DNA of 64,000 nucleotides from Roseomonas sp. OT10. GTDB lineage: Bacteria; Pseudomonadota; Alphaproteobacteria; Acetobacterales; Acetobacteraceae. The notes beneath the pieces are model-generated. The model did not search any database and had not been told where the DNA came from. It saw nothing but the letters and a program-made list of their open reading frames with translations. Position numbers and translations under genes: made by a program. Positions 1 through 64,000 of this stretch are shown piece by piece. Position 1 is the first letter of the stretch; each line of letters starts with the position of its first letter. The stretch is taken from positions 222,494 to 286,493 of the forward strand of contig NZ_CP087720.1 of assembly GCF_020991085.1 (NCBI RefSeq). Reading direction: 5' to 3'.

Positions 1-2192
1 GCCTCGGCGCAGACGCCAATGGGGTCGGCCTGGAGCCGGCGGGCGATGCCCTGCAGGATGGAGAGCAGACGGTCGGTCGCGAATTCGATCGTCACGCCGC
101 GCGGCGCGAGCGCTACGAAGCGCCGCATGTGCTGGTCGGACGGCGTCGCCCAGAAATTGTCGCGCGGCGACGGTCCCGGCTCGGGGAAGACCCGGGCCTC
201 GCGACGGTAGAGGACGTCCACCTGCCGGCGGTATCCGGCGAGGGTCGCAGAGGAGGCGAGAATCTTCGGCCGCGCCCCGCAGAGTTCCTGCTGGAGGTCG
301 TCGTAGAGCCCCTCGTAGTGGGCATCCACCGCGCCGAGACTGTCCCGGAGGAGGTGCAGCTCGTCCTGTAGGCGGTAGGAGGGTCCGAACAGGGCGGGGT
401 CACAGGTCAAGGCGGTGGGGGTCGCATTGCAGCCAGGGACGAGGCAGCCCTTGGGCGTCTTGCTCCGCGGCGAGTATGTCCACCCGTGCCCCGCCCTGGG
501 GCACCGTCCGAGCGGCGGGCCGACCAGGCCCCGCATGGACGCCTGGAAGGCGATGCTGGCCGCCTTGTCGAGCGTTCCGACGACGACCGTGGGAAGGAAC
601 CGGTAGATCTCGTTGTCCACCACGAAGATCGGGAGGGGGCCGTCGGTCCAGGCGCATCCCGGATTCCCGCACCGGTGCTCCAGCCGCCAGAGGGTCTCGT
701 CCAGGCCGATGGAGACCTGCTCCTCCCGACAGAAGGGGCACTGCTCGACGACCTTCGCCTTTTCGAGCTTCGCCTGGCTGTAGGGGTACCACTGGGCCGT
801 CGTCTCGGCGTCGGGGTCCAGCCTGTTCGGAGTGGATCCGTCGCCGACGAAGAAGCCGAGGGAGAAGGGATCGCCGCCGATCCCCTCCTCTCGGCGGACG
901 ATCTCCGCGCCGGCGAGGGCATTCGCGAAGCGCTGGGTCTGCTGCAGGGAGAGGAGGCGGAGCGGGAACCGGCTCCACGCGGTCACGCCGCTATCCTTCC
1001 CGCGGAGACGGTCGAGGAACGCCGCGGTCACGAGCAGCCCGAGGTAGGTCTCCGTCTTCCCGCCACCCGTCGCGAACCAGACGATGTCGGCCGTCCCGCT
1101 CTCCGCCGTCGGTTCGGCGACGGCCCGTAGGTTCGCGAGGAGGAAGCCGACCTGGAACGGACGCCAGGCGTCGTATTTCCCGCTCGCCGAAATGGCGATC
1201 GCCCGGTTCATGAGGCGGAAGCACCGGAGCAGCCGGTCGTCCCCCCTCAGCAGGTCGAGGCCAGCTTGGATCCGCGCGATCTCCGTCCGGAAGCCTTCCG
1301 CGCCGCGCTGCGCTTCCTCCCGCATGGCGGCCGACCACCACTCGGTCGCGGCACGCCCGTCCAGGACCTCGTCCGACCACACCCCATCGCCCCAGGAGCG
1401 GTGTGCGGTCGCCAGCCTCTCGAGCGCAGGGATGGGGTCGGCCGCGAGGGTCGCGAACCGGAGATCCGGCGCTTCGAACGCCGGGTTCCAGAAGTGCGGG
1501 CGACGACGGAGGCTGGTCGGGGCGTCGACTGTCCGCAGGCCGCCGCCCTGCAACTCCTCAACCCCGCAGTTCTGGCCGTAGGCCGGCACCGATCTGTCGT
1601 AGCGGAACGAGTCTGGGAGGGACTCGAGGGAGAAAGGCCTCGTCGCCAGCCCGCTCAGCTCCAGCGTGCACTCGTAGAGCCGGGTATCGACGCCGGTATG
1701 CTGTTCGGGGGAGCGATTGACGAATTCGACGACGAGCTCCGGCGAGCCGTCCCGCCCGACCCCGACCTCGACCCGGACCTCGGCACGGTGGACGTCGAGG
1801 CCGGTAGCGGACCGGAGCGCCTCCTCCAGCGTATCCATGCCGAACGGGGCCTGACCTCCGACGATCGTGCACGGGACGAGGACCCTGCCCATCCGGGTCT
1901 TTGTCCACTCCCCGTCGTCCTTCAGCCAGACCGCACAGTCCACCCCGACCTCGAACGACCAGGGTCCGGCATCCCTGGGCCGAACCCGCAGTCCGACGGC
2001 GCACGGCTCAAGACGCTCCGCGCGATCGCCACGCGGGTCGTTGCCGACCGCGTCGGCAGGCTGGAGGCGACCGAGGAAGTACTTGCCTGAGGGAGCGTGC
2101 TCCGACCGCGCGTCGTCCGTGCCCCTCGCTGCGGCGATGACCCGGGCATGGAGCCACTCGGAGAAGATCTCCGATGCGCGATACTCGTCCAA
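1..2192 (-). CDS. drmA: DISARM DrmA-type helicase, 3' end outside window
   Basis: This open frame runs from a TTG start at 2192 off the left edge, giving about 730 codons with no stop in the window. The start has an AGGAGG site about 7 bases upstream and lies 10 bases after the sigma-factor stop, so the two genes are probably one operon. Visible motifs are WRPFQVGFLL, then a Walker A of the form ATGGGKTETYLG, a Cys motif CPFC...CGNPGC, VVDNEIYRFLPTVVVGTLDK, LQDELHLLRDSLG and ILASSATL. This motif order is that of DrmA, the SF2 helicase of the DISARM anti-phage system, usually 1000-1300 residues. The C-terminal helicase domain and any drmB or drmC lie outside the window. A remote DrmA paralogue in another defence system cannot be excluded. 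Confidence 0.85.
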   Translation of the reverse strand, partial: MDEYRASEIFSEWLHARVIAAARGTDDARSEHAPSGKYFLGRLQPADAVGNDPRGDRAERLEPCAVGLRVRPRDAGPWSFEVGVDCAVWLKDDGEWTKTRMGRVLVPCTIVGGQAPFGMDTLEEALRSATGLDVHRAEVRVEVGVGRDGSPELVVEFVNRSPEQHTGVDTRLYECTLELSGLATRPFSLESLPDSFRYDRSVPAYGQNCGVEELQGGGLRTVDAPTSLRRRPHFWNPAFEAPDLRFATLAADPIPALERLATAHRSWGDGVWSDEVLDGRAATEWWSAAMREEAQRGAEGFRTEIARIQAGLDLLRGDDRLLRCFRLMNRAIAISASGKYDAWRPFQVGFLLANLRAVAEPTAESGTADIVWFATGGGKTETYLGLLVTAAFLDRLRGKDSGVTAWSRFPLRLLSLQQTQRFANALAGAEIVRREEGIGGDPFSLGFFVGDGSTPNRLDPDAETTAQWYPYSQAKLEKAKVVEQCPFCREEQVSIGLDETLWRLEHRCGNPGCAWTDGPLPIFVVDNEIYRFLPTVVVGTLDKAASIAFQASMRGLVGPPLGRCPRAGHGWTYSPRSKTPKGCLVPGCNATPTALTCDPALFGPSYRLQDELHLLRDSLGAVDAHYEGLYDDLQQELCGARPKILASSATLAGYRRQVDVLYRREARVFPEPGPSPRDNFWATPSDQHMRRFVALAPRGVTIEFATDRLLSILQGIARRLQADPIGVCAE

Positions 2193-2202
2193 GCGGTTCC
2201 TC

Positions 2203-3336
2203 CTACTCGACGAAGGACTTCAACGGGCGGCTGATACGGGGATGCTTCAAGCGCCTCAGCCCCTTCGCCTCGATCTGCCGGATCCGCTCGCGGGTGACAT
2301 TGTAGCTCCGCCCAATCTCCTCCAGCGTCTCGGGGCGGCCGGTGTCCACTCCGAAACGTCGCTTGAGGATGGCCTCCGTCCGGGGCGGCAGCACGCGGAG
2401 GGCGGATGCGACGTTCTTCGTGAGAGCCCGGTCGATGGCGACCTGCTCCGGCGACGGGTCCTCGCAGGGTATGATCGAGATCAGTCCTCCACCCTCGCCT
2501 TCGTCGTCCAGCGCCGCTTCGAGGGACACCACTCCCGTCCGGATGGCCTTCCTGACCCGCTGGACCCGGCGCTGGGACCACTCAAGTTCGATGGCCATCT
2601 CCTCCAGGGTCGGCGAGCGGCCATGCTCCACGCCGAAGCGATCCTCGGCGCGGCGGAGCTTCAGCATGTCCTCGGCGACGTGCACGGGGAACCTGATCGT
2701 CGTGCCGCGGTCCACGATCGCGCGGGTGATCGCCTGGCGGATCCACCAGGTCGCGTAAGTGGAGAGCTTGAGTTCCCGCGTGTGGTCGAAGAGCTCGACG
2801 GCACGGATGAGCCCGGGAACCCCTTCCTGGACGAGGTCCTCGAGCGTGAGGCTGGAGTAGCGAAGATGGCGGCGGGCCACCGAGTACACCAGGCGCATGT
2901 TGCACTCGACGAGGGTCTCGAACGCCTCCTTCCCGAGCGCGACCACCTGCCGCGTGGCGTGGTCGGAGGCGACGGTGCCTTCGGCGATCGCTACCTCCAT
3001 GCGCCGCCCCTGGAGGTAGCGCCGGCAGAGCTCGCCCTCCTCCTTCCGGCACAGGAGGCGATGGGCCATCAGCCGGTCGAAGACCCCACGTCCGGCACGA
3101 CTGGCGACCTGCGGAGCCGTACCTACCTCCGCCTCGTCGTCCTGAAGCGGGATCCCGGCCTCCGAAAGAGCGCGGAAGAGGGCGGCGCAGGCTTCGGGAT
3201 TCAGGCCCCGCCGCTCAATAAGGAGTTCCACCCGTGAGTGCTGGATCGGGCTCTCCGCTCGCGAATAGTCGGCCCGCAGTGTCCGCACGACCCCCTCGAC
3301 GAGTTCGCGCTGCTCCTCGTCCACGCCCGGTCCCAT
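2203..3336 (-). CDS. Sigma-70 family RNA polymerase sigma factor in defence operon
   Basis: The 377-residue protein has a region-1.1-like N-terminus (VELLIERRGLNPEACAALF), a full region 2 with LEDLVQEGVPGLIRAVELFD and STYATWWIRQAITRAI, the FPVHVAEDM segment of region 3, and a region 4 helix-turn-helix (LEEIGRSYNVTRERIRQIE). It resembles group 1/2 RpoD-like factors and not ECF factors, and is shorter than RpoD. It ends 10 bases before the DrmA-like helicase start, so co-transcription is likely. A sigma factor of this type is not a standard DISARM gene. It may direct transcription of the defence genes or be a decoy of phage promoters; neither is shown. Family assignment is firm, role unknown. 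Confidence 0.9.
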   Translation of the reverse strand: MGPGVDEEQRELVEGVVRTLRADYSRAESPIQHSRVELLIERRGLNPEACAALFRALSEAGIPLQDDEAEVGTAPQVASRAGRGVFDRLMAHRLLCRKEEGELCRRYLQGRRMEVAIAEGTVASDHATRQVVALGKEAFETLVECNMRLVYSVARRHLRYSSLTLEDLVQEGVPGLIRAVELFDHTRELKLSTYATWWIRQAITRAIVDRGTTIRFPVHVAEDMLKLRRAEDRFGVEHGRSPTLEEMAIELEWSQRRVQRVRKAIRTGVVSLEAALDDEGEGGGLISIIPCEDPSPEQVAIDRALTKNVASALRVLPPRTEAILKRRFGVDTGRPETLEEIGRSYNVTRERIRQIEAKGLRRLKHPRISRPLKSFVE

Positions 3337-3395
3337 CCTCGAATGTGGAGGATCGTCCCATTATCCGCGATGATGATCAACGGGGGGACGGGAAC

Positions 3396-3824
3396 GTGAA
3401 TCCATTGCCGGACGCGGTCTCGGAAAGGACGCGAGCCCGGATGAGGGCGACGAAGGGCAAGGATAACCGAGGCGAACTGGCCCTGCGGTCGGCGCTCCAC
3501 CGGCTCGGGCTACGCTTCCGTCTCCAGCGTCGTCTCCTGCCTGGCTCCACCCGTACGGCGGACGTCGTCTTCCCCGCCGCCCGGGTCGCGGTCTTCCTGG
3601 ACGGCTGTTTCTGGCACGGCTGTCCCGTCCACGGGACCTGGCCGAAGCGAAACGGCGACTGGTGGCGCGCGAAGATCGAAGCGAACCGGCGCAGGGACCG
3701 CGACACGGACGAGCGACTGACCGCGCTCGGGTGGCGGGTGGTCAGGGTCTGGGAACATGAGGTCCCAGCCGAGGCGGCGGAGAGGGTTTCCGGTCTCGTG
3801 AGGGGAGAGCCCGCCCCTGGGTGA
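3396..3824 (+). CDS. vsr: Very short patch repair (Vsr)-like endonuclease
   Basis: The 142-residue product follows the Vsr pattern: an N-terminal basic segment ending MRATKGKDNRGELALR, then RTADVVFPAARVAVFLDG, the zinc-site motif CFWHGCPVHG and a C-terminal GWRVVRVWEHEV. Vsr enzymes nick at T:G mismatches that arise from 5-methylcytosine deamination and often travel with C5 methyltransferases, one of which lies at 9.1-10.1 kb. I chose the GTG start at 3396 because it gives the usual short N-terminal arm after a G-rich ribosome site. An ATG at 3441 is the alternative. It is divergent from the sigma-factor gene, about 60 bases away, so the shared gap must hold both promoters. It overlaps or abuts the next gene. 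Confidence 0.88.
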   Translation: MNPLPDAVSERTRARMRATKGKDNRGELALRSALHRLGLRFRLQRRLLPGSTRTADVVFPAARVAVFLDGCFWHGCPVHGTWPKRNGDWWRAKIEANRRRDRDTDERLTALGWRVVRVWEHEVPAEAAERVSGLVRGEPAPG

Positions 3825-3949
3825 GGCGACGCCCGGAGCGGGTGACCGGACCTCGAGTGTGGCCCTGGGGATGGTCCTCTATGCCGTCGGGCGCGAGGAT
3901 GCTGGCTGGGTCGCCCTCGTGGGGCGTCCAGATGCGAGGACGGGGGGCG

Positions 3950-4972
3950 GTGAGCGATACGAAGGCGAAGGTCCGGGATCCGAAGGTGCCGCTTGCGGCG
4001 ATGGAGGGTGCCGCGGACGTGCGCTCCGCCGTCCGGGACTGGAAGGCGCGGTTCGCGGAAGGGGCCGCGCGTCGGCCCGGTGCCGAAGACATCCTCCTCC
4101 ATCCCGATCTGGGCCTGTGGGGCCATTTCGGCAGCTGGCGGGGCCGGATGGTGAACACCTTCGGCGCGAGACACGACGAGCCCGGCGGCAACCGGGTGGT
4201 CGAGATCAATCCCCCGAACGAAGGCATCGCCCCGGGACTGCAGGGAGTGCTGGCCCGAGACGCCGCCGGCCGACGCTGGGTGCTCCACAAGGGGCGCATG
4301 TCGGTTCCGGAGCGCCGCATCTCGACGGCGGAGTTCGCGCGGCTGTCCCGCACCCGACCCGTGGGCGTGCGTTTCTCCGATGGTTCCGAGGTAGCCTGCC
4401 ATCCCGTCGCGGATCTCGACGCGCCGGCGGGGGATGTGCAGCGCCGCATGGCGGCTTACGTCGCCGAGTGCCGGCGGGTTCGGGACATCGTCGCCCTGGG
4501 TGAGGTCGCGGCGGATCGGAACGAGGCAGTCGAGCGGGCGGAGCGGAGCTTCCCGGAACTGCGGGGCAGCTACGAGGTCGGCGCGCAGGACGCACGGACT
4601 GCCCATCGCCACCATGCGGACGTCTGGCACGCCCTCGTCGCCGAACTGGACGCCCTGGAGGTCAGGCACGGCAACGGGCGCGTCGGGCGATGGGGCCCCG
4701 ACCTGCGGACCATCGGGGGTGGCGCGGTCTTGTTCGAGATCAAGGTCGCGGCGACGGCGGCGGACCTGCAGACGGCGGTCGGCCAGCTGTTCCTCTACGA
4801 GAAGCTGCTTGAGGAGCCGCATCGCAAGGTGGCGGTCCTACCCGCGGGCGATCTCGGACGGGTCGAGGAGCTGCTCGCATCCCTGAACGTGGAGATCCTG
4901 CCATACCACCGGCGGGGCCGCCGCGTATCCTTACCCCGGAACGTCCTTCGCCGCATCGTTGGCCGAGGGTGA
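3950..4972 (+). CDS. Probable PD-(D/E)XK nuclease, restriction-like
   Basis: About 340 residues from a GTG at 3950; an upstream ATG at 3821 overlapping vsr is possible. The N-terminal half has no domain I recognise. The C-terminal part contains GRWGPDLRTIGGGAVLFEIKV followed by a helix (AVGQLFLYEKLL), which fits the acidic residue, E-x-K lysine and following helix of a PD-(D/E)XK nuclease fold. The position between vsr and an HNH endonuclease suggests a DNA-cleaving role in the defence island. The fold is inferred from a short motif, and the substrate is unknown. Confidence 0.6.
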   Translation: MSDTKAKVRDPKVPLAAMEGAADVRSAVRDWKARFAEGAARRPGAEDILLHPDLGLWGHFGSWRGRMVNTFGARHDEPGGNRVVEINPPNEGIAPGLQGVLARDAAGRRWVLHKGRMSVPERRISTAEFARLSRTRPVGVRFSDGSEVACHPVADLDAPAGDVQRRMAAYVAECRRVRDIVALGEVAADRNEAVERAERSFPELRGSYEVGAQDARTAHRHHADVWHALVAELDALEVRHGNGRVGRWGPDLRTIGGGAVLFEIKVAATAADLQTAVGQLFLYEKLLEEPHRKVAVLPAGDLGRVEELLASLNVEILPYHRRGRRVSLPRNVLRRIVGRG

Positions 4973-5063
4973 TCCAGGGGGATCGGATGCCGGTCCGTCG
5001 GGTCCAGGGCGACCGAATGGGGCTGACAAGAGCCAAGGGCATCGCGACGGGGTTCGAAGGCGC

Positions 5064-5975
5064 ATGACGAAGGCTGTCTTCGACGTTCGGCCGGGTTCCG
5101 GCTACGACGACGAGGTCGTCCGCCGATATCACTTCCCCCGGCAATATCTAGCGGCCGCGCTCGCGGCGGTCGGTGACTGGGTCGTCTACCGGGAACCCCG
5201 CAGGGGTGGCGGCAGGGCGGGTTACGTTGCGGTCGCGCGGGTCCGCAGCGTCGAGCCGGATCCCGCCCGGGTCGGTCACTCCTACGCCCACATGTCGGAC
5301 TACCTCCCATTCGACCGTCCGGTCCCCCTTGATGGGCCGGTCGGAGCCTACGAGGCGATCTTGCGCGGAGTGGCCGGTGCGGACCGCGGGAGGACGCTCC
5401 AGGGCCGATCGGTGCGGGCCCTGGTGGAGAAGGACTTCGTCGCGATCGTCCATGCCGGCCTGGCCGAGACGTTGGACCCCGCCAACGCCGTCCGGCTTGG
5501 GTTGGCTGGGGCGGAGGTGGACGACGAGACCGCCTACCTCGTCCAGCTCCCCGAGCTGGAGCACGAACGCCGGATCGAAGCGCTCCTCGTGAACCGCAGG
5601 ATCCGGAACGCTGCCTTCCGCCGGAGCGTGCTCGACGCCTACGAGGACCGCTGCGCGGTGACGGGGCTCCGGATGGTCAACGGCGGCGGCCGGGCGGAGG
5701 CGCAGGCGGCGCACATCCTGCCCGTCGCGGACGGCGGCCCCGACGTGGTGCAGAACGGCATCGCGCTGTCGGCGACGGCCCACTGGCTGTTCGACCGGCA
5801 CCTGATCTCCCTGACAGACGATCTCGCTCTCCTCGTCTCGCACAACAAGGTGCCCGCCGCGCTGAGATCGCTGTTCGCTCGGCAGATGCAGTTGGTCCAC
5901 CTGCCTTCGGATCGAAGGCTGTGGCCTCGACCGGAGTTCGTGGCGAGGCATCGCGCCATCTTCGCTTCGGGGTGA
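5064..5975 (+). CDS. HNH endonuclease with N-terminal YHFP domain
   Basis: A 303-residue protein if it starts at the ATG at 5064; the frame is open from 4959. The N-terminal half, with RYHFPRQYL, GDWVVYREP and GRAGYVAVARV, looks like the small beta-rich domains placed before HNH nucleases, possibly PUA/ASCH-like and used for recognising modified bases. The C-terminal half is an HNH domain: DRCAVTGLRM, AQAAHILPVADGGPD, NGIALSATAHWLFD. This domain layout is typical of modification-dependent or methyl-sensitive restriction enzymes, so it may act as the nuclease for the C5 methyltransferase nearby. It belongs to the plus-strand run vsr, nuclease, HNH, unknown. Confidence 0.82.
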   Translation: MTKAVFDVRPGSGYDDEVVRRYHFPRQYLAAALAAVGDWVVYREPRRGGGRAGYVAVARVRSVEPDPARVGHSYAHMSDYLPFDRPVPLDGPVGAYEAILRGVAGADRGRTLQGRSVRALVEKDFVAIVHAGLAETLDPANAVRLGLAGAEVDDETAYLVQLPELEHERRIEALLVNRRIRNAAFRRSVLDAYEDRCAVTGLRMVNGGGRAEAQAAHILPVADGGPDVVQNGIALSATAHWLFDRHLISLTDDLALLVSHNKVPAALRSLFARQMQLVHLPSDRRLWPRPEFVARHRAIFASG

Positions 5976-6003
5976 TGTCGTGCGGGCTCGCCGATCGGCG
6001 GGG

Positions 6004-7884
6004 ATGCACGATCGAATTTCGGATACGTCGTGGCCGCCCCGGGGCCTGACGAAGGCGGAACTCGGTGGTATCAGCTGGTCCAGCGAGTGCCACCGGCTTC
6101 GATACGAGATGCGCGGAAGTTCACCTCCGAACACCTTGGCCAGGATGCTGAGGATCACGCACGAGGGCGTCCCCGAACACCTTAAGGAGTTCACCCGACG
6201 CCGGCCGGAGCTCTACGATCTCTACCTGGACGACCGCGGGCAGGCTCTGGTCGTCAAGGCCGTGGACCTCGAACTGATGAGGCGGGGAAGACGCCCGAGG
6301 ATGATCGCGGCGAACCTGAGCCGAGAGGTGCTCCAGCGGCTCACCCTGGACGACCTGAGCACCCTCACGCACTACCGCGACTGCGCCGACCTGGAACTGC
6401 TCCGCAGGATCCGTCCTGAATTGCAGTCCTTCATGGCCCGGCGGGATCGACCCTCCGGACCGTACTACGCCGCGCTCTCCCACATCGCCGACGTGGCAAG
6501 CCTCGGGGTCGGGACGTTGTCGCCGGGGGTGCTGGCTCGTACCGCGAGGCATGGCACCCACGTCGAGGTAGGCAGTGTGAAGGAGGGGCACGGTCTCAGG
6601 TGCGCGGAGCTGAACGAGGCGGACCGAACGCTCGTCGGACTGTGGCAGTCCGGTCGCGACGGACCGGACCCACGCTCCGGAGACCACAAGTTTCGGAAGT
6701 CCTTCTCCGTCCTGTTCCTCGCATTCGCTCGACTGGCCGAGAAGCACGTTCTCGACCTCTACCGTTGTGGTCTGGGCGTGGATGCTCGGGACGTCTCGAT
6801 CACGCAGGTCCTGGAGCCCTCCGACCTTTGGAGAACGTACGACGTCCAGGCCGACATCCCGCTCGACGTCAAGAACGCGACGAGCCGCCGGGAACGGGTC
6901 CGGCACGCCTTTATCGGCAAGTTCAAGCGTATCGAGAGGGAGGATATCGCGATCGCAGGCGTGGCTTCGCAGGTCGATTACGACCGCGTCGCCCCGGGAA
7001 CGGACGGCGGAATCAGCGCCACGGTTCGCCAGACCTTCCTCGGGATCGCTTCCCTGTCGTCGATCAAGCGGATCGAACACGCAATTAACGATCTGCCGAA
7101 CCGTGTCCAGAGGATGGAGATAGCCTTCTACCGGAACTCCCTGCCGCCTTGGGCCTTCGAGTTCCCGCGCCCCGTTATCGACCACGAACGCCTGCTGGTG
7201 CTGGCGGAAGCCTTCGCATGGCGGCCCGAGACAATCCTCTGCGCCGCCATCGCTCGTGGACGAAGCAAGGAGGTAAGGCCCTACCGGGGTCTGGACGAGG
7301 AGCGGAGAAGTATCGTCGACCTGTTCGCGAAAGTCGTCGATCGCGCCAGCTACACGAAGGCGACCATCGCCCTGTTCGCGATTTCGGAGTTCGTCAACCG
7401 GTGCCTGGTCCACGAGGATCCGACGCCTTTCGTCCGATTCCTCCGCGAGATCGTCTCGGTTGAAGACTTCACCAACCTTCCCGAGAAGACCGACGTGCGG
7501 TTGGTTCCGTATCTGAGACGGCAACGGCTGAAGTACGAGATCTCGAGCGACTGCGAGGCGAGCTGCTGTGGCGGCCTATACGATCCTACGCACTCGATTC
7601 GAAATCTCCTGGAATTGCTGGAGCGATGTGGGCAGGCGATCACGAAATACGACATCACCTTCGAACACTTCGATGCCCCGCACCCCCACATTCTATTGGG
7701 GCGGACCACCGAAGGGCTCATGCTCACGTTGTACGCTTACTGCGGTGGTCGGCTGGCCAGCGGCGCTTGGTGCAATAGATTTCCTCTGGTCGTCGGAGAG
7801 AATGCCATCTGCGACGGGTGTGGACGGCTCATCTGTGACGAGTGCGATTTTTGCTCGGAGGGATGTGGGAAGTCTCGGCCATGA
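6004..7884 (+). CDS. Unrecognised defence-island protein with zinc finger and nuclease-like motif
   Basis: About 626 residues; I do not recognise the family. Starts at 5980 (GTG), 6004, 6109 or 6145 are all possible, and 6004 has the best G-rich site. The middle holds TYDVQADIPLDVKNATS, in which D and DVK are spaced like the metal-binding core of PD-(D/E)XK nucleases, followed by a basic helix (RRERVRHAFIGKFKR). The last 30 residues carry a compact Cys-rich finger (CDGCGRLICDECDFC, then C). It starts close behind the HNH gene on the same strand. The 3' third is less GC-rich than its neighbours, which suggests separate acquisition. A nuclease or sensor role is inference. Confidence 0.6.
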   Translation: MHDRISDTSWPPRGLTKAELGGISWSSECHRLRYEMRGSSPPNTLARMLRITHEGVPEHLKEFTRRRPELYDLYLDDRGQALVVKAVDLELMRRGRRPRMIAANLSREVLQRLTLDDLSTLTHYRDCADLELLRRIRPELQSFMARRDRPSGPYYAALSHIADVASLGVGTLSPGVLARTARHGTHVEVGSVKEGHGLRCAELNEADRTLVGLWQSGRDGPDPRSGDHKFRKSFSVLFLAFARLAEKHVLDLYRCGLGVDARDVSITQVLEPSDLWRTYDVQADIPLDVKNATSRRERVRHAFIGKFKRIEREDIAIAGVASQVDYDRVAPGTDGGISATVRQTFLGIASLSSIKRIEHAINDLPNRVQRMEIAFYRNSLPPWAFEFPRPVIDHERLLVLAEAFAWRPETILCAAIARGRSKEVRPYRGLDEERRSIVDLFAKVVDRASYTKATIALFAISEFVNRCLVHEDPTPFVRFLREIVSVEDFTNLPEKTDVRLVPYLRRQRLKYEISSDCEASCCGGLYDPTHSIRNLLELLERCGQAITKYDITFEHFDAPHPHILLGRTTEGLMLTLYAYCGGRLASGAWCNRFPLVVGENAICDGCGRLICDECDFCSEGCGKSRP

Positions 7885-8111
7885 GAGCGGGTCGTCGTTC
7901 CTCCGCGGCAGGATGAAGTCCCACCGCCCGAGCTGGTGGCGCCAGTCCCGGGGAAATATCTGCACATGGTCGGTGATCACGCCGCCCACCCCGGGACCGG
8001 CAAGGGACGTGCGGCGCTCCGCCGCGCAGCAGCTCGCGAGCGAGCGGCCGCTTAAGCGGCGTTTTCCTGAGCGGATGCCAGGCAGCGTGCCCGCACCGCC
8101 CGCTGACGTTA

Positions 8112-9065
8112 GAGCCTGATCCGAAATTAAGTTGAGTGGTATCAGCGGGTTAGCTTGACGCCAGCCCAGGTCATTGATTCAGGGGTTTTTGCGAAAACTT
8201 CCGGAGATCAACGATGTGGACCGATACCACTCGGGCGCAGTATGCCCGTGCGGAACTGGCTTTGCCAAGCGATTTGACCGATGCCGAATGGGCACTGCTG
8301 GAGCCGTTCTTTCCGCCAGCATCGCATGTGGGCCGCCCGCGCAAGTGGCCACTCAGGCGGATTGTCGAGGCGATCCTGTATCTGCTGCGTGGCGGCCTGC
8401 CGTGGCGGATGCTGCCGCCCTGCTTTCCGCCGGTCTCGACGGTGCGGCGCTGGTTCTACCTGTGGCGGGACAATAGGCTGTGGTTGTCATTGAACCATGC
8501 TCTGTTGCTGATCGCCCGTGAGGGGACGGGTCGCGAAGCCTCGCCCAGCGCCGGGGTAATCGACAGCCAAAGCGTCAAAACCACGGAAAGCGGCGGACCT
8601 CGGGGCTATGATGCGGGCAAGAAGACCAAGGGCCGCAAGCGCCACATCCTGACCGACACCGACGGCAATCTCGTCCATGCGGTAGTCCACACCGCCGACA
8701 TCCAGGACCGTGACGGTGCGCCGCTGGTGCTGGCCGAGATCATCAAGCGCTTCCCGTGGCTGCGCCATGTCTTCGCCGATGGTGGATATGCTGGCGACAA
8801 GCTCAGGGACGCCCTCCGGCGGATCGGCAAATGGACCGTCGAGATCGTCAAACGGTCAGATGCCGCAAGAGGGTTTGTCGTCCTCCCGCGCCGTTGGGTT
8901 GTCGAACGCACACTGGCTTGGCTCAATCGGAACCGCCGCCTCGCCAAGGACTTCGAGCAGACCATCGCATCGGCTACCGCATGGCTCTTCATCGCCTCGA
9001 TCCAGCTCTTCGCACGCCGCATCGCAAGGCCATGAAATCACGCCGGATAATTATGAATCAGACTC
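8112..9065. mobile_element. IS5-family insertion sequence (IS427-like), complete
   Basis: A 954-bp element with imperfect terminal repeats beginning GAGCCTGATCCG on the left and GAGTCTGATTCA on the right (inverted). It is flanked by a TTA direct repeat at 8109-8111 and 9066-9068, the TNA-type target duplication known for the IS427 group. It carries one intact transposase gene. It sits exactly at the stop codon of the methyltransferase gene, and the duplicated TTA supplies that stop (TAA on the minus strand), so the gene is not damaged. Confidence 0.9.
8214..9035 (+). CDS. IS5-family transposase
   Basis: A 273-residue DDE transposase in a single frame. The N-terminal LTDAEWALLEPFFP and LRGGLPWRMLP segments are typical of the IS4/IS5 group. 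Catalytic motifs visible are VIDSQSVKT, VFADGGYAGDKL and WVVERTLAWLNRNRRLAKD. The gene fills the IS between its terminal repeats and looks functional. Confidence 0.95.
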   Translation: MWTDTTRAQYARAELALPSDLTDAEWALLEPFFPPASHVGRPRKWPLRRIVEAILYLLRGGLPWRMLPPCFPPVSTVRRWFYLWRDNRLWLSLNHALLLIAREGTGREASPSAGVIDSQSVKTTESGGPRGYDAGKKTKGRKRHILTDTDGNLVHAVVHTADIQDRDGAPLVLAEIIKRFPWLRHVFADGGYAGDKLRDALRRIGKWTVEIVKRSDAARGFVVLPRRWVVERTLAWLNRNRRLAKDFEQTIASATAWLFIASIQLFARRIARP

Positions 9066-10145
9066 TTAGGCCCGCTTGCCCATCCCCGGCACCGCGCGCT
9101 CGGCCATCGCCCCGGCGACGTGGGCGACGAGGCTCCTGCCGATGACCTCGCCGATCCGCACGGGCACAGCGTTCCCGATCAGGCGTCCCATGATGCTGAA
9201 GATGAGGGGCTTGCCCTTCTCGACGAAGCGGTAGCGTCGCGGGAAAGTCTGGAGGATGGCAGCCTCCCGCAGGGTGATCGCCCGATCCTGGGCAGGGTGC
9301 CCGAACCGGCCGTTCCCGTATCCGAAGCACTGCGTCGTCATGGTCGGAGCTGGGGCATCCCACTCCATCCGGCCGTACACGCTGGGGTAGGTCTGCCCCG
9401 TATCCTTCGCGTGGCACTTCGCGCGCAGCGACGCGTCCCAGTCGCGCCAGGTTCCGCCAGGCTTCGAAGCCCTGATCCGCCGCAGGTTAAGGTCGCTCAG
9501 GCGACACGCCGCATGCAGCGGATCGCGCGGATCGGCCTCCCCAGCCTCAAGGGGCCTGAGCTTGGCGATTGCCGCGCGGACGGTCCGCGCTTTCCTCTGC
9601 CGACCTGCCGGCGCGAGCGACACCGCACCGAGCCGGGAGGCCAGCAGGACGAGCCTCTTGCGCGTCTGCGGCACCCCGTAGCGCACGCAATCGACGACGT
9701 CCCAGGAGACTTGGTAGCCGGCGAGGTCGGCTAGGAACTGCGCGAAGACCGGGCAGTCCACGAGCTGCGGCACGTTCTCCATCGTGACGAGATGCGGCTG
9801 AGACTCCCTGACCAGGCGGCCGAAGTCGCGGACCAGGTCCCATTGCCCATCGTCGCGCCGACCCTTGCGGCTGTACGTCGAGAAGGGTTGGCAAGGAGCG
9901 CACCCTGCAAGCAATCTCACGGCACCCGCCCCGAACATCGCCTGCACCTCGCCTCCGGTCAGGTCGCGCACGTCGCGCTCGTGGAAGGCGGCATCGTTGT
10001 TGGCCTCGTATGGCACCTTGCAGTCGGGATCGAGGTCGATCCCCGCCACAACCTTCACGCCCGCGCGTGCGAGGCCGTGCGTCAGGCCGCCGACGCCACA
10101 GAAGAGGTCAACGCACTCGATCGAAGGAACCAGGGGCATCGTCAT
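9066..10145 (-). CDS. DNA C5-cytosine methyltransferase
   Basis: 359 residues with the conserved C5 methyltransferase motifs in order: I (DLFCGVGGL), IV with the catalytic PCQ (GCAPCQPFS), VI (MENVP), VIII (PQTRKRLVLLAS), a target recognition region, then QTFP and GNAVP (IX/X). It methylates cytosine at a sequence that cannot be read from the protein. It is the last gene of a coupled operon: its ATG overlaps the HEPN stop by 4 bases. The stop codon TAA lies inside the target duplication of the IS5 element, which leaves the protein whole. It could protect DNA from the DUF262/HEPN module, from the HNH enzyme, or serve as a DISARM-type methylase. Confidence 0.95.
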   Translation of the reverse strand: MTMPLVPSIECVDLFCGVGGLTHGLARAGVKVVAGIDLDPDCKVPYEANNDAAFHERDVRDLTGGEVQAMFGAGAVRLLAGCAPCQPFSTYSRKGRRDDGQWDLVRDFGRLVRESQPHLVTMENVPQLVDCPVFAQFLADLAGYQVSWDVVDCVRYGVPQTRKRLVLLASRLGAVSLAPAGRQRKARTVRAAIAKLRPLEAGEADPRDPLHAACRLSDLNLRRIRASKPGGTWRDWDASLRAKCHAKDTGQTYPSVYGRMEWDAPAPTMTTQCFGYGNGRFGHPAQDRAITLREAAILQTFPRRYRFVEKGKPLIFSIMGRLIGNAVPVRIGEVIGRSLVAHVAGAMAERAVPGMGKRA

Positions 10146-10873
10146 GCCCCGGCCCGCGCGGGACGGCGTTCCGGCCTCAGGTATTCATGGCCTGCGATCG
10201 CCGTCGCGAAGGATTCCACGACTTCGCGGAGGTAGGCAGCCGTGCCCTCCTTCAGCTTTCGGAGTTCGCTGACGGTGAACGTTCCGGCGCATTCGACGAA
10301 GGACAGGTTGCCGTGCGCCAGCTTGTTTCGGCGATGCCTGATGAACTCAAGCGTTCCCATCCCCTCGTGGAAGTGCCTCTTCACCCCGCGCTTCGTCTCT
10401 TCGGTCAGGCGAGCCTGCAAGCCGAGCCGTTTGAGCATCTTCTCAATGCGATCGTCGTCCCAGTTGCCGCCACCGCCGGAGACCTTGAAACCGGCTACAG
10501 GTGACCCTGCAACCAGCATCTCGAACATTTCCAGCGCTGAGGTCAGCCGCCTGTCGTAGACGAGATCCTCGTGGGTCCGCGCGATTGACCGTACCCACTC
10601 CAGCCGCACCCTGTCCGAGAGGTCGTGTGGCCTCCAGCCCTTGCCGTCGACGGCGGTGCAGACAGCCTCGACGCACTGCGTCGCGGTCGCCTCGACCAAG
10701 CTGTAGAGCAGCAGGAAGACTGTCGAGTAGAGGATCTTCTGCTGCTGCGGGGACACCTTCGGCCCGCTCCTCGGCTTGCCCGCCCCTATCTGCGCTTCGA
10801 TGCTGTCCAGCAGTTCGAGGTGCGCGTCGATCTCCTGGAGGCGCTCCTCGAACGCGGTGCGTAGGGCTTCCAT
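10142..10873 (-). CDS. HEPN-domain protein (MAE_28990-like), putative RNase
   Basis: 243 residues, mostly helical. The C-terminal half carries FIRHRRNKLAHGNLSF, containing the R-x4-H signature (RNKLAH) of HEPN domains, known as metal-independent ribonucleases in toxin-antitoxin, Abi and CRISPR systems. The layout is like the MAE_28990/MAE_18760 HEPN families, which occur beside DUF262 proteins and DNA methylases. The start overlaps the DUF262 stop (TGATG) and the stop overlaps the methyltransferase start by 4 bases, so translation of the three is probably coupled. An effector role, RNA cleavage upon infection, is inferred from family and context. Confidence 0.75.
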   Translation of the reverse strand: MEALRTAFEERLQEIDAHLELLDSIEAQIGAGKPRSGPKVSPQQQKILYSTVFLLLYSLVEATATQCVEAVCTAVDGKGWRPHDLSDRVRLEWVRSIARTHEDLVYDRRLTSALEMFEMLVAGSPVAGFKVSGGGGNWDDDRIEKMLKRLGLQARLTEETKRGVKRHFHEGMGTLEFIRHRRNKLAHGNLSFVECAGTFTVSELRKLKEGTAAYLREVVESFATAIAGHEYLRPERRPARAGA

Positions 10874-11985
10874 CAGGCGCTCAGCAGGCGGGTCCGGACG
10901 AATTCCATCCGGTCCCGCAGGCGGCGGATCGCGTTCGCCCCGTCGGACCCGATGACCTTCTTGAACTCTGCGCTGCCGATCCAGGCGGATACGTCCGGCG
11001 TCTGGCTTGCGAGCGCTGGACGCTCCTCAAGAGCCTGGAAGCTGCCGATCGCGATCGCCTCGAAGCGTGTGCGCGGCGTCTCCGTCCCCTTCGGGGTACG
11101 CCTGAACCCATGCGGGAACACCCGTGCGACGAAGCTCATCGTGTGGCGGAAGCGCTCTCGATAGCCGGCTTCAAGGGACGGATCTGCCTCGAAGGCGGCG
11201 TTCATCCTCTTCGAGTAGTCATACAGGAAGTCGGATACGCGGTCCTTGTAGCCCTCCAACCCGTCGCCGTAGGCGAAGAAGCGCGTCACCAGCTCTTCAC
11301 GCTCCCGCATGTTTTCCTGCGCCTTCGGCACCGGCGCCAACTCGCCGAACGCGGGATCCCTGGCTAGGTCGATCACCATCCGCACGAAGGGGCCGACCAA
11401 GGCCCCGCGCCGGACCTCGGCGGTGTTCGCAATCTTGCTGCCCGTGTTGATGCGCTCGAACAGGTCGAAGCGCGCCCGCTCGTCGGCACGCTCGTTCAGG
11501 ATGATGCCGCGGATCGAACGGTTGTTGGTCTTGCGTTGGCGGGACTCCGGCAGATCCTTGAAGCGGAACCCGGAGATCAGGTTGAGCGTGTCGAGCTCTC
11601 CCAGCCGAAAGCCTCCGAGGATGAATTGCTGGATGGTCCGCAGCCTCTGAGAGCCATCCACTATCTCCAGCCGTCCATCCGGGCGCTCCCAGAAGAACAG
11701 GAACGGGATGGGCAGGCCCATGAGGATAGACTCGACGAAGCGCGACTTCCTCGCGTCTTCCCAGGTGTCCTCGCGCTGATAGTCCGGGATGAAGAACGAG
11801 CCGTCCTCCATCTTGTTTGCGAGGATCTCGATCGTGTACTCGACCAAGTTGAATTCGATCCGCTTCGACTGTTCGGCTATCTGGGCCTCGGCTGCGGCCT
11901 TCTGCTCCTCCGTGAGTGCCGTGGGCAGCTCCTCAGCCGAGGCAGCCTCATCGCCTGCCATGTCTTGGGCGTCGCCCGAGGACAT
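10873..11985 (-). CDS. DUF262 (GmrSD N-like) protein
   Basis: 370 residues from the ATG at 11985, which overlaps the stop of the upstream gene as TGATG; a GTG one codon earlier is less likely. The DUF262 core is clear: FIPDYQREDTWEDARKSRFVESILMG, then LPIPFLFFWE and the IVDGSQRLRTIQQFI loop. DUF262 is a ParB/Srx-like fold found in type IV restriction enzymes such as GmrSD and in other nucleotide-dependent defence proteins. No HNH (DUF1607-type) domain is attached, so the partner effector is probably the HEPN protein that follows directly. It is part of the operon 12263 to 9066. Confidence 0.88.
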   Translation of the reverse strand: MSSGDAQDMAGDEAASAEELPTALTEEQKAAAEAQIAEQSKRIEFNLVEYTIEILANKMEDGSFFIPDYQREDTWEDARKSRFVESILMGLPIPFLFFWERPDGRLEIVDGSQRLRTIQQFILGGFRLGELDTLNLISGFRFKDLPESRQRKTNNRSIRGIILNERADERARFDLFERINTGSKIANTAEVRRGALVGPFVRMVIDLARDPAFGELAPVPKAQENMREREELVTRFFAYGDGLEGYKDRVSDFLYDYSKRMNAAFEADPSLEAGYRERFRHTMSFVARVFPHGFRRTPKGTETPRTRFEAIAIGSFQALEERPALASQTPDVSAWIGSAEFKKVIGSDGANAIRRLRDRMEFVRTRLLSA

Positions 11986-12263
11986 CACCGCACCCCCGGG
12001 CTTACGGCGCGCCGCGGTCCGGGCGCCGCGCGGTGCCGGTTGCCTCGGGAGCCGCGGCGATCCTTCTCGTCATCGGGCGACACCGGCAGCCCGATCGCGC
12101 GGAGCCCCTGCATGACGAGCACTCGAATCGTCGTGCCCTCCTCGGCGGCCCTGACGCGCAGCGCCCGGTGCAGCTCGGCACGGACGGGGGTCACGACCTG
12201 CACGACCGTGGCTGGTCTTCGCCGGGGGAGGTTGTCGCCGTGCTCTGCGAATCGGGTGGGCAT
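11985..12263 (-). CDS. Small ribbon-helix-helix-type DNA-binding protein
   Basis: 92 residues. The segment VVTPVRAELHRALRVRAAEEGTT followed by IRVLVMQGLRAIG has the strand-helix-helix spacing of a ribbon-helix-helix repressor, and the tail is basic. It is the first gene of the coupled operon with DUF262, HEPN and the methyltransferase, overlapping the DUF262 start as TGATG. The position and size suggest an autoregulator or antitoxin-like control protein. The assignment rests on pattern only. Confidence 0.6.
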   Translation of the reverse strand: MPTRFAEHGDNLPRRRPATVVQVVTPVRAELHRALRVRAAEEGTTIRVLVMQGLRAIGLPVSPDDEKDRRGSRGNRHRAAPGPRRAVSPGVR

Positions 12264-12373
12264 GCGGAATCTAAAGGCGATCCGGATACGTCGTGCAATA
12301 AAGCCATTATCCCATGTCGGGCCTGGTTGGGAGGTCGGTCGCGGTCGCTCGTCGTAGGGAATATGCTGTGCCG

Positions 12374-13054
12374 ATGGCGCCCGACGTCGCAGAAGCCGGC
12401 CTCTCCCGTCCTCCCCGTCGCCCGTGGGACCTGCACCCGGCGCTCACCGAGGAGCGCCTCGCCGCGGCAGCCCGGCTGCTGGCCCGCGGTCGCGCCGACG
12501 CCCTGGCGCTGGCCGATCCCTGGGCCGGGGACGACGCCTGGTCCGTCGGCTGCCGCGCCTATGCCTTCTCGAAGCACCAACTAGCCCGCGCTGCCGAGAG
12601 CGGGCGCTACCCCTGGCTCGGCATCCTCGACGAAACTCATCACTTCGTCTTCCTCGTGGACGGCGTGCCCGTGCGCTTCTTCCGTGGCGACGCGGAGGAC
12701 CCCACGAAGCGCACGCTGCGCCAGCAGGAGAGCGAGGCGGAGCAGCTCGCCCTGGCGCTGGGCGGCGACGAGGCGGAGGGACTGATGTTCCGGCTCGCGG
12801 TGGAGACGGGCGAGGCCGGCGAGGTGAAGCGGGTCGTGTTCCTCGCGCTCCGGGGCGAGGAGGGCCGCGTCGAATGCTTCTGGCCCGTGCCAGTGGACGC
12901 CGAGGCATCCGCGCCAGGGCCGGAGAGGGGGCGCAGGAACAGTGCCGCCCACCTCCAGCTTCCCCTCTCGGCCGGCGCCCGCGCCCCTGCCCGCAAAGGC
13001 GGCCGGCGCCGCCGGGACACGCCGGCCGTGGAGGCCCCCGGCACCCTCGCCTGA
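12374..13054 (+). CDS. Hypothetical protein, divergent from the defence operon
   Basis: 226 residues from the ATG at 12374; the frame is open from 12314. No family recognised. It has an ordered N-terminal part (RPWDLHPALTEERLAAAARLL, YPWLGILDETHHFVFLVDG, VRFFRGD) and a low-complexity basic, Pro/Ala-rich tail after residue about 185. Codon bias is that of a real gene. The 110-bp gap to the ribbon-helix-helix gene is the likely shared promoter region. Confidence 0.6.
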   Translation: MAPDVAEAGLSRPPRRPWDLHPALTEERLAAAARLLARGRADALALADPWAGDDAWSVGCRAYAFSKHQLARAAESGRYPWLGILDETHHFVFLVDGVPVRFFRGDAEDPTKRTLRQQESEAEQLALALGGDEAEGLMFRLAVETGEAGEVKRVVFLALRGEEGRVECFWPVPVDAEASAPGPERGRRNSAAHLQLPLSAGARAPARKGGRRRRDTPAVEAPGTLA

Positions 13055-13233
13055 TCCCGCAGCGGACCTCTCCGCCCCCAGGTGGAACGGTCGTCCCGGA
13101 GCCTTCCCGCCGCCCCCTCCGGGGTGCCACACCGCCCGCGCCCGGCGCGGCATCGCGCGACCGCCGACGGTCGGCGGCGGACTGCCGCGGACGGGGCCGC
13201 ACCACCTCGCCCCAGGACCACTCCCAAGACCTG

Positions 13234-14121
13234 ATGATGAACCTCCTCGACCCCCTGCGACGCCTCCACGACGAATTCCGCGCCCGCCGCCTCGCCCGCC
13301 GCGGCGACGCCCTCCGCAACGCCCCCGAGCTGTGGGACTTCGTCGCCACCCTCGCCGACGACCTCATGCCGGGGCCGGCCCACGAGATCCCGCGCGACCT
13401 CTTCCAGGCGCTTGCCTTCGCCTGGGCGGTGCGCGCCGAGCGCGGCGTGCCGCACGACCCCTACGCCGTGCTGCGCCACGTCCGCGACCGCGCCTGGCAG
13501 GGCTGGCGCGACCCCCGGGTGCTCGCCGCCGGCCTCCGCGAGGAGCTGCCCCATGCGCGCAGCGCCGAGCGCATCGGGCGCTTCCTCAAGGAGATCGCCG
13601 ACAAGGGCTGCTCCCACCTCTTCCTCCCCCTCGTCTCCGGCGTGGACCGGCACCAGGCACAGCACCGGCCGCCGGCGCACCTCCTCCTCGACGCGCTCGG
13701 GGAGGAACTGGCCGGCTCCACCATGGGGCGGATCGCGCGCGAGGCCTTCGCGCTGACGCCGTCCGCCACCGCCCGCGAGCGCGATGCGTTGATGGTGGCC
13801 CTCCTCGTCGAGGCCTGGGGCAAGGGCGACCGCGCGATGGACGGCCCGGCGCTCATCCGGGCCGCGGCCGACGGGCTCCGCCGCCTCTATCTCACGCCGG
13901 AGGCGGCACTCGCCGCCGTCCGTGCCGACGCCATCGCCGGCCACGCGCGCGCGGCCGAGGTCGTCGCGGCCGCGGTGGAAGTGTCGGAGCTGGACCGCCC
14001 GCTATGGCTGGAGGCGCTGTTTCACGCCGAGGGCTGGCGCGCGGGGACGCAGCACTTCGAGCACACCGTCGAGATACGGGACGGCACGGTGCGCGAGGTT
14101 CTGGCCGCCTCGGCCCGTTAG
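13234..14121 (+). CDS. Hypothetical helical protein
   Basis: 295 residues starting at the first of two adjacent ATG codons (MMNLLDPLRRLHDEF). No domain recognised and no signal peptide. The composition is Ala/Arg/Leu-rich and helical throughout, with strong G/C at third positions, so it is very probably a real gene. The frame is open far upstream (from 12424), but that part is a shadow of the preceding gene. Confidence 0.6.
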   Translation: MMNLLDPLRRLHDEFRARRLARRGDALRNAPELWDFVATLADDLMPGPAHEIPRDLFQALAFAWAVRAERGVPHDPYAVLRHVRDRAWQGWRDPRVLAAGLREELPHARSAERIGRFLKEIADKGCSHLFLPLVSGVDRHQAQHRPPAHLLLDALGEELAGSTMGRIAREAFALTPSATARERDALMVALLVEAWGKGDRAMDGPALIRAAADGLRRLYLTPEAALAAVRADAIAGHARAAEVVAAAVEVSELDRPLWLEALFHAEGWRAGTQHFEHTVEIRDGTVREVLAASAR

Positions 14122-14599
14122 GGGAGGGGTCGTGCCCCCGGGCGCATGCCCCGCGGCAGAGGCGGACCCGGGGGTTACGCCCGAACCGGTAGAGCCTTGG
14201 CCGGGGCCGATCAACGCGCAGCGTGACATGGCTCCCGATCCGAAACTTCCAAGCGCACCTCGTCCACGTGATGGGACCGTGACGCGTCAGCGCTCTCTCG
14301 CTGCACGAGAGGTATCCGATTGCATGCGGAGCGATATACGTCCGCATGCGAGCGTATATGGCCCTGCCCGACCTCCGCAGCTTCTCCTACGGGAGCGGAT
14401 AGGAGCGGACGACCGCCGTCCCATCCTCGCTGAGGCCGACGTCGAGCGCCGTGTTCACGAGGTCCGGGCGCTCCGCCACCCAAGTGAGCGCGGCCTTGAA
14501 CAACACGAGCTGGATGACCCGCCGCACGGCAGGAAGGAAAGGGCATAGCGTCGGTTGTCAGATAGACAACGCGAAGAGCGAACGGGGCGTGAACGTGGA
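14122..14599. other. Gene-free spacer before the Tn3 remnant
   Basis: 478 bases with no reading frame that shows gene-like composition. It borders the end of a Tn3-type transposase remnant and probably includes leftover transposon flank. I see no RNA gene, repeat array or clear promoter. Confidence 0.4.
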
Positions 14600-15640
14600 T
14601 CAGGCGGCTGTCCTGCCGCGATCTGGATTGAGCGGGCGTCGCCGCCCTGCACTGGCGGCGGCACGGTCCCAGAGGAAGTCCCCGGAGAAGCCGATGTGCT
14701 CCCAGGTCAGGGGCGAGGTGTGGGCGAGCAACTCGTCCGGCACTGCGCGGCCCTGAGCGCGCAGGTGCGCGACGGTATCGGTGATGTAGGTGGAGTTCCA
14801 GTATACGATGGCGGCGATCACGAGGTTCAGCCCGGAGGCGCGGTACGGCTGTGCCTCATGGTTGCGGTCGGCGACGCGGCCCTGCTTGAAGGTGAACACC
14901 GCCTGGGCGAGCGCATGGCGCTGCTCGCTCTTGTTCAGGCCGGCCTGGCAGCGCTGGCGCAGTGCCGGGGATTCCAGCCAGTCGAGCATGAACAGGGTGC
15001 GCTCGACGCGGCCCAGTTCCTGCAGCGCCAGATCGAGTTGGTTCTGCCGCCGGTAGGCGGCGAGCTTTCGCAGCATGGCGGAGGGCAATACGGTGTCGGC
15101 ACGAAGCGAGGCGACCAGTCGCAGGACCTCGTCCCAATGCCCACGGATCACCTCCGCCTTGACCCGGCGCCCCAGCAGCGGGGCGAGTTCCTTGTAGGCC
15201 GAGGTCGGCGCGAGGGTAGCGAGCCTGCGGTCGGCGAAGTCGCGCAGCCGCGCAGCCGCGGGCAGAACCGGATGCCCAGCATGGCGCAGAGAATGAACAC
15301 GTGGTCCGAGGCGCCACCCGTGTCGACGTAGTGCGTGTCGATCCGCAGCGCTGTGCCGTGGTGCAGCAGCCCGTCCAGCACGTACGGGGCCTCGTGGCTG
15401 GTGGCCGACATGATGCAGGCGCTGTAGGGCCCGTGCTGGTCGGAGACGTGGGTGTAGAAGCCCAGGCCGGGGTCGGCGCCATAGCGGGCGTTGACCTCGC
15501 CGGCGGCGTCGCCGCGCCGGGCCGAGCGGAAGAATTGCCGGTCCGACGACGAGGTGGTGCCGTCGCCCCAGGCGGCGGCGACCGGCAGCGCGTGGTGTGC
15601 GTCGATGATGCGCGCGAGCGTCGCCCGGTCCCGCCGAACC
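14600..15640 (-). pseudogene. Tn3-family transposase remnant, N-truncated and frameshifted
   Basis: Two adjoining frames together give the C-terminal third of a Tn3 TnpA. The upstream part reads AAWGDGTTSSSDRQFF, GFYTHVSDQHGPY and HYVDTGGASDHVF. The downstream part reads YRRQNQLDLALQELGRVERT and ends TWEHIGFSGDFLWD. A perfect 8-bp tandem duplication at 15242-15257 (GCGCAGCC twice) shifts the frame; removing one copy restores RLRDFADRRL. The N-terminal two thirds are missing. No terminal repeat was found next to it. Confidence 0.88.
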
Positions 15641-15774
15641 TCGTCCGCCACGTCGCCCCGCTCGGCTGGCAACACGTCGGCCTCACCGGCGACTACGTCT
15701 GGGCCGCCGACACCCAGCCCACCCCTGGCGCGCTCAGGCCGCTACGAGAGCGGCCCTCAATTCTCGCGGCATGA
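15640..15774 (+). pseudogene. Second Tn3-family transposase C-terminal remnant
   Basis: On the opposite strand and abutting the first remnant, the frame reads VAPLGWQHVGLTGDYVWAAD and stops at 15774. That is the C-terminal signature of another Tn3-type TnpA, related to but different from SPLTWEHIGFSGDFLW in the neighbour. Only about 40 codons remain. The two pieces point away from a shared junction at about 15640, so they are the result of rearrangement and not of one element. Confidence 0.7.
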
Positions 15775-15789
15775 GTTCCGCCTCCGTTC

Positions 15790-16004
15790 GCCCGAGCCGG
15801 ACACTCAGCGCACTTTCGTGTCCTGACCCCAAGGCGGTCCGCGATCACACCGTTCGGCAGATCCGGCTCAGCATCGCCCATCAGCACGATACGGGCCCGC
15901 ATCACCGCCGCCTGACCTGCGCTACGCCGACGGACCAGGCGCTGCAACGCCTCGCGCTCCTCCGCCGTCAGCACCACCGATGCCGCTTTCGGGCCGCGTC
16001 CCAT
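15790..16004 (-). pseudogene. IS630-family transposase N-terminal remnant
   Basis: Starting at 16004 the frame reads MGRGPKAASVVLTAEEREAL, then QAAVMRARIVLMGD and GVIADRLGV, the N-terminal helix-turn-helix of IS630-family transposases. The similarity ends near 15800, and the remaining frame runs into the Tn3 remnant. The catalytic domain is absent. Confidence 0.75.
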
Positions 16005-16075
16005 GGTCGCCTCCCATCAGAGACGACCCACCCTACACCTCTATCAAAACGCCAACGAAATTCCGGTTCAGACCA

Positions 16076-16699
16076 CTAGTCCCAGCTTTCCGCGGGCACC
16101 CTGGCCAGGCTTCCCCCCGCCAGGGTCGAGAAGCGCCGGCCGTGCGGCGAGATGCTCTGGCGCGCGGCATCGACCATGGCGCGCAGGCGGTCCCGGTGGA
16201 TGCGCCGCTCGCCGCACTCGGCCTCGCACAACGCGATCATCTCGCAGATCTGGGGCTTGAACCGCTTCGTCCGCCGCCAGTGCCGCGCGGCCGCCTCGAC
16301 GACCCAGGCCGGGTAGCCGCCCAGATCCTCCGCCCAGTCGTCGGCCATCATCATCTCGATCTGCTGCGGCTGCGGCTCGACCCGGTAGTGCGAGATCAGC
16401 GCCAGCAGCCGTGCCAGCAGCTCGGCGCGGTCCATCGGCTCGAACCACGCTTCCACCGCCGTCAGATGCTCCTCGACACGCGCCAGGAGCGCGCGATCCG
16501 TGATCGGTGGCGCACGCCAGACCACCACCTCTCGGCTTGGGCCGCCTTCCGGAAAGACCAGGCGCGAGGAGACCACTCCACGCCGGAGCAGGCGAAGCAC
16601 GTCCTCCGGTGGGGTCGGCCAGGGCGGGGCGGCTTCAGGGCGCGCGGGCGCCGGGGCACCCCTCCGTTCCTGCCGGATGGCGGAGGTCTGGCTCCTCAC
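16076..16699 (-). CDS. Hypothetical protein, possible plasmid replication accessory
   Basis: 207 residues. The central part GYPAWVVEAAARHWRRTKRF followed by KPQICEMIALCEAECGERR is of a kind seen in small phage and plasmid replication-region proteins; I cannot name a family. It starts a few bases after the stop of the winged-helix gene upstream and is probably co-transcribed with it, on the far side of the iterons from the replication initiator. Confidence 0.55.
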   Translation of the reverse strand: MRSQTSAIRQERRGAPAPARPEAAPPWPTPPEDVLRLLRRGVVSSRLVFPEGGPSREVVVWRAPPITDRALLARVEEHLTAVEAWFEPMDRAELLARLLALISHYRVEPQPQQIEMMMADDWAEDLGGYPAWVVEAAARHWRRTKRFKPQICEMIALCEAECGERRIHRDRLRAMVDAARQSISPHGRRFSTLAGGSLARVPAESWD

Positions 16700-16702
16700 C
16701 GG

Positions 16703-17551
16703 TCAGATCCTTCCGGCCAGGCGCGGGGCGGCGGCGGCGGCGGCCCAGGCGCTCATCCGCCCCTCCAGGCGCTCACCTCGGTCCGCGGGCCGCCTGGGGG
16801 CGTGCCACGGCGGGCGAGGCCCGGCCCCCCCTTCCCTAACCCCTCCCGGGGCTCCGGAGGTGTTGCCCTGGCTGGCGCGGCGTCCCCCAGGGCCATGGTC
16901 CTCGATCAGCCAGGCGAGCCAGGCGTCCCCCAGGGCGGCGGGAGCGTAGCGGTAGCCCTTGGCCCGGCAGCGGTGCACGAACAGCGCGGCGTGTCCCAGC
17001 AGATCGGCCTCCGGACAGGCGCCCCGCCCCCGCTCCAGTTCCTCCTCGCTCGGCCGCCAGTCCTGGGGCACCTCCGTGACCGCGGGTCTTGCCGGCTCCC
17101 GTGACGGGGATGGGGCCTCGCTCGCGGCGCGCGGTTCAGGGCGTGTCTGACTCTGTTCAGGAACGGGCTGACTCTGGTCACCCCGGTGACGGGGGGAGTC
17201 CTGCATCGCATCGGGGGGAGTCACCGGGATGACGGTCCCGACGCCCGCCTCCGGCGGTTCGAGGCGCAGGCGGTACTCGCAGGAGGTGTTGCCGCCGTTC
17301 CGGCGCGAGCGGCCTGTCTTCTCCAGGAAGCCTTCGGCCGCCAGCCGGGCTACGACGCCGTTCACCCAGGGGCGGCTGCGACGGAGATGCCGGGCCAGAG
17401 TCGCCTGGGACGGGTCGCACCGCCCCGCCTCGTCGGCATAGGTGGCCATGGCCGCCATCACGCAGAAGCGGTCCGCATCCATCCCGGGGTGAAGCAGCCA
17501 CCAGGCGGGGACCCTGCCCCACCGCGTCACCATGCCGTTCCTGCCATTCAT
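16703..17551 (-). CDS. Winged-helix DNA-binding protein of the replication region
   Basis: 282 residues from the ATG at 17551, which has a GGAGG site; the frame is open from 17575. The N-terminal 90 residues form a winged helix typical of replication-region helix-turn-helix proteins (VMAAMATYADEAGRCDPSQ, TLARHLRRSRPWVNGVVARL, EGFLEKTGRSR). A long Pro/Glu-rich linker follows, then a short helical domain (DLLGHAALFVHRCRAKGYRY). It reads away from the iteron array. A role in replication control or helicase loading is inferred from position. Confidence 0.65.
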   Translation of the reverse strand: MNGRNGMVTRWGRVPAWWLLHPGMDADRFCVMAAMATYADEAGRCDPSQATLARHLRRSRPWVNGVVARLAAEGFLEKTGRSRRNGGNTSCEYRLRLEPPEAGVGTVIPVTPPDAMQDSPRHRGDQSQPVPEQSQTRPEPRAASEAPSPSREPARPAVTEVPQDWRPSEEELERGRGACPEADLLGHAALFVHRCRAKGYRYAPAALGDAWLAWLIEDHGPGGRRASQGNTSGAPGGVREGGAGPRPPWHAPRRPADRGERLEGRMSAWAAAAAAPRLAGRI

Positions 17552-17660
17552 CCGGCACCTCCATGGGCCACCCAATGCGGCCCGACGAGCGATGCCAAGA
17601 CCGCCGGGCCAAGCCGGTCAAAGGGAAAAATCCCCCCGTATGAAGGGCTTGGTCGCGATC

Positions 17661-18291
17661 CTGACGGAGAATCGCGCTCGCCATGACGGCGGAAGGCGCG
17701 CTTGTGACGGAGGTACGCGCGCCTCGCCGGGCCCGAGTCCGCGACTCGGGGTATGACGGAGAACCGCGCGCCTATGACGGAAAGCCTCGCGGCTTGCATT
17801 GCCCTCGTGTCCGCCATGCCCGTGGGCACGGCCCCGGCATGACGGAATCCCGCGCACCTTGGTGGCCGGCGGCCTTTCCCGTCTTCCAGGCGCCTCGCCT
17901 GGGGCCTGGAAAGCGCGCGGCCTTCCGTCATGTCGCGCCTGGCGCGACAGGGCTTGTCCTCCCCCTCCTCCGGGCTGGTGATCCAGGCGCGCGGTTCTCC
18001 GTCATGTTGCTCCCGCCCTCCCATGGCCCGCTCGTCCACCGGACGCGGAAAACCCCGCGTTCCACGCCCCCGGCAGGGGGCGGCATGACGGAGAACCGCG
18101 CGCCTTGCGCCGGCTGGGACCGGAGCGCAGCGCCATGGCGAGGCAGATCGGGCGAATCCGCCTGAGTTCGGTTTCGGGCATGGGCATTCCCCGGGTTGCC
18201 CTGCCGTCGGGAAGGGCCCCGATCCTGCAAGCGCGCGGCCTACCGTCATAGGCGCGCGGCTTTCCGTCATGCACGCGCGCTTCCCCGTCAT
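17661..18291. repeat. Iteron array, probable replication origin (oriV)
   Basis: About twelve copies of a 21-bp iteron with consensus near ATGACGGARNNCCGCGCGCC. Forward copies begin at 17661, 17683, 17704, 17753, 17774, 17839 and 18085; inverted copies span 17911-17931, 17985-18005, 18229-18249, 18250-18270 and 18271-18291. Neighbouring copies are spaced at 21-22 bp, two helical turns, so bound proteins would lie on one face. The array lies directly upstream of the initiator gene, as in Rep-iteron plasmids. The inverted cluster next to the gene could also serve as an autoregulatory operator. No DnaA box or AT-rich segment is obvious. Confidence 0.92.
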
Positions 18292-18385
18292 GCCCTTCCC
18301 ACCCCATCGGCGGGTCCACCTTGCCCGGACAACAGTGGAACAGGCAGGGTGGTCCGCCGCGTGACCGGCAGAGGAGGCCAGGGCG

Positions 18386-19513
18386 ATGATGCAGCGCGCG
18401 ACCCCGAAGATCCCGCTCCGGCAGGATCCGCCCCTGCAGATCACCCTGTTCGAGACGGACGACGACGGGCGCTACAGCAACACGATCGATCTCTACGATC
18501 TGGCGCCGCGCTTCGTGTTCTATACCGAGAGCCGCAAGGAGGGGAGCTACCTCAAGAGCATCCGCCGCCAGTTCGAGCACGGCGGCCTCCCCTACTCCCT
18601 GCTGCTGCGGCCCGGACGCATCGTGCGGTCGGATGGCACGGAGCGGGAGCAGTTCCCGGGCGAGCGCGAGCAGATCGTCGAGGCGGTGATCCACCGCCTG
18701 GCCACGGATCGCGGCAAGCTAACGGTGAACAACGAGAAGGTCCGGCTGACCTTCACCATGTACGAGATCCGCGAGGAACTGCGGAAGGTGCGCCACCTCT
18801 TCGCGATCGAGGAGATCAAGGACGCCCTCACCATCCTGCACACCGCGGTGGTGGAGATCACCCGGGTGGACAAGAAGTCCACGCAGGTCATGTCCTCGTC
18901 CAGCTTCCCCGTCCTGGCGCTTCGCCGTCGCGAGGACGAGGACCGCGCCTATCTTGAGTTCAACCCACTGGTGGAAGGGGCCATCAAGGACCTTCGCTAC
19001 CGTCACATGAACTACGAGTGGCTGATGCGCATCAGCCATCCGCTGTCGCGCTGGCTCTACAAGCGGCTTTGCCAGACCTTCGGCAACGTGACGGGGATCG
19101 GGCCCGCCATCGTGCCGACCGCGAGTATGACCGCCATGGAGATCGCCCGCGATGGCGGCGTCGCGCCCCGCTCCCGGCCGCGCGACACGCTGCGCAACGT
19201 CGGGAATGCCGTGGATATCCTGGTCAAGCAGGGGATCATCGAGCAGGTGGAGGGCGAGGTCATCCGCGAAGGGCGCAAGAACGTCGACATCCTGTTCGAC
19301 TTCGTGCCCACGGCGACGTTTCTGGAGGAGATCCGCCGTTCCGACCGGCTCTATCGCGACGCCCACCGGCGGATGACCGAGGCGGGCGGCGAGAGGCCCG
19401 ACCGCTTCGTGCGGGTGGACCGCGGCATCACCGCCCGCGTGCGTGCGGAGCGCCGTCAGCTCGCGCTGCTCTCGGACGACAGCAAGGCCGCCGTGGCCGC
19501 CACCGGAGGCTGA
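18386..19513 (+). CDS. repA: Plasmid replication initiator protein
   Basis: 375 residues from an ATG with a GGAGG site. The protein has two winged-helix-like regions (ITLFETDDDGRYSNTIDLYD through YLKSIRRQFEHGG, and RISHPLSRWLYKRLCQTFG) and a C-terminal tail, as in initiators of Acetobacteraceae iteron plasmids (RepA, broadly Rep_3/RPA type). It lies about 95 bp downstream of twelve iterons and opposite a ParA/ParB-like pair. It would bind the iterons to open the origin and recruit the host helicase. This marks the DNA as a plasmid or a chromid-like replicon. Confidence 0.88.
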   Translation: MMQRATPKIPLRQDPPLQITLFETDDDGRYSNTIDLYDLAPRFVFYTESRKEGSYLKSIRRQFEHGGLPYSLLLRPGRIVRSDGTEREQFPGEREQIVEAVIHRLATDRGKLTVNNEKVRLTFTMYEIREELRKVRHLFAIEEIKDALTILHTAVVEITRVDKKSTQVMSSSSFPVLALRRREDEDRAYLEFNPLVEGAIKDLRYRHMNYEWLMRISHPLSRWLYKRLCQTFGNVTGIGPAIVPTASMTAMEIARDGGVAPRSRPRDTLRNVGNAVDILVKQGIIEQVEGEVIREGRKNVDILFDFVPTATFLEEIRRSDRLYRDAHRRMTEAGGERPDRFVRVDRGITARVRAERRQLALLSDDSKAAVAATGG

Positions 19514-19580
19514 GTTCCGCGCCCACGTCGCCGGGAGATGGGGGCGCAGGGCGCCTTCCACCGCATCGGCGGCGGAATGC

Positions 19581-20177
19581 TCAGTCTCTCCCCGGCCTGC
19601 TGGTCAGCGCGGCTTCGATCCGCCGCAGCTCATCCTCCAGGCGGTCACGCTCCCGTTGCAGCTTCTCGCGCCGGGCCAGGAGCGACTGCCGCGTCTCGAC
19701 CGGTTCCGCACCCTGGTTCCGGCGCCAGGCCACCAGCTCCGCCCGGCGCAGTTCGGGCCGGATCAGCCCTTCAGCCTCGGCTTGGCGAAGCAGCGGCGGG
19801 TCCAGGGTGCTGAGCAGGTAGATGGTGGAATAGCTGCCCGGCAGCCGTTCCACGGGGATGGCCTTCTGCCGGTCCATCTCGATGGCCCAGCGCGCGGCCT
19901 CGCGCAACTGGTAGGCGGTGCGGCCCGAGAAGGGCAGATGCGCCTCGACGGCCGCGATGTATTCGCCGTGCGGCAGCATGTCCTTGGCCCGGATGAGCAG
20001 GCGGCCGATATCGAGGAAGGTGTTCTGCGCCCGCGACCACAGAAGGGTGATCTCCGCGACGAACTCGTCCGCCCGCCTGGGTTCCGCCTTGGCGACCTGC
20101 AGGGCATGAACGCGCGCATCGCCCTCCAGCAGCACTGGCTCCGGTGCCTGATCGAGCTTAAGCCGTTTGGCTGACAC
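19581..20177 (-). CDS. ParB-like partition partner (DUF3102-like)
   Basis: 198 residues. The core FVAEITLLWSRAQNTFLDIG, LLIRAKDMLPHGEYIAAVEA and FSGRTAYQLREAARWA resembles DUF3102-type helix-turn-helix proteins, and the C-terminal 40 residues form a charged coiled coil (RREKLQRERDRLEDELRRI). It overlaps the parA gene by 20 bp and is probably translated with it, so it likely replaces a canonical ParB as the centromere-binding protein. No ParB nuclease-fold box is visible. Confidence 0.7.
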   Translation of the reverse strand: MSAKRLKLDQAPEPVLLEGDARVHALQVAKAEPRRADEFVAEITLLWSRAQNTFLDIGRLLIRAKDMLPHGEYIAAVEAHLPFSGRTAYQLREAARWAIEMDRQKAIPVERLPGSYSTIYLLSTLDPPLLRQAEAEGLIRPELRRAELVAWRRNQGAEPVETRQSLLARREKLQRERDRLEDELRRIEAALTSRPGRD

Positions 20178-20838
20178 GAGACTTCCCCTTCCTCTTGCCT
20201 GACCTGGCGGCCTTCAGGCCCAATCGGCCTGAGACGAACTCCCAGACGGCGCGCATCTCCTCCGCGCCCGGATGGGTCGGCACGTCGACAAGGCTGAGAC
20301 CCTTGGCACCGGCGCGCGCATAGTCGGTGCGATCCGCCACCTCCACCGGGCACAGCTCACCGGCTTCTAGCAGGAAGCGCTTGACCGCGTTGATGTTCAC
20401 GCGCGGCTTGACGAAGTTCAGGACCGCCACGGCCGGGCGTCCCTCCGCGGTCAGGTGGCGCAGGAACGGTGCCACCGATTCCGCGTCGTCGAAGGAGACG
20501 CGGGAAGGCACGATGATCAGATGGGCCGCCGCGAGCAACGCGCCGAAGGCTGCCGGCTGGGTTTCTATGCTCGGCGGCGTGTCGATGAAGAGCACGTCCG
20601 TCTCCTCGAACTCGGCGTCGTCGATCAGCGCATCGGCGTCCGCCCAAGCGACCTTGTAGTGGGCGATCTGCGGGACATCTTTCGGACGGCGCCGGGCCCA
20701 GATGGTCAGCGTCGCCTGGGGGTCGAGATCGGCGGTGGCAACCCGCAGGCCGGCATGTGCGGCAGCAGCAGCCAAGTTCCGCGACAGGAGGGACTTTCCG
20801 GACCCCCCCTTCGGGCTGCACACCAGTATCCTCAGCAC
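20158..20838 (-). CDS. parA: ParA-type partition ATPase
   Basis: About 226 residues from a GTG at 20838 that has a GGGGAGG site; the frame is open to 20913 but that extension is not conserved in character. The deviant Walker A is CSPKGGSGKSLLSRNLA, Walker A' is TADLDPQATLTIWA and Walker B is VLFIDTPPS. These define a ParA/Soj ATPase, here of the short type without an N-terminal DNA-binding domain. With the overlapping downstream gene it should segregate the plasmid. Confidence 0.9.
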   Translation of the reverse strand: MLRILVCSPKGGSGKSLLSRNLAAAAAHAGLRVATADLDPQATLTIWARRRPKDVPQIAHYKVAWADADALIDDAEFEETDVLFIDTPPSIETQPAAFGALLAAAHLIIVPSRVSFDDAESVAPFLRHLTAEGRPAVAVLNFVKPRVNINAVKRFLLEAGELCPVEVADRTDYARAGAKGLSLVDVPTHPGAEEMRAVWEFVSGRLGLKAARSGKRKGKSRVSQTA

Positions 20839-20913
20839 GGCCAACGCCTCCCCGTTGCTGCCCCAAACGGCCTGTAGCATGCAGCTTGGGCGGCCGCCTA
20901 GCGAGGGTTCCAA

Positions 20914-21462
20914 AAGACTGACCCAGAGGTAGCTTGAAGAGGACTAGGTGCAGCCGAAGGAGGGGTTGTCGTTTTAGGCGGCAGGTCCGCAGCGGGCGCT
21001 GAGGCTGACGGAGGGGGCGGCATCGAGATGATGGTCAGATGTTTGGCAAGGACCATGCTCTTGGGACCGTGCCGGTAATCTCGCCAGCATGTTGGCCGGG
21101 AGCCTGGAATGTTTAACCGGTCAGTCTTTTCAAGCGGACCGCTTTACGAGGGCCCGGGCCTCGCAGGCGGAATCTGTCATTCGTGGGCTTCTCCCGATGA
21201 GGGCCGCTCACAGTGTGGGATCATCGCTAGGATACGTCTCACGGCGCTCGGAACTGCGGCAGGGCCGGTAGGTGGCGCGCCCGCCGCTGAAGGTCCCGTT
21301 GCTGGTGCTATGCGTCATGCTAGTGCGAAACATGGAACGGCTGGGCGGGGTAGTGAGGCAAAGCATTACAGCCGCGCACTCAGCGCCGCGGACAATGCCG
21401 CCAGGCCTTGAGCCCTTGCGACCGAGGGCCACGCCCTGACCGTAGATCTGAGACTCCATGAC
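20914..21462. other. Gene-free spacer between partition genes and kdpA remnant
   Basis: About 550 bases without a convincing gene. Base composition is less extreme than the neighbours, and the segment around 20920-21020 has the look of decayed IS flank, but I could not identify the element. Promoters for parA must lie at its left edge. Confidence 0.35.
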
Positions 21463-22140
21463 ATGACACCGTCCGGTTGGGCGAAGATCGCGCTCGTTCT
21501 CGCCGCCCTGGCCCAGGGCCGTCTCGGGCCCGCCGCGGCCCTCGATGCCCGCCTGCTGAGCCTCGCCGGGGTGGACCCGTCGTGCGGCCAGAACTGGCTC
21601 GGCTACCTGCTGGCCATGCTGGCCTTCAACGCGGCGGGCTTCGCGCTCCTCTACGCGATCCTGCGGCTGCAAGGGGTGCTGCCGCTGAACCCGCAGGGCT
21701 TCGCCGGCATCCCGCCCTGGCTGGCGCTGAACACCGCCGTCTCCTTCGTCACCAACACGAACTGGCAGGCCTACAGCGGCGAGGCGGCGATGTCGCACCT
21801 GTCGCAGATGGCGGGGCTGGCGGTGCAGAACTTCCTCTCCGCCGCCACCGGCCTCGCGCTCGCCTTCGCGGTCGCGCGCGCCTTCGCCGGCGGCGGGCTG
21901 CGGGAGCTGGGCAACTTCTGGGCGGATGCGACGCGGGTGACGCTGTGGCTGCTGCTGCCCCTGGCGCTGCTCGCGGCCTTCGCCTTCGTCGCCATGGGCG
22001 TGCCGCAGACGCTGGCGGCCGCCGTCACCGCCGCCACCCCGGACGGCGCGGAGCAGGCGATCGCGCTGGGCCCCGTCGCCTTCCAACTCGCCATCAAGCA
22101 TCTCGGGACCAATGGCGGCGGCTTCTTCGGCGTGAACTCG
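21463..22140 (+). pseudogene. kdpA: kdpA remnant (K+-transporting ATPase subunit A)
   Basis: The frame carries typical KdpA sequence: [61 protein letters not shown] and [14 protein letters not shown], which line the K+ pore of the Kdp pump. About 226 of the usual 560-590 residues remain. The N-terminus looks internally shortened, since the first helix runs directly into [15 protein letters not shown]. Similarity ends at 22140, exactly where an IS1182-type fragment begins. No kdpB or kdpC is present, so this cannot be functional. Confidence 0.9.
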
Positions 22141-22237
22141 CTGCATCGTAGGGATGCAGGTTCGCAGCCACGTAGCGTACGCCGATGTCGCGGTGCGTCG
22201 CTCGCTCGATCCGCCGTGAAGAGAGGATGCCGTTAGC

Positions 22238-23230
22238 CTAGCTGTCTGGTTGTGAGACCTCCTTGGTAGCTTCAGCGACGAGGCGTGCCTGGGCGATGTT
22301 GCTCGGACCGGCATGACCTTCGGGCTTGCCGCGGGCGAGCTCGCGGTGGGCCTTGAGGCGTTCGGCGACGACCTGGCTGGGCATTCTGCCATCGAGCACG
22401 CGCTGGCGGCGGGCGTTGTAGGCGGTGTTGAAGCCGCGGAGCAGTTGCTCGAGCTGCTGGTGCGAGTGGACAGTGATGCCGAGCACCTCGCTGCTGATGC
22501 GGCCGTTGAAGCGCTCGGCCATGCCGTTGGTCTGCGGCGTACGAGGCCGGGTGTGCCGGTACTCGGCGCCGAGGTCGGCGCAGGCCCTGGCGAAGGCGGC
22601 GGTGAAGCAGCTGCCGTTGTCGGTCAGCACGTAGGTGAGGCGGAAGGGGAAGGCGGCCGCGGCCTCGCGCAGGAAGGCGATAGCGCTCCTCTCCGTCTCG
22701 TCGTCCTTGACCGCGAGATGGACGGAGCGCGAGTGGCGGTCGATGGTGACGAAGAGGTAGCGCTTGCGCTGCTCGCCGGCGATGGTCCGCAGCTTGGGCA
22801 GGTGCTTGATGTCGATATGAACGAAGCCGAGGTCGTAATCCCGGAAGGTGCCCTGGCCCTTGGCTGGCGCGGCGGAGGGCGGCAGCGGCCGACGGCTAAT
22901 CCCCTCGGCCTTGAGGATGCGCCAGACGCTGTCGCGGTTGAGGTGCGGCAGGAAGTGGGTGACCACGAAGGTGAGGTCGTCGAGGGCGAAGTGGGTGGCC
23001 CGGCGCAGGGCGCAGACCACCGCCCGCTCTTCGTCGGTGGCCTTCCAGGGCAGCCGGTGAGGCCTGGCCGAGCGGTCCAGGCACGCGCCAACCCTGCGCT
23101 TGCGCCATTTGCGGATGGTCTCGGCAATCACCTCGTAGCGCCCGGCCAGAGTGCCGCTGGGCTCGGTCGAGCGGGCGATCTCGACGCGGATCGCAGGCGT
23201 GGTGCGGGCATTCGGATGGATCTGGAGCAT
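22238..23230 (-). CDS. IS481-family transposase
   Basis: 330 residues with an N-terminal helix-turn-helix (EVIAETIRKWRKRRVG) and an rve-type DDE integrase core: FVHIDIKHLPKLR, YVLTDNGSCFTAAFA and RPRTPQTNGMAERFNG. It looks intact. The TAG stop is formed together with the flanking CTAG. Confidence 0.95.
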   Translation of the reverse strand: MLQIHPNARTTPAIRVEIARSTEPSGTLAGRYEVIAETIRKWRKRRVGACLDRSARPHRLPWKATDEERAVVCALRRATHFALDDLTFVVTHFLPHLNRDSVWRILKAEGISRRPLPPSAAPAKGQGTFRDYDLGFVHIDIKHLPKLRTIAGEQRKRYLFVTIDRHSRSVHLAVKDDETERSAIAFLREAAAAFPFRLTYVLTDNGSCFTAAFARACADLGAEYRHTRPRTPQTNGMAERFNGRISSEVLGITVHSHQQLEQLLRGFNTAYNARRQRVLDGRMPSQVVAERLKAHRELARGKPEGHAGPSNIAQARLVAEATKEVSQPDS

Positions 23231-23336
23231 GGCTTATCTCCGTCCCCGCAGGGCGCGAGGCAGGCGCTCGAACCGGTAGGCGCACTCTACAATCGCTACC
23301 CCAACCGGGTCCCAACAATGTTCCGCAACCTGACAG
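22242..23336. mobile_element. IS481-family insertion sequence, complete
   Basis: A 1095-bp element with ends CTGTCTGGTTG and CAACCTGACAG, flanked by CTAG at 22238-22241 and 23337-23340. CTAG target sites are known for IS481-group elements. It interrupts the IS1182 transposase fragment and carries one intact transposase gene whose stop codon overlaps the left CTAG. Confidence 0.85.
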
Positions 23337-23628
23337 CTAGGCGTAGATCAGGAGCGCCAGCAGCAGCCGCGGATGGTACTGCGCCTTGCCGCCGGGCAGC
23401 GCCCGCACCTCGAAGGCTCCGAGCGGCGCTCGCTCCGCTGCCGCGACCACGAAATGCGCCACGTCATCCGCCGGGAGCCAGTCCTTGGCATCCGGCGGCG
23501 GCAGGAACGCCTGGTCACGGCTGAACGGGATGAACTGCGCCATGCCCGCCAGATTCGCCGATCTCAGCCCAGATGGGAATCCGACAGGCTGCTAGCTTGC
23601 GTCGGAATACGCAGCCAGGGGAGGAACA

Positions 23629-24051
23629 TCAACGGATCACCCACGGATCCAACAACGAGACGCCAGTCGCCAGGAAATCCGCGGTATTGCGCGTCACGAC
23701 GGTCAGATCGTGCACGAGGCCCGTTGCGGCGATCAGGGCATCGCGTTCAGCCCTCGGGTCCGGCACGTGCAGTCGTGCACATCGCTGGGCGACCCGAGTG
23801 TCGACCGGCAGGACACGCTCCCGGAAGGTCGGAAGGACCTGGTCCTCAAGCCAGCGCCTGAGCATCTGCCCCTGTGCCGGATCCCGATGCTCGATCCGCA
23901 GCACGCCGAGTTCAAGCTCCAGGACCGTGATGGCCGAGAGGAACAATCCGGCGACTTCCACACTATCGGCCCAGCGCACCACGGATGGATCGGCGTTGCC
24001 TGTCCGAGCTTTGCGCAACTCCGAGACGACGTTGGTGTCGAGGAGAAACAT
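23629..24051 (-). CDS. vapC: VapC-type PIN-domain toxin
   Basis: 140 residues. The PIN-domain acidic residues are visible in MFLLDTNVVSELRK, in ITVLELELGV, in RAERDALIAATGL and in VVTRNTADF. VapC toxins are RNases that usually cleave tRNA or rRNA. The start overlaps the stop of the antitoxin gene (TGATG), as in many vapBC operons. It is probably a plasmid maintenance module. Confidence 0.93.
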   Translation of the reverse strand: MFLLDTNVVSELRKARTGNADPSVVRWADSVEVAGLFLSAITVLELELGVLRIEHRDPAQGQMLRRWLEDQVLPTFRERVLPVDTRVAQRCARLHVPDPRAERDALIAATGLVHDLTVVTRNTADFLATGVSLLDPWVIR

Positions 24052-24305
24052 CAGGACAGATCGGCAGCCTGCATTCCGAGATGGATCTTGGGCGGATCGA
24101 AGCCGATGCCGTCATCATCCGGCATCGCCAGCAAATCGGCGATTCCCGTTTGAGCCCCGCGAAGGCGCTGGTAGTCCTCGAAACTCAACAGGACATGGGC
24201 CGGCCGGCCGCGATCGGTGATGAAGACCGGGCCCTCGACCGCCGCCTTCTTGGCCCGGCCGGTATCCTGATTGAACTCGCGGCTGGTGAGGGTCGTGACG
24301 GGCAT
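24051..24305 (-). CDS. Phd/YefM-type antitoxin
   Basis: 84 residues from the ATG at 24305, which has a GAGGAG site. The N-terminal TLTSREFNQDTGRAKKAA and VFITDRGRPAHVLLSFEDY match the Phd/YefM DNA-binding fold; the C-terminal tail would wrap the toxin. It is coupled by one base overlap to the PIN toxin gene. The operon is probably autorepressed from the short upstream region. Confidence 0.92.
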   Translation of the reverse strand: MPVTTLTSREFNQDTGRAKKAAVEGPVFITDRGRPAHVLLSFEDYQRLRGAQTGIADLLAMPDDDGIGFDPPKIHLGMQAADLS

Positions 24306-24619
24306 GGAGGCTCCTCCTGAGGATGTAGGAACATTTATACATTCTGGCGTTGCTTTCAAGAGGTCTGCGACGACGGATTGACGGTAGGCGTCCAAAGGGT
24401 GTGACCGCTGCCCGCCTCCAAGCGCTGAGCCTGGCGCGGTCAGGCGCCAAACTACCGCCGGAGGCCTTGTTTCCAGGGCGTTTGGTGCCTCGCGAAAGCC
24501 CCTTCACGCACGCTAATGTATGATTAGCGTGCTTTCGACGGAAAAGGGTTGGGTTGCCTCAGTTGAAGTGCCGCGTCATCCTGATGCCGTGCAGCTTTTC
24601 GAAAGGAAGGGGAAGCGCG
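24306..24619. other. Intergenic region between divergent operons
   Basis: About 310 bases between the antitoxin gene and the recombinase operon. It should hold both promoters. The segment near 24510-24540 (CTAATGTATGATTAGCG) is an AT-rich island with an inverted CTAAT/ATTAG repeat that may be an operator. No gene is visible. Confidence 0.4.
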
Positions 24620-24943
24620 ATGCACGCCACGGACCTTGCCGACGACGATGAGGCGGACGGTGCCCTTCTGCGTTTGCTGACCATCGCCGAGGGCGACACA
24701 CACCAATCCGCCTACGTCGCGAATTTCCTCCTGGCCTGGTGGAACGCTCGCAACTGCGGCGGCTTCGATCTCACCGACCTCTGGGGGGTCGATAGCGCGA
24801 TCTCCTGCGACATGGTCCGCGTGATGGGCTTCGTCGCCCGCCGTCACAACTACCCTACGACCTACGGCCTTGGGGCGCGCTTCGAAGGACTGGTCCAAAC
24901 CTGGCGCCCGCACCTCACCGGCAAGCCACGACCCTCCGCATGA
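24620..24943 (+). CDS. Small hypothetical protein, first gene of recombinase operon
   Basis: 107 residues from the ATG at 24620, preceded by GGAAGGGGAAG; the frame is open from 24554. It reads LLRLLTIAEGDTHQSAYVAN, FLLAWWNARNCGGFDLTDLW and MVRVMGFVARRHNYPT. The pattern is compact and looks conserved, but I do not know a named function. Its stop overlaps the start of the tyrosine recombinase (ATGA), so the two are translationally coupled. Confidence 0.65.
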   Translation: MHATDLADDDEADGALLRLLTIAEGDTHQSAYVANFLLAWWNARNCGGFDLTDLWGVDSAISCDMVRVMGFVARRHNYPTTYGLGARFEGLVQTWRPHLTGKPRPSA

Positions 24944-25995
24944 ACAGCAGATCGAAGGTGGTAGCGGTATCGCTCGCTGCGCCCACCGCTTCGGCCCCCG
25001 CATCGCGGTCGCCTGCCAGCACCCGTGAAGCCCTGCCGCCGGAGCTGGCGCACCTGGCCGAGGGGAGCTTCGGCGAGGCGCTGGCCAAGGCGGTGGACCT
25101 CGCCCAATACACCCTCGCACCCCGCACCGCGCAGGCCTACGAGGGCTATTGGAGCGCCTTCCAGGCCTGGTGCGAGGGCCACGCCGCCCCGTCGCTGCCG
25201 GCCCCGCCTGCGATCGTCGCGGCCTACCTCGCCGAGCGCTCTGCCACCCTCGGCCGCTCCGGCCTGCGCCTGATCCTGGCCGCCATCGCCCACCACCACC
25301 GCCGCGCCGGCCAGCCCTGGACCTCGCGCGATCCGGTCATCGGCAGCGTCATGCGCGGCATCCTGCGCCAGCAACAGCGCCCCGCCCGCCCGGCCGCGGC
25401 CCTGACCTCGGCCGAGGTCAAGCGCCTGCTCGACGCCTGCGGCGGCGACCTCGCGGGCACCCGCGACCGGGCGCTGTTCCTGCTGGGCTTCGCCGGCGCC
25501 CTGCGCCGCTCCGAGCTGGTGGCGGTCGACCGCGAGCACCTGCGCTTCACCCCCGAGGGGCTGGTGCTGACCATCCCGCACTCCAAGCGCGACCAGGAGG
25601 GGCAGGGGGCCTCCCTGGGCATCCCGCGCGGGCTGAACCCGCTGACCTGTCCGGTGCGCGCGATGGAGGAGTGGCTGCGGCGTTCGCGCATCCCCTACGG
25701 CGCGGTGTTCCGGCGCCTGAGCAGCCGCGGCGCGCTGGAGGGGCGGCTGACCGGCAACGGCGTGTGGCGGATCCTGCGCCGGCGGGCAGAGATTGCCGGC
25801 ATCAGCGTGGAGGAGGGCGAGCGCCTGTCGCCGCACGGGCTGCGGGCGGGCTTCATTACCGAGGCCTACCTGAAGGGGGCGCTGGACGAGCAGGTGATGC
25901 ACCACACCCGGCAGAAGAGCCTGGCCACCACCCAGGGCTACCGGCGGCGGGCGCGCATCACCCGCGACAGCCCCGCCCGCCTGCTCGACCTGTAG
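24940..25995 (+). CDS. Tyrosine recombinase / phage-type integrase
   Basis: 351 residues with a SAM-like N-terminal domain (LAPRTAQAYEGYWSAFQAWC) and a catalytic domain containing the first Arg in GALRRSELVAVD, the His-x-x-Arg motif in LSPHGLRAGFITEA, and the C-terminal His and Tyr in HHTRQKSLATTQGYRRRA. It would cut and join DNA at specific sites, for plasmid dimer resolution or element integration. It is embedded in an operon with ScpA, which favours a plasmid maintenance role over a phage integrase. No att site was identified. Confidence 0.92.
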   Translation: MNSRSKVVAVSLAAPTASAPASRSPASTREALPPELAHLAEGSFGEALAKAVDLAQYTLAPRTAQAYEGYWSAFQAWCEGHAAPSLPAPPAIVAAYLAERSATLGRSGLRLILAAIAHHHRRAGQPWTSRDPVIGSVMRGILRQQQRPARPAAALTSAEVKRLLDACGGDLAGTRDRALFLLGFAGALRRSELVAVDREHLRFTPEGLVLTIPHSKRDQEGQGASLGIPRGLNPLTCPVRAMEEWLRRSRIPYGAVFRRLSSRGALEGRLTGNGVWRILRRRAEIAGISVEEGERLSPHGLRAGFITEAYLKGALDEQVMHHTRQKSLATTQGYRRRARITRDSPARLLDL

Positions 25996-26006
25996 GGCAG
26001 GGAAGG

Positions 26007-26708
26007 TTGCCCGCGCCTGCCGGGGCGGCCTATGCCGCCGACCCGCCCCCTCAGGCGGAGGCTCCCCTGGCGCCTGCGGACACAGAGTGGCTGCGCCACA
26101 CCCTGACGGTGAGTGGACCGAATGAGGCGGTGGCGCGCTTTGCCGCGGCTGCGGCCGGGCCCGGGGTGATCCCCTGGGTGCTGGACCTCGACCGGATGGA
26201 GGAGGACTGGTTCCTGACGCTCGCATCCCCGCCGGAGGGTGAGCGGGCGATCAGCCTGGCCGGGGCGCGCATCCTGGCGCGGCGGCTGCGCGAGGCGGCG
26301 GCGGCCAACCACCAGCGGGCGCTGGCGCGGATGGTCAGCGACCGGCGCTGCCCCTTCGACCTGCAGCGGCTGTTGCCGGTGCCGCCGGCGATCCTGCGGC
26401 TGGGGCCGGAGGATCCGGCCAGCCGGGCATGGCTATGGGCGCAGTGGGGCACGACGCGGGCGCTACGGCACGTTCGGCTGCTGCCCACCGAGCTGGACGG
26501 GCGGCGCAAGCGGATGGGTGAGCTACGGGTGGAGTTCTGGTCGGCCGACTGGTCGCCCTGGCAGGCGCTGCGGCGACTGCGGCGCGGCTGGCCAGAGCTG
26601 ACCCTGGCGCTGCGGCCGCACTACGGGGACGCCGCCGAGGCCGAAGCGGCGGGCGAGGGGAAGGTGGCGATCCTCCATCGCAAGTCGGCGCGAGCGCGCC
26701 GTGGCTGA
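26007..26708 (+). CDS. Hypothetical protein between recombinase and scpA
   Basis: About 233 residues. The start is uncertain; a TTG at 26007 follows the recombinase stop by 11 bases. It reads DTEWLRHTLTVSGPNEAVAR, WVLDLDRMEEDWFL, ISLAGARILARRLREA and VSDRRCPFDLQRLLPVPPAI. The order resembles proteins found next to plasmid-borne scpA in Acetobacteraceae, but no function is known to me. It overlaps scpA by 8 bases, so a shared role in segregation is plausible. Confidence 0.6.
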   Translation: MPAPAGAAYAADPPPQAEAPLAPADTEWLRHTLTVSGPNEAVARFAAAAAGPGVIPWVLDLDRMEEDWFLTLASPPEGERAISLAGARILARRLREAAAANHQRALARMVSDRRCPFDLQRLLPVPPAILRLGPEDPASRAWLWAQWGTTRALRHVRLLPTELDGRRKRMGELRVEFWSADWSPWQALRRLRRGWPELTLALRPHYGDAAEAEAAGEGKVAILHRKSARARRG

Positions 26709-27555
26709 GGCGGCCTCGGCCGCGGCAGCCGACGATTGGGGGCGGGACTTACCGACGGCGGAGCAGTGTTCGCCCGAGGCGGCGCCGCACCTGGCGGTGG
26801 AGGGGTTCGCGGGGCCGCTGGACTTCCTGCTGGAGATGGTGCGCCGGCAGCGGCTGGATCTCGGGCGGCTGCCGATCGTCGCCCTGGTCGAGCAGCTGGT
26901 GGCGGCGTTGGAGGACAGGGCCGGGGCGGTGCCGCTGGAGCGCCGGGGCGAGTGGCTGGTGATGGCCGCCGAGTTGGTGCGGCTGAAGGCGCAGCTACTG
27001 TGGCCGGCGAGCCCACAGGAGGCGGAGGCCGCCGAGGCCGAGGCGCGGCGGCGGCTGGGGCAGATGGAGGGGATCGCGGTCATCCGTGCGGCGGCGGCGT
27101 GGCTGGGGGCGCGGCCGCAGCTGGGCCAGGCGGTGTTCGAGCGGGGGCGGCAGCACAGGCCAGCGGGACCGGGGGCGGAGCGGGTGGTGGCGTTCTGGGA
27201 GGCGACGCTGGTCATCCTGGAGGGCAGGGCCGGGGAGAGGAGCGAATCCGACGCCCCGGCCGCTTGGCGCCCCACGCCGCCCGAGCTGTGGCGGGTGCCC
27301 GAGGCGCTAGCGCGCATCGCCGCGCTGCTGCGCGAAGCGCCGGCCGAGGGCCTGACGCTTGACGCCTGCCTGCCGGCGCTCGACCCCGCGGCACCGGACC
27401 GGCCGCTCCAATACCGCGCAGCGCTGGCCAGCACCCTCGTCGCCGGGCTGGAACTCGCCCGTGACGGTGCTGCCCGCATCGAGCAGGAGGAATCGTTCGG
27501 GAACATTCGATTGAATTGGCCCACAGGCACTCGGCACCCCGGCGAGCTGCAGTGA
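26701..27555 (+). CDS. scpA: Segregation and condensation protein A
   Basis: 284 residues from a GTG at 26701. The N-terminal HLAVEGFAGPLDFLLEMVRR and RLPIVALVEQLVAALED, and MAAELVRLKAQLLWP, are the kleisin core of ScpA, the subunit that bridges SMC heads and recruits ScpB. It is on a replicon with iterons and ParA, so it may be a plasmid paralogue of a chromosomal gene. No scpB or smc is in the window. The last 20 residues are atypical and may have been altered by a breakpoint near 27500. Confidence 0.82.
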   Translation: MAEAASAAAADDWGRDLPTAEQCSPEAAPHLAVEGFAGPLDFLLEMVRRQRLDLGRLPIVALVEQLVAALEDRAGAVPLERRGEWLVMAAELVRLKAQLLWPASPQEAEAAEAEARRRLGQMEGIAVIRAAAAWLGARPQLGQAVFERGRQHRPAGPGAERVVAFWEATLVILEGRAGERSESDAPAAWRPTPPELWRVPEALARIAALLREAPAEGLTLDACLPALDPAAPDRPLQYRAALASTLVAGLELARDGAARIEQEESFGNIRLNWPTGTRHPGELQ

Positions 27556-27767
27556 AGGTGGAACAAGGACAGCACGCCTTCTCCCTACCGCGCACGCTGC
27601 CGGAGCGCTGATCAGGCACCGCCGTCGATGGTCAGGATGGTTCCGGAGGTGTAGCCCGACAGCGGGCTGGCGAGGAACGCCACGGCGTGGCCGATCTCCT
27701 CCGGCCGCCCGGGGCGGCCGAAGGGCAGCGTCCGGAACAGCTCCTGCCAGCGATCGGCATCGCCTAG

Positions 27768-29243
27768 GAGCGTGTCCCGGTAACGGCTGAATAGGCTCGA
27801 CAGGTGGGTTGGGTGGTGATTCGCTCGCCGGCATGACGAAGAGCTTTCGGCCCTGGAAGGTGGACGAGGTCTGGCTGCTGCCGCCCTCGGTGCAGGAGTT
27901 CGTGCCCCAGGGGCATCCAGCGCATCTGGTCCGCGACATCGTGGCGGAGGAACTCGATCTCTCGGCCATTCTTTCGGCCTACACGGAGCCCCGTGGCTAT
28001 CCGCCGTACCACCCGGCGATGATGGTGGCGCTGCTGCTCTACGCCTACAGCCGAGGCGTCTATTCGTCGCGGCGGATCGCGCGCGCCTGCGAGGAACGGC
28101 TCGACTTCCAGGCAGTAACGGCGCTGAACAGGCCGGACTTCCGCACCATCAGCGAGTTCCGCCGGCGTCACCTGCCGGCACTGGCTGCGCTCTTCGTGCA
28201 GGTGCTCACCTTGTGCCGACGCGCCGGCCTGGTCGGCCTTGGCCATGTCGCGGTGGACGGCACCAAGCTGCGGGCCAATGCCTCCAAGCACAAGGCGATG
28301 AGCTACGCCCGGATGAGCCCGGCCGAGGCCGAACTGGCGGCCGAGGTCGAGGGATGGCTGGCGCAGGCGGAGGGAGCCGACGCCGAAGAAGACGCCACTC
28401 TCGGGGACGAGCGGCGCGGCGACGAGATGCCGGACTGGATGCGCGACAAGAGGCACCGCCTGGAGCGGATCCGTGCTGCGAAGGCGGAGTTGGAGGCCGA
28501 GGCGCTTGCTGCTGCGGCCTCCCAGCCGGATCCGGGAACGAAGGCCGACGGCTCGCCGCGTGGGCGTCGCGGACGCAAGCCGAAGCATCCGCCTTGCGAG
28601 CCCAGGCCCACGGCACAGCGCAACTTCACCGATCCGGAGAGCCGGATCATGAAGGGTCGCGACGGCTTCGTGCAGGCCTACAACGCTGGGGCCGCGGTGG
28701 ACGCGACGGCACAGGTGATCGTGGCGCATCACCTGACCAACAACGCCTCCGACCAGGACGCCTTGGGACCGCTGCTCGACGCGGTCACGGCCAACACCGG
28801 CGTCACGCCCACCGAGGTCTCCGCCGACAGCGGCTATTGCTCGGAGGCCAACCTGGCCGACCTCGACCGGCGCAAGATCCGCGGCTACGTCGCCACCGGT
28901 CGCGCCAAGCACCCCGATGGCGGCGAGGACCGTCGCAGAGGCCCACTGGTTTCAGCCATGCGGCAGCGGCTCAGGCGTGCCGGCCGGCGCAGCCGCTACC
29001 GGTTACGCAAGCAGGTCGTCGAACCCGTCTTTGGACAGATCAAGCAAGCACGAGGGTTCCGACAACTCCTCCTCCGCGGCCTCGAGAAGGTAAAACACGA
29101 GTGGGCGTTGGTCTGCACCGCCCACAACCTCACCAAGCTCGCCAAGGCACCAACAGGATGACCCGCGCTGCAAGCTGGCGCACCACGGGCGCCGCTCAAC
29201 GTTCCACAATGTCAGCCCGAAAAGTGGTTACCGAGACGGGCTC
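27768..29243. mobile_element. IS1182-family insertion sequence, complete
   Basis: A 1476-bp element with terminal repeats GAGCGTGTCCCGGTAAC and, inverted, GAGCCCGTCTCGGTAAC, flanked by CTAG at 27764-27767 and 29244-29247. It carries an intact transposase gene and interrupts the SDR gene. It is a different element from the IS1182 fragment near 22-23.5 kb. Confidence 0.92.
27833..29161 (+). CDS. IS1182-family transposase
   Basis: 442 residues from the ATG at 27833. The N-terminal FRPWKVDEVWLLPPSVQEFV and LLLYAYSRGVYSSRRIARAC are typical of the family. DDE motifs are HVAVDGTKLRANAS, EVSADSGYCSEANL and VVEPVFGQIKQARGFRQL. The frame is complete. Confidence 0.95.
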   Translation: MTKSFRPWKVDEVWLLPPSVQEFVPQGHPAHLVRDIVAEELDLSAILSAYTEPRGYPPYHPAMMVALLLYAYSRGVYSSRRIARACEERLDFQAVTALNRPDFRTISEFRRRHLPALAALFVQVLTLCRRAGLVGLGHVAVDGTKLRANASKHKAMSYARMSPAEAELAAEVEGWLAQAEGADAEEDATLGDERRGDEMPDWMRDKRHRLERIRAAKAELEAEALAAAASQPDPGTKADGSPRGRRGRKPKHPPCEPRPTAQRNFTDPESRIMKGRDGFVQAYNAGAAVDATAQVIVAHHLTNNASDQDALGPLLDAVTANTGVTPTEVSADSGYCSEANLADLDRRKIRGYVATGRAKHPDGGEDRRRGPLVSAMRQRLRRAGRRSRYRLRKQVVEPVFGQIKQARGFRQLLLRGLEKVKHEWALVCTAHNLTKLAKAPTG

Positions 29244-29859
29244 CTAGCTCCTGCTCCGCGCGGTGTCGGGCCAGCATCTGGTGGCGCTCGGTGGCAGTGG
29301 CTCCGGGGTTGATGCCGACCACGCGGATGTTGTTGGCTGGGCTGGCCCGGCCCAGGGACCGCGTTAGGGCCATCAGCGCCGCATTGCCCGCGGCGCCGGC
29401 GATGTAGCCCGCTGGGAACTTCTCCCCCGCCGCGCCGATGACGTTGACGATCACCCCGCCGCCTCGCGCCTTCATGAGGGGGTAGAGGGCACGGGTCAGG
29501 GACACGAAGCCGAAGACCTTCAGGTCCCAGGCACGGCGCCAGGTCTCGTCGTCCACCGCGAGGAGGTTCCCCGGCGGGATGGCCCCGGCGTTGTTGACGA
29601 GGATGTCGATCGCGCCGGCGAGGCCGGCGACGCGCCGCACCTCGGCATCGGAGGACAGGTCGGCGGAACAGGTCTCGACCCGGACCTGCTGGGCGCCGCG
29701 GATGGCCTGCGCCGCCTCCTCCAGCACGGCGGGGTCGCGCGCGACCAGGAACAGGTCGCAGCCCTCGGCCGCCAGAATCCGCGCCGTGGCACGTCCTATG
29801 CCGCGCGAGCCGCCCGTGATGAGCGCCCGCTTGCCCGCCAGTTGCAGATCCATAGCCAC

Positions 29860-30766
29860 CTCCCTCGGGATCCCCCGGTTGGGCTCAGAAAGACGCTCCA
29901 GCGGGCTGATCCCCTACACGTTCGCCTTCATCCTGGCACATCGCACCGAGGCGCTGCAGCACGCCGCACAGCCCCAACCGTTCCCCGCCGATCTCGCGAG
30001 GAGCGATCAAGCACCTGGTTTGCGCCCTGCTGATGTTAGCCGGTGTCGGCATGCTGTTCTGATGCGTGGGCGACACGCTCGGAACGGTCAGATCGGGAGC
30101 CATGAGCCCGGAACCGCCTAGCCGGCGGCAACGGGATGGATGCTGGCCTGGCGATCAGAGGCCACGGACCGCGTCCGCCGCGCTGTTCGCGCTGAACCAC
30201 AGCGACGTCCCGAACAGCTGGGCGATCGAGACGATGGCGACCGGTCCAAGGAGGTCCGGGCGCTGCGGAAGGCCGCCCTCGTTCGTGTCCATGGAGGCTG
30301 CGTCCGATCCTCTGCGATGCGTGGGGCGCCGCGCGCTGCCACACGGCGGGCATTCCGCGGCGCCGATAGGCGGCGGAGTTGCACAGCCGAAGCCGGCGAG
30401 GCCACGGGCCCACGCTTCCGACCCTCGCTGTCCAGTGGGCAACGATACTCTCAGCCGCCGCCCTGCGTCCTTCTACGAGGCGACAGTGGGTATAGACCAT
30501 CGGCCAAACTGCGCTGACCGATCGGTGAAGGTTGCCGGCCAGGCGATCCGGAAGGATTGCAATTGGCCATAAAGGGGTCTCAGTAGCAGGGGAACCGAAA
30601 GTTCGATTCAGCGCATCGACGCGGTTGCGTAGGATCGCACCCGGTCCACAATGGAACCTTCGTCCCGGAGTTGCGCAGCAGGCAAGTCGCTGAGCGGGTT
30701 GAACTGCGGCGTTGGCAAGAAGCTCAAGATTTTGGCGCGGCATGCGCGACGCTCCAACCCTTCCGA
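29860..30766. other. Gene-poor stretch with a short MFS transporter remnant
   Basis: About 900 bases without a full gene. On the minus strand at 30289-30155 a frame reads MDTNEGGLPQRPDLLGPVAI, then AQLFGTSLWFSANSAADAV, which is the N-terminal end of an MFS transporter; it stops soon after. The rest shows mixed composition and no other recognisable sequence. It is probably a scar of several rearrangements. Confidence 0.5.
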
Positions 30767-32080
30767 TCACGTCGTGGCGATGTCGTTCAGCTTCCATGTT
30801 CCCTCGAACACGGGCTCCAGCGGGCCGTAGAGGCGGAACATGGCGAAGAAGCCCTGCCCTGGGATCGTCCGGATCCAGTTGTCTTCCATCCCGGCCGGCA
30901 CCTGCGGCCCGAAATGCAGGTCTACGGACCTGTCGGCGTTCTTGCGGAGATTGACCAGGCTGCTGCGCCCCGCCCGCTGCTGATCCGTGTCGATCATGCT
31001 GCGCGTCCGGTTGTCGTAAAGGGTGACGGACCAGAACGCCTTGGCCGGCGTGCCGGCCTCGACGCGGAGCCGGTAGGCCTTGCCGCCCTCCAGGAACGCC
31101 CCGCGGCCATCCCGGAAGGTCGAGGTGTACCAGGTGCCCTCACCCGACACGGGATGCGCCGTGTAGAGGTAGCGGGCGTTCATCGCGAGCTGATACCAGC
31201 CCTGCGCCCGCTCATCCAACTCGATCCGCTCCGCCGTCTCGAACTCCGGCGTCGTCGCGAAGGTGATCCGCTCCCACTGGCGGTCCGGCCAGATCTGCCG
31301 CCCCTCGAAGCGGTTGGCGAAGGCCATGTTCGCCGTCATGGCCGCGCCCATTGCCGCGGCCCTGGCCAGGATGCGCCGCTGCCGCTCGTCCGGGCGAAAC
31401 GGCTTGCCGGGCTCCAGTCCCAACGGCTTGATCATCGCATACATCAGCTTGTCCTGCGGCTCCACCCGCACGTCCGAGAGGCCATCGGCCAGGTATTCGA
31501 AGAAGTGCTCGTCCTTCGGCCAGTCGGAGTCCAGCGGGACGCCGCCGACGCGGATCACGCGCGTCGGCGGGATCGCGTCCCGCCGCGCCAGCGGATACAG
31601 CCCGATGGAGGCGAGCAGGTTGACGAGTGCATCCGGCCCCTCGCCCGGCCGCGGCGTTCCGCGGGCGAGCACGAACACCCGGCTGGTGCGGCAGCGCGCC
31701 GCCAGGAACCCCGCCGGCACCTCCCCCTCGAAGCCGGGCGGGAGGAGGAGGAGCTTCGCGCCCCGCCGCGTCTCGCCGATGCCGATGTCGAGGGCGGCCC
31801 GCTGCCAGAAGTCCACGATGCCGCCGAGGACGCCCTCCGGGACGTCGATCACGAAGGGGCCGGTCCGGCTCAGGTTGATGATGGACATCCCGTAGGTCGA
31901 GACGTCGTTGCCCGTCATGAAGATCTGCTTGGGAGACAGCGGCCGGTCGAAGACGATCATCGCCGGAGCCGCCGGATCGAGGCCGACCGCCGCGAAGGCC
32001 CGTGTCAGAATTTCGATAATCGTAGAATCGAGCTCCATGGATTTCAGATGGTTAAGGGCGTCCAGAAGCCGTCGTTGCAT
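30767..32080 (-). CDS. DUF1254/DUF1214 protein, possibly N-truncated
   Basis: 437 residues. The DUF1254 part contains FMTGNDVSTYGMSIINLSRT, GPFVIDVPEGVLGGIVDFWQ and KLLLLPPGFEG; the C-terminal DUF1214 part contains AFWSVTLYDNRTRSMI, NADRSVDLHFGPQVP and WIRTIPGQGFFAMFRLYGPL. These proteins are usually exported and of unknown function. No signal peptide is present, and the start lies 60 bases from the tniA start on the other strand, so its 5' end may have been cut off by the transposon. A TTATAC-like -10 at about 32090-32105 may still drive it. Confidence 0.8.
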   Translation of the reverse strand: MQRRLLDALNHLKSMELDSTIIEILTRAFAAVGLDPAAPAMIVFDRPLSPKQIFMTGNDVSTYGMSIINLSRTGPFVIDVPEGVLGGIVDFWQRAALDIGIGETRRGAKLLLLPPGFEGEVPAGFLAARCRTSRVFVLARGTPRPGEGPDALVNLLASIGLYPLARRDAIPPTRVIRVGGVPLDSDWPKDEHFFEYLADGLSDVRVEPQDKLMYAMIKPLGLEPGKPFRPDERQRRILARAAAMGAAMTANMAFANRFEGRQIWPDRQWERITFATTPEFETAERIELDERAQGWYQLAMNARYLYTAHPVSGEGTWYTSTFRDGRGAFLEGGKAYRLRVEAGTPAKAFWSVTLYDNRTRSMIDTDQQRAGRSSLVNLRKNADRSVDLHFGPQVPAGMEDNWIRTIPGQGFFAMFRLYGPLEPVFEGTWKLNDIATT

Positions 32081-32139
32081 CAGCCTCTTGCTTATTCAGT
32101 ATAATCGTTATAAGGTCGTTCCGATTTAGGGAGTGACCG

Positions 32140-33780
32140 GTGCGGCGGGTCGAACTCCACGCTCCTGGCGATGCAGCCTGGTCTCTGGGCGAGGAGCGGC
32201 GGCGTGTGCTGATCGAACTCGTTGCTCATGAGCGAACAACGGTTGCCGAAATCCGGGCCGCAGCCGAGCAACTCGGCATCGGACAGGCCTACTGCTATCG
32301 CCTGCTCCGGCGCCTGCGCGCGGATCCGACCGTCACCGCGGTCGTGCCACGGCCTCGTGGCAGGTCGCATGGTGCAAAGCTGCTCAGCCCGGACGTAGAG
32401 ACCATCATCGAGACGGCCATCGACGACTTCTACCTCCAGCGGAACTGTCCGTCGGCTTCGGCTCTCGTCCGTGAGATCGCACGGCGCTGCGTCCAGGAGC
32501 AGAGGCCCGCGCCAAGCTACACAGCCATCACCCAGCGCTTGGCGGACCTTGATCCGCGCGAGGTACTGCGTCGGCGCAAAGGGGCGCGGCATGCGCGGCG
32601 TAAACTGGGGCGGATCGTCGGGCACCTCACCGAGGAGCAGCCTCTTGGCCTCGTCCAGGTCGACCACATCCTGGCCGACGTCATGGTGGTCTCGGCCCTC
32701 GACCGCCAGCCCCTCGAACGCCCCTGGCTCACCCTGGCCATCGACGTCGCCACCCGCATGGTCGCGGGCTTCCACCTCAGCCTGGAGCCGCCCTCCGCAC
32801 TGAGCGTCGCACTGGCCCTCAGCCGCACCGTCTTGCCCAAGGAGGCCTACCTGCGGGATCGCGGGGTGGACCTGCCCTGGCCCGTGTCGGGCCTGCCGCA
32901 GCGCCTGCATCTCGACAATGCCAAGGAGTTCCGCTCGGCGGCGCTGCGACGGGGCACGGCGCAGTACGGCATCGAGGTGCGCTACCGGCCTCCCGCCACG
33001 CCCCATTGGGGCGGCCACATCGAACGGCTGATCGGCACGATGATGGGCGCGCTGCGCCTGCTGCCGGGTGCCACCGGCCGCAGCGTGGCGGAGCGCGACC
33101 GGGATCCGGCCGCGACCGCGGCGATGACGCTGGACGAGCTGGAAACCTGGTTGGTGCACCAGATCGCCGGTGTCTATCACCACGGCGTCCACCGGGGCCT
33201 CGGCAAAGCCCCGATCGCGGCCTGGACGGAGGCGATGGCCCGCTTGCCCGACCCACACCGGCAACCGCAGGATCCGGATCGTTTCCTTCTCGACTTCCTG
33301 CCGTTCCGCCAGCGTACCATCCAGCGGAGTGGCATTTCCCTCTTCAACATCACCTATTCCGATGGGGTGCTGTCGACCTTCCCGGTCGGGCGGCGCCAGA
33401 TGTTCATCGTGCGCTACGACCCTCGGGACATGTCGCAGGTCTATCTGCGCGACGAGGAGGGACAGTACTGGCCCATTCCCTACGGCGACCGCCGCCTGCC
33501 CGCGGTGTCGCTGTCGGAGATCCAGGCCGCCAGCCGTCGCCTGTCTGCCGCCGGGACACGGGACGTCACGCAGCGCCAGATCTTCGCCTCGATCGATCGG
33601 CAGCGTGAGATCGTCGCTGGAGCTGAGGCGGAGAGCCGGCGCATGCGTCGCGACCGGGAGCGCCTGATCCAGCCGCGGCGTCGGGCAACTCCGAAGGAGG
33701 AGCCGCGGGTGGAGGCGATCTCCTCCGAAGACGACGTGGGTCCGATTCTGCCCTATGCGGTGGAGGAGTGGTCGCGATGA
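32140..33780 (+). CDS. tniA: Tn5053/Tn7-type transposase TniA
   Basis: 546 residues with a helix-turn-helix N-terminus and an rve integrase core: LVQVDHILADVMVV, RLHLDNAKEFRSAAL and TPHWGGHIERLIGTMM supply the D, D, E residues. The C-terminal Mu-type domain (GVLSTFPVGRRQMFIVRYDP) follows. TniA is the catalytic subunit of Tn5053/Tn402-type elements. Its stop overlaps tniB by ATGA. Confidence 0.95.
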   Translation: MRRVELHAPGDAAWSLGEERRRVLIELVAHERTTVAEIRAAAEQLGIGQAYCYRLLRRLRADPTVTAVVPRPRGRSHGAKLLSPDVETIIETAIDDFYLQRNCPSASALVREIARRCVQEQRPAPSYTAITQRLADLDPREVLRRRKGARHARRKLGRIVGHLTEEQPLGLVQVDHILADVMVVSALDRQPLERPWLTLAIDVATRMVAGFHLSLEPPSALSVALALSRTVLPKEAYLRDRGVDLPWPVSGLPQRLHLDNAKEFRSAALRRGTAQYGIEVRYRPPATPHWGGHIERLIGTMMGALRLLPGATGRSVAERDRDPAATAAMTLDELETWLVHQIAGVYHHGVHRGLGKAPIAAWTEAMARLPDPHRQPQDPDRFLLDFLPFRQRTIQRSGISLFNITYSDGVLSTFPVGRRQMFIVRYDPRDMSQVYLRDEEGQYWPIPYGDRRLPAVSLSEIQAASRRLSAAGTRDVTQRQIFASIDRQREIVAGAEAESRRMRRDRERLIQPRRRATPKEEPRVEAISSEDDVGPILPYAVEEWSR

Positions 33781-34682
33781 GCGATCTCGGGCACCTCGAC
33801 CCCGCCTACCAGCCAGTGGCCGAACTGCCCGATGAGGAGCGCATCCAATGGATTCGCGCCGAGCGCTGGATCAGTCACCCCGCGGCCGAAGCGGCACTGG
33901 CCGCCATGGACGACCTGCTGACCTACCCACAGCGCAACCGCATGCCCTGCCTGCTGGTGCACGGCCGCACCGGCATGGGCAAGTCGATGATCCTGCGCAA
34001 GTTCAGCCGGGATCATCCACGGGCGGTGGATGCCCGTCTCGGCGTGGCGCAGATGCCGGTGGTGCTGATGCAACTGCCACCCGAGCCCGCGGAGGTGCCA
34101 TTCTACGAGGAACTGCTCGGGGCGCTCGGGCTGCCGCTGCTCGGCGAGGTCAGCAGGATCCGGGCACGGCGGATGGCACGTGACGCGCTGCGCATCGTCG
34201 GCGCGCGGGTCCTGGTGATCGACGAGATCCATGCCTTGTTGGTGGGTGGAGACCGGCAGCAGCGTATCTTCCTCAACGTCATCCGACTGCTGGCCAACGA
34301 TCTGGAGATGCCCCTGGTCTGCGCCGGCACGCCGGAGGCCAGGCGTGCCCTCCTGACCGACAGCGGCTTGGCGGATCGGTTCGAGGCGGTGGAACTGCCG
34401 CGCTGGCGCGACAATCTGGCCTTCCGGCGGCTGCTGGCCAGCTACGGAGCGCTGCTGCCGCTACGGCGGGGTTCGGAACTGGATCAGGGCAAGGTCCGCA
34501 CGGCCATCCTGACCCTGACCGAAGGCATCACCGTGCGCATCGCGCGGCTGCTGGAGCGGCTGGCGGTGGAGGCGATCCGGGACAGCAGCGAACGCATCAC
34601 GCTGCAAAGCTTCGAGACCCTGCCACAGCGGGCTCCCCTGCTGTCGATGGAGGCACGGCGGCGAGCGGACATCTCCGCATGA
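33777..34682 (+). CDS. tniB: Transposition AAA+ ATPase TniB
   Basis: 301 residues from the ATG at 33777. Walker A is LLVHGRTGMGKSMILRKF, Walker B is VLVIDEIHALLVGGDR, and sensor 1 is MPLVCAGTPEARRAL. TniB is the TnsC-like regulator that selects targets and activates TniA. Its start overlaps the tniA stop and its stop overlaps the tniQ start, both as ATGA. Confidence 0.95.
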   Translation: MSDLGHLDPAYQPVAELPDEERIQWIRAERWISHPAAEAALAAMDDLLTYPQRNRMPCLLVHGRTGMGKSMILRKFSRDHPRAVDARLGVAQMPVVLMQLPPEPAEVPFYEELLGALGLPLLGEVSRIRARRMARDALRIVGARVLVIDEIHALLVGGDRQQRIFLNVIRLLANDLEMPLVCAGTPEARRALLTDSGLADRFEAVELPRWRDNLAFRRLLASYGALLPLRRGSELDQGKVRTAILTLTEGITVRIARLLERLAVEAIRDSSERITLQSFETLPQRAPLLSMEARRRADISA

Positions 34683-35734
34683 GGATAGGGCAGGGGACTG
34701 GTCAGACGGTCCAACCCCTGTTGATCGTGCCACCATCGGAGGAAGACGAGCTGACCTCCTCCTGGCTGATCCGTACGGCACAGTTCCATGGGCAGCCGGT
34801 GCTGAAGCTGCTGCGGGAGATCGGACGGGCGCCGGATGCCATGGATCTGAGCGCGATGGATCTCGGCACGCCGAGGAGCGCTCTCCGGCCGGCTGCGGCG
34901 GTGCTGGGCGTCGGGATTGAGTATCTTGCGAAGCGCAGCATCCCCGGCGCCTACCCTTGGGCGAGGGGGCTGCTCGCGCGCTATCCCGGGGCGGGACCGA
35001 TCCGCTATGCCGCCTGCCCCCATTGCCTGGAGGAGCAGCGGCTATCTCATGGCGTCAGTTGGCTCCGGCGTGCCTGGGTGCTGGCCCCCTGCACGGTCTG
35101 CTCCCGCCACCATGCACCGCTGGTGGAGGTCCGGCCAGGCGAGGTCGCCCACCCCGCATGGGCAGACTACGCGAGCCGATATCCACTGGCCGGGATAGGC
35201 AGCTACCTCGCCCGGCCAACGCGACCGGACGCTGCCGCCGCGCCATCATCCGAAGCCCGCCCGATGGCAACCGGGATGGAGGCGATCCTGTACCATGAGA
35301 TGGTGCGGCTGCAGGAGGCATCGCTGCTGGCCTCCGCTCCGGGGCGCGCGCGCCGGCCCATGCGCGGGCAGGACAGGTCAGCGCACGACGTCGTATGGGC
35401 ATTCACGCGAGCCGATCGGTTCGAGCCGGATCGCCTGGTTTACGAGGCCTTCGCGCTGGAGCGCCTCGACAGTCGCTGGCAGATGGCGCGGCGGCGATTG
35501 GCCGGGCCGGTCGAGTTCTCCACACTTTCGTTGCGCAGCCGGCACCTGATGCTGGCGACCGCGACGATCCTGACGAGCACCACGGCGTTGCGGCGCGCAT
35601 TCCGTGACCCGCCCGGCGACTGGCAAAGTGATGCAGCCGCTCTCCTCGACTGCCTGACCGATGCCGATCGGATGGAATGGCGAAAGCGTCAGCAGAACTG
35701 GCGGACCAGAGAATTCTACCATTTGAAGGAGTAA
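34679..35734 (+). CDS. tniQ: Transposition protein TniQ
   Basis: 351 residues. The N-terminal DELTSSWLIRTAQFHGQPVL and the zinc-binding pair YAACPHCLEEQRLSHG and WVLAPCTVCSRHHAPLVEV are typical of TniQ/TnsD. TniQ helps choose target sites. No Cas genes, CRISPR repeats or tniR resolvase lie nearby, so this is a simple tniABQ element and not a CRISPR-guided transposon. Confidence 0.93.
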   Translation: MRIGQGTGQTVQPLLIVPPSEEDELTSSWLIRTAQFHGQPVLKLLREIGRAPDAMDLSAMDLGTPRSALRPAAAVLGVGIEYLAKRSIPGAYPWARGLLARYPGAGPIRYAACPHCLEEQRLSHGVSWLRRAWVLAPCTVCSRHHAPLVEVRPGEVAHPAWADYASRYPLAGIGSYLARPTRPDAAAAPSSEARPMATGMEAILYHEMVRLQEASLLASAPGRARRPMRGQDRSAHDVVWAFTRADRFEPDRLVYEAFALERLDSRWQMARRRLAGPVEFSTLSLRSRHLMLATATILTSTTALRRAFRDPPGDWQSDAAALLDCLTDADRMEWRKRQQNWRTREFYHLKE

Positions 35735-35749
35735 ACCTCCTTATCGCGC

Positions 35750-35776
35750 TCGTTCTACTTTTCAAAAGAAACGACA
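35750..35776. repeat. Right terminus of the tniABQ element
   Basis: Read on the minus strand the sequence starts TGTCGTTTCTTTTGAAAAG, which fits the TGTC ends of Tn5053/Tn7-type elements and lies 16 bases past the tniQ stop. A matching left end is not certain: TGTCAGAATTTCG at 32003 is a candidate, but it lies in the DUF1254 frame and no 5-bp target duplication is seen. Confidence 0.6.
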
Positions 35777-36065
35777 GCGGCGATCGGACGCGGCGAGGAC
35801 ATCGCAGCGGACGCGCTGGCCCTTGGGGCCCCAGGGTTGGGGCCGTCTGCCCGCCGGGACCGGGCTGGAGGCGGGGGCCGGGCCGGCGGGCGCGACCCTA
35901 TGGCTGAAGGACGCGCCGCTGCTGCATCCGGACGTGATCGCGGTGCCCGGGCAGGAACAGGCGCCCCGATGGAGGCGCAGGGCCTGCGCGAGGTGGTGGC
36001 CCAGGCGCGGTCGGAGGCGTGAGGGACGCCGCGCCGCTGGCCGGTCCCTGCCGGCCGCGCGCGGC
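35777..36065. other. Short gap with possible cupin remnant
   Basis: On the plus strand the frame at 35823-35940 reads GPQGWGRLPAGTGLEAGAGP and ATLWLKDAPLLHPDV, which resembles the end of a ChrR-type cupin, without a start or complete domain. It probably predates the transposon insertion. No other feature is seen. Confidence 0.3.
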
Positions 36066-36896
36066 TCACCCCTCGGTGCGGGGCTCGCCCCCCGGGCCTG
36101 CCTCCGCGGGCGCGTTCCGGCCGCGCCCGCGGAGGTAGGCCTGGGGGGCGCAGCCCATCTCCATGCGGAAGGCGTAGGTGAAGGCGGAGGTCGAGCCGTA
36201 GCCGAGCTCCATCGCGGTGCGCGTCACGCCGAGGCCGCCGCCGAGCAGCTCCACTGCCTTGAACAGCCGCAGTCGCCGGCGCCAGGAGCGCAGGCTCATC
36301 CCCACCTCCTCCTCGAAGCGGCGCGCCAAGCTACGCGCCGACATCCCGACCTCGCGGCCCCATTCCTCCGGGCCGCGGGGGTCGGCAGGGTCGGCGTAGA
36401 GGGCCTCGCACACGGCCGCCGGTGCGCCGCCGCGCGGCCACGGCAGGGCACCGGGAAGGGGTGACGCGCGCCGGAGCTGGTCGAGGATCAGGGCCGCGAC
36501 GCGGCGCGCGTAGCCGTCGCGATCATTCCGTCCCTCGATCTCCGCCGCCTCCACGATCAGCTCCCGCAGCAGCGGCGTCACGGCGAAGACGCTGGGTTGC
36601 GCCGGCAGGCCGTCACGCACCTCGTCGGTGATCCAGAGGCTGCGGAACTCCGCCCCGAGCAGCGATCCCACCCGGTGTGACAGGCCGGTCGGCAGCCACA
36701 CCGCCTGCTCAGGCGAGATCACGAAGGAGCGGCCCTCTACCGCGACCGTCAGCACGCCGCTGATCGCATACACGACTTGGTTCCAACGGTGCGCGTGCTC
36801 GGGGAAGTAATGGCGCGCCGCGATGGACTGGGCTCGCACGGTCAGGGGGTCAGGGGCCGACAGTCCCGGCGGTGCCGCGATGGTTTCCCAGATCAT
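36066..36896 (-). CDS. AraC-family transcriptional regulator with cupin domain
   Basis: 276 residues. The N-terminal cupin part contains HYFPEHAHRWNQVVYAISGV and QAVWLPTGLSHRVGSL; the C-terminal part has the double helix-turn-helix of AraC (WGREVGMSARSLARRFEEEV and VTRTAMELGYGSTSAFTYAF). This layout is that of NimR/YdeC-type regulators that control a nearby efflux pump. It is divergent from the TPR protein and MFS transporter genes, which are the likely targets. Confidence 0.92.
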   Translation of the reverse strand: MIWETIAAPPGLSAPDPLTVRAQSIAARHYFPEHAHRWNQVVYAISGVLTVAVEGRSFVISPEQAVWLPTGLSHRVGSLLGAEFRSLWITDEVRDGLPAQPSVFAVTPLLRELIVEAAEIEGRNDRDGYARRVAALILDQLRRASPLPGALPWPRGGAPAAVCEALYADPADPRGPEEWGREVGMSARSLARRFEEEVGMSLRSWRRRLRLFKAVELLGGGLGVTRTAMELGYGSTSAFTYAFRMEMGCAPQAYLRGRGRNAPAEAGPGGEPRTEG

Positions 36897-37038
36897 GGCG
36901 CCCCGCGCTTGGCCCTCACATTGGCAGATATTCTACAGAGATTGTCCCCCTGTGGAAGGCGACGAGGGCTTGGGGAAATTATGTTTACCCTCGAACAACA
37001 GCACCTCCCCTGTTCCCTCTCGACGCGAGGAACCAGCC

Positions 37039-38358
37039 ATGGCCCATCTCGACAGCCGCGGCCTGCCGATCTCGACCACCTCCGACCGTGCGGCCGAGCG
37101 CTACCGCGAGGGTGTCGATCTTATGCTCTCCACTTGGCCTGGTGCGGCCGAGGCGTTGGACGAGGCGATCGCGGCCGACCCGGACTTCGCCCTTGCCCAC
37201 GCCGCCCGCGCCCGCACGCACGCCATGCGCTCCGAGAGCGCGAAGGCCAGGGCCGTGGCCGCGACGGCGGTCAAACGGGTGGCGCGCCGCGGCACGGAGC
37301 GCGAGCGGAGCCACGTCCACATCATTGCTCTCGCAGTGAACGGGCGCTCGGCCGAGGCGCTAGAGCAGGTGCGGATGCACGCCGACACCTGGCCTCGGGA
37401 CATCGTTATCCTGTCCCTGCCGCTCGGCGCCTTCGGGCTGCTCGCCTTCTCCGGCCAGGCGGACCACGACCAGGCGCGCGTGGACCTGTGCGAGCGCCAC
37501 GCCTCCCACTTCGCGGCCGACGACTGGTGGTTCCTCACCTACCGCGGCTGGTCGCACGCGGAGAACGGCAACGTGGCTTACGGTCGCGATCTTACCCAGC
37601 GCGGCTTCGACCTGCGCCCGAACAATGCCAACGCAGCCCACGCCCTGTCGCACGCGATGTACGAGGGTGGCGCCAATGATGAGGCCGACCGCCTGATCCA
37701 GGCTTGGCTGCCGACCTACCCACGGTCGGGCATCCTGCACGGGCACATCGCCTGGCACTCTGCCCTGGCCGCCCTGGAGCACGGCGACGTGGAACGTGCC
37801 CTGGCCATCTACGGCGAGCACGTGCAGCCCTCCGTCTCCACCGGCAATGCCGTCAACGTGGTCAGCGACACCGCCTCGTTCCTGTGGCGCCTGCAGGCCT
37901 ACGGCCACCGGGTGCCGGAGGGGCTGTGGCAGGCCGCCTCGACCTACGCGACCCCGGCCTTCCCGGGTGCCGGCTTCGCCTTCGCCGACATGCACATGGC
38001 CCTGCTGGCCGCGGCGACGGGGGACAGTGAGGGGCTGGAACGGCGCGTCTCCACCCTGATGGGGATGATCGAGGCCGGGACGCTGGCCGCGGGGCCGGTA
38101 GTGCCTGCCATCTGCCGCGCCGCCCTCGCCTTCGCCGACGAGAACTACGCCGGGTGCGTCCGCATCCTGGAGCCGGTCGCCGACGACGTCGTGCGCGTCG
38201 GCGGCAGTGGTGCCCAGCGCGAGCTACTGGACGACATGCTGCTGCTCGCCCTGATGAGGAGCGGCGAAGCTGCCAAGGCTGGCAGCCACCTCGACCGCCG
38301 CCTGCACCGCCGTCCCTCGCCGCGCGACAAGGCGTGGCAGGGCGCGCTGGCGGTCTGA
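37039..38358 (+). CDS. Tetratricopeptide-repeat protein
   Basis: 439 residues from the ATG at 37039, preceded by GAGGAA; the frame is open from 36823. Several TPR-like units are visible (AAEALDEAIAADPDFALAHA, YGRDLTQRGFDLRPNNANAA, AALEHGDVERALAIYGEHVQ). No signal peptide. It resembles tetratricopeptide proteins of unknown role in Proteobacteria. It lies 8 bases upstream of the MFS gene and is probably co-transcribed with it under the AraC regulator. Confidence 0.85.
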   Translation: MAHLDSRGLPISTTSDRAAERYREGVDLMLSTWPGAAEALDEAIAADPDFALAHAARARTHAMRSESAKARAVAATAVKRVARRGTERERSHVHIIALAVNGRSAEALEQVRMHADTWPRDIVILSLPLGAFGLLAFSGQADHDQARVDLCERHASHFAADDWWFLTYRGWSHAENGNVAYGRDLTQRGFDLRPNNANAAHALSHAMYEGGANDEADRLIQAWLPTYPRSGILHGHIAWHSALAALEHGDVERALAIYGEHVQPSVSTGNAVNVVSDTASFLWRLQAYGHRVPEGLWQAASTYATPAFPGAGFAFADMHMALLAAATGDSEGLERRVSTLMGMIEAGTLAAGPVVPAICRAALAFADENYAGCVRILEPVADDVVRVGGSGAQRELLDDMLLLALMRSGEAAKAGSHLDRRLHRRPSPRDKAWQGALAV

Positions 38359-38366
38359 GGCAGGCC

Positions 38367-39605
38367 ATGTCTCAGGCAGGCACCGCGGCCGCCCCCATGG
38401 CCATCCGGTCGGCGACCGCGTCCCACGCGCACGAGCGCGGCAACGTCCTGCGCTTGGCGACCGCGCAGGCGCTCGCCGGGGCCAACTCCGTGGTCGTCTA
38501 CGCCACTGGCGCCGTGGTCGGCAGCATGCTCACCCCGAACCCGGCGCTGGCCACGCTGCCGGTTTCCATCTTCGTGGTCGGCATGGCGGCCTGCACCCTG
38601 CTGTCCGGGCTGATCGCCGCGCGCCATGGCCGCCGCGCCGCCTTCCTGGCGGGCGCCGGCTGCGGCGTGCTCGTCGGCCTACTGGCCGCCCTGGCCGTGG
38701 TGCTGGGCTCCTTCTGGCTGTTCTGCGCTGGGACCTTCTTCGGCGGCGCCTACGCTGCCGTGGTGCTGAGCTTCCGCTTCGCCGCCGCCGACTGCGCGCC
38801 GGCCGAGAGGCGGCCGCGGGCGCTGTCGGCGGTGATGGCTGGCGGAGTCTTCGCCGGGGTGATCGGTCCGCAGCTCGTCACCCACACCATGGACCTGTGG
38901 CCGCCCTACCTATTCGCTGTCACCTTTATGGCCCAGGCCGGCGTGGCCGCGTTCTCCGCCCTGATCCTGCTCGGCGTTCGGCTGCCAAAGCCGACGGCGG
39001 CCGAGCAGGCAGCGGGCCGCGGCCGCCCGCTCGGGCTCATCGCGCGCCAGCCCCGCTTCGTCACCGCCGTGATTTGCGGTGTAGTGTCCTACCTGCTGAT
39101 GAACTTTCTCATGACTTCCGCGCCGCTGGCGATGCGGATGTGCGGACTGTCGCAGGGCGATGCCAATCTAGGCCTGCAGTGGCACGTCATCGCCATGTAC
39201 GCGCCGAGCTTCTTCACGGGGCGGCTCATCACTCGCTTCGGTACCACCCGCGTGGTGGCGGCCGGACTGGTGCTGACGGCCGCCTCTACGGCGGTAGGCC
39301 TACTGGGCGTGGACGTGGCGCACTTCTGGGGCACACTGCTCCTGCTCGGCATCGGCTGGAACTTCGGCTTCGTCGGGGCCTCGGCCATGGTGCTGGAGTG
39401 CCACCGGCCTGAGGAACGCGCACGGGTGCAGTCGTTCAACGACTTCGTCGTCTTCGGGACGATGGCCTTCGGGTCCTTCCTATCGGGCGGTCTGCTCGCC
39501 TCCTACGGCTGGGACACGGTGCTCTGGCTGTCCTTCGCGCCGTTGGCCCTCGCGGTGGCCGCGCTGGCTCTCACCCGGCCGGCGCGCTCTGGCCGCGCGA
39601 CTTGA
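38367..39605 (+). CDS. MFS transporter
   Basis: 412 residues with about 12 hydrophobic segments. The signature between helices 2 and 3 appears as GLIAARHGRRAAFLAGAGCG. LLGIGWNFGFVGASAMVLEC lies in the C-terminal half. It probably exports small molecules; the substrate is unknown. The stop codon TGA at 39603-39605 overlaps the left end of an IS5-family element, so the original C-terminus may have differed by a few residues. Confidence 0.9.
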   Translation: MSQAGTAAAPMAIRSATASHAHERGNVLRLATAQALAGANSVVVYATGAVVGSMLTPNPALATLPVSIFVVGMAACTLLSGLIAARHGRRAAFLAGAGCGVLVGLLAALAVVLGSFWLFCAGTFFGGAYAAVVLSFRFAAADCAPAERRPRALSAVMAGGVFAGVIGPQLVTHTMDLWPPYLFAVTFMAQAGVAAFSALILLGVRLPKPTAAEQAAGRGRPLGLIARQPRFVTAVICGVVSYLLMNFLMTSAPLAMRMCGLSQGDANLGLQWHVIAMYAPSFFTGRLITRFGTTRVVAAGLVLTAASTAVGLLGVDVAHFWGTLLLLGIGWNFGFVGASAMVLECHRPEERARVQSFNDFVVFGTMAFGSFLSGGLLASYGWDTVLWLSFAPLALAVAALALTRPARSGRAT

Positions 39606-40457
39606 GGGTGTTACGGACCTGCGTGCGGCCTCGTTTAGGGTGAATGCCCTCTCGCAAGCCGTACCCGTCCGATGTGTCAGATGAGGAGTGGGCGCTGGTC
39701 GCGCCTTATCTGACGCTGCTGCCCGAGGAGGCCGGTCAGCGTGAGCACCCGTTGCGGGAGGTGTTCAACGGGCTGCGGTACCTGGTGCGCTACGGCGTGG
39801 CCTGGCGGGGGATGCCGAACGATCTTCCGCCCTGGCACGCGGTCTACGACCAGGCGCAGCGCTGGCTGCGGGCAGGCTGCTTCGAGATGCTGGTGCAGGA
39901 CCTCCGGGCGGTGCTCCGCCTGGCTCAGGGCCGGTCGGAGGAGCCCTCGGCGGCCGTGCTGGACAGCCGCACCCTGCGCTCCACGCCCGAGAGCGGCGCA
40001 CGCGCCGCCTGGGACGGGCACAAGCGGATCAGGGGCTCCAAGCTGCACCTGGCCGTCGACACGCTCGGCCACTTGCTGGCGCTGCACGTCACCCCGGCCA
40101 ACGCCGATGACCGCTCGACCGTCTCCACCCTGGCCGAGGCCGTCCAGGACGCGACCGGCGAGAGCGTGAGCCTGGCCTATGTCGACCAGGGCTATACGGG
40201 TGAGCGACCCGCTCAGGCCGCAGCCGCTCACGGCATCGTCCTGGAGGTCGTCAAGCTACCCGAGGCCAAGCGCGGCTTCGTCCTCCTGCCCCGGCGATGG
40301 GTTGTGGAGCGCTCATTCGGCTGGTTCGCCCGCTTCCGCCGCCTCGCCCGCGACTACGAGCGCCTGCCCGAGACCCTCGCAGGCCTGCACCTCGTCGCCT
40401 TCACCGTCCTGCTCCTCAAGCGTGCCGCAGAACTCGCCGCCAGTGCGTAACACCCTC
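39604..40457. mobile_element. IS5-family insertion sequence between MFS and amine oxidase genes
   Basis: An 854-bp element with perfect 11-bp terminal repeats GAGGGTGTTAC and GTAACACCCTC. Both flanks show TT; a longer target duplication could not be resolved. It carries one intact transposase gene. It ends about 10 bases before the amine oxidase fragment starts. Confidence 0.88.
39644..40450 (+). CDS. IS5-family transposase
   Basis: 268 residues in one frame. Motifs: VSDEEWALVAPYL, RYGVAWRGMPND, AAVLDSRTLRSTPESG, LAYVDQGYTGERPAQ and WVVERSFGWFARFRRLARD. It is distinct from the transposases at 8.2 kb and 50.2 kb, so the window contains three different IS5-type elements. Confidence 0.95.
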   Translation: MPSRKPYPSDVSDEEWALVAPYLTLLPEEAGQREHPLREVFNGLRYLVRYGVAWRGMPNDLPPWHAVYDQAQRWLRAGCFEMLVQDLRAVLRLAQGRSEEPSAAVLDSRTLRSTPESGARAAWDGHKRIRGSKLHLAVDTLGHLLALHVTPANADDRSTVSTLAEAVQDATGESVSLAYVDQGYTGERPAQAAAAHGIVLEVVKLPEAKRGFVLLPRRWVVERSFGWFARFRRLARDYERLPETLAGLHLVAFTVLLLKRAAELAASA

Positions 40458-40466
40458 TTGAGTGCC

Positions 40467-40940
40467 GTGCGGACCCGGGTCGCCATCATCGGCGGGGGCC
40501 TCGCCGGCCTCTGCGCCGCGCGGGCGCTGCACGAGGCGGGGATGGAGTTCCTGCTTCTCGAGGCCCGCGATCGGCTCGGCGGGCGCGTGCTGTCGGTGGA
40601 CGCGGCGGGGCGGGACGCGGGTGACGGCTTCGACCTCGGCCCGTCCTGGTTCTGGCCGGCCATGCAGCCCGGGCTCGAGGCGCTGGTGCGGGCGCTGCGC
40701 CTGCCGCACTTCGCCCAGCACGGCGAGGGGGACATCCTGCTGGAGTGCACCGCGCACGGCTCCCCCCAGCGCTACCGGGGGATGCGGCAGGAGCCGGAGG
40801 CCATGCGCCTGGTCGGCGGGATGGGAGCTCTGGTGCGGGCGCTGGAGGCAGGGCTTCCTGCGGAGGCCGTCCGGCTCGGCGCCCGGGTGGCCGGCATGAC
40901 GCTTGGTGGCGCCGGCGTCACCCTGCGCGTGGCACGGAGA
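40467..40940 (+). pseudogene. Flavin-dependent amine oxidase, 5' fragment
   Basis: The N-terminal FAD-binding motif VAIIGGGLAGLCAARALHEA, LLLEARDRLGGRVLSVD and LVGGMGALVRALEAGLPAEA are those of monoamine oxidase/protoporphyrinogen oxidase-type flavoproteins. Similarity stops near 40940 after GVTLRVARRG, about 155 of roughly 420 residues, and the remaining frame is unrelated. The start may be GTG 40467 or TTG 40458. The substrate-binding and C-terminal FAD parts are missing, so it is not functional. Confidence 0.85.
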
Positions 40941-41110
40941 GGCAGGGAGCCACGGAGCCGGGGCACCTCCAACCTCATCCTGGCTGCCCGGCTCCGATCC
41001 ACGGAGCGACAGGCTGCGGCCAGCGGCGTCACATCTGGCGTGAACAGGGTTTGCTTACCTCACCGCGCAGCACCCACAGTGCAAAACTCCGCCCAGCCCG
41101 ACAACCCGGA

Positions 41111-42319
41111 TCAGCTCGGCTTCCCGTCCGGCCGCGGCCGCAGGAGCATGGGCCCGTGCGTGACGAGGAAGAGGCAGAAGGCGAGGATCCACAGGGTGCC
41201 GGCGGCGGCGTAGGGCAGCATGCCGGGCAGCATCTCCTGGCCGAAGGCCCGCAGCAGCGCCGCGAGGGGGAGCAGCATCCAGGCGGCCACCATCGCCAGC
41301 GACGCCCGCAGCGGCCGTCCGGTATGACCAAGCGTCGCGCGCGGCATGACCGCGAGGATCATCAGCCCGATGGCGCCGATGCCCTGAAGGTGCAACCAGT
41401 TGGCTGCCCATCCCACACCCGTCAGCAGGTAGGCCGCCTTCACCGCCAGGGCCACCGGCACCAGCAGGTAGGCCAGGTGCAGCACCCAGAGGATCGGCTG
41501 CCCGAGGGTCCGCATCCCCTGCCAGCGCGACAGGCGCAGCAGCGCCAGCACCGCGGCAAGCGTGGCCACGGCCCCGGCCAGCGTGCCGCCCGGCACCGCC
41601 AGATCCACCGCGGCGACGGCCAGCAGCGCGGCGATGCCGGCGGCATCCACGCCTGGCAGCGGCCGGGGCGCGGCGTCCTCGCCCGACGCCCTGAGCGCGT
41701 TGCGGGTGAAGGCGGGGATGATGCGCCCGCCGATCAGGCCTACCAGAGCCAGGGCGACGTTGAGCGAGAGCAGCGCGCCGCGCTCGAAGGTGCCGCCCCA
41801 CCACCCCGCCGCCTCGCCGAGCATGAGGACGTCGCCCGCCCAGAAGGCAAGGACGAGGGCGGGCGGGCCGAACAGGCGCGGCGTCGCGGCCCGCGCCACC
41901 GCCGGCAGCACGGTGACGAGCAGCGCCGGCATCGGCAGCAGCGCGACGATGGCGGCGACGCCGGCCGGCACCGGGGAGCCGGGCAGCAGGACCAGGCGCG
42001 CCGCGACGAACAGGGCCGCCAGCAGCGCCAGCGGCGCGCCGGCATAGGCGGGGCGGCCGGTCCAGTTCGGGATGGCGGTGAGGAGGAAGCCGGACAGGGC
42101 GGCGCCGACGCAGCCCGCCAGCATCTCGTGCCCGTGCCAGCGGGCACCCGGGAGGGGCCCGTCCGACGGTCCATGCCCGTGCAGCGCCGCGAGCCACAGC
42201 GCGACAGCGATGACGGCCCAGGCGGCGCAGAGCAGGAAGAAGGGCCGCAGGCCCTGGCGGAAGACGGCGATCCCGGCCACGGCCGCTGCGTCCCGGGGGG
42301 TGGTGTCGGTTGCGCTCAT
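41111..42319 (-). CDS. nnrS: NnrS family membrane protein
   Basis: 402 residues with about 12 hydrophobic helices. Typical NnrS sequence is seen in FRQGLRPFFLLCAAWAVIAV, ARWHGHEMLAGCVGAALSGF, LLTAIPNWTG and GGRIIPAFTRNAL. NnrS is a haem- and copper-containing membrane protein linked to nitric oxide stress and denitrification. It lies downstream of the nap genes on the same strand, 74 bases after the DUF4142 gene, and is probably controlled with them. Confidence 0.93.
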   Translation of the reverse strand: MSATDTTPRDAAAVAGIAVFRQGLRPFFLLCAAWAVIAVALWLAALHGHGPSDGPLPGARWHGHEMLAGCVGAALSGFLLTAIPNWTGRPAYAGAPLALLAALFVAARLVLLPGSPVPAGVAAIVALLPMPALLVTVLPAVARAATPRLFGPPALVLAFWAGDVLMLGEAAGWWGGTFERGALLSLNVALALVGLIGGRIIPAFTRNALRASGEDAAPRPLPGVDAAGIAALLAVAAVDLAVPGGTLAGAVATLAAVLALLRLSRWQGMRTLGQPILWVLHLAYLLVPVALAVKAAYLLTGVGWAANWLHLQGIGAIGLMILAVMPRATLGHTGRPLRASLAMVAAWMLLPLAALLRAFGQEMLPGMLPYAAAGTLWILAFCLFLVTHGPMLLRPRPDGKPS

Positions 42320-42392
42320 GCTGGGTCCGATCTGCGGCGTGGCGGCGGCGTCCCGCCACGGAAGGCGCCCGGCCCGATGGCCGGGGCGGCTG

Positions 42393-42929
42393 CTAGGGCT
42401 TCACGCCGTCCTGCATCCGCAGGGCCGAATCACGCCAGGGCCGGAGCTGTGGCAGCATCTCAGCGGCCAGCCGCCGCAGGCCGTCATCCGGCCCCTGCGC
42501 CGCCGCCTCGTAGCCCCGGATCTCCTGCGTCAGCGCCTGGACCTGGACCTCCGCGTAGCGGCGACTCAGCGCGAGATGGTCAAGCGGCTCCAGGTTCTCC
42601 AGCACCACCCGGTGCTCGAACTCCTCCTCCGTCGGCAGCGCCAGGTTGCGCTCCCGGGCCACGGCCCGCAGGCGGTCCAGTTGCTGTGGCCGGAAGCGCG
42701 CCATCCCCGCCGCGAAGGCCTTGACCTCCGGCCGGGTGTCCTTCGCGGCGGCCAGGGCGGCGGCGCGCTGCTGCAGCACGGCGGAGCTGTGGGCGAAGGC
42801 GAGGAAGCGCCCGGGCTCCACGGGGCGGGCTCCCGCCGCCGCGTCCTGGGCCGCGGCGGGAAGGGGTGCGGCCGCGACGGCGAGGAGGAGGGCACGGCGC
42901 GCGGTCCCCTGCGTCACGGCTACTGCCAT
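42393..42929 (-). CDS. DUF4142 exported protein
   Basis: 178 residues with a Sec signal peptide ([20 protein letters not shown]). The mature part is helical, with [40 protein letters not shown] and [15 protein letters not shown], matching DUF4142 proteins of the ferritin-like type. Its start overlaps the end of napC by 10 bases, so it is part of the nap operon here. Its role in nitrate reduction is unknown. Confidence 0.8.
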
Positions 42930-43606
42930 CCCGGCACGCCGGTCATGTCCGGCAGCCTGTGGGCGATGCCCTTGTGGCAGTCGATGCAGGTCCGCTCCCC
43001 CGTGAACAGGAACCGCTCGTGCGCCGCCGCGGCCCGGGGGTTCTGCTTCGAGATGTCCATGGAGACCGTGGAGTGGCAGTTGCGGCATTCCAGCGAGTCG
43101 TTCGCCTTCATGCGTGCCCATTCGCTCTCGGCCAGATGCCGCCGAAGGTCGAGGAAGGCGTCCCGCGTGCCGATCGAGCCGAAGATGTGTCCCCAGACCT
43201 CCTTGGAGGCCTGCATCTTGCGCGCGATCTTGCGGGTCCATTCGTGCGGCACGTGGCAGTCCGGGCAGCCGGCGCGCACCCCCGAGCGGTTGGTGAAGTG
43301 GATGGTACCCTGGAGCTCCTCGTAGACGTTGCTGCGCATCTCGTGACAGCTCACGCAGAATTCGGTGCGGTTCGTGGCCTCCAGGGCGGTGTTGAAGCCG
43401 CCCCAGAAGACGACGCCGGAGACGAAGCCGCCGAGCGTCAGGAAGGCGAGGCTGAAGCTGGTCGTGGGCGAGGTCGCCACGCGGACCAGCTTCAGCCCCC
43501 AGAACCCGGACCACAGGCGCCGGATCAGGCCGGGCCGGCGAAGCGGCGCCCGGTCCGATCCGGGGGACCCGCCACCCCGGGGGGCATCCTCCTCCGCGCC
43601 CGACAT
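42920..43606 (-). CDS. napC: Periplasmic nitrate reductase cytochrome c-type NapC
   Basis: 228 residues with one N-terminal membrane helix ([20 protein letters not shown]) and four CxxCH haem sites (CVSCH, CPDCH, CRNCH, CIDCH), the number expected for NapC/NirT. It takes electrons from quinol and passes them to NapB. The start overlaps the napB stop (TGATG). Confidence 0.96.
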
Positions 43607-44082
43607 CAGCGGTTGCTCCGGCCGCCGGGCTGCCGCTCGGGCTCGGTCAGGGCGTCCATGTCCACGAAGCGGTTCTCGACCAGGGGCCGCGCCTCCGTCT
43701 GGGGGACGTGGCAGGCGAGGCAGGAATAGCGGCGGGGGGCAAGGCCGCCGAGCGTGTTGCCCTCCCGGTCCTGGTAGTGGGTGACCGAGATCATCGGCGC
43801 TTGGCTCTGCTCGGTGAAGCGCCGGGCGTGGCAGGACATGCACTTGTTGGCGTTGAGGTCGAGCGCATAGCCCTCGATGGCATGCGGGATCACCGGCGGC
43901 TGGTCGGGGTAGTTGCGGCGGACCCGCACGTCGTTGGTGACGGAGCGCTGCATGGGGGGCGCGGGCTGCTCGCGGGTGAAGGGCTCAGGCCCGCGCAGCC
44001 GCGGTGCGTCCTGGGCCAGCAGCGTGCCGGTGGCGAGGCAGGCGGCGGCAGCCATGACGCCGATCAGCAGGCGGGGGCGCAT
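43606..44082 (-). CDS. napB: Periplasmic nitrate reductase small subunit NapB
   Basis: 158 residues with a signal peptide ([20 protein letters not shown]) and two haem sites (CMSCH and CLACH), as expected for the dihaem NapB. It forms the complex with NapA in the periplasm. Its start overlaps the napA stop by one base. Confidence 0.96.
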
Positions 44083-46631
44083 CACCGCACTCCCGCGCGC
44101 GGGTCGGGCGCCGAGGCGGGCGCCGGCCCCGTGGGGGCCGCGGCCGCCACCACCTTGACCGCGCACTTCTTGAAGTCCGTCTGCTTGGAGATCGGGTCGG
44201 TGGCGTCGAGCGTGACCTTGTTGATGAGCTGGCTGGCGTCGAAGAAGGGCACGAAGACGACGCCGCGCGGGACCTTGTTGCGGCCGCGCGTCTCCACCCG
44301 GCTGCGGATCTCGCCGCGGCGGGAGGCGATGCGGACCTCCTGGCCCCGGTGCAGGCCGCGCTTCTGCGCGTCCTCGGGGTGCATGAACAGGATGGCGCCG
44401 GGGAAGGCCCGGTAGAGCTCGGGCACCCGCAGGGTCATCGAGCCGGAATGCCAGTGCTCCAGCACCCGGCCGGTCACCAGCCACAGATCGTATTCCGCGT
44501 CCGGTGCCTCGGCGGGCGGCTCGTAGGGCGCGCCCATGATGTTCGCCCGCTTGTCGGGGTTGCCGTAGAACTGGAGCCCGGTCCCCTTCTCCACATAGGG
44601 GTCGTAGCCCTCGCGGTAGCGCCAGCGCGTCTCCTTCCCCTCCACGACCGGCCAGCGCAGGCCGCGGACCTCGTGATACGTGTCGAAGGGCGCGAGGTCG
44701 TGGCCGTGGCCGCGCCCGAAGGAGGCGTATTCCTCGAACAGCCCCTTCTGGACGTAGAAGCCGAGCTCCTTCGATTCGCGGTTCTCGTAGCCCGCCGCGA
44801 TGTCGCCCAGCGGGAAGCGGTCCACCTGGCCGTTGCGGAACAGCACGTCGAACAGGCTCCGGCCCCGGTACTCCGGGGCCTTCGCCAGGATCTCGGCGGG
44901 CCAGGCCTCGTCGGTGGTGAAGCGCTTCGAGAACTCCATGAGCTGCCACAGGTCCGAGCGCGCCTCGCCCGGCGCGTCCACCAGCTGGTGCCAGAAGTGG
45001 GTCCGGCGCTCGGCATTGCCGTAGGAGCCCTCCTTCTCCACCCACATCGCGGTGGGCAGGACGATGTCCGCCGCCATGGCCGTGACCGTCGGGTAGGGAT
45101 CGGAGCAGACGACGAGGTTCTGTGGGTTGCGGTAGCCCGGATAGGTCTCGTTGTTGGTGTTGGGCGCCGTCTGGAGGTTGTTGTTGCACATGATCCAGTA
45201 GGCGTTGAGCTTGCCGTCCTTCAGCATCCGGTCCTGCTCGACGGCGTGGTAGCCGACCTTCCCCGGCAGCAGCCCCTCGGGCAGCTTCCACAGATGCTCC
45301 GCGTGCCTGCGGTGCTCGGGGTTGGCCACCTGCATGTCGGCGGGCAGGCGGTGCGAGAAGGTCCCGACCTCGCGCGCCGTGCCGCAGGCGGAGGGCTGGC
45401 CGGTGAGCGAGAAGGGGCTGTTGCCCGGCTCGGCGATCTTACCGGTCAGCAGGTGGATGTTGTAGATCATGTGGTTCGCCCAGACGCCGCGGACGTGCTG
45501 GTTGAAGCCCATGGTCCAGAGCGACATGACCTTGGTCTTCGGGTCGGCGTAGAGCTTCGCCAGGGCTTCGAGCTGGGGCTTCGGCACGCCCGAGAGCTCG
45601 TGCGCCCGGTCCAGCGTGTAGTCGGCGACGAGGCGGACATAGGCGTCGAAATCGGCGGGCTGGGAGACCTGGGCGTCGTTCGCGTGCTGGGCGCGCTGCT
45701 CCAGCACGTTCTCGGGCCGCAGGCCGTAGCCGATATCCGTGTTGGCCATGCGGAAGTTGACGTGCCGGTCCACGAATTCCCGGTTCACCGCGCCGGTCCG
45801 GATGATGTGGTTGGCGATGTAGTTCAGGATCGCGAGGTCCGAGCCGGGCCTGAAGATGACGGCCGCGTCGGAGAGGTCGGTCGTCCGGTGCTCGTAGGTG
45901 GAGAGGGTGTGGATGCGGACGTGCTCGGCGCTGAGGCGGCGGTCCGTGACCCGGGTCCAGAGGATCGGGTGCATCTCCGCCATGTTCGAGCCCCAGAGCA
46001 CGAAGGCATCGGCATTCTCGAAATCGTCGTAGCAGCCCATCGGCTCGTCCATGCCGAAGGTGCGGATGAAGGTGACGGCGGCCGAGGCCATGCAGTGGCG
46101 GGCGTTCGGGTCCAGGTTGTTGGAGCGGAAGCCGGCCCGCATCAGCTTCGAGGCGGCGTAGCCCTCCCACAGCGTCCACTGGCCGGAGCCGAACATGCCC
46201 ACCGCCTCCGGCCCCTTCTCCTTCAGGACCTTCTTCCAGTGCGCGGCCATGGTGTCGAAGGCCTGGTCCCAGGAGACGGGCTGGAGCTCGCCCTCCTTGT
46301 CGAAGCGGCCGCCCCGCATCCGCATGAGGGGACGGGTCAGCCGGTCCGAGCCGTACATGATCTTCGAGAGGAAGTAGCCCTTCACGCAGTTGAGGCCGCG
46401 GTTCACCTCGGCGCGCATGTCGCCGTGGGTGGCGACGACGCGCCCGTCCTTCACCCCCACCATGACGCCGCAGCCGGTGCCGCAGAAGCGGCAGGGCGCC
46501 TTGTCCCACTTCAGCCGCAGCTCCTCGCCGAGCGGGATGTTCTGCGCCCCCGCGGGCAGGGCGACGTTGGCCGCGGCGGCCGCGGTGGCGGCGGCCAGGG
46601 CCTTCATCAGGTCACGGCGTGAGAGATCCAT
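44082..46631 (-). CDS. napA: Periplasmic nitrate reductase catalytic subunit NapA
   Basis: 849 residues from the ATG at 46631. A twin-arginine signal begins [20 protein letters not shown], followed by the 4Fe-4S motif [13 protein letters not shown] with the fourth Cys in LNCVKGYFL. The molybdenum-ligand Cys is in [13 protein letters not shown]. The rest has the bis-MGD binding pattern, for example [16 protein letters not shown] and [17 protein letters not shown]. It reduces nitrate to nitrite in the periplasm. Length is close to the usual 830. It overlaps napD at the 5' end by 20 bases. Confidence 0.97.
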
Positions 46632-46959
46632 GTGTGTGGCCCCCGGCACTGGCTTGCCCAGGATTGGCTTTCGCGGGATCGGCTTTCCCGGCACCGGCTT
46701 CCCTGGGATGGGACGGTTCGAACTGGTGGAAGACGAGGTTGGCCGCGAGGACGCCATCGAGGCACTGGACCTGGCCCAGGCGCTCGACGATGTCGCTCTC
46801 GGTCGTTGTCTCGAGCGTGACGACGAGCCTGCCCTCCGGCACCCCGCCATGGACCTCCACGCCGTCCATGCCGCCCAGGACGGCCGCGACCCCGGCAGCG
46901 CGCTCCCTGTGGCAATGCACGACGAGGCTGGAGACGTGGAACTCGTCAGGCATCGGCAA
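46612..46959 (-). CDS. napD: NapA chaperone NapD
   Basis: 115 residues. [32 protein letters not shown] and [20 protein letters not shown] match NapD, the small ferredoxin-fold protein that binds the NapA twin-arginine signal. The C-terminal 30 residues are an extra low-complexity tail ([16 protein letters not shown]) coded by an imperfect repeat. It overlaps napF by 14 bases and napA by 20. Confidence 0.92.
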
Positions 46960-47272
46960 TCCCCCCGGCCGCGGGCGCCGCGACCGCGATGGCGGCGGCG
47001 GGGCAGACGGGGGCGCAATCCGCGCAGCCCGTGCAGGCCTCCGACTCCACGCGCGGGACGGCGCCGCCGCGGACGAGGGAGAAGCGGATGGCCCCGGTGG
47101 GACAGGCGTCCCGGCAGCTCATGCAGGCGACGCCGTGGAAGGCGAGGCAGGAGCGCGCGATGGCGGCCACCGGCGGGCGCGCGGCGGCCGGCGGCCGATC
47201 ATCCGGGATTTGGGCGCGAGCGGATCGGCCGAGGAGGAGGCCGCGCCGGCCGAGCTGGGCGGAGGAGGCCAT
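46946..47272 (-). CDS. napF: Ferredoxin-type protein NapF, short form
   Basis: 108 residues from the ATG at 47272, with a GGAGG site. Two 4Fe-4S motifs are visible: [15 protein letters not shown] and [12 protein letters not shown], with an outlying Cys at [10 protein letters not shown]. Typical NapF is about 160 residues with more clusters, so this is a shortened version. It is thought to help mature NapA in the cytoplasm. Confidence 0.88.
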
Positions 47273-47283
47273 GGTTGCCGCCC

Positions 47284-47463
47284 TCACACCGGGCCCGGCG
47301 GGCCGGTGAACAGGTAGTACATCCAGACCAGGAAGCCCCAGCCCGCGACGACGCCGACGGCAATGAAGGGCCAGATCAGCACGGCGAGGATCAGAAAGAC
47401 GAGGCCTTCCTGCCGCCGCCGCGACCGCGCCTTCGGATCGACCTCTGTGGCCCCGGTGCTCAC
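47284..47463 (-). CDS. napE: NapE membrane protein
   Basis: 59 residues from a GTG at 47463 preceded by GGGGAGG. One membrane helix with the typical NapE sequence is present (VFLILAVLIWPFIAVGVVAG, then GFLVWMYYLFTGPPG). It is the first gene of the nap operon, 11 bases before napF. The function of NapE is unknown. Confidence 0.92.
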   Translation of the reverse strand: MSTGATEVDPKARSRRRQEGLVFLILAVLIWPFIAVGVVAGWGFLVWMYYLFTGPPGPV

Positions 47464-47705
47464 CTGGCCTCCCCCTCCCGCCGTGGCACGCCCCATCGGG
47501 AGATACCCTTCGCTGCCCCGCCTCCCCGTTCGGAAGCCGGGGCGACGCGGGGCATCCTTCCCGCTGCCGGACCGGGATCGGCGTCCTCGCCCCGAAGCTC
47601 GTCCGTCCCGACACCGCCCGGCATCCACCCGACCGGGTTTCGTGGCGGATGCCGCCCCTCCGTCCCGGGCGTCGGGGACAATGCCGGCGCGGGAAGGGCC
47701 GGTCT

Positions 47706-47719
47706 TTGCGCCAGATCAA
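47706..47719 (-). promoter_or_regulatory. Fnr/Nnr-type operator upstream of napE
   Basis: TTGATCTGGCGCAA on the minus strand, a TTG-N8-CAA palindrome of the Crp/Fnr/Dnr/Nnr class, is 240 bases upstream of the napE start. The Crp/Fnr-type gene lies directly upstream on the same strand. The site is probably where that regulator, or a chromosomal Fnr/Nnr, activates nap transcription under low oxygen or nitrogen oxides. It is a single match found by eye. Confidence 0.6.
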
Positions 47720-47793
47720 ACAGGGCCGTCCCGAGGGGAGGAAGCAGGCTGGCCCCGGGGCCCTTCAAGGGAAGGTGATGCGTGGCCCGGCGG

Positions 47794-48489
47794 TCAGCCC
47801 CTCCCGGCGATGGCCCTGAGCGCCTGGCCATCGCGGATGGCGACGCGCTGCCTCCCCCCTGAGACGAGGCCGCAGCGCTCCCAGGCGCGCAGTGTCCGGC
47901 TGACGGTGTGGAGCGTGGTGCCGGCCATCTCGGCGATGTCCTGGCGGGAAAGCGGGAAGCCCACCTCCGTGCCGTCCTCCGCCGGCTGCCCGGCCTGCCC
48001 CACCAGGCGCAGCAACACCCGGGCGATGCGGCGCTCGACCGGTTCCATCGCGAACTCCCGCAGCCGCTGGAGCATCTCTTCGGTCCGGCCGCCGACCATG
48101 TCGAGGGCGTTCCGGGCCAGGCCGGGATGCTGCTTCAGGAGGCTGGCGAAGGTTTCCGCCGCCCAGGCCAGGACCTGGCTGTCCACGATCGCCGTCGCCG
48201 TGGCCGGGTAGGGGGTCCGACGGAAGACGGCGACGCAGCCGGGAACGTCCCCCGGCTCCATGACCCGGATCGTCAGGGCATCGCCGCCCGGGGTCCCATG
48301 GCTGATCTTGACCCACCCCCTTACGAGCAGATGGAGGTAGCTCGGCTCGTGGCCCTGCAGGAACATGATCTGCCCGGCACGGAAGAGGCGCGGGGTGGCC
48401 GTGGCCGCGATGGCCTCCAGGGCCTCGTCGGAGAGGTTCCTGAACAGCGGCGTTCGGCCTAGGAAGGCTGGGTCCCCCTCTCGGGCCAT
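47794..48489 (-). CDS. Crp/Fnr family transcriptional regulator
   Basis: 231 residues with an N-terminal cyclic-nucleotide-binding fold (PLFRNLSDEALEAIAATATP, LFRAGQIMFLQGHEPSYLHL, MEPGDVPGCVAVF) and a C-terminal helix-turn-helix (LSRQDIAEMAGTTLHTVSRTLRAW split at 20 in families of this type). The N-terminal Cys cluster of oxygen-sensing Fnr is absent, so it is closer to Dnr/NnrR types that sense nitric oxide or to Crp. It faces the nap operon and is its likely regulator. Confidence 0.9.
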   Translation of the reverse strand: MAREGDPAFLGRTPLFRNLSDEALEAIAATATPRLFRAGQIMFLQGHEPSYLHLLVRGWVKISHGTPGGDALTIRVMEPGDVPGCVAVFRRTPYPATATAIVDSQVLAWAAETFASLLKQHPGLARNALDMVGGRTEEMLQRLREFAMEPVERRIARVLLRLVGQAGQPAEDGTEVGFPLSRQDIAEMAGTTLHTVSRTLRAWERCGLVSGGRQRVAIRDGQALRAIAGRG

Positions 48490-48851
48490 GGCAAGTTCCC
48501 TCCAGCAACGCTTCGTGCCGTTCGGACAGGCTTGCTCGCCGATCCGTCGGCCGCCTGATCCAAGCCGATACCCTCAACGCAGCAACCTTGCCAGTCGGGC
48601 AGTTCATGCGGCCTGTGCACGGGAAGGGCTGGAGCGACGGGTTGGGGGACCTGATCAGATGTGGCCGGCCCTGTCAGCGACGTCCGCTGAACCGTCTGGC
48701 GCCCGCGGGTTTGCGGGCGCGTCGCCGCCCCCCCTGACGACTACTCCACGGTTGCTGCGGATCGGGCGACGATCGGGCCCCAGCAGTCGAGGTCCCCACG
48801 CCAGAAGGTGCCGAACGCCTCCGGCCCGCTTGTCCCGGCGCGGATCCCGTG
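48490..48851. other. Gene-free spacer
   Basis: About 360 bases between the Crp/Fnr gene and a small plus-strand gene. It must hold the promoter of the regulator gene. No gene, repeat or RNA is seen. Confidence 0.4.
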
Positions 48852-49262
48852 ATGCAGGCCGAGAGGGGCGCACGGCGGGAGGCGCAGCTGCGGGCGCTGC
48901 TGGCCGAGTACGTGGACCGGGCAAGGGCGCTGCGCGAGGTGGCGCGGGAAGCGTGGGACGCGGCCGAGGCGGCGCAGTCGCGCCTGACGGACGAGCAGCA
49001 GCATCGTGGCGACAGCGGCTTGGCCGTGCTGCGGGAGCGCGCTGACGCGATGACGCTGGAAGCGGCGCAGCTGCAGCTCGACGCCTACGAGCGGTCGGTG
49101 GAGGCTGCCGCGGCGGCGACGGTGGTGGGAATGGCCCGGCGGGGGATGGCGTGGCTGCCCGCCTCGGACCGGCCGGTAGATGATGCGAACGACCCGTTCC
49201 GGGTCTCGCGCCCGGATGGGGAGCCGGCGCCGGTCAGTCGTGCAGCCCGTTCGGCGGTGTGA
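48852..49262 (+). CDS. Small hypothetical coiled-coil protein
   Basis: 136 residues. The first 90 are a long Ala/Arg/Glu helix (EAQLRALLAEYVDRARALRE, EAWDAAEAAQSRLTDEQQH), probably coiled coil; the tail is polar. No family recognised. Codon bias is that of a coding frame. It converges with the next minus-strand frame. Confidence 0.55.
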   Translation: MQAERGARREAQLRALLAEYVDRARALREVAREAWDAAEAAQSRLTDEQQHRGDSGLAVLRERADAMTLEAAQLQLDAYERSVEAAAAATVVGMARRGMAWLPASDRPVDDANDPFRVSRPDGEPAPVSRAARSAV

Positions 49263-49416
49263 CGGTGGCGATGACGGCGTCGGCATCGTCGAGCAGATGG
49301 TAGGTGGCCACACGGCTCGGCCCCGGCTCCGGGTCGAGCATGCCGACCTGGCCGTCGGCCAGGCAGATGAGAGGCGAGCCTCGGGACAGCGCGTCCCGGT
49401 AGGCGGCCTGGAGCAC
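49234..49416 (-). CDS. Possible small hypothetical protein
   Basis: 60 residues from a GTG at 49416, in a frame open further upstream without a good start. It reads LICLADGQVGMLDPEPGPSR and VATYHLLDDADAVIATV, which looks protein-like. It overlaps the end of the convergent gene by 29 bases. It may be the 3' end of a longer, broken gene. Confidence 0.35.
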   Translation of the reverse strand: MLQAAYRDALSRGSPLICLADGQVGMLDPEPGPSRVATYHLLDDADAVIATVTPPNGLHD

Positions 49417-49595
49417 CGCCGCGGCGGTCTGGGGGCTGTCGGCTGGGATGGAGAAGTCGCAACAACTCTGGGTGGTGACTTCCTCGCGGATGCGCAGTCG
49501 AAATGTCGGTATGTGGTGCTCCTGGCTGCCGTTGCAGCCGCCAGAACGTCTCTACCAGCAATCGTCCAAATATGATATCAATGTCTCGTTAATGA

Positions 49596-49859
49596 ATGAG
49601 ACAGATCGGCTGCCAGAGGGCGGCCTGCTGCTCGGCGGCGCCGGCTGCCCTCGACGCCGCGGACAAGGAGCGGCGACTGGACCTGGGATGCGTGGCGGCG
49701 CAGGGCACCTTCGGGTGCGACGGCAGCGGGTGCTCCAGCATCATTCCTAAGGGTAAGCCAGCCACCGCTTTTCTGCTGGAGTTGATCGCCCGCCTCCAGG
49801 CCAGCGCCACGGTGCCGATGATTGATGTGCGGGCCTATGCCATGTGGCTGGCGGCGTAG
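49596..49859 (+). CDS. Small hypothetical Cys-containing protein
   Basis: 87 residues. The segment RRLDLGCVAAQGTFGCDGSG and CSSIIPKGKPATAFLLELIA, and the end DVRAYAMWLAA, look like a real polypeptide. No family recognised. It lies just upstream of the MFS fragment in convergent orientation. Confidence 0.4.
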   Translation: MRQIGCQRAACCSAAPAALDAADKERRLDLGCVAAQGTFGCDGSGCSSIIPKGKPATAFLLELIARLQASATVPMIDVRAYAMWLAA

Positions 49860-50211
49860 CTGCCCCCGGGCAAATCCTTGCTCAGTGGCGGATCATCCAG
49901 ATTGCCCGCCGAACCGCAGCAGGTTGCCTGACCGGAAGCCCAGCAGGCTGACGAACCCGGACAGGATGCCCAGCAGCACGAACAGCCACCGCATCCCGAT
50001 CAGCTCCCCCAGCGGGCTGGCCAGAGCCAAGCCCACCGGGGCGCCCAGCGCCATGACAGCCATCAGTAGCGACAGCGCGCGCCCCTGCTGGTGCCGAGGA
50101 ACCGTGGACTGCAGCAGCGCCATGAGCGGAGCATCCCCGATGACGAACGCCAGCCCGCTCAGGCCCCACCAAGCCACTGCGGCCCAGAACATGCTGCCCG
50201 GCATAAGAACA

Positions 50212-51052
50212 CCTAACAGAACCGCCCAATCTGTCCGAGGCAGACGAGGGCGCAGGCGAGTGTGGCGAAGGCGAGGTGGATGTCGGCGCGGCGCTCGTAG
50301 CGGATGGTCAGGCGTCGGTAGCGGGCCAGCCAGGCGAAGGTGCGTTCCACCACCCAGCGGTGTCGGCCGAGCCGGGCGCTGCTCTCGACGCCGCGCCTGG
50401 CGATGCGCGGGGTGACGCCGCGGGCGCGGCACTCGCGACGGCAGCGGCGGTGATCATAGGCCTTGTCGGCGTGCAGCTTGTCCGGCCTGCGGCGCGGGCG
50501 GCCCCGGCCCCCATCCCGGATCGGCGGGATGGCGTCGAGGGTGGGCGCCAGCATCAGGCTGTCGTGCCGGTTGGCCCCGCTGAGTATCAGGCCAAGCGGC
50601 GTGCCGCGGGCGTCCGTGACGAGGTGGCGCTTCGTGCCCGGCTTACCCCGATCCGTCGGGTTCGGCCCGGTCTCGGCGCCCCCCTTTTGGCCGGGACAGA
50701 CGCGCTGTCCAGCGCGGCCCGGCGCCAGTCGATCTGCCCGGCCACCTGGAGCCGCTCCAGCAGAGCTCGGTGCAGGGCGGCCCAAACCCCGGCCTCCTGC
50801 CAGTCCCGCAGCCGACGCCAGCAACTCATCCCTGACCCGCAACCCATCTCGGAGGGCAGCATCTCCCACGGCAGGCCGGACCTCAGCACGAACAGGATCC
50901 CCGTCAGCGCTGCCCGGTCAGGTAGCCGCGGACGACCCCCCTTCGGCTTGGGCCGCTCCCGCGGCAGCAGCGGCTCGATCGCCACCCAGAGATCATCCGG
51001 AACTAGGGGCTTCGCCATGCCCCAGGAACGCTCAAGAGATGGTTTCGTTAGG
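50212..51052. mobile_element. IS5-family insertion sequence inside an MFS gene
   Basis: About 841 bp with imperfect inverted ends CCTAACAGAACC on the left and CCTAACGAAACC on the right when read inward. The transposase is coded in two overlapping frames. The exact target duplication is not clear from the sequence. Its insertion inactivates the MFS transporter. Confidence 0.82.
50213..51018 (-). CDS. IS5-family transposase, two frames joined by frameshift
   Basis: The first frame (51018 down to about 50690) reads MAKPLVPDDLWVAIEPLLPR, SGLPWEMLPSEMGCGSGMSC and AALDSASVPAKRG. The second (from about 50700 to 50213) reads GGAETGPNPTDRGKPGTKRH, LHADKAYDHRRCRRECRARG and HRWVVERTFAWLARYRRL. A run AAAAGGGGGG at about 50684-50694 lies at the junction; a -1 slip on the G run joins the frames as AKRGGAETG. 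Programmed frameshifting is known in IS5 subgroups, so this may be an active element and not a broken one. Confidence 0.85.
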
Positions 51053-52021
51053 TACTCTAAGAGCCGCCAGCGCGAGGCCGAAGCAGGAGGCGGCGAACCC
51101 CCACAGGACCCAGAGGATGTGCCGCCGTGGCGAGAGCGCGGCCACCACCATCCCGCCCGCGATCATGGCGGCCCCCGCCACGCCCTCCATGACCGCGACC
51201 TCCGCGGCACCGCCCCCGAAGTGCTCCTTCACCAGCAGGGGCACCAAGGTGTAGGACGGCATGATGACGAGCACGACGGCCCCCAACAGCCCGTAAAGGC
51301 GCCGCAAGCCAGGGTGGCCCCAGACCAGCAGGACACCCTCCCGAAACTCCGACAAGATGCCGGTCCGCCCCGTCGGCGGCGTTTTGGGCTGCGGGATGCG
51401 GAAGACCAGCAGCGGCACGATGCCGAGTAGCGCTGTCAGCACGTCGATGCCGAGCGCCAGCCCGATCGGCATCACGCCGATGGCCAGGGCGCCGAGCGGC
51501 GCGGCGGCCACGGTCATCAGGCCCAACAGCGTCTGGTTCAGCCCGGCGGCCTGCGGCAGGAAGCTCGTGGGCACCAGCATGGCCGTGCTGGCCGTTGCGG
51601 CCGGGGCCTGGAACGCCTGCATGGCGCTGCGGACGGCCATCATGGCGTAGGCATGCCACAGCTCGATCCGCCCGGTCAGGAACAACGCGATCAGCACCAG
51701 CATGCAGAGCGCGCTGACTGCGTCCGCCCCGATCATCAGCAGTCGGCGGCTGTAGCGGTCGGCGAAGACACCCCCAAGTGGACCGAGCAGCGCCTGCGGC
51801 AGCAGAGCCGCCATGCCTGCAGTGGCCAGCGCCGAGACGCTGCCAGTGGTGTCAGTGATCCACCAGAGCAGCACGAACTGCGTCAGGTCAGAGCCGATGA
51901 GCGAGAGCGCCTGTCCGGTGAAGATGGACCAGAAGCGCAGCTTCCATCCGGGGCCCGCGTCATGGCAGGCCCCAGCAGGCACGTGCTCGGTGGTGGCGGG
52001 TGTCGGCAGGTGCATGGTGCC

Positions 52022-53530
52022 TCACCGTCCGGCGAAGGCTTCAGGCCTGGGGCCCGGCGCCCCAGCGCTTGCCTGCTGTTCCCCCATGTCGCCGAAGCCG
52101 CCGCCCATCGCCGTGTACAGGGCCACCGTGTCGGCAAACCGCGCCGCGCGTGCCTGGATGAGGGCGATGCGCGCCCGGGCGTCCGCCTGCTGCGCGGTCA
52201 GCACCTCCAGCGTCGTAGCGGCGCCGAGCCGCTGCTGCCGCCGGGCGATCTCCAGGGACTGGCTCGCGACGCGTGCCGCCTCGCGCTGCGCCTGCAGGGT
52301 CTCGGCGTCCAGCTCCACCGCGCGCAGCGCGTCCGCCACATTCTTGAAGGCGCCCAGCACGGTGCCGCGGTACTGGGCCGCCGCGACGTCGCGCGCGGCG
52401 ACGGCCGCGTCGCGCTGGCGCGCCAGCCTGCCCCCCTGGAACAGCGGCTGGGTCAGCCCGGCGGCCACGGACCAGATCAGCCCCTGCGGCGTGAAGGCGT
52501 CGACGCCTGCCGTCTGCGCCGTGCCGTAGCTGGCGGTCAGCGTCAGCCGCGGCAGCATGTTGGCCGTGGCGACGCCGATGCGGGCATTGGCCGTCTGCAA
52601 GGCGGCCTCGGCCGACAGGATGTCCGGGCGCTGCCGGACCAGCTCTGAGGGCACGCGGACCGGCAGCGTTTCCGGCAGGCGCAGCGCATCCAGGCCGGGC
52701 ACCGGAGGCGGCGCCCGGTCGGTGGTCCGGCCGGTCAGCACGGCAACCTGCGTGCGCTGCTCCTCCGCAGCCTTCAGCAACGCCGGGAGGTCGGCGCGGC
52801 GCTGCGCCACCTCGGACTCCTGCAGGAGCACCTCGCTGCGCGGCACGGCGCCGAGCGCGAGACGGCTGCGCAGCAGGCGCAGGCTGTCCTCGGACGCCGC
52901 GATGATCTCGCGCGTCGCCTGGATCTCGGCCCTGAGCGCCGCCTCCTGCACGACAGCGTTGACAAGGTTTCCGGCCAGGGTGAGCGCGGCGGCGCCGACC
53001 TCATGGCGCTGCCGGTCCTCCTCCGCGACCAGTCCCTCCACCTCGCGGCGGGTGCCGCCGAAGGTGTCGGGGGCGTAGCTGACCTCCACCCGGCCGGTGT
53101 GCAGCGAGTAAGGCGGGAAGCTGCCCGTGCCGCCGGTCGGAACGGGCTCCGCTCTCTGGCGTGTGGACTGCGCGGACAGCCCGAGCGTCGGGAAGAAGCC
53201 GCCGCGGCCCGCCGCTACCAGGGCCTGCGCCTGCCGCAGGGTGGCGCGTGCGGCCTCCAGGTCGGCATTGTTGACAAGCGCCTCGGCGACGAGGGCGTCC
53301 AGTTCCGGCGAGCCGAAGGCGCGCCACCAGTCCGCGGCCACCGGCGCGCCCGGCACGAAGCGCTGGACGCCGCCAGAGGCGCCATCCGTGCCGACGGTCG
53401 AGGCCGCCAGCGGTGCCGGGCGGTACCCGGCCGCGTCCGGCGCTGCCGGGCGCTCGAAGTCGGGGCCGACGGCGCAGCCCGCGAGCAGGGCGAGCGCCAC
53501 CCCAGAGAGAAGGAAACGGCGACTGGTCAT
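52022..53530 (-). CDS. Outer-membrane efflux lipoprotein (NodT/OprM family)
   Basis: 502 residues with a lipoprotein signal (LLSGVALALLAGCAVGPDFE, lipid-bearing Cys after LLAG). Two outer-membrane efflux repeats are seen, for example WWRAFGSPELDALVAEALVN and VPSELVRQRPDILSAEAALQ, then AGLTQPLFQGGRLARQRD. It forms the outer-membrane channel of a tripartite pump. It starts 2 bases after the RND gene and lies 6 bases before the MFS gene, so they form one operon. No membrane-fusion protein is in the window. Confidence 0.95.
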   Translation of the reverse strand: MTSRRFLLSGVALALLAGCAVGPDFERPAAPDAAGYRPAPLAASTVGTDGASGGVQRFVPGAPVAADWWRAFGSPELDALVAEALVNNADLEAARATLRQAQALVAAGRGGFFPTLGLSAQSTRQRAEPVPTGGTGSFPPYSLHTGRVEVSYAPDTFGGTRREVEGLVAEEDRQRHEVGAAALTLAGNLVNAVVQEAALRAEIQATREIIAASEDSLRLLRSRLALGAVPRSEVLLQESEVAQRRADLPALLKAAEEQRTQVAVLTGRTTDRAPPPVPGLDALRLPETLPVRVPSELVRQRPDILSAEAALQTANARIGVATANMLPRLTLTASYGTAQTAGVDAFTPQGLIWSVAAGLTQPLFQGGRLARQRDAAVAARDVAAAQYRGTVLGAFKNVADALRAVELDAETLQAQREAARVASQSLEIARRQQRLGAATTLEVLTAQQADARARIALIQARAARFADTVALYTAMGGGFGDMGEQQASAGAPGPRPEAFAGR

Positions 53531-53532
53531 GC

Positions 53533-55690
53533 TCAAATGGCCTTCTCGGGGGCGACGGGCGAGGGTACGTGCGCCTGCTCCGGCGCCGCCTCGGCCTTGC
53601 CCGCGAACCATTTGTAGAAGAGTGGGATCAGGAACACGGCCAGGAAGGTCGCCGCCAGCATGCCGCCGACCACGGCGGTGCCGATGGAGACGCGGCTGCC
53701 CGAGCCCGCGCCGGTGCTGATGGCCAGCGGCACGCAGCCCAGGATGAAGGCCAGCGAGGTCATGACGATGGGCCGGAAGCGCAGCCGCGCCGCGGCCAGC
53801 GCCGCCTCGAAGGGCGACTTGCCCGCACGGCGTTCCAACACCGCGAACTCGACAATCAGGATGGCGTTCTTGGCGGCCAGGCCCACCAGGGTGATCAGGC
53901 CGACTTGGAAGTAGATGTCGTTGTTCAGCCCGCGCAGCCACACCGCCAGCAGGGCGCCGAACAGGCCGAAGGGCACGGCCAGCAGCACGGCGATGGGCAG
54001 GGTCCAGCGGCCGTACTGCGCCGCCAGGATCAGGAAGACCATGATCACGCCGAAGCCCAGCGCCAGCGCCGCCGCGTTGCCGCCTGCCACCTCCTGGTAG
54101 GCTGCGCCGCTCCAGGCGATGCCGAATCCTTGCGGCAACGTGCTGGCTGCCAGCTCCTGCATGGCCTGCAGCGCCTGGCCGGAGGAATAGCCCGGCGCGG
54201 CGCCGCCGTTGATGGTGGCGGCCGGGTAGCCGTTGAAGCGCTCGGCCAGATCGCTGCCGACCACGCGGGTGAGCGTCAGCATTGCGCTGGCAGGCACCAT
54301 CTCGCCATTGGCGGCGCGCACGAAGACGCGGCTGAGGTCGCCCGGTTCGCGTCGGTACTCGCCCTCGGACTGCAGGTTGACCCGGTAGTTGCGGCCGAGC
54401 AGGGAGAAGTCGTTGACGTAGAGGCTGCTGAAGGTGCTCTGCACGGTCTCGAACAGCGCGGACAAGGCCACCCCGCGCGCCTTGGCGGCGTCGCGGTCGA
54501 TGTCGAGGCGGTAGCGCGGCACGTTGGACTGCAAGGTGGTGCTGACGCCAGCCAGTTCCGGGCGCGCCTGGGCGGCCGCGACCAGGCCCTGCACGGCCGC
54601 CGTCATCGCCTCGCGCCCGCCGCCAGTTCGGTCCAGCACCTTCATTTCGAAGCCCCCGACCGTGCCGAGGCCCTCGATGGCGGGCGGGTTGAAAGCCATC
54701 GCGACAGCGTCGCGTACTTCGGACAAGGCGCCGAACAGGGATCCCGCCAGCACACGCGCGTCCTGCTCCGGCGCCTTCCGCTCCGACCAGTCCTTCAGCT
54801 CGATGAAGGCGGCGCCCGCGCTGCTGCTGGCAGCGCTGGAGAGCAGGTTGAAGCCGGAGAAGGACATGACCGAACGGATGTTCGGGTCGGCGCGCAGGAT
54901 GTCCACGACCTCGCGCCCGGCGGCCTCGGTGCCGTCCAGCGCCGTCGCGGGCGGCATGTTCCAGACCACGAACAGGCTGCCCTGGTCCTCCTCCGGCACC
55001 AGGCCGCCCGGCACGGTGCGGAACAGCATGACGGTCAGGCCGCAGACCATGGCGAGCGACAGCATCCCCAGGAAGCCGCGGCGCAGGAACAGGCGCACCC
55101 CGGCCGCGTAGCCGCGCGTGAGCCAGTCGAAGCCGCGGTTGAACAGCCGGAAGGGCAGCAGGGGCTGGCCGTGGCCGGGCTTGAGCATCACCGCGCACAG
55201 GGCTGGCGTCAGCGTCACCTCCCAGTCGGCGAGGTACATCGCGCCGTAGTTCTCGAGCTGATGGCCGCGGGGGATGGCGGTGCGGCCGGCCCAGAGCGTG
55301 TCCACGATGGCCTGTCGGTCCACCGCGTGCGTCATGGCGCGCCGGACGCGCGGATCGGCCAGGACGGGGTTGGACTTGTCCAGGGCCATGATGCGGATGT
55401 TGTTGATCGGGCTGCCCAGGACCTCGAAGCGCCGGTCGCGCTCCACCAACGGGATCTGGTCCGGCGGGATGTCGCAGGCGAAGTCCACCTCGCCGGAGAA
55501 CAGGGCGTTCACCCGGCCCGACACCTCCGGCACCTCGACGTAGCGGATGCGGCGCGCCGGCGGGCGGCCGCCCCAGTAGGCGTCGTGCGCCTTGAAGGTC
55601 AGTGAGACCTCGGGGCGGTACTCGGCGATGCGGTACGGGCCGGTGCCGACCGGGCGCCGGGCGACAATCCGACCGTGGAAAGGATGTGCC
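53533..55690 (-). pseudogene. Chimera of peptide-binding protein fragment and RND efflux pump C-terminal half
   Basis: From 55216 to the stop the frame is the C-terminal half of an HAE1/AcrB-type pump: TLTPALCAVMLKPGHGQPLL, FRTVPGGLVPEEDQGSLFVV, GFEMKVLDRTGGGREAMTA, LGFGVIMVFLILAAQYGRWT and GLAAKNAILIVEFAVLERRA. Upstream of 55216 the same frame is instead part of a dipeptide/oligopeptide-binding protein (VGTGPYRIAEYRPEVSLTFK, AHDAYWGGRPPARRIRYVEV, DPRVRRAMTHAVDRQAIVDT). They join in frame at YLADWE-VTLTPALC. About 470 residues of the pump, including its first membrane half, are missing. It cannot work as a normal trimeric RND pump. Confidence 0.92.
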
Positions 55691-55870
55691 TCCGGCCTCC
55701 CGGACCGAGATGCGCGGCAAGGGGCTTCTGCCGGGATTGCCGGAGGTGAACAGAGTCCTCGCTCGGGCCTCTGCCTCGTCCCGCATGAAATTTTCCGGTC
55801 AGCCGCCCAGCCGTTGCGACCAGCGGCTATGGTCCGCCCCGCCATTCCGACCGTGTGACAAGGAAATGAC

Positions 55871-57619
55871 ATGCGTGGGCTCTTGAACGTGGGGCTGCTC
55901 TGCGCGGCCGCTTTGGCAGGGCAGGCTGCCCGGGACGGTGCGAACGCGCAGACGGTCTTCCCAGTGGACCGGGCGGAGATCCTCGCCGGCAGCCGCTTCG
56001 ACCTGAAGGTGGAGTTCCCCGGTGTGGTGGCGCAGGACAGGATGCGCGTGACCATCAACGGCCAGCCGGTGCAGTCGGTGCTGGGCCGCGCGCCCGAGTT
56101 CGTCGAGCGCGAGGACGGGCAGGCGGCCTCCAGCCTGCTGCTGCGCGACGCCAGCCTCTCCGCCCCGGGCGTATACACGGTGACCGCGAGCGACGGCACC
56201 AACACGGCCAGCGTGACCTGGCAGGTCTATGCCGGCGGCGCCCGCCAGGCGCGCAACGTCATCCTCTTCGTCGGCGACGGGCTGACGGTCGCCAACGTGA
56301 CCGCCGCGCGCATCCTCTCCCGCGGCATCCGCGAGGGCCGCTACGAGGGCCGCCTGACGATCGACGGCTTCCCCGCCATGGCCACCATCGGCACCTCGGG
56401 CGTGGACAGCATCGCCACCGACAGCGCCAACTCGGCCGCGGCCTACAACACGGGGCACAAGTCGGCGGTGAACGCGCTGAACGTCTATCCCAGCCGCGCC
56501 CGCGACACGCTGGCCCATCCGCGGGTGGAGACGCTCTCCAGCATCGTGCAGCGCAGCCGCGGCATGTCCGTGGGCGTGGTGACCAACACCGAGATCCAGG
56601 ACGCGACCCCGGCCGCGGTCTTCGCCCATACCCGCCGCCGCTCCGACTACATCCCCATCACCGACCAGATGCTGGAAAGCGGCGTGGACGTGCTGATGGG
56701 CGGCGGCTCCGCCTCGCTGCTGCCGCGCTCGATCGCCGGCTCCCGCCGCTCCGACGAACGCAACGTGCTCGATTCCTTCCGGCAGCAGGGCTACGCCTTC
56801 GCCGAGACGGCGGGCAGCCTGGCCGAGATCGCGGCGAAGCCGGAGACGCGCCGCCTGCTCGGCCTGTTCAACCTCGGCAACATGGACGGCGCGCTGGACC
56901 GCCGCCTGCTGCACCGCGGCACCACCCAGCGCTTCCCGGAGCAGCCGGACCTCACCCAGCAGGTGCGGGCGGCGCTGGAGGTGCTCTCGCGCAACCCGGC
57001 CGGCTTCTACCTGATGGTGGAGAGCGGGCTGATCGACAAGGCGAACCACCCGCTGGACTGGGAGCGGGCGGTGTTCGACACGATCATGCTGGACAATGCC
57101 GTGAAGGTGGCCCGCGACTGGGCGGCGGAGCGCAACGACACGCTGATCGTCGTGGTGCCGGACCACACCCATGGGATGTCGATCATGGGCACGGTGGACG
57201 ACGACAAGCCGGGCCCGCTGATGCGCGACAAGGTCGGCGTCTACCAGGATGCCGGCTTCCCGAACTACCCGGAGCCGGATTCCGAGAACTACCCGACCAG
57301 CGTGGACGTCAGCCGCCGCTTGGCGGTCTTCTTCAGCGCCACGCCGGACTATTGCGAGACCTTCCGCCCCAGCCTGGACGGCCAGCGCGTCCCGGCGGTG
57401 CGCCAGGGCAACGTCTACGTCGCCAACGAGAAGCTCTGCGAGACGCCGGGGACGCAGCGCCGCGAGGGCGTCCTGCCGCGCACGGCCGACACGGGCGTGC
57501 ATGCGGTCGACGACGGCATCCTGCGCGCCTGGGGCCCAGGCAGCGAGCGCTTCCACGGCTTCGTCGACAACACCTACATCTTCCGCGGCATGGCCGAGGC
57601 GCTCGGGCTTGGCCAGTAG
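55871..57619 (+). CDS. Alkaline phosphatase
   Basis: 582 residues with a Sec signal peptide (MRGLLNVGLLCAAALAGQAA). An Ig-like N-terminal segment (GVYTVTASDGTNTASVTWQV) precedes the phosphatase: first metal site NVILFVGDGLTVANVTAARI, nucleophile in IATDSANSAAAYNTGHKSA, later metal ligands in ESGLIDKANHPLDWE and VVVPDHTHGMS. This is a PhoA-type enzyme that should bind Zn and Mg and release phosphate from organic esters in the periplasm. It overlaps the next gene, so the phosphatase and the ABC cassette form an operon. Confidence 0.93.
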   Translation: MRGLLNVGLLCAAALAGQAARDGANAQTVFPVDRAEILAGSRFDLKVEFPGVVAQDRMRVTINGQPVQSVLGRAPEFVEREDGQAASSLLLRDASLSAPGVYTVTASDGTNTASVTWQVYAGGARQARNVILFVGDGLTVANVTAARILSRGIREGRYEGRLTIDGFPAMATIGTSGVDSIATDSANSAAAYNTGHKSAVNALNVYPSRARDTLAHPRVETLSSIVQRSRGMSVGVVTNTEIQDATPAAVFAHTRRRSDYIPITDQMLESGVDVLMGGGSASLLPRSIAGSRRSDERNVLDSFRQQGYAFAETAGSLAEIAAKPETRRLLGLFNLGNMDGALDRRLLHRGTTQRFPEQPDLTQQVRAALEVLSRNPAGFYLMVESGLIDKANHPLDWERAVFDTIMLDNAVKVARDWAAERNDTLIVVVPDHTHGMSIMGTVDDDKPGPLMRDKVGVYQDAGFPNYPEPDSENYPTSVDVSRRLAVFFSATPDYCETFRPSLDGQRVPAVRQGNVYVANEKLCETPGTQRREGVLPRTADTGVHAVDDGILRAWGPGSERFHGFVDNTYIFRGMAEALGLGQ

Positions 57620-58055
57620 CCGCACGATCGGCCGGCGCGTCCTGTTCGGCGCGCCGGCCCTCCTCTCCCTCCGCGCCGCGCGGGCGGCGGAGCCGATCGG
57701 CTTCGACGAGCTCTACGGCGCCTGGACCGTGACCGGCCTGCGCTTCTCCGACCGGGTGCAGCGCCTCGCCGGCCACGCCGTCACGATGCGCGGCTTCATG
57801 GCGCCGCCGCTCTCCGCGGACGCCGTCTTCTTCGTCCTGACCCGGGAGCCGATGTCGATCTGCCCCTTCTGCTCCTCCGACGCGGCCTGGCCGCCGGACA
57901 TCCTGGTGGTCTATCTGCGCCGACGCGCCCTGCCGCTCGATCCCTCGACGCGCATCGAGGTGACGGGGAGGCTGGAGACCGGCTCCTGGACCGATCCCGA
58001 ATCCGGCTTCGTCAGCCAGCTCCGCTTGCGCGACGCGAGCTTCACCCGTGCCTGA
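57609..58055 (+). CDS. Exported small OB-fold-like protein of ABC cassette
   Basis: 148 residues from a TTG at 57609 that overlaps the phosphatase stop. A signal peptide with two arginines is present (RRVLFGAPALLSLRAARAAE). The mature part reads AGHAVTMRGFMAPPLSADAV, FFVLTREPMSICPFCSSDAA and WPPDILVVYLRRRALPLDP; the CPFC motif may bind metal. It resembles the DUF3299-like partner of a LolDE-type ABC pair seen in the zinc-linked Zrm locus of Pseudomonas. The family call is from pattern and context. Confidence 0.6.
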   Translation: MASSRTIGRRVLFGAPALLSLRAARAAEPIGFDELYGAWTVTGLRFSDRVQRLAGHAVTMRGFMAPPLSADAVFFVLTREPMSICPFCSSDAAWPPDILVVYLRRRALPLDPSTRIEVTGRLETGSWTDPESGFVSQLRLRDASFTRA

Positions 58056-58746
58056 CGTCACCTTCGCCGCGGCGGGCGCGCTGAGCCTGCGCGACCTGGT
58101 GCTGGGGGTCGCCGAACGCGGCAGGCCACCACGCCGGCTGCTGGAGGTCCCGGTGCTGGACCTTCCGCCCGGGTCCAGCCTGGGCATCGCCGGCCCCTCC
58201 GGCTCCGGCAAGACCACGCTGCTGCACGCCCTGGTCGGCATCGCCACGCCCCTGTCGGGCCGCATCGCCTGGGGCGGGACGGTCCTCACCGACCTGCCGC
58301 CCGCCGGCCGCGACGAATGGCGCCGCCGCCACGTCGGCATGGTGTTCCAGGAGTTCCATCTCATCGATGGGATGGACGCGCTGGGCAACGTGCTCCTGCC
58401 CACGCGGTTCTCCCGCTGGGGCCCCACGCCCCGGGAAGCCGATGCGGCCAGGGCCCTTCTGCACCGGATCGGCCTGCCCGCCGGGCGTCAGCCGGTCGCG
58501 GCGCTGAGCCGAGGCGAGCGGCAGCGCGTGGCCCTGGCCCGTGCCCTGCTGGGTCGCCCCGCGCTGCTGGTCGCCGACGAGCCCACCGCCAGCCTGGACG
58601 ATGCCGCGGCCGCCACGGTCGCCACGCTGCTGCTGGAGCTGGCGGCCGAGGCGGAAGCCACGCTGCTCGTCGCCAGCCACGACCCGCGCCTGCTCGGGCG
58701 CCTGGAGCGACGCGGCCGGATCGAGGCGGGCGTGCTCCTCGCATGA
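58048..58746 (+). CDS. ABC transporter ATP-binding protein (LolD/MacB type)
   Basis: 232 residues from a GTG at 58048. Walker A is IAGPSGSGKTTLLHALVG, the Q-loop is HVGMVFQEFHLIDGMD, the signature is [16 protein letters not shown], and Walker B is ALLVADEPTASLDD. The size and pattern are those of LolD/MacB-type ATPases that pair with FtsX-like permeases. It overlaps both neighbours (8 bases upstream, ATGA downstream). Confidence 0.95.
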   Translation: MPDVTFAAAGALSLRDLVLGVAERGRPPRRLLEVPVLDLPPGSSLGIAGPSGSGKTTLLHALVGIATPLSGRIAWGGTVLTDLPPAGRDEWRRRHVGMVFQEFHLIDGMDALGNVLLPTRFSRWGPTPREADAARALLHRIGLPAGRQPVAALSRGERQRVALARALLGRPALLVADEPTASLDDAAAATVATLLLELAAEAEATLLVASHDPRLLGRLERRGRIEAGVLLA

Positions 58747-59963
58747 TGAATCCCTGGCCCGTGGCCCGGGCGGCGCTGCGCCGCCGCCCCTGGACGGCCG
58801 CCGCGCTGTCGCTGCTGGTGGCCCTCGCCGTCGCGCTGGGCGTGGCTGTCGGCGCGGTGGAGCGCGGGGCGCAGGCGGGCTCGGTCCGCGCCGTCGCCGG
58901 CTTCGACCTGATCGTCGGCGCGCCCGGCAGCCCGACGCAGCTCGTCCTCGCCTCGGTCTTCCTGCGCCCCGACGCCGTCCCGCTGATGTCCGGCGCAGTC
59001 CTGGGCCGGCTGCAGCAGGAGCAGGGCATCGCCTGGTTCTCACCGATCGGCTTCGGCGACAACTGGCGCGGCAACCCCATCGTGGGTGTCACGGAGCCCT
59101 TCGTCACCCGCGGCGGACGCCGCGCGCTGGCCGAGGGGCGCCTCTTCGCCGGGCATGAGGAGGCCGTGGTGGGCGCGGCCGTGCCACTGCGGCCCGGCGA
59201 GAGCCTCACCCCCGGCCATGGCCGCCACGCCGATCCGGACGAGGGCGAGGGGCACGGCCATGAGCACAGCCATTACACCGTGGTCGGCCGGCTGCCGCCG
59301 CAGGGCAACGCCTGGGACCACGCCATCCTGGTGCCGATCGAGAGCGTCTGGGAGCTGCATGGCCTCGGCGACGGGCACGGAGCGGATGCGGGGCAGGAAG
59401 CGGGGATCGGCGCGCCCTGGACGGACCCGCCCGGTGTGCCGGCCGTCGTGGTGGCGCCGGTCGCGGTGGCCGATGCCTATCGGCTGCGCAACGCCTATCG
59501 TGGCCCGGAGAGCACCGCGGTCTTCACCGCCGAGGTGCTGGTGCCGCTGCTGCGCGTGCTGGGCGACGTGCGTGACCTCATGGTCGGCATTGCCGGGGTG
59601 ACGACGGCGCTCGTCCTGCTGGCCGTCTTCCTGTCCCTCACCGCCCTGCTCGCCACCCGCCGGCGGGAACTCGCCATGCTGAGGGCGATCGGCGCTCCCC
59701 GTGCCTATGTGCTCGCGGCCGCCTGGACGGAGATGGGCGTGATCCTGGGCGCCGGTGCCGTGGCCGGGCTGGCGCTGGGGCTCGGCCTCGCCCATGCCCT
59801 GGCCGCTCTGGCCAAGCCGGATCTGGCCTTCGATCTGCCCGTGCGGCCAGCCTGGACAGACCTGGCCGTGCCGCTCCTCGCCTGCGCCGTGGGCCTGCTC
59901 GCCGCCCTGCTGCCCGCCTTCGCCAGCAGCCGCCGCCCCGTCGAGGCCGACCTGCGTCAGTGA
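58743..59963 (+). CDS. FtsX-like permease with His-rich periplasmic loop
   Basis: 406 residues. One N-terminal helix (WTAAALSLLVALAVALGVAV) is followed by a large periplasmic domain with PGHGRHADPDEGEGHGHEHS and GLGDGHGADAGQEAG, then three C-terminal helices (LMVGIAGVTTALVLLAVFLS, RRRELAMLRAIGAPRAYVLA, LLACAVGLLAALLPAFASSR). This is the FtsX/LolE-type permease fold. The His-rich loop could bind zinc. It is not lipoprotein-LolE-specific in any way I can see. Confidence 0.9.
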   Translation: MMNPWPVARAALRRRPWTAAALSLLVALAVALGVAVGAVERGAQAGSVRAVAGFDLIVGAPGSPTQLVLASVFLRPDAVPLMSGAVLGRLQQEQGIAWFSPIGFGDNWRGNPIVGVTEPFVTRGGRRALAEGRLFAGHEEAVVGAAVPLRPGESLTPGHGRHADPDEGEGHGHEHSHYTVVGRLPPQGNAWDHAILVPIESVWELHGLGDGHGADAGQEAGIGAPWTDPPGVPAVVVAPVAVADAYRLRNAYRGPESTAVFTAEVLVPLLRVLGDVRDLMVGIAGVTTALVLLAVFLSLTALLATRRRELAMLRAIGAPRAYVLAAAWTEMGVILGAGAVAGLALGLGLAHALAALAKPDLAFDLPVRPAWTDLAVPLLACAVGLLAALLPAFASSRRPVEADLRQ

Positions 59964-59989
59964 GCCTGTCACGGGGGCCCGCTGTTTGT

Positions 59990-60270
59990 GTTCGCTGGAG
60001 CACAAGCTGGGCATCCACGGCTGCCCCACGGCGGTGCTGGCCTTCGGCGATGCCGGGGGCGCCATCGGCACGCTGGTGGGCGAGGCCAATCGCGGCCTGA
60101 ACCACATGTTCACCATGATGAACGCGGCCCGCCTCTCGGTCGGGCTGGAGGGCTTGGGCATCGCCGAGCGCGCCTGCCAGCAGGCCCTGGCCTATGCGCA
60201 GGAGCGGCGGCAGGGACGGGCCGTGGGCGATGCCTCCCCCGACGCGGCGCCGATCGCCCGCCATCCGCTC
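59990..60270 (+). pseudogene. Acyl-CoA dehydrogenase internal fragment
   Basis: The frame reads LEHKLGIHGCPTAVLAFGDA, VGEANRGLNHMFTMMNAARL and SVGLEGLGIAERACQQALAY, which is the central part of an acyl-CoA dehydrogenase. No start or complete catalytic domain remains, about 90 residues of roughly 590. After 60270 the frame enters G/C-rich noise (a run of eight or nine G at 60323-60331). Confidence 0.85.
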
Positions 60271-60464
60271 AGCCCGTGGCCCCGGTGGAGGGAGCAGCGG
60301 GGGGAGGCAAAGTCTCCCCCCGGGGGGGGGAGCGCAACACTGGGGGACGCGGCAAGACGACCACCTGCGGAAGGCGCCAGCCGCAGGAGTGGCACCGGAC
60401 GGAGATGGCGCCGTTGCCGCCTCCCGGTGCCGTCTCCGCTCGTGACGGCGGCCTGCCCATACGA

Positions 60465-61238
60465 TCAGCGAAGGCGAGTCGCGCTTCTCGCCTCCTGCGA
60501 TGCGGCGAGGAGGCCGGCTTTCAGCAGCATGGCGTCGTTACCGGGTGTGACCAGCCCGAAGCCTTCCGCCAGCCGCGTCCTGGCCGCCGGGCCATCCGAG
60601 CAAAAGATGCCCGCGATCAGGCCCCGCGACGTCGCGGCCTCCCGGATATGGCCGATGGTGCGCGCGACCTCCGGGTCGTCGTGTTCCGCCTTCGGCTTGC
60701 GCCCGATCTCGATCGCCAGGTCGTTCGGCCCGACGTAGATCCCGTCCAGCCCCGGCGTATCCAGGATCGCATCGAGGTTCCCGAGGGCCTCGCGCGTCTC
60801 GATCATGCCCAGCACCAGGATCTCCTCGTCGGCGTGGGCGAAGTAGTCCGCACCGCCGTAGAGCAGCCCGCGCGCCGGCCCGAAGGAGCGTCGGCCGCGC
60901 GGCGGGTAGCGGCAGGCGGCGACCAGCGCCTCCGCCTCCGCCCGCGTCGAGATCATCGGGCAGATCACGCCATACGCCCCGGCATCGAGCAGCCGCATGA
61001 TCGCATGCGGCTCGTTCGCGGGCGGGCGCACCAGCGGCGTGGCCGGGGTCGCGCTGATCGCCTGCAACATGGCCAGCGCCTCGGAGAAGCCCATCATGCC
61101 GTGCTGGAGGTCGATCGTGGCGGCATCGAAGCCCTGGTGCCCCGCCAGCTCCGCGGCATAGGCGGAGGGGATCGAGAGCCAAGCGTTTAGGATGGGCTGC
61201 CCCGCCCGGTGCAGCGCCCGCAGCGGGTTCGCGCGCAT
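60465..61238 (-). CDS. HpcH/HpaI family aldolase
   Basis: 257 residues. ILNAWLSIPSAYAAELAGHQ, AATIDLQHGMMGFSEALAML, GMIETREALGNLDAILDTPG and GIYVGPNDLAIEIG match the class II pyruvate aldolase fold, with the metal-binding Glu and Asp in MIET and GPND. Such enzymes cleave 2-keto-3-deoxy or 4-hydroxy-2-oxo acids to pyruvate and an aldehyde. It is the last gene of the minus-strand cluster, 5 bases after the cupin gene. Confidence 0.93.
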   Translation of the reverse strand: MRANPLRALHRAGQPILNAWLSIPSAYAAELAGHQGFDAATIDLQHGMMGFSEALAMLQAISATPATPLVRPPANEPHAIMRLLDAGAYGVICPMISTRAEAEALVAACRYPPRGRRSFGPARGLLYGGADYFAHADEEILVLGMIETREALGNLDAILDTPGLDGIYVGPNDLAIEIGRKPKAEHDDPEVARTIGHIREAATSRGLIAGIFCSDGPAARTRLAEGFGLVTPGNDAMLLKAGLLAASQEARSATRLR

Positions 61239-61243
61239 CCGCC

Positions 61244-62398
61244 CTACTCCGCCGCCACCGCCAGCTCCTGCGCGACCGTCAGCGGCAGCAGCCGCAGCGA
61301 GGCGACGTAGCCGTTGTGGTCCAGCGCCCAGCCCTTGGCCGCCGCCGCGCGTGCCAGGGCGGGCCAGAACTCCGGCCGCTTGCGGTGGTCGCCCGCGGTG
61401 ACGAGGATCATCTCGCAGGGCGCGTCGCCCGAAGCCGCGATGGCGCGCCAGCTTCCGGCCGGGAAGGAGAAGACCTCGCCCGCCGCCACCGTCACCCGCA
61501 CCTCCTCGCCCGGCGCGTTCATCGCCACCTCGGCGGTGCCGCCCATCACCATCAGCACCTGCTTCTCCGGCAGGCGATAGGCGCCCACCCGGTTGCCCGG
61601 CGCCACGCGCAGCCACTCCACAGAGAAGCCGTGCGGGTTGGTGATCGGCAGCTCCAGGTCGCGGTCCTGCATCATGCCGTGGCCCAGCACCGGCGCCATC
61701 TCGGCGGCATGGCCGGGCAGCACGGAATCCAGCAGCGGCCGCGCGCTCCAGCGCCGGTCGGCCGCGCGCACCACGCGCCTGGCCATCTGCTCCGGCGTCC
61801 AGCGGCGGAAGGTGGCGATGGTCGCCTCGTCCACCGGTTGCAGCAGCTCCGATTCCGTCGGCTTCGGCTGCCCGGCCTCGGTATCCACCATCATGTTGTC
61901 GCGGGTCAGGTACAGCCCGTGCCCGGCGGCGTTCGCCAGGATCGAGGGGTGCCAGATGATGCCGCCTGTGTCGTCGCCGCCCAGGGCGGTGAAGATCCAC
62001 CCGGTCTCGTTGCCGCTGTTGGTGAAGCCGCGGAAGATCCAGGTCGGCACGCTCACCACGTCGCCGGGGCCGCCGCTGACCTCGTTCTCGCCCCCGGCGC
62101 CCCAGCGGAAGGTCCAACTCCCGGACTGGATCATGAAGACCTCCGCCGTGTAGTGGACGTGGAGGTTGTTGGTGATGCCCGGCGGCATGGCCGCGGCGCC
62201 GAGCGAGAAGCCGTGCGGCTCCTGGATGTTCACCACCTGGTCGGCGGACTGGGTCACGCCCGCGCCGATCAGCGAGTAGTTCTCCTTCAGGTGCGAGCCC
62301 GGCATCTTGCAGTCGATGAAGGCCAGCTTGCAGGCCACCATGTCGCCGCGCGCGATGTGGCGGGCGCGGGCCTGTTCCTCGGTCAGCCGTTCGGTCAT
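61244..62398 (-). CDS. Double-cupin protein, possible aromatic-ring dioxygenase relative
   Basis: 384 residues from the ATG at 62398. The first cupin has NNLHVHYTAEVFMIQSGSWT and PGDVVSVPTWIFRGFTN; the second has GNRVGAYRLPEKQVLMVMGG and AGEVFSFPAGSWRAIAASG. Two-cupin proteins of this length include gentisate 1,2-dioxygenase relatives, but the His ligands of the second cupin are not clear. The neighbours (aldolase, hydrolase, ABC transporter) suggest catabolism of an organic acid. Confidence 0.75.
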   Translation of the reverse strand: MTERLTEEQARARHIARGDMVACKLAFIDCKMPGSHLKENYSLIGAGVTQSADQVVNIQEPHGFSLGAAAMPPGITNNLHVHYTAEVFMIQSGSWTFRWGAGGENEVSGGPGDVVSVPTWIFRGFTNSGNETGWIFTALGGDDTGGIIWHPSILANAAGHGLYLTRDNMMVDTEAGQPKPTESELLQPVDEATIATFRRWTPEQMARRVVRAADRRWSARPLLDSVLPGHAAEMAPVLGHGMMQDRDLELPITNPHGFSVEWLRVAPGNRVGAYRLPEKQVLMVMGGTAEVAMNAPGEEVRVTVAAGEVFSFPAGSWRAIAASGDAPCEMILVTAGDHRKRPEFWPALARAAAAKGWALDHNGYVASLRLLPLTVAQELAVAAE

Positions 62399-62590
62399 GT
62401 CGTCGCTCCTCCGTCCTGTCCTGCCGCCGCGATCAGCCAGCGTGCAGGGCGATCTGTTGTGTACGGCCACCTCGTCCACGGCGGCCCGCTCCTCGCGGAT
62501 GCGTCCCCGGGCAAGGCGATGATGGGTGGTGCCCGGGACTGGCAGCCCCGGGTCGTCGCGCGATGGCGTGCCCCACGGCGAGGCCGTGCA

Positions 62591-63308
62591 TCACGGCCGT
62601 GCCTCCGCCATGGCCAGAGACGGCCTGGCCAGCCAGTCCGACAGCGCCGCCGCCAGGGCTTCCGGCGCCTCCAGCGGCGCGAAATGTCCGGTACCGGGCA
62701 GAATGACCGCACGCCCGCGCGGCGCGACCGCGGCGATCTCCTCGCTGCGGTCGGGCGGGCAGAGCGCGTCCTCCTCCCCCGTCACGGCCAGCACCGGCAT
62801 GGCGAGGGCGGACAGGCGCGGGCGGCTGTCGGCGCGGTGGATGACCATGCCCGTCTGCTCGCGCAGCACCCCGGTGCCCAGCGCCTCCGCCATGTCGCCC
62901 ACCAGCCGGCGCAGCGCCGCATCGTCCTGGCGCGCGGCGGCGACGTAGGAGGGCCAGAGCGTGCGCTCCAGCACCGGGCGCACCCCCTCGCGCTCCATCG
63001 CCTCCAGCAGCGCCCAGCGGCGTGGCGCGTTCTCCGCCGGGTCGGGGCGGGCATTGCCGGAGAGGATGGCGAGCCGCGTGATCCGCTCCGGCGCCTGCGC
63101 CGCCATCTCCAGCGCCACGATCCCGCCGAGCGAGAAGCCGGCCAGGGCGAAGCGTGGCGGCGCCTCCCGCAGCAGCCGCGCCGCCATGGCGGGGGCCGTC
63201 GCCGCCCCGCGCAGCGAAGGCATCACCACCGCCGGGTGCGCCAGCCGCTCGCGCAGCGGGTCCCACAGCCGGTCGTCGCAGAGCGTGCCCGGCAGCAGGA
63301 GCAGCGGC

Positions 63309-63316
<8 letters not shown>
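62591..63316 (-). CDS. Alpha/beta hydrolase
   Basis: 241 residues. The oxyanion strand [20 protein letters not shown], the nucleophile elbow [20 protein letters not shown] (Ser in GFSLGG) and the late acid and His in [14 protein letters not shown] and [16 protein letters not shown] define the fold. It resembles 3-oxoadipate enol-lactonase or esterase types. The start overlaps the ABC ATPase stop by 8 bases. Confidence 0.9.

Positions 63317-64000
<684 letters not shown>

Follow-up and report, generated by a model that had tools for sequence, protein, structure and literature searches.

Evidence for a distinct, apparently undescribed class of DISARM-related systems with an RpoD-like sigma factor at its core

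A gene for an RpoD-like sigma factor lies immediately upstream of a DrmA-type helicase gene in Roseomonas sp. OT10, and a survey of related loci leaves very little doubt that the two belong to a distinct sigma-bearing class of DISARM-related systems in which sigma is a core component. The heart of the class ("sigma-DISARM") is the RpoD-like sigma, the DrmA-type helicase and a DrmB-like DUF1998 protein. A C5-methylase is among the usual extras, often with a Vsr nuclease; a NERD-helicase is added in many Proteobacteria, and DrmD- and DrmMI/IIG-like genes in many actinobacteria. The class is real and apparently undescribed, and no report of anti-phage activity was seen for any of its members. Because sigma is a conserved part of a DISARM-related cluster, the finding suggests a role for gene-start recognition in the anti-virus defence of some bacteria.

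The window, i.e., the whole 64,000-nucleotide stretch that was analysed (G000:C2:222494-286493), begins inside the helicase gene. The left side of the operon had been described as cut off, and the contig does continue leftward, where it holds a drmB-like gene and a methylase gene. The features are listed below by window position, or by contig position (C2) where they lie to the left of the window.

C2:218787-219872, same strand as drmA: C5-cytosine methylase P0004, left of the window
C2:219938-221650, same strand as drmA: DrmB/DUF1998-like P0003, left of the window, overlapping drmA by 4 bases
1..2192, minus strand: drmA-like (YprA-family) helicase P0002, start TTG at 2192, 1012 aa in total, extending to G000:C2:221647
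2193..2204, minus strand: sigma/drmA junction, a gap of 10 bases (2193-2202) with AGGAGG at 2199-2204
2203..3336, minus strand: RpoD-like sigma factor P0001, 377 aa, ATG at 3336 and stop TAG at 2205-2203 (open reading frame and Pfam), with a region-1.1-like start at about residues 10-68, a region 1.2-like part at 85-118, then regions 2, 3 and 4
3396..3824, plus strand: Vsr-type nuclease P0006, start approximate, divergent from the sigma gene
3821..4972, plus strand: open reading frame P0007, no family match, membership in the system unsure
4959..5975, plus strand: HNH endonuclease P0008, a possible local accessory

The arrangement of the sigma and DrmA-like genes is that of a single operon, as the original prediction had it: only 10 bases separate them, and the Shine-Dalgarno sequence AGGAGG overlaps the sigma stop codon (TAGGAGGAACCGCTTG). 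A DUF1998 gene had been expected as well, and the DrmB-like P0003 indeed comes after drmA. The expected PLD (DrmC) gene was not seen in the Roseomonas locus; a PLD gene adjoins sigma in one relative, L076. With PADLOC, no DrmC, DrmD or DrmE was found for P0001-P0010 among the matches listed (the best 25 for each of two methylases), nor in 2 further left-flank proteins; 4 left-flank proteins searched with Pfam likewise gave no DrmC, smaller and farther open reading frames lying outside these sets. A D...ExK-like stretch in P0007, found by eye, suggests a putative PD-(D/E)xK nuclease, and P0005, P0007, P0008 and P0009 had zero matches in 53 related loci (E 1e-8).

The helicase is DrmA-type, as predicted (PADLOC DrmA, E 3.5e-108), and it reaches 389.5 bits against a cut-off of 950 with the NCBIfam DrmAS model. 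P0003 matches PADLOC DrmB at E 9.7e-27; on the weak side, its NCBIfam DrmB_fam score is 57.5 bits (cut-off 240) and it has no Pfam match at E 0.001. The methylase scores 274.6 bits with DrmMII versus 281.7 bits with a general type II methylase model. The label "DISARM operon" therefore needs qualification: the DrmA-type helicase and the DrmB-like gene are there, but with scores below the curated cut-offs and a helicase clade separate from the DISARM class 1 and class 2 helicases sampled, the Roseomonas system belongs to a class related to DISARM and is not DISARM proper.

The 53 related loci come from a species-genome scan seeded with two sigma-type helicases, and so represent this clade, not DISARM as a whole. 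Of the 53, 42 carry sigma and span five phyla: in 38 the sigma gene immediately precedes drmA, the two overlapping by 4 bases in 17 of these 38, and in the other 4 it lies beside a NERD-helicase, away from drmA, as also on a Burkholderia plasmid. None of 15 control plasmid loci, mostly classical DISARM, has sigma. A DrmA-like match was present in 84 plasmid records; neighbours were inspected in 16 of these, one of which, the Burkholderia plasmid, carries sigma. Counting such co-occurrences had been part of the original prediction, and the two outcomes named there as fatal were both absent: the sigma family recurs beside drmA well beyond one replicon, and a DUF1998-type gene is present. The gene vsr occurs in 30/53 loci, and a DrmD-like cluster in 14/53, 13 of which have sigma; among sigma-bearing loci, DrmD-like genes number 13/42, IIG/DrmMI-like genes 12/42 and DrmC-like PLD genes 1/42. 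The DrmC-like cluster is found in 9/53 loci, 1 with sigma (PADLOC confirmation was run for L062 and L076 only). A separate search for the helicase class returned 9 of 289 genomes, one of them the window's own; the hits in the remaining 8, many of them partial, have 28-38% identity and are taken, on identity, for other types.

In the helicase tree, sigma-type helicases and a nested branch form a clade of 54 rows with 100% SH-aLRT support, outside sampled DISARM class 1 and 2; the references were 6 class 1 and 5 PLD-bearing (class 2 type) sequences, the search was quick, the root was placed at the midpoint and some branches are long, and the pieces L019, L022 and L075, and also L017, were omitted. 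System sigmas group apart from host RpoDs with moderate clade support (76, unstarred). An earlier sigma tree, made with another model and the extra row L079, joined this long-branched host factor to L032; the second tree was built without it, L078 yielded no open reading frame, and for L073, whose sigma frame of 2165 aa reflects a wrong start, only the C-terminal part was used. Between-locus distances correlate with those of DrmA for sigma (r = 0.93), DrmB (0.96), dcm (0.68), vsr (0.81) and NERD (0.89), L073 and L075 being left out; such correlation is expected for any co-inherited genes and is no proof of interaction. Values of dN/dS for sigma were about 0.3 (0.29-0.35) in 4 of 7 pairs and 0.05 in a fifth, which is near saturation, with 2 saturated, a pattern indicating that the sigmas are under purifying selection. 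Among 54 sigma-70 matches in 15 host genomes, 13 start by query residue 30, and all 13 are the system sigma (compared by hand); the match to the L024 system sigma starts later, at query residue 92.

Sigma is missing from 11 of the 53 loci (L030, L075, L071 and 8 of a PLD-bearing branch), and tblastn of these 11 found no sigma. L030 is cut by a contig end, and L075 is a short contig with a DrmE-like gene upstream. Since the other 9/53 lack sigma although the drmA neighbourhood is on the contig (the 8 of the PLD branch, and L071), sigma is dispensable in some members. In the nested PLD-bearing branch (n=8, none with sigma), a DrmE-like gene, so labelled from a match below cut-off, lies directly upstream of drmA in 4/8; its protein model was poor (mean pLDDT 46.5) and was left unused. 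The other 4/8 (L059, L060, L064 and L066) make it less likely that sigma and DrmE were simply swapped, since drmA is there immediately preceded by a methylase gene and a DrmE-like gene was not seen. L076, the sister locus to this branch, has sigma and PLD together.

The sigma protein is RpoD-like and not ECF, as had been claimed. P0001 has Pfam matches, each above cut-off, to Sigma70_r2 (65.7 bits), r4 (63.1) and r3 (35.6); an ECF sigma is ruled out by the full regions 2-3-4, and core and promoter residues of group 1/2 sigma-70 are present. The closest solved structures are SigA/HrdB/RpoD. A recent copy of the host RpoD is also ruled out, P0001 being 44.5% identical to it over 247 aa and system sigmas grouping separately. 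Across the family (E up to 1), r2 and r4 are matched in 24/24 members, r3 in 22/24 and r1_2 in 17/24, P0001 matching r2, r3 and r4 only. The claim of a region-1.1-like start holds in part: hhalign aligned the P0001 N-terminus with RpoD region 1.1 at 89% probability (E 2e-6 for a single comparison), versus 0.4-15.5% for 4 control segments, and residues ~10-60 are confident in the predicted fold, but the Pfam r1_1 model matches only 1/24 family members (E 0.014) and leaves P0001 unmatched.

Conservation is highest in regions 2 and 4.2 and lowest in the linker, region 3.2 and the C-terminal tail (0.12-0.24). By E. coli numbering, D403/Q406 (presumably core binding), Y430/W433/W434 (presumably melting), Q437 (taken to be -10 reading) and R584/E585/R588/Q589 (taken to be -35 reading) are retained in 44 or 45 of 45 sequences; T440 is the exception among the holoenzyme and promoter-reading residues checked, all others being retained. 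Since core-binding, -10 and -35 residues are retained, the sigma should form holoenzyme at ordinary promoters. It had first been proposed that sigma may switch defence transcription or intercept phage promoters; a switch to a special promoter set looks less likely, given promoter-reading residues identical to those of a housekeeping factor.

Upstream regions were aligned for the 13 members of a single actinobacterial group, and a small set of fixed patterns was used to scan all others; no conserved non-standard promoter was seen in either set. A LexA box together with a PafBC-type promoter element occurs in 8 of 10 Micromonosporaceae loci; directly after TTGTCR, the PafBC-type element does not have the "gtg" of the published consensus. 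In Salinispora L071 sigma is lost and the damage-type promoter is kept, now ahead of drmA, so that expression there, judged from this promoter, need not depend on sigma. In Roseomonas, neither LexA-type boxes (three kinds) nor the PafBC pattern was found in the 400 bases upstream of sigma.

Like DISARM class 1 and 2, the system combines a DrmA-type helicase, a separate DUF1998 partner and a methylase in one operon, and some sigma-bearing relatives have DrmD-like, IIG/DrmMI-like or DrmC-like PLD genes. Unlike them, it has a separate helicase clade, scores far below curated cut-offs and a sigma upstream of drmA; in the Roseomonas locus DrmC, DrmD and DrmE were not seen and Vsr is found instead, and relatives carry a NERD-helicase. 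The main text of PMC12458937 describes TALON, in which a YprA helicase and a NERD nuclease are joined with TATA-binding proteins (TBPs), which are promoter-recognition factors. As described there, TALON/TOTE offers a parallel in how it works, a promoter-recognition factor standing beside a YprA helicase or other effectors; it differs in having a TBP and not a sigma, an ARMADA-like helicase branch and a TPR-CSD protein, and no sigma-TBP homology is claimed. The Fig. 1 legend of the same paper mentions "uncharacterized DISARM-like classes", and with its DISARM-like helicase and separate DUF1998 gene the sigma-bearing system may well be one of these; the text, supplements aside, names no sigma factor, "sigma" occurring twice, both times in Sigma-Aldrich.

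How DISARM directs DrmAB to incoming DNA, and what its less-conserved subunits DrmD and DrmE contribute, is an open question. One reading, plausible if still short of probable, is that sigma is a recognition or loading subunit guiding DrmAB to promoters on incoming DNA. Sigma would bind host RNA polymerase and read ordinary sigma-70-type promoters on that DNA, promoter opening would mark it and expose single strand, and DrmAB would be loaded onto the exposed strand via contact with sigma or holoenzyme; self DNA would be shielded by the methylase and a locked DrmA state, linked nucleases would do the cutting, and sigma would occupy the place held by the DrmE-like gene in part of the sister branch. 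Consistent with this are the preference of classical DrmAB for ssDNA or a 5' overhang, reported in passages of PMC9142583, and the TALON parallel of a TBP with a YprA helicase and a NERD nuclease, as the main text of PMC12458937 presents it. The reading is further favoured by the frequency and position of sigma (42/53 loci, 38 directly upstream, 17/38 overlapping, 0/15 controls), its distance correlation with DrmA (r = 0.93), dN/dS of ~0.3 and housekeeping promoter-reading residues, the DrmE-like gene that stands upstream of drmA without sigma in 4/8 nested-branch loci, and the damage-type promoter kept without sigma in L071. Sigma factors nevertheless act nearly always in transcription; 9/53 loci manage without sigma, 4/8 branch loci have a methylase upstream, the DrmE-like match is below cut-off, the Burkholderia plasmid, like four related loci, has sigma beside a NERD-helicase and not beside drmA, correlated distances are normal for co-inherited genes, and the search for the 53 loci started from two sigma-type helicases. 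A broader version, rather doubtful as a whole, sees a separate DISARM class in which a basal transcription-initiation factor, as the bacterial equivalent of TALON TBPs, senses the invader or loads the helicase; promoter opening would license a helicase-nuclease machine, and some actinobacteria would hold the set behind a LexA and PafBC damage promoter. The sigma branch would also suggest that immunity has recruited promoter-recognition factors more than once, with sigma in this class, TBP in TALON/TOTE and MzaA in MZA. It makes the DrmAB-targeting question testable with standard sigma mutants, and annotation pipelines gain a marker with which to detect a system now scoring below the cut-offs of existing models.

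A credible though likewise tentative alternative is that a holoenzyme of normal specificity maintains transcription of the defence genes (and possibly of host genes) during infection by a phage that disables or takes over the host sigma-70, e.g., with an anti-sigma. The retention of all holoenzyme and promoter-reading residues checked, T440 excepted, fits well with this, as do the fast change in the rest of the protein (linker, region 3.2 and tail), the separation from host RpoDs and the presence of an RpoD-like sigma in MZA, whereas 8 Micromonosporaceae operons have host-type LexA/PafBC elements, kept in the sigma-less L071, and the start/stop overlap with DrmA (17/38) suggests matched protein amounts, which a mere regulator would not need. 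It is improbable that sigma is a guard or decoy, an RpoD mimic whose binding by phage anti-sigma or RNA-polymerase-modifying proteins would activate DrmAB as effector-triggered immunity; the protein is RpoD-like throughout, counterpart of region 1.1 included, evolves fast outside its functional core and is linked to DrmA, but its DNA-contact residues are conserved more strictly than a decoy would need, and phages without anti-sigma proteins would escape. Less credit still goes to a dedicated regulator that turns on its operon, or a larger regulon, at promoters outside the reach of the host RpoD: sigma genes adjoining their targets are common, and this one is directly upstream of drmA in 38/53 loci, but its reading heads 2.4 and 4.2 keep housekeeping residues, and the conserved upstream elements found, in the group of 13 and the fixed-pattern scans, are a LexA box and a PafBC-type element. 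That an RpoD-like copy merely hitchhikes in a defence island is scarcely credible: such genes do occur in 336/72,556 plasmid and 192/50,697 phage records (E 1e-5), but not as one sigma group in 42/53 loci of five phyla, with overlap, purifying selection, r = 0.93 and all 13 early-starting matches of the 54 in host genomes being the system sigma.

A dedicated RpoD-like factor had been described as no standard part of DISARM. A defence-system sigma does have some precedent in MzaA, the RpoD-like sigma-70 of MZA (MzaABCDE) and the best-scoring curated name for P0001. The match is confined to the C-terminal ~255 aa and reaches 263.9 bits (cut-off 800), below the 433.1 bits of the host's own RpoD on the same model, and the operon partners are DrmA- and DrmB-like proteins and a C5-methylase, not MzaB, C, D or E. 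Membership in MZA is thus ruled out by the missed cut-off and the different partners; MzaA proteins above cut-off were found in 0/299 genomes. A weak MzaB-like ATPase (46 bits) is encoded at L002:7274-9127, on the opposite strand and ~5 kb past the methylase.

The gene set headed by the window's sigma factor continues beyond the left edge of the window; on the right, the window stops where its 286-kb contig stops, in a genome of 5.69 Mb on three contigs. Its members are as follows (C2 coordinates are contig positions):

Window 2203-3336, minus strand: sigma-70 family protein (377 aa), with Pfam regions 2, 3 and 4 over cut-offs
C2:221647-224685: DrmA-like helicase (1012 aa), running out of the window on the left
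C2:219938-221650: DUF1998/DrmB-like protein (570 aa), directly after the helicase gene with a 4-base overlap
C2:218787-219872: C5-cytosine methylase, after the DrmB-like gene

Only 10 bases separate the sigma and helicase genes; an AGGAGG overlaps the sigma stop, and the helicase start codon is TTG. Farther left, past the methylase, the island continues with genes for a transposase and a resolvase, among others. To the right of the sigma, the divergent genes are those of a Vsr nuclease, then an ORF that matches no family, then an HNH endonuclease. In PADLOC the helicase matches DrmA (3.5e-108) and the protein after it DrmB (9.7e-27); the methylase comes out as either a type II methylase or DrmMII. 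The NCBIfam names are of the same kind at lower rank (DrmAS, 389.5 bits vs a cut-off of 950; DrmB_fam, 57.5 vs 240). The original prediction called for a search for drmB and drmC to the left; the first is present as the DUF1998/DrmB-like gene, and for DrmC, as for DrmD and DrmE, no match was shown among P0001-P0010 and the other island proteins scanned.

The pairing of this sigma with drmA recurs well beyond this replicon; its restriction to this one replicon would have refuted the original prediction. By tblastn of plasmids, one close relative was recovered on a Burkholderia aenigmatica plasmid, which within 11 kb carries a fragmented helicase gene together with genes for a DUF1998 protein, a methylase, a NERD-domain helicase and a sigma-70 factor. 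Two viral-collection contigs (IMG/VR) also bear the set: L018 reads sigma, drmA, drmB, NERD-helicase, vsr, dcm, while the sigma status of L017 is not visible because that contig starts inside drmA. A scan of 84,980 species genomes (by database description), seeded with an alignment of the window and L018 helicases, yielded 53 loci with drmB in 52, dcm in 43, vsr in 30 and the NERD-helicase in 19. The sigma is present in 42 (Actinomycetota 22, Pseudomonadota 16, Myxococcota 2, Acidobacteriota 1, Planctomycetota 1), and in 38 of the 53 its gene immediately precedes drmA in the same orientation. The drmA start codon overlaps the sigma stop by 4 bases in 17 of these 38 and falls -30 to +60 bases from it in the other 21. 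Four loci (L031, L033, L034, L074) carry the sigma behind a convergent NERD-helicase, like the Burkholderia plasmid. Fifteen plasmid loci whose DrmA-like helicases are of other kinds, most of them annotated as classical DISARM or resembling it, served as controls, and none has a sigma ORF at E 1e-3. Some sigma-bearing actinobacterial loci share further DISARM parts, namely a DrmD-like helicase (13) or a IIG/DrmMI-like enzyme (12). The flanks of L017 and L018, judged by eye, hold tail-like and small phage-like ORFs, and L018 includes a unit resembling type I restriction; a prophage or satellite may be carrying the set there.

A 70-row helicase tree, with three partial rows left out, joins the 54 group members in one clade (100% SH-aLRT) apart from the references, six class 1 and five PLD-bearing DISARM systems. 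The clade comprises 44 sigma-bearing rows, two others and a nested branch of eight sigma-less loci (L058-L060, L062-L066) that have a DrmC-like PLD gene. Since the PLD branch is nested, the simplest reading of the tree is that the sigma was there first and was then lost or replaced in that branch. L076 (1338-8296), sister to the PLD branch, combines sigma, drmA and drmB with a DrmC-like PLD gene and is an intermediate between the two types. Directly upstream of drmA, four of the eight PLD-branch loci (L058, L062, L063, L065) have a DrmE-like gene, a name that derives from a weak match in L062 (23.2 bits vs a cut-off of 80); the other four have a methylase there, and a DrmE-like gene was not seen. 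Three more loci have no sigma: L030, which is cut by a contig end; L075, where a DrmE-like gene lies upstream on a contig of 3.4 kb; and L071 (Salinispora oceanensis), where the sigma is gone and is present in both congeners, L048 and L051. By tblastn at E up to 1, no sigma was found in the 11 sigma-less loci, save one 38-residue chance match. The L071 sigma was not relocated within that assembly, because none of the genome's three sigma-70 matches is of the system type. This natural loss offers a ready-made comparison with the two congeners.

A sigma tree of 77 rows separates the 45 system sigmas from 32 host or other factors. A single origin is thus the arrangement of the best tree, and is not proven because support is 76; an earlier tree (other model, one extra row) grouped the long-branched L079 with a system sigma. 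Pairwise distances of sigma and DrmA correlate at r = 0.93 (41 loci), compared with 0.96 for DrmB (51 loci), 0.89 for NERD (19), 0.81 for vsr (29) and 0.68 for dcm (43), each against DrmA with permutation p = 0.001; this is evidence of co-inheritance of sigma and DrmA, not of contact. Of seven close pairs, four give a sigma dN/dS of 0.29-0.35, one gives 0.05 (dS 1.7) and two are saturated. Among 54 sigma-70 matches at E 1e-20 in 15 host genomes, 13 begin by query residue 30, and all 13 lie on system loci (coordinates compared by hand); the match to the L024 system sigma begins later, at residue 92.

Residues that are functional in E. coli sigma-70 are retained across the 45 system sigmas (E. 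coli numbering). D403, Q406, T429, Y430, W434, R451, P453, E585, R586, R588 and Q589 are kept in 45/45, W433, Q437, R441 and R584 in 44/45, and H455 in 39/45; T440 is variable (T in 12, E in 12). Of 28 invariant columns in a 24-member alignment, 22 lie within regions 2.2-2.4, 3.0 and 4.1-4.2. By mean pairwise identity, regions 2 (0.52) and 4.2 (0.58) are the most conserved, and the linker (0.12), region 3.2 (0.24) and the C-terminal tail (0.18) score low. Profile comparison of the N-terminal part with RpoD region 1.1 gave 89% (controls, 0.4-15.5%). The predicted structure (mean pLDDT 86) has SigA/RpoD chains of initiation complexes as its best PDB hits, with TM-scores of 0.3-0.5 that are probably low owing to domain arrangement. 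Given these residues, conserved regions and matches, the sigma appears equipped to bind core polymerase, recognise -35/-10 elements and melt DNA, and its specificity appears to be of the housekeeping type.

Upstream of the operon in eight loci (L038, L042, L043, L044, L048, L051, L067, L071), thus in 8/10 Micromonosporaceae loci, GAAC-N4-GTTC is followed after 24-25 bases by an NTGTCR-N3-N8-TAnnnT element. In L041 the second element is accompanied by a one-mismatch version of the first; in L073 there is no exact match to either. The pair is absent from the rest of the 53 loci (1.11 Mb) and from 20 mononucleotide shuffles of 15 loci. The Streptomyces LexA motif is tCGAAC-N4-GNNCGa (PMC9380542), which the first element fits, and the mycobacterial RecA/LexA-independent damage consensus, linked to PafBC and ClgR, is tTGTCRgtg-8nt-TannnT (PMC5656591), which the second fits except for gtg. 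On this basis sigma-DISARM in these eight hosts is probably damage-inducible via host regulators, apparently a defence-type operon under DNA-damage regulators of both the LexA and PafBC type. In L071, with the sigma gone, the pair now stands directly before drmA.

Titles and abstract openings, in literature mostly outside subscription journals, yielded no description of a sigma factor with a DISARM, drmA or DUF1998 system; PMC12458937, in its accessible portion, reports many uncharacterized DISARM-like classes and names no sigma factor. The MZA defence system, which like sigma-DISARM has its own sigma, MzaA, is a precedent (PMC9523054). MzaA and several RpoD models are the best curated names for the window sigma, the MzaA model matching at 263.9 bits vs a cut-off of 800 over the C-terminal 255 residues only.

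The gene make-up, conservation, residues and promoter elements of sigma-DISARM are observed. A role of the sigma as a recognition or loading subunit would fit, because it appears able to open promoters, is often made in step with DrmA, and sits where the DrmE-like gene sits in part of the sister branch. The sigma would form holoenzyme with host polymerase, recognise incoming DNA and open promoters there, and the opened DNA would be handed over to DrmAB. According to PMC9142583, Serratia DrmAB binds ssDNA or DNA with a 5' overhang, a trigger loop keeps it locked otherwise, and its interplay with DrmD and DrmE is an open question. TALON systems, as outlined in PMC12458937, combine a YprA helicase, a NERD nuclease and TATA-binding proteins; the latter would parallel the sigma here, each lying beside a helicase. 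Almost as likely as the recognition or loading role is its main rival, that the sigma is a takeover-proof transcription factor.

Other genes of the region merit brief mention. In window 9066-11988, a second C5-methylase, a HEPN (MAE_28990-like) protein and a GmrSD_N/DUF262 protein (best PADLOC match NsnA) are encoded on one strand with overlapping ends, a putative separate defence unit. A 634-aa ORF (P0009, window 5980-7884) ends in a cysteine-rich tail and has no match in Pfam, NCBIfam or PADLOC at E 0.001. On the left flank of the same island (L002:7274-10799; G000:C2:212273-215798) are a GHKL/HATPase protein that weakly matches MzaB and a DUF4917 protein whose PADLOC match is the candidate PDC-S21.
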